Origin: an uncultured bacterium
GTDB taxonomy: Bacteria > Patescibacteriota > Patescibacteriia > UBA1558 > GWA2-36-10
DNA: 5,111 nt
Direction of reading: 5' to 3'
Assembly: GCA_937912185.1 (NCBI GenBank)
Contig: CALDOH010000007.1
Coordinates: forward strand, 1 to 5,111
Below, piece after piece: positions 1-5,111 of the stretch. Numbering within the stretch: position 1 is the first letter of the stretch; each line of letters opens with the position of its first letter. The notes below the pieces were generated by a model. It saw only the letters and a list, made by a program, of their open reading frames with translations, was not told the DNA's origin and searched no databases. Both the position numbers and the translations under genes were made by a program.

Positions 1-12
1 TCTATACTAATT

Positions 13-681
13 ATGAAATTCAATATTCTTACAATTTTTCCAGAGTCATTAGAAAGCTACTTTAGTAGTTCTATTTTGAAAAGGGCGCAGGATAAAAAAC
101 TGATCAGTATAAAAACTCATGACATACGGAAATCAGCAGGTGATAAAAGAGGGACGGTGGATGATACTCCTTATGGCGGAGGCGCTGGTATGGTTCTTAA
201 AATTGATGTAGTACACAAAGCTTTGAAAAAAGTATATCCGCGAAAAAACAAATCAACTAGAGTCATACTTATTTCTACTCGTGGAAAGACTTTGGATCAA
301 AATGAAGTAAAGCGTCTAGTAAAATATAAAAGGCTAATTATGATCGCTGGACATTATGAAGCTATTGATGCGAGGATAGACAAATTTGTTGATGAAAAAA
401 TATCTTTGGGAAATTTTGTGCTAACTGGTGGAGAATTAGCAGCTGCTTGTATAGTAGATGCTGTATCTCGTTTAGTTCCCGGAGTAGTCGGCAAAGAGGA
501 ATCGGTCCAAGATGAATCCTTTTCTTTTTATAACCAGAAAAAAGAGGAATTTAATATTGAATATCCTCAATATACTCGTCCAGAGAAATTCAAAGGGCTA
601 GAAGTGCCCCAAGTTTTACTCTCGGGCAATCATCAAAAAATAAGAGAATGGCGAGAAAAACAAACAAAGTATAGAAAATAG
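13..681 (+). CDS. trmD: tRNA (guanine(37)-N1)-methyltransferase TrmD
   Basis: TrmD transfers a methyl group from S-adenosylmethionine to N1 of G37, next to the anticodon of tRNAs with G at position 36, preventing +1 frameshifts; it is a cytosolic SPOUT-family homodimer with a trefoil knot. The 222-residue product (family usually about 230-255) has the hallmark segments in order: the MKFNILTIFPE start, DTPYGGGAGM (51-60), AGHYEAIDAR (112-121), the knot segment ISLGNFVLTGGELA (130-143), SRLVPGVVG (152-160), YPQYTRP (184-190) and VPQVLLSGNH (198-207). The ATG at 13 gives the canonical N-terminus; the 12 bases before it show no Shine-Dalgarno. Counting from Arg153 (Arg154 in Haemophilus TrmD), Glu168 falls where the catalytic Asp169 is expected, with Asp167 beside it. 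The gene is AT-rich, ends in TAG, and is followed by its own terminator, so it closes its transcription unit. rpsP/rimM may lie upstream and rplS does not follow. Family identity is certain. Confidence 0.97.
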   Translation: MKFNILTIFPESLESYFSSSILKRAQDKKLISIKTHDIRKSAGDKRGTVDDTPYGGGAGMVLKIDVVHKALKKVYPRKNKSTRVILISTRGKTLDQNEVKRLVKYKRLIMIAGHYEAIDARIDKFVDEKISLGNFVLTGGELAAACIVDAVSRLVPGVVGKEESVQDESFSFYNQKKEEFNIEYPQYTRPEKFKGLEVPQVLLSGNHQKIREWREKQTKYRK

Positions 682-699
682 AGGGTTTTTGCTAATTTT

Positions 700-730
700 A
701 GTCCCAAAATCTTTGGGGCTTCTTTTTATT
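700..730 (+). terminator. Intrinsic terminator after trmD
   Basis: A 9-bp stem (700-708 with 712-720, one G-U pair, core GTCCCAAA/TTTGGGGC) closes a 3-nt loop and is followed directly by TCTTTTTATT. It starts 18 nt after the trmD stop. The end of the U-tract overlaps the -35 box of the next promoter (729), so trmD is transcriptionally insulated from the downstream unit in minimal space. Confidence 0.9.
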
Positions 731-757
731 GACAAAAATACAAAAATATACTATAAT
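729..757 (+). promoter_or_regulatory. Perfect consensus sigma70-type promoter for the GC-rich surface operon
   Basis: TTGACA (729-734), a 17-bp AT-rich spacer and TATAAT (752-757) match the housekeeping sigma factor consensus at all twelve positions with optimal spacing. Transcription should start near 764. No start codon with a ribosome binding site lies close by; the first convincing gene starts at 1012, so the transcript would carry a leader of about 248 nt. The promoter predicts strong constitutive expression unless the leader is regulatory. Confidence 0.85.
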
Positions 758-763
758 TGAGCA

Positions 764-1011
764 TTCGCAATAAAAGAAAAAACAAGTGTTTTTGATAAAA
801 ATCAGGTGAGAGAAGTCCGGATATTTTTTTGTGTCCGTATATCTGTCCTCTGATTTTCAAGGAAACTTGGGAACAAAGGCGTTAATTGACAAAGGAAACA
901 TTGCACAAGAAAGGGAGTTCTAGTAGACGATTCGGATTAGAAGGATTGACCAACCTGCGGCTAAGGTCGTGGGAAAACCACCTCGAAAGAGGATGACCAA
1001 GGAGGAAGAGG
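764..1011 (+). promoter_or_regulatory. Long structured 5' leader (unidentified RNA element)
   Basis: This is the stretch between the predicted transcription start and the TTG start codon; no supported coding gene lies in it. Visible structure in order: a weak AAAAAC/GTTTTT hairpin (778-793); a long imperfect stem-loop (798-857) with an 8-bp base AAAATCAG/CTGATTTT, a middle AGA/TCT segment and a tip CGGATA/TGTCCG around a U-rich loop; immediately abutting it, CAAG-GAAA-CTTG (858-869), a GNRA-tetraloop hairpin that could stack on the first; an unstructured-looking A/G-rich stretch (870-960); and a compact three-helix element (965-998). I do not recognise a known riboswitch or Rfam class. Composition changes from AT-rich to GC-rich around 945-960. 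It may be a cis-regulatory leader, an mRNA-stabilising leader, or a separate small RNA. Confidence 0.5.
965..998 (+). promoter_or_regulatory. Three-helix RNA element next to the ribosome binding site
   Basis: GGTC (965-968) pairs with GACC (995-998) and encloses two hairpins: GTGG/CCAC (969-972 with 978-981, loop GAAAA) and CCTC/GAGG (981-984 with 989-992, GAAA tetraloop). C981 can serve only one of the two. The AAGGAGG ribosome binding site starts one base after the closing helix. CCTC (981-984) can alternatively pair with the GAGG inside that site (1002-1005), which would be a simple on/off switch. The structure was read by eye and its function is inferred. Confidence 0.45.
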
Positions 1012-1014
1012 TTG
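999..1014 (+). promoter_or_regulatory. Ribosome binding site AAGGAGG with TTG start
   Basis: AAGGAGG (999-1005) is a perfect Shine-Dalgarno match and lies 6 nt before the TTG codon at 1012. It decides the start: TTG at 1012 gives a classic signal peptide (MKNFIYILF...). No in-frame ATG gives a better N-terminus, and the ATG at 993 is in another frame. Confidence 0.85.
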
Positions 1015-2214
1015 AAAAACTTCATCTACATCTTGTTTGTTTGTTTGAGCTTGACCGTTTCGGTCCAGGCTCAGGCGGCAGACTACTACGTCGAGTCGTT
1101 GGGCGACACTGTTGTTGTTCACCTCAAGCCGGGTAATACTGGCATCACCATCAACCCCAAGGATATCGACTTCAATGACGATTTCTTGGAGTGGATTCAG
1201 CTGGCCAACGACGGCCAGGCTTACATGACGGTCTTCGTCTCCAACGACAAGACCAAGTGGGCCATGCTCCAAATCATGGAGCAGGATGAGCGCTTCAAGG
1301 ATCTTAACTATGATGAGCTCAACCTGAACTTCGACACCATGTCCAAGGGCGGTCGTCAGACGGCGGCCGATGAGATCTTGACTTACGCCGGACTCGAGCT
1401 TCAGGCTCGGATCAACTGGCGTTTCGGGCGGGAAAAGACCTGCTACTTCAAGATTTTTGGCGTCAAGGATAACAACAAGGGTGATGATCCTGATGATCAG
1501 CTCCAAGTGTTGTCGATCGACAACGACGTCTCGCCGCTGGTACTGCCTGTGCCTTTTGCGCCGCGGATCAAGTTCACGGTCTCGGGCGGTACGCCGCCGT
1601 ATCAGACCAAGCTGAGCTTCGATCAGAGGCCGATCTCTACCACCAGTACTGATACCACTTACACCGTGGAGTCGGTCGGTGATCATGAGATCGAGCTGAT
1701 GGTCGTCGATGCGGCCAACGATACTCTAGTGGTCAAGCAGAAGATCCGTGGGCTCAAGTCCAACTGGGCTTTGGGTCTCCATGGTGGCGTGAGTACTACT
1801 CGGGAAAGCGTGGCTCCTACGGCTACGGCGTCGCTGTACTGGCATGAACAGGTGATGCTTCGTGGACACTTTGTCCATGGACTCTTCCTGCGCCAGGATC
1901 GTGACTACTTCGGTAGTGATGAGCCGAGTTTTGACCGGGCCTGGGGTCTGGTGGCCGGCTACAAGCTGTCGGACACGCCGATCTGGCTGAGTCTGGGTTG
2001 GCATCATGAGGAGACCATCCTCGATGCCACCGATGAAGCTGGCAACAACCTGAGCTACTTGGACGTCGGCGAATTCGGCGTCAACTACATCGACAAGAAC
2101 ATCCAGCTGATTTTGGTCGCCAACTACGGCCATGAGAAGCCTTACACTGAGAACCTCAATACCACCTTCGGCGTGCGTTTCGCCGTCGTGGTTGGCAACA
2201 CCTGGGGGTGGTAG
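1012..2214 (+). CDS. Exported protein with PKD/Ig-like domain and C-terminal beta-barrel-like domain
   Basis: I do not recognise a named family. The 400-residue product starts with a Sec signal peptide (positive Lys2, hydrophobic 4-18, probable cleavage after AQA at residue 22). Residues 24-165 form an acidic domain without known motifs. Residues 172-247 look like a PKD/Ig-like beta-sandwich: the GGTPPY motif (192-197), then a GDHEIELMVVD strand (223-233). Residues 251-400 contain eight short segments with alternating hydrophobic/polar residues and many Gly, Tyr and Trp (about 251-260, 269-279, 281-295, 309-319, 323-334, 348-360, 363-375, 385-400), and the protein ends in Trp. That pattern is typical of small eight-stranded outer-membrane barrels of the OmpA/OmpX/OmpW size. 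Codons are GC-rich, unlike trmD. The next gene starts 2 nt after its TAG stop, so the two are probably coupled. The barrel call is inference from pattern; a soluble beta-sandwich is the alternative. Confidence 0.75.
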   Translation: MKNFIYILFVCLSLTVSVQAQAADYYVESLGDTVVVHLKPGNTGITINPKDIDFNDDFLEWIQLANDGQAYMTVFVSNDKTKWAMLQIMEQDERFKDLNYDELNLNFDTMSKGGRQTAADEILTYAGLELQARINWRFGREKTCYFKIFGVKDNNKGDDPDDQLQVLSIDNDVSPLVLPVPFAPRIKFTVSGGTPPYQTKLSFDQRPISTTSTDTTYTVESVGDHEIELMVVDAANDTLVVKQKIRGLKSNWALGLHGGVSTTRESVAPTATASLYWHEQVMLRGHFVHGLFLRQDRDYFGSDEPSFDRAWGLVAGYKLSDTPIWLSLGWHHEETILDATDEAGNNLSYLDVGEFGVNYIDKNIQLILVANYGHEKPYTENLNTTFGVRFAVVVGNTWGW

Positions 2215-2216
2215 AC

Positions 2217-4370
2217 ATGAATAAGATTCTTCTTCGGATCAGCTGGCTGTTGCTGGCCGTTGTCTTGATGACGCTTGGTTGCGCTAGCGACCAGGTCACT
2301 GGACCCAATGCTCCGGAAGAGCAACCGGTCAGTATGGAGTTGCACTTCGGTGTGACCAATGATCAGGACTACGTGCCTTTTGCCGCCTCGACCATTTACA
2401 CGGTCACGGGTGGCAGTGGAGTCTACAGCTACGAGCTGTACCGTGATGGTGAGTTCCTGGGTCACGATCCGATCCAAATCCTGCTCTTCAATGAAGTCCG
2501 GGACTACGAGATTACTCTCAAAGTCCGGGATGCTGAAACGGACTCTGTTCGGACGGCCAGTGTGATGGTGAGCGGCATGCAGTCGCCACCCGGCTTGCCT
2601 TTGGAGGTTACCGTCTATACGGCTGACTTCTTCGGCATCGTGCCCTTCACCGCTTCGGTCCTCGGTATCGCCAAGGGTGGTAAGCCACCCTACAGCTACG
2701 AGGTACTCGTCGATGGTGCCGTACTCTATGAGGACGACAACGTTCCGGTTCACATCACCGAAGGTGGCGATCACGAAGTACTCTTCCGCGTGACTGACGC
2801 TGTGGGCACCACTGTCCAAGACGGTGTCAGCATCTATGGGCATCTGCCCGAGGAAGATCCGCTGATGCGGATCAATTTCGTGGCTCTGCCTCAGACGGTG
2901 GAGCAGGGCAAGTACACTGGTCTGATTACCGTGGTTTACGGAGGGCAAGCGCCTTTCGATTTCGAGATCAGGGTGGATGACCAGGTGGTCTCCTATGAGC
3001 CCACCTACATGTACCAAGTAAACTTCCTGGGTGAGAAGATCGCCATGGTCAAGGTGACCGACGCGACCGGCATGTCCAGCGAGATCGGTCTGTCGATCTT
3101 CGGCGTTCGGCCTTATATCTATGTTCCGCCAGTAACGGTGGACGTGACGGCCAGTCCTCATGAGGCTCAAGCGAATGAGGATATTTCCTTTCACGCTGAC
3201 GTGCGTGGGGGGAGCTACGACCTGATCGAATGGTATATGGTCGGCGTTGATGTTGAGATTGGTCGTGGTGAAGATATCACCCGCAACTTCCAGACGCTTG
3301 GTTTCGAGTATGTGGAAGCTCGGGTATACAATTGGGGCAATTTCTTGGCTGCGGACACTGTCCGTGTCACCATCACTCCTTCGGATGATCCAAAGGTTCC
3401 TACGGTGGATGCTACGGCTACGCCATGGACTGGTATTGTTCCTTTCTACACCACGCTACATGCCGATGTTCGGGACGGTACGCCGCCCTACAACATCATC
3501 TGGTATGATGACAACGGCAACATTGTTGGTGTCGATGATCTCTATCGTCTGGTCGAGCGACCAGGCGAACATTTGTTCGAGGTTCGGGCAACCGATAGCC
3601 TTGGATTGGTGGGTGTTGACACCGTTGTCGTTGCTGGTACAAGTAGTGACGACCCCACCCTGCTCGTTGAAGTCACAGGCGGTCCGCAGGGACAGTTTGA
3701 GCCAGTATTAGCTACCCTAGAGGCACACGCCTCTGGCGGTGATGGCAACTACAGTTACGCTTGGTACTGGCCGACAGCGGCAACGTTGTTTTCCACTGAG
3801 CGTTTCCCGATTACGGAAGCCTTGGCTGCCGGTGCTCACACTTTCATCTGTGAGGTGACTGATAGCAGTGGTGCCACGGCCATCGATGATGTGATGATCA
3901 CTGTTTTGGAGACTCCGGGCGACAACGTAGTCACCTGGAGTCAGTGCCCCAACTTACGGGTTGGACCGAATGATGATTTTGCCAGAACTACGACTACGGT
4001 CGAAGTGACTGGTGATTATGAATCGTTTGTCCAAGTCGAATGGGACGCTGTACCGTCGGGTGAGCTCGACGCCTTCATGATGGAGATTACTCGTCCTGAT
4101 GGACATCGTTACACCTGGCGGGTGGACAAGCCTCGCGACTGGGGTCGCAAGACTGTCTACTACGAGGTGGGCAACGTCCATCTCGAGCAAGGCGATGTCG
4201 TCCTGAACATGTACTGGCTGGGCAACGATAAGTCCGGCGAGAAGTGTACCCGCTGGGACACCTGGCAGCTCATCTCGGGTAATGCCATCATCCCGGCCAA
4301 CAAGTCCACCGACGTGGTGGTAATTCGTCTCGATGACCCCAATCGAGACAGCTACATCACCCGTCAATAG
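2217..4370 (+). CDS. Surface lipoprotein with six PKD/Ig-like repeats
   Basis: The 717-residue product (ATG at 2217) has a lipoprotein signal peptide: Lys3 and Arg7, a hydrophobic core (8-20) and a lipobox-like MTLGC with Cys22 as the lipidation site. Residues 24-37 are a short linker. Six PKD/Ig-like repeats of about 80 residues follow: 38-120, 128-208, 216-296, 306-388, 395-474 and 482-564. Most show a VPF- or GGxxPY-type turn followed by a (V/A)TD strand, as in VTDA or VTDS. Repeats 1-3 carry a YSYE/FDFE strand, whereas repeats 4-6 carry a WY strand, so there are two subtypes. Residues 570-717 form a different beta-rich domain with Cys577 and Cys677 and many Trp/Tyr residues; I do not recognise it. 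Such repeat lipoproteins usually act in adhesion or as spacers on the cell surface. No LPXTG motif or C-terminal sorting tail is present. An in-frame GTG at 2208 lies inside the previous gene; ATG gives the better signal peptide. A G-rich GGGGGTGG (2204-2211) may serve as ribosome binding site. Confidence 0.85.
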   Translation: MNKILLRISWLLLAVVLMTLGCASDQVTGPNAPEEQPVSMELHFGVTNDQDYVPFAASTIYTVTGGSGVYSYELYRDGEFLGHDPIQILLFNEVRDYEITLKVRDAETDSVRTASVMVSGMQSPPGLPLEVTVYTADFFGIVPFTASVLGIAKGGKPPYSYEVLVDGAVLYEDDNVPVHITEGGDHEVLFRVTDAVGTTVQDGVSIYGHLPEEDPLMRINFVALPQTVEQGKYTGLITVVYGGQAPFDFEIRVDDQVVSYEPTYMYQVNFLGEKIAMVKVTDATGMSSEIGLSIFGVRPYIYVPPVTVDVTASPHEAQANEDISFHADVRGGSYDLIEWYMVGVDVEIGRGEDITRNFQTLGFEYVEARVYNWGNFLAADTVRVTITPSDDPKVPTVDATATPWTGIVPFYTTLHADVRDGTPPYNIIWYDDNGNIVGVDDLYRLVERPGEHLFEVRATDSLGLVGVDTVVVAGTSSDDPTLLVEVTGGPQGQFEPVLATLEAHASGGDGNYSYAWYWPTAATLFSTERFPITEALAAGAHTFICEVTDSSGATAIDDVMITVLETPGDNVVTWSQCPNLRVGPNDDFARTTTTVEVTGDYESFVQVEWDAVPSGELDAFMMEITRPDGHRYTWRVDKPRDWGRKTVYYEVGNVHLEQGDVVLNMYWLGNDKSGEKCTRWDTWQLISGNAIIPANKSTDVVVIRLDDPNRDSYITRQ
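2328..3908 (+). repeat. Coding region of six PKD/Ig-like protein repeats
   Basis: Six consecutive units of about 240-250 bp encode the beta-sandwich repeats of the lipoprotein. They are recognisable at protein level but not as DNA repeats. For example HADVR occurs in repeats 4 and 5, yet all five codons differ between the copies. The duplications are therefore old, or held by selection on the protein, and this is not a recent tandem amplification. Confidence 0.65.
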
Positions 4371-4379
4371 TTCATTCTA

Positions 4380-4395
4380 TGGCTGACAGCAGCCA
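4380..4395 (+). other. Small GC-rich hairpin after the lipoprotein gene
   Basis: TGGCTG (4380-4385), loop ACAG, CAGCCA (4390-4395) form a perfect 6-bp hairpin 10 nt after the stop codon. It has no U-tract, so it is not a terminator by itself. It may protect the 3' end of the mRNA or be incidental. Confidence 0.4.
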
Positions 4396-4409
4396 ACATT
4401 AACCCTATC

Positions 4410-4454
4410 GGGGGGAAATAAGTCCTATAATAAGGCATTCCCCTCTTTTTTATT
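4410..4454 (+). terminator. Intrinsic terminator of the surface operon
   Basis: GGGGGGAA (4410-4417) pairs with TTCCCCTC (4438-4445) in an 8-bp stem including one G-U pair. A small inner hairpin (GTCCT/AAGGC around 4422-4435) can form in the loop. TTTTTTATTT follows at 4446. It sits 40 nt after the lipoprotein stop and separates the surface operon from the rRNA promoter. Confidence 0.8.
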
Positions 4455-4468
4455 TACTTTCCAAAGAC

Positions 4469-4497
4469 TTGACAAAACCCTACTTTTGCCCTATCAT
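4469..4497 (+). promoter_or_regulatory. Near-consensus promoter upstream of 16S rRNA
   Basis: TTGACA (4469-4474), 17-bp spacer, TATCAT (4492-4497): eleven of twelve consensus positions. Start expected near 4504, giving a leader of about 258 nt before mature 16S rRNA. It is the best candidate for the rrn promoter in the window. Like the promoter at 729 it lies just after a terminator U-tract, and a GCATT follows the -10 box in both. Confidence 0.75.
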
Positions 4498-4563
4498 AGT
4501 GAAGCATTAAATTTAAAGGTAAAACCTTTCGTAGCTGATTGAAAAAACCTAGAGTTGCATATA

Positions 4564-4611
4564 AAGAAAAGACAGTAGTGCCTAATTATTTGGACCTTGC
4601 TGTTTTTTCTT
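4564..4611 (+). terminator. Terminator-like hairpin inside the rRNA leader
   Basis: AAGAAAAGACAG (4564-4575) pairs over 12 bp with CTGTTTTTTCTT (4600-4611), with one G-U pair; pairing continues inward in part (AG and CC with GG and CT). The core stem ACAGTAG/CTTGCTGT followed by a run of T has the form of an intrinsic terminator, and the A-tract on the other side makes it potentially bidirectional. It sits about 60 nt after the predicted start from 4469-4497. It could attenuate rRNA transcription, end a separate small RNA of about 105 nt, or act as a processing stem. Confidence 0.5.
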
Positions 4612-4633
4612 AATATTAAAAAGAAAAAAGTGT

Positions 4634-4669
4634 ATTTTGACAATTCAAACATGTTCAATTTTGACAATT
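4634..4669 (+). repeat. Direct repeat ATTTTGACAATT, two copies
   Basis: ATTTTGACAATT occurs at 4634-4645 and 4658-4669, a period of 24 bp (just over two helical turns), with a palindromic AACATGTT (4648-4655) between the copies. Each copy contains TTGACA, but no good -10 box lies at 16-18 bp. Same-face spacing would suit a protein binding site upstream of 16S; this role is inferred. Confidence 0.45.
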
Positions 4670-4710
4670 TGGAAGTGACAAGCTTTTAGTCAATTTCAAT
4701 TTTTTTAAGT

Positions 4711-4739
4711 TATTGAGTCATTGAGACTCAAACTCAATA
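4711..4739 (+). other. Hairpin upstream of 16S rRNA
   Basis: TATTGAGT (4711-4718) pairs with ACTCAATA (4732-4739) in an 8-bp stem around a 13-nt loop. An alternative shorter stem TTGAGT/ACTCAA (4713-4718 with 4726-4731) uses part of the same bases. It is probably part of the precursor rRNA leader. Confidence 0.45.
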
Positions 4740-4741
4740 TT

Positions 4742-4760
4742 ATCGAAGTATAACTTCGAT
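4742..4760 (+). other. Hairpin directly before the 16S 5' end
   Basis: ATCGAAGT (4742-4749), loop ATA, ACTTCGAT (4753-4760) form a perfect 8-bp stem that ends one or two bases before the estimated mature 16S start and is followed by TTTTA. It may guide 5' processing of the rRNA precursor. Despite its terminator-like look, it cannot be an efficient terminator if 16S is transcribed through it. Confidence 0.55.
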
Positions 4761-4761
4761 T

Positions 4762-5111
<350 letters not shown>

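Follow-up and report, generated by a model that had tools for sequence, protein, structure and literature searches.

A conserved gene pair of a patescibacterial family encodes a protein with a predicted wall-binding-like domain and C-terminal β-barrel, and a lipoprotein with Ig-like repeats

Results

The locus

The window analysed here is an entire contig (C7) of 5,111 bases from a source genome of 866 kb that is distributed over 163 contigs and 89% complete. Its assignment to the Patescibacteria in the preliminary description is borne out by the named homologues, which come from 'Candidatus Parcubacteria' and 'Candidatus Komeilibacteria'. Both open reading frames described there were recovered at 1012–2214 and 2208–4370 on the forward strand; they code for proteins 1 and 2 and lie in a stretch of ∼55% GC with flanks near 33%. 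The following features were assigned.

13..681, +, trmD, tRNA guanine-1-methyltransferase (Pfam PF01746, 174.6 bits), conserved upstream neighbour of the pair
729..757, +, promoter-like TTGACA-17-TATAAT, 12 of 12 consensus positions, matched in none of 500 dinucleotide-shuffled versions of the intergenic region
799..856, +, hairpin (AAATCAG...CTGATTT) within the pair's long 5' leader, conserved at this place in four genomes
1012..2214, +, protein 1, 400 residues, open reading frame with homologues in nine of the 21 genomes of the family
1012..1077, +, signal-peptide-like segment of protein 1, residues 1–22 (AQA|AD), from sequence reading, with a model helix at 2–20
1081..1470, +, OmpA-like (peptidoglycan-binding-like) domain of protein 1 by predicted fold, residues 24–153
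1513..1752, +, Ig/PKD-like domain of protein 1, residues 168–247, from model strands and alignment gaps
1759..2205, +, predicted eight-stranded β-barrel of protein 1 (type A), residues 250–398, from the model
2208..4370, +, protein 2, lipoprotein with repeats, 720 residues from GTG, overlapping the end of the protein 1 gene
2280..2282, +, lipobox Cys codon (LTLGC) of protein 2, from sequence reading
2337..3908, +, six PKD/Ig-like domains of protein 2, residues 44–567, from the AlphaFold2 model
3978..4217, +, C-terminal β-sandwich-like domain of protein 2, residues 591–670, from the AlphaFold2 model
4762..5111, +, 5' end of the 16S rRNA gene (Rfam RF00177, 305.6 bits), running off the window

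Protein 1 starts with TTG behind an AGGAGG-type ribosome site, and for protein 2 the in-frame ATG at 2217 is a likelier start than the GTG. A sigma-70-like site with 17-base spacing precedes all nine pairs identified in the family, with 0–2 mismatches of 12 (at most one in eight of the nine); the observed site was reached by 0–5 of 500 dinucleotide shuffles in eight genomes and by 47 of 500 in G015, and sampled upstream regions contained sites with at most one mismatch in 2 of 57 cases in the window's genome, 6 of 64 in G008 and 11 of 92 in G012. The hairpin sequence is conserved in G000, G001, G002 and G019, where five of its 26 predicted pairs change on both sides among the four sequences. 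An Rfam search of the leader returned no credible match to a named riboswitch or RNA family, and a search of its own genome no second strong match. The third-position GC content (GC3) of the pair is 0.44–0.77 versus 0.20–0.36 for trmD of the same genomes, a contrast kept in each of them; in the window the two genes have values of 0.73 and 0.63 versus a median of 0.31 for 64 sampled open reading frames of the genome. Since the other GC-rich sampled frames are unlike ribosomal genes, we do not read GC3 as an effect of expression.

Predicted architecture of protein 1

Searches of Pfam, NCBIfam and PHROGs gave no family name for protein 1. An AlphaFold2-type model of moderate quality (mean pLDDT 72.9, pTM 0.41, alignment of 14 sequences) predicts three domains behind the signal-peptide-like start. 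Beyond what had been described before, these include the N-terminal wall-binding-like and the internal Ig-like domain; alignment gaps indicate that the latter is missing from rows P0005–P0008, L032–L035 and L055.

The N-terminal domain is OmpA-like by its predicted fold, and not by sequence: the Pfam OmpA profile PF00691 exceeded its cut-off in none of the 21 family genomes and gave three weak matches, none of them to protein 1, and searches of Pfam and of PDB sequences named none of the N-domain rows. Homology with OmpA by PDB sequence search was discarded, the full profile yielding PEPCK-type chance matches only and the N-domain profile two chance matches. N66, N78, R115 and G127 are invariant in all 14 rows, D108 is Asp in 13 and D79 in 12. 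The wall-binding segment of E. coli OmpA reads N-x6-R, a spacing that matches D108–R115; hhalign pairs the domain with this segment, albeit non-significantly (P = 0.15 with OmpA, 0.14 with Pal and 0.052 with both). If, as we assume, the wall-binding role of Arg and Asp known from OmpA can be transferred to R115 and D79, their conservation is suggestive, but only suggestive, of peptidoglycan binding by protein 1.

For the last ∼150 residues an eight-stranded barrel of the outer-membrane type ending in Trp had been proposed. The chain does end in Trp, and the model agrees in predicting eight strands (252–262, 267–277, 281–289, 306–318, 324–337, 347–360, 364–376 and 383–398) in a barrel for which outer-membrane barrels are the best structural matches, the top 14 VIA-align rows all being membrane barrels, natural or designed. 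A soluble β-sandwich is thus contradicted by the model. The strands had also been called amphipathic, and here simple shuffle tests were non-significant: the observed alternation was reached by 1709 of 5000 within-strand shuffles on one scale, and by 430 of 5000 on another scale with family averages. When strand faces are chosen by lipophilicity, which biases the comparison, the 52 residues of the lipophilic faces comprise 14 aromatic, 20 aliphatic, 3 Gly and 4 charged residues, and the 49 residues of the opposite faces 2 aromatic, 10 aliphatic, 9 Gly, 17 polar and 7 charged ones. The barrel model PF13505 found no match in the pair-bearing genomes listed as searched (G000, G001, G004 and G008).

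In the model, three short turns (278–280, 319–323 and 361–363) lie at the barrel end where the chain enters and exits, and the remaining loops of 4, 16, 9 and 6 residues at the opposite end. Short turns on the side of the termini and longer loops opposite are the usual topology of outer-membrane barrels; the prediction fits an arrangement in which the OmpA-like domain and the short-turn side of the barrel share one orientation, like their counterparts in OmpA.

Protein 2

The view of protein 2 as a lipoprotein with six Ig-like repeats agrees with its LTLGC lipobox and with six Ig/PKD-like domains predicted at residues 44–124, 133–212, 220–300, 310–390, 399–478 and 486–567 (AlphaFold2 model of moderate quality: mean pLDDT 76.0, pTM 0.41, 13 sequences), so that it groups with PKD/Ig-repeat lipoproteins by its PKD domains. 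All aligned rows having the N-terminus are lipobox-like (G-C or A-C). The predicted sandwich at 591–670 is an addition to the preliminary description. LspA, our positive control for profile searches, was matched in 19 of the 21 family genomes, and not in the window's own, which is incomplete. A phage origin of protein 1 was considered and rejected, as it has no PHROGs match; the matches of protein 2 to Hoc-like Ig decoration proteins (best E = 1.5e-7) were taken as common Ig-like repeats.

Conservation of the pair

The two genes had been proposed to belong together, and they do recur side by side in nine of the 21 family genomes, more often than by chance, on the same strand and overlapping or within ∼20 bases. 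A single-sequence search with protein 1 found it in eight of 140 relatives, all in the window's family, and the pair of G019 emerged from inspection of the sequence behind trmD as well as from a profile search. Eight of the nine pairs lie downstream of trmD: directly after it in G000, G001, G002, G008, G015 and G019, behind one open reading frame in G007 and behind five in G012; the pair of G004 is located elsewhere. trmD itself is present in 19 of the 21 genomes (G016 and G018 gave no match), and in ten others of the family the 16S start motif comes after it with no pair between them, although one of these has a transposase-like frame there. This synteny across nine genomes of one family rules out contamination or wrong binning and, likewise, the suggestion that the DNA stems from a different host. 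A protein 1 profile run against 380 genomes of the class gave eight matches in the family and one spurious, weak match in G078, inside a frame reading like thymidylate kinase, which was dropped, as were four weak extra matches of the single-sequence search, which are 40–44 residues long and cover the Ig-like part of protein 1 only (two with internal stops). In word-limited searches of a database of 5.8 billion proteins, protein 1 retrieved 9 and 10 clusters and protein 2 retrieved 8; among the 10 clusters of protein 1 none is from outside the lineage, in a search that reaches only relatives with common short words.

Exchange of the C-terminal module

Pairwise comparison of the nine genomes distinguishes three C-terminal types, A (G000, G002, G012, G004 and G015), B (G001, G007 and G008) and C (G019), a diversity that had likewise not been described. 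The best E-value between types is 0.004, obtained without composition correction, and the types may be distant kin. In G001 the N-domain shares 64–68% identity with its counterparts in G000, G002 and G012, whereas the C-terminal domain matches G007 and G008 with 47% identity over 131 residues (E = 6e-41 and 8e-42); the N-domains of these two genomes are only 24% and 20% identical to that of G001. We conclude from these alignments that the C-terminal domain has been swapped between genomes, cleanly at the domain boundary. Types B and C end in Phe, which we take to resemble an outer-membrane sorting signal; the model covers type A. A fixed anchor that carries a replaceable end would be expected of a module meeting something variable, e.g., a host, and the exchangeable module hence lends indirect support to the earlier suggestion of host attachment.

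Outer-membrane machinery and other barrels

Patescibacteria are described as being without an outer membrane in the available part of PMC12102498. That the cell envelope might be different here, as had been considered, is unsupported by the usual markers: Omp85 exceeded the cut-off in none of 140 relatives, including the nine pair-bearing genomes (7 of 14 controls match; a very divergent Omp85 may escape the profiles), and TamB and LptD were found in none of the 21 family genomes, the latter with matches in only 2 of 14 controls. Weak Omp85 matches in G099 and G143 were rejected, being below the cut-off and in frames (L067 and L124) that do not read like Omp85 by eye.

PF13505 at E = 0.01 matches in 22 of 285 class genomes, five of them over the cut-off, and Omp85 exceeded the cut-off in none of these 22 barrel-bearing genomes. 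A match in G192 (L103) was left unused as a possible contaminant (3.8-kb contig, contamination 5). Proteins of family f37 score 148 (G066), 133 (G158) and 101 bits (G193) against FadL/TodX (PF03349; cut-off 30), and a fourth (G210) looks alike by appearance rather than by a PF03349 scan. The gene of G066 lies on a 290-kb contig, and frames near the f37 genes match a 3-hydroxyacyl-CoA dehydrogenase (G066), a thioesterase (G210), and an AMP-binding enzyme and an alpha/beta hydrolase (G158). Family f13 has barrels of ∼200 residues, one of which was scanned (PF13505, 33.2 bits; cut-off 28.7). The window is therefore not alone in having a barrel gene without detected Omp85. A literature search by titles and opening lines of abstracts, mostly outside subscription journals, gave no description of such patescibacterial barrel proteins.

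Discussion

Comparison with known systems

The OmpA family combines an eight-stranded outer-membrane barrel with an OmpA-like domain, and protein 1 has both in its predicted fold only. However, OmpA and OprF (E. coli, Pseudomonas) carry the barrel N-terminally and the OmpA-like domain C-terminally, the reverse of protein 1; they have no Ig-like domain between the two, as is seen in some members of protein 1, share no significant sequence similarity with it, and the window's genome is without detected Omp85. SlpA of Deinococcus is reportedly, like OmpM, a tether of diderm Terrabacteria. The closest architecture in print is that of OmpM from Veillonella, consisting of an N-terminal SLH domain, a linker and a C-terminal outer-membrane barrel (PMC10628300, in the part available). 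OmpM/SlpA and, by predicted fold, protein 1 thus share the order of wall-binding domain, linker and barrel. Unlike these tethers, protein 1 (i) has no SLH match at E-values up to 1 in 14 members, (ii) has no predicted coiled coil, (iii) would have a small eight-stranded barrel, and (iv) belongs to an owner without a known outer membrane. The FadL/TodX proteins of f37 resemble protein 1 as barrels encoded in patescibacterial genomes without detected Omp85, but they are of another barrel family, have no wall-binding domain and lie near acyl-CoA-type genes. A pair in G109 (L115:2771–4663 and 4664–5560) combines LysM over the cut-off with a barrel-like region at the C-terminus and a lipoprotein gene next to it, yet it has no demonstrated sequence relation, barrel models stay below the cut-off, and it is confined to one genome on a contig of uncertain origin. 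The Ig-like chain of the grappling hook GhpA (Aureispira) is a Foldseek match of protein 2 (E = 7e-18); GhpA is far larger, however, Ig chains match many things, and we claim no homology.

Proposed mechanism and alternatives

We tentatively suggest, with a probability of roughly 0.4, that the pair acts as a two-protein surface staple, which holds the cell's own wall and places a barrel in a membrane outside it. Protein 1 would be exported by Sec, grip its own cell wall via the OmpA-like domain through R115 and D79, and push the C-terminal barrel into a lipid membrane outside the wall; this would probably be a diderm host's outer membrane. Lipoprotein 2, rooted in the cytoplasmic membrane, would extend outward on its PKD/Ig-like chain. 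Given that no Omp85 was detected, the barrel would enter by another route, possibly that of the host cell. When purified OmpA inserts in vitro, the termini stay on the side from which it was added; the same would be expected of a barrel entering a membrane from outside. Some Patescibacteria are tightly attached to gammaproteobacteria with a gap below ∼20 nm (PMC13059738, in the part available).

Among the alternatives, the pair may be an ordinary secreted adhesin with a repeat lipoprotein, protein 1 being bound to the wall and its barrel soluble or packed in an S-layer. We consider this rather unlikely in view of the fold matches, exclusively membrane barrels among the top 14, and of the composition, with 34 of 52 residues aromatic or aliphatic on the lipophilic faces and 9 Gly and 24 polar or charged residues among 49 on the others (faces again chosen with bias); the C-terminal Phe of types B and C points the same way. 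An outer lipid layer of the lineage's own, for which protein 1 would serve as the tether in the manner of OmpM/SlpA, lipoprotein 2 being another protein of that envelope, and with either no BAM or an unrecognised machine, appears less probable still. It would agree with the domain order of OmpM, with the predicted topology, which is that of an outer-membrane tether, and with the barrels of several patescibacterial families, including those of the FadL family, which normally reside in the outer membrane of their owner; the undetected Omp85, LptD and TamB and the description of the phylum argue against it, and an exchangeable C-terminus is less expected of a housekeeping tether, that exchange favouring a host-directed staple. 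A foreign origin of the pair, by contamination or very recent transfer and with no specific role in this host, is highly improbable: its GC3 values and patchy presence would fit, but it recurs in nine genomes, eight times downstream of trmD, with the GC contrast kept in each, and the 10 protein 1 clusters within reach of the word-limited search hold no homologue from outside the lineage. Readings other than these four seem very unlikely to us.

Implications

To our knowledge, Patescibacteria cannot make fatty acids. It is tempting, if doubtful, to speculate beyond the staple reading that some Patescibacteria fix a replaceable barrel to their own wall and insert it into a diderm host's outer membrane, the choice of host being set by the barrel module, and that the FadL-type barrel of a sister family may tap host fatty acids. 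Barrels without detected Omp85 would mean either a hidden lipid layer in a supposedly single-membrane phylum or the export of barrels into the membranes of other cells; either would be new, and testable with one purified domain.

Composition and position of the gene pair

The pair coincides with a GC-rich island (window 950-4375; GC3 0.73 and 0.63 vs a sample median of 0.31), and its GC contrast persists in 9/9 pair-bearing genomes. A hairpin in its 5' leader (window 799-856), for which Rfam returned no credible match, is conserved in four genomes. In G013 a transposase-like ORF in the trmD/16S interval (L061:9046-9882) occupies the position held by the pair in relatives. Other lipoprotein-like ORFs have a GC content clearly above that of their neighbours, and they occur whether or not the genome carries the pair:

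L056:10957-11742 (G017)
L063:10132-10848 (G005)
L082:14907-15629 (G012)

Barrel-like proteins in other Patescibacteria

On a GC-rich, putative G109 contig, a LysM plus barrel-like protein is directly followed by a lipoprotein ORF (L115:2771-5560), which is the same logic as in the window (wall-binding and barrel-like, then lipoprotein), although the wall-binding domain differs. One protein of G192 (contamination 5%) matches PF13505 strongly; its gene lies on a contig of 3.8 kb (L121:923-1471) and could be a contaminant. Family f13 encodes small barrel-like proteins (~200 aa) with a signal-peptide-like N-terminal start, their genes adjoined by a conserved membrane-protein-like ORF (about 412-442 aa):

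L114:7826-8425
L117:7020-7619
L118:6845-7531
L123:6504-7112

Family f37 encodes FadL/TodX-type outer-membrane transport proteins; the PF03349 scan covered three of the four:

L113:7613-8794 (G066), above cut-off
L119:6599-7774 (G158), above cut-off
L120:6493-7671 (G193), above cut-off
L116:3524-4729 (G210), assigned by resemblance to the other three

A profile search of the genomes with these proteins found no Omp85, the standard barrel-installing machine, above cut-off. Acyl-CoA-type genes lie close to three of the four genes, which makes the set a candidate lipid-uptake route in this one Patescibacteria family.
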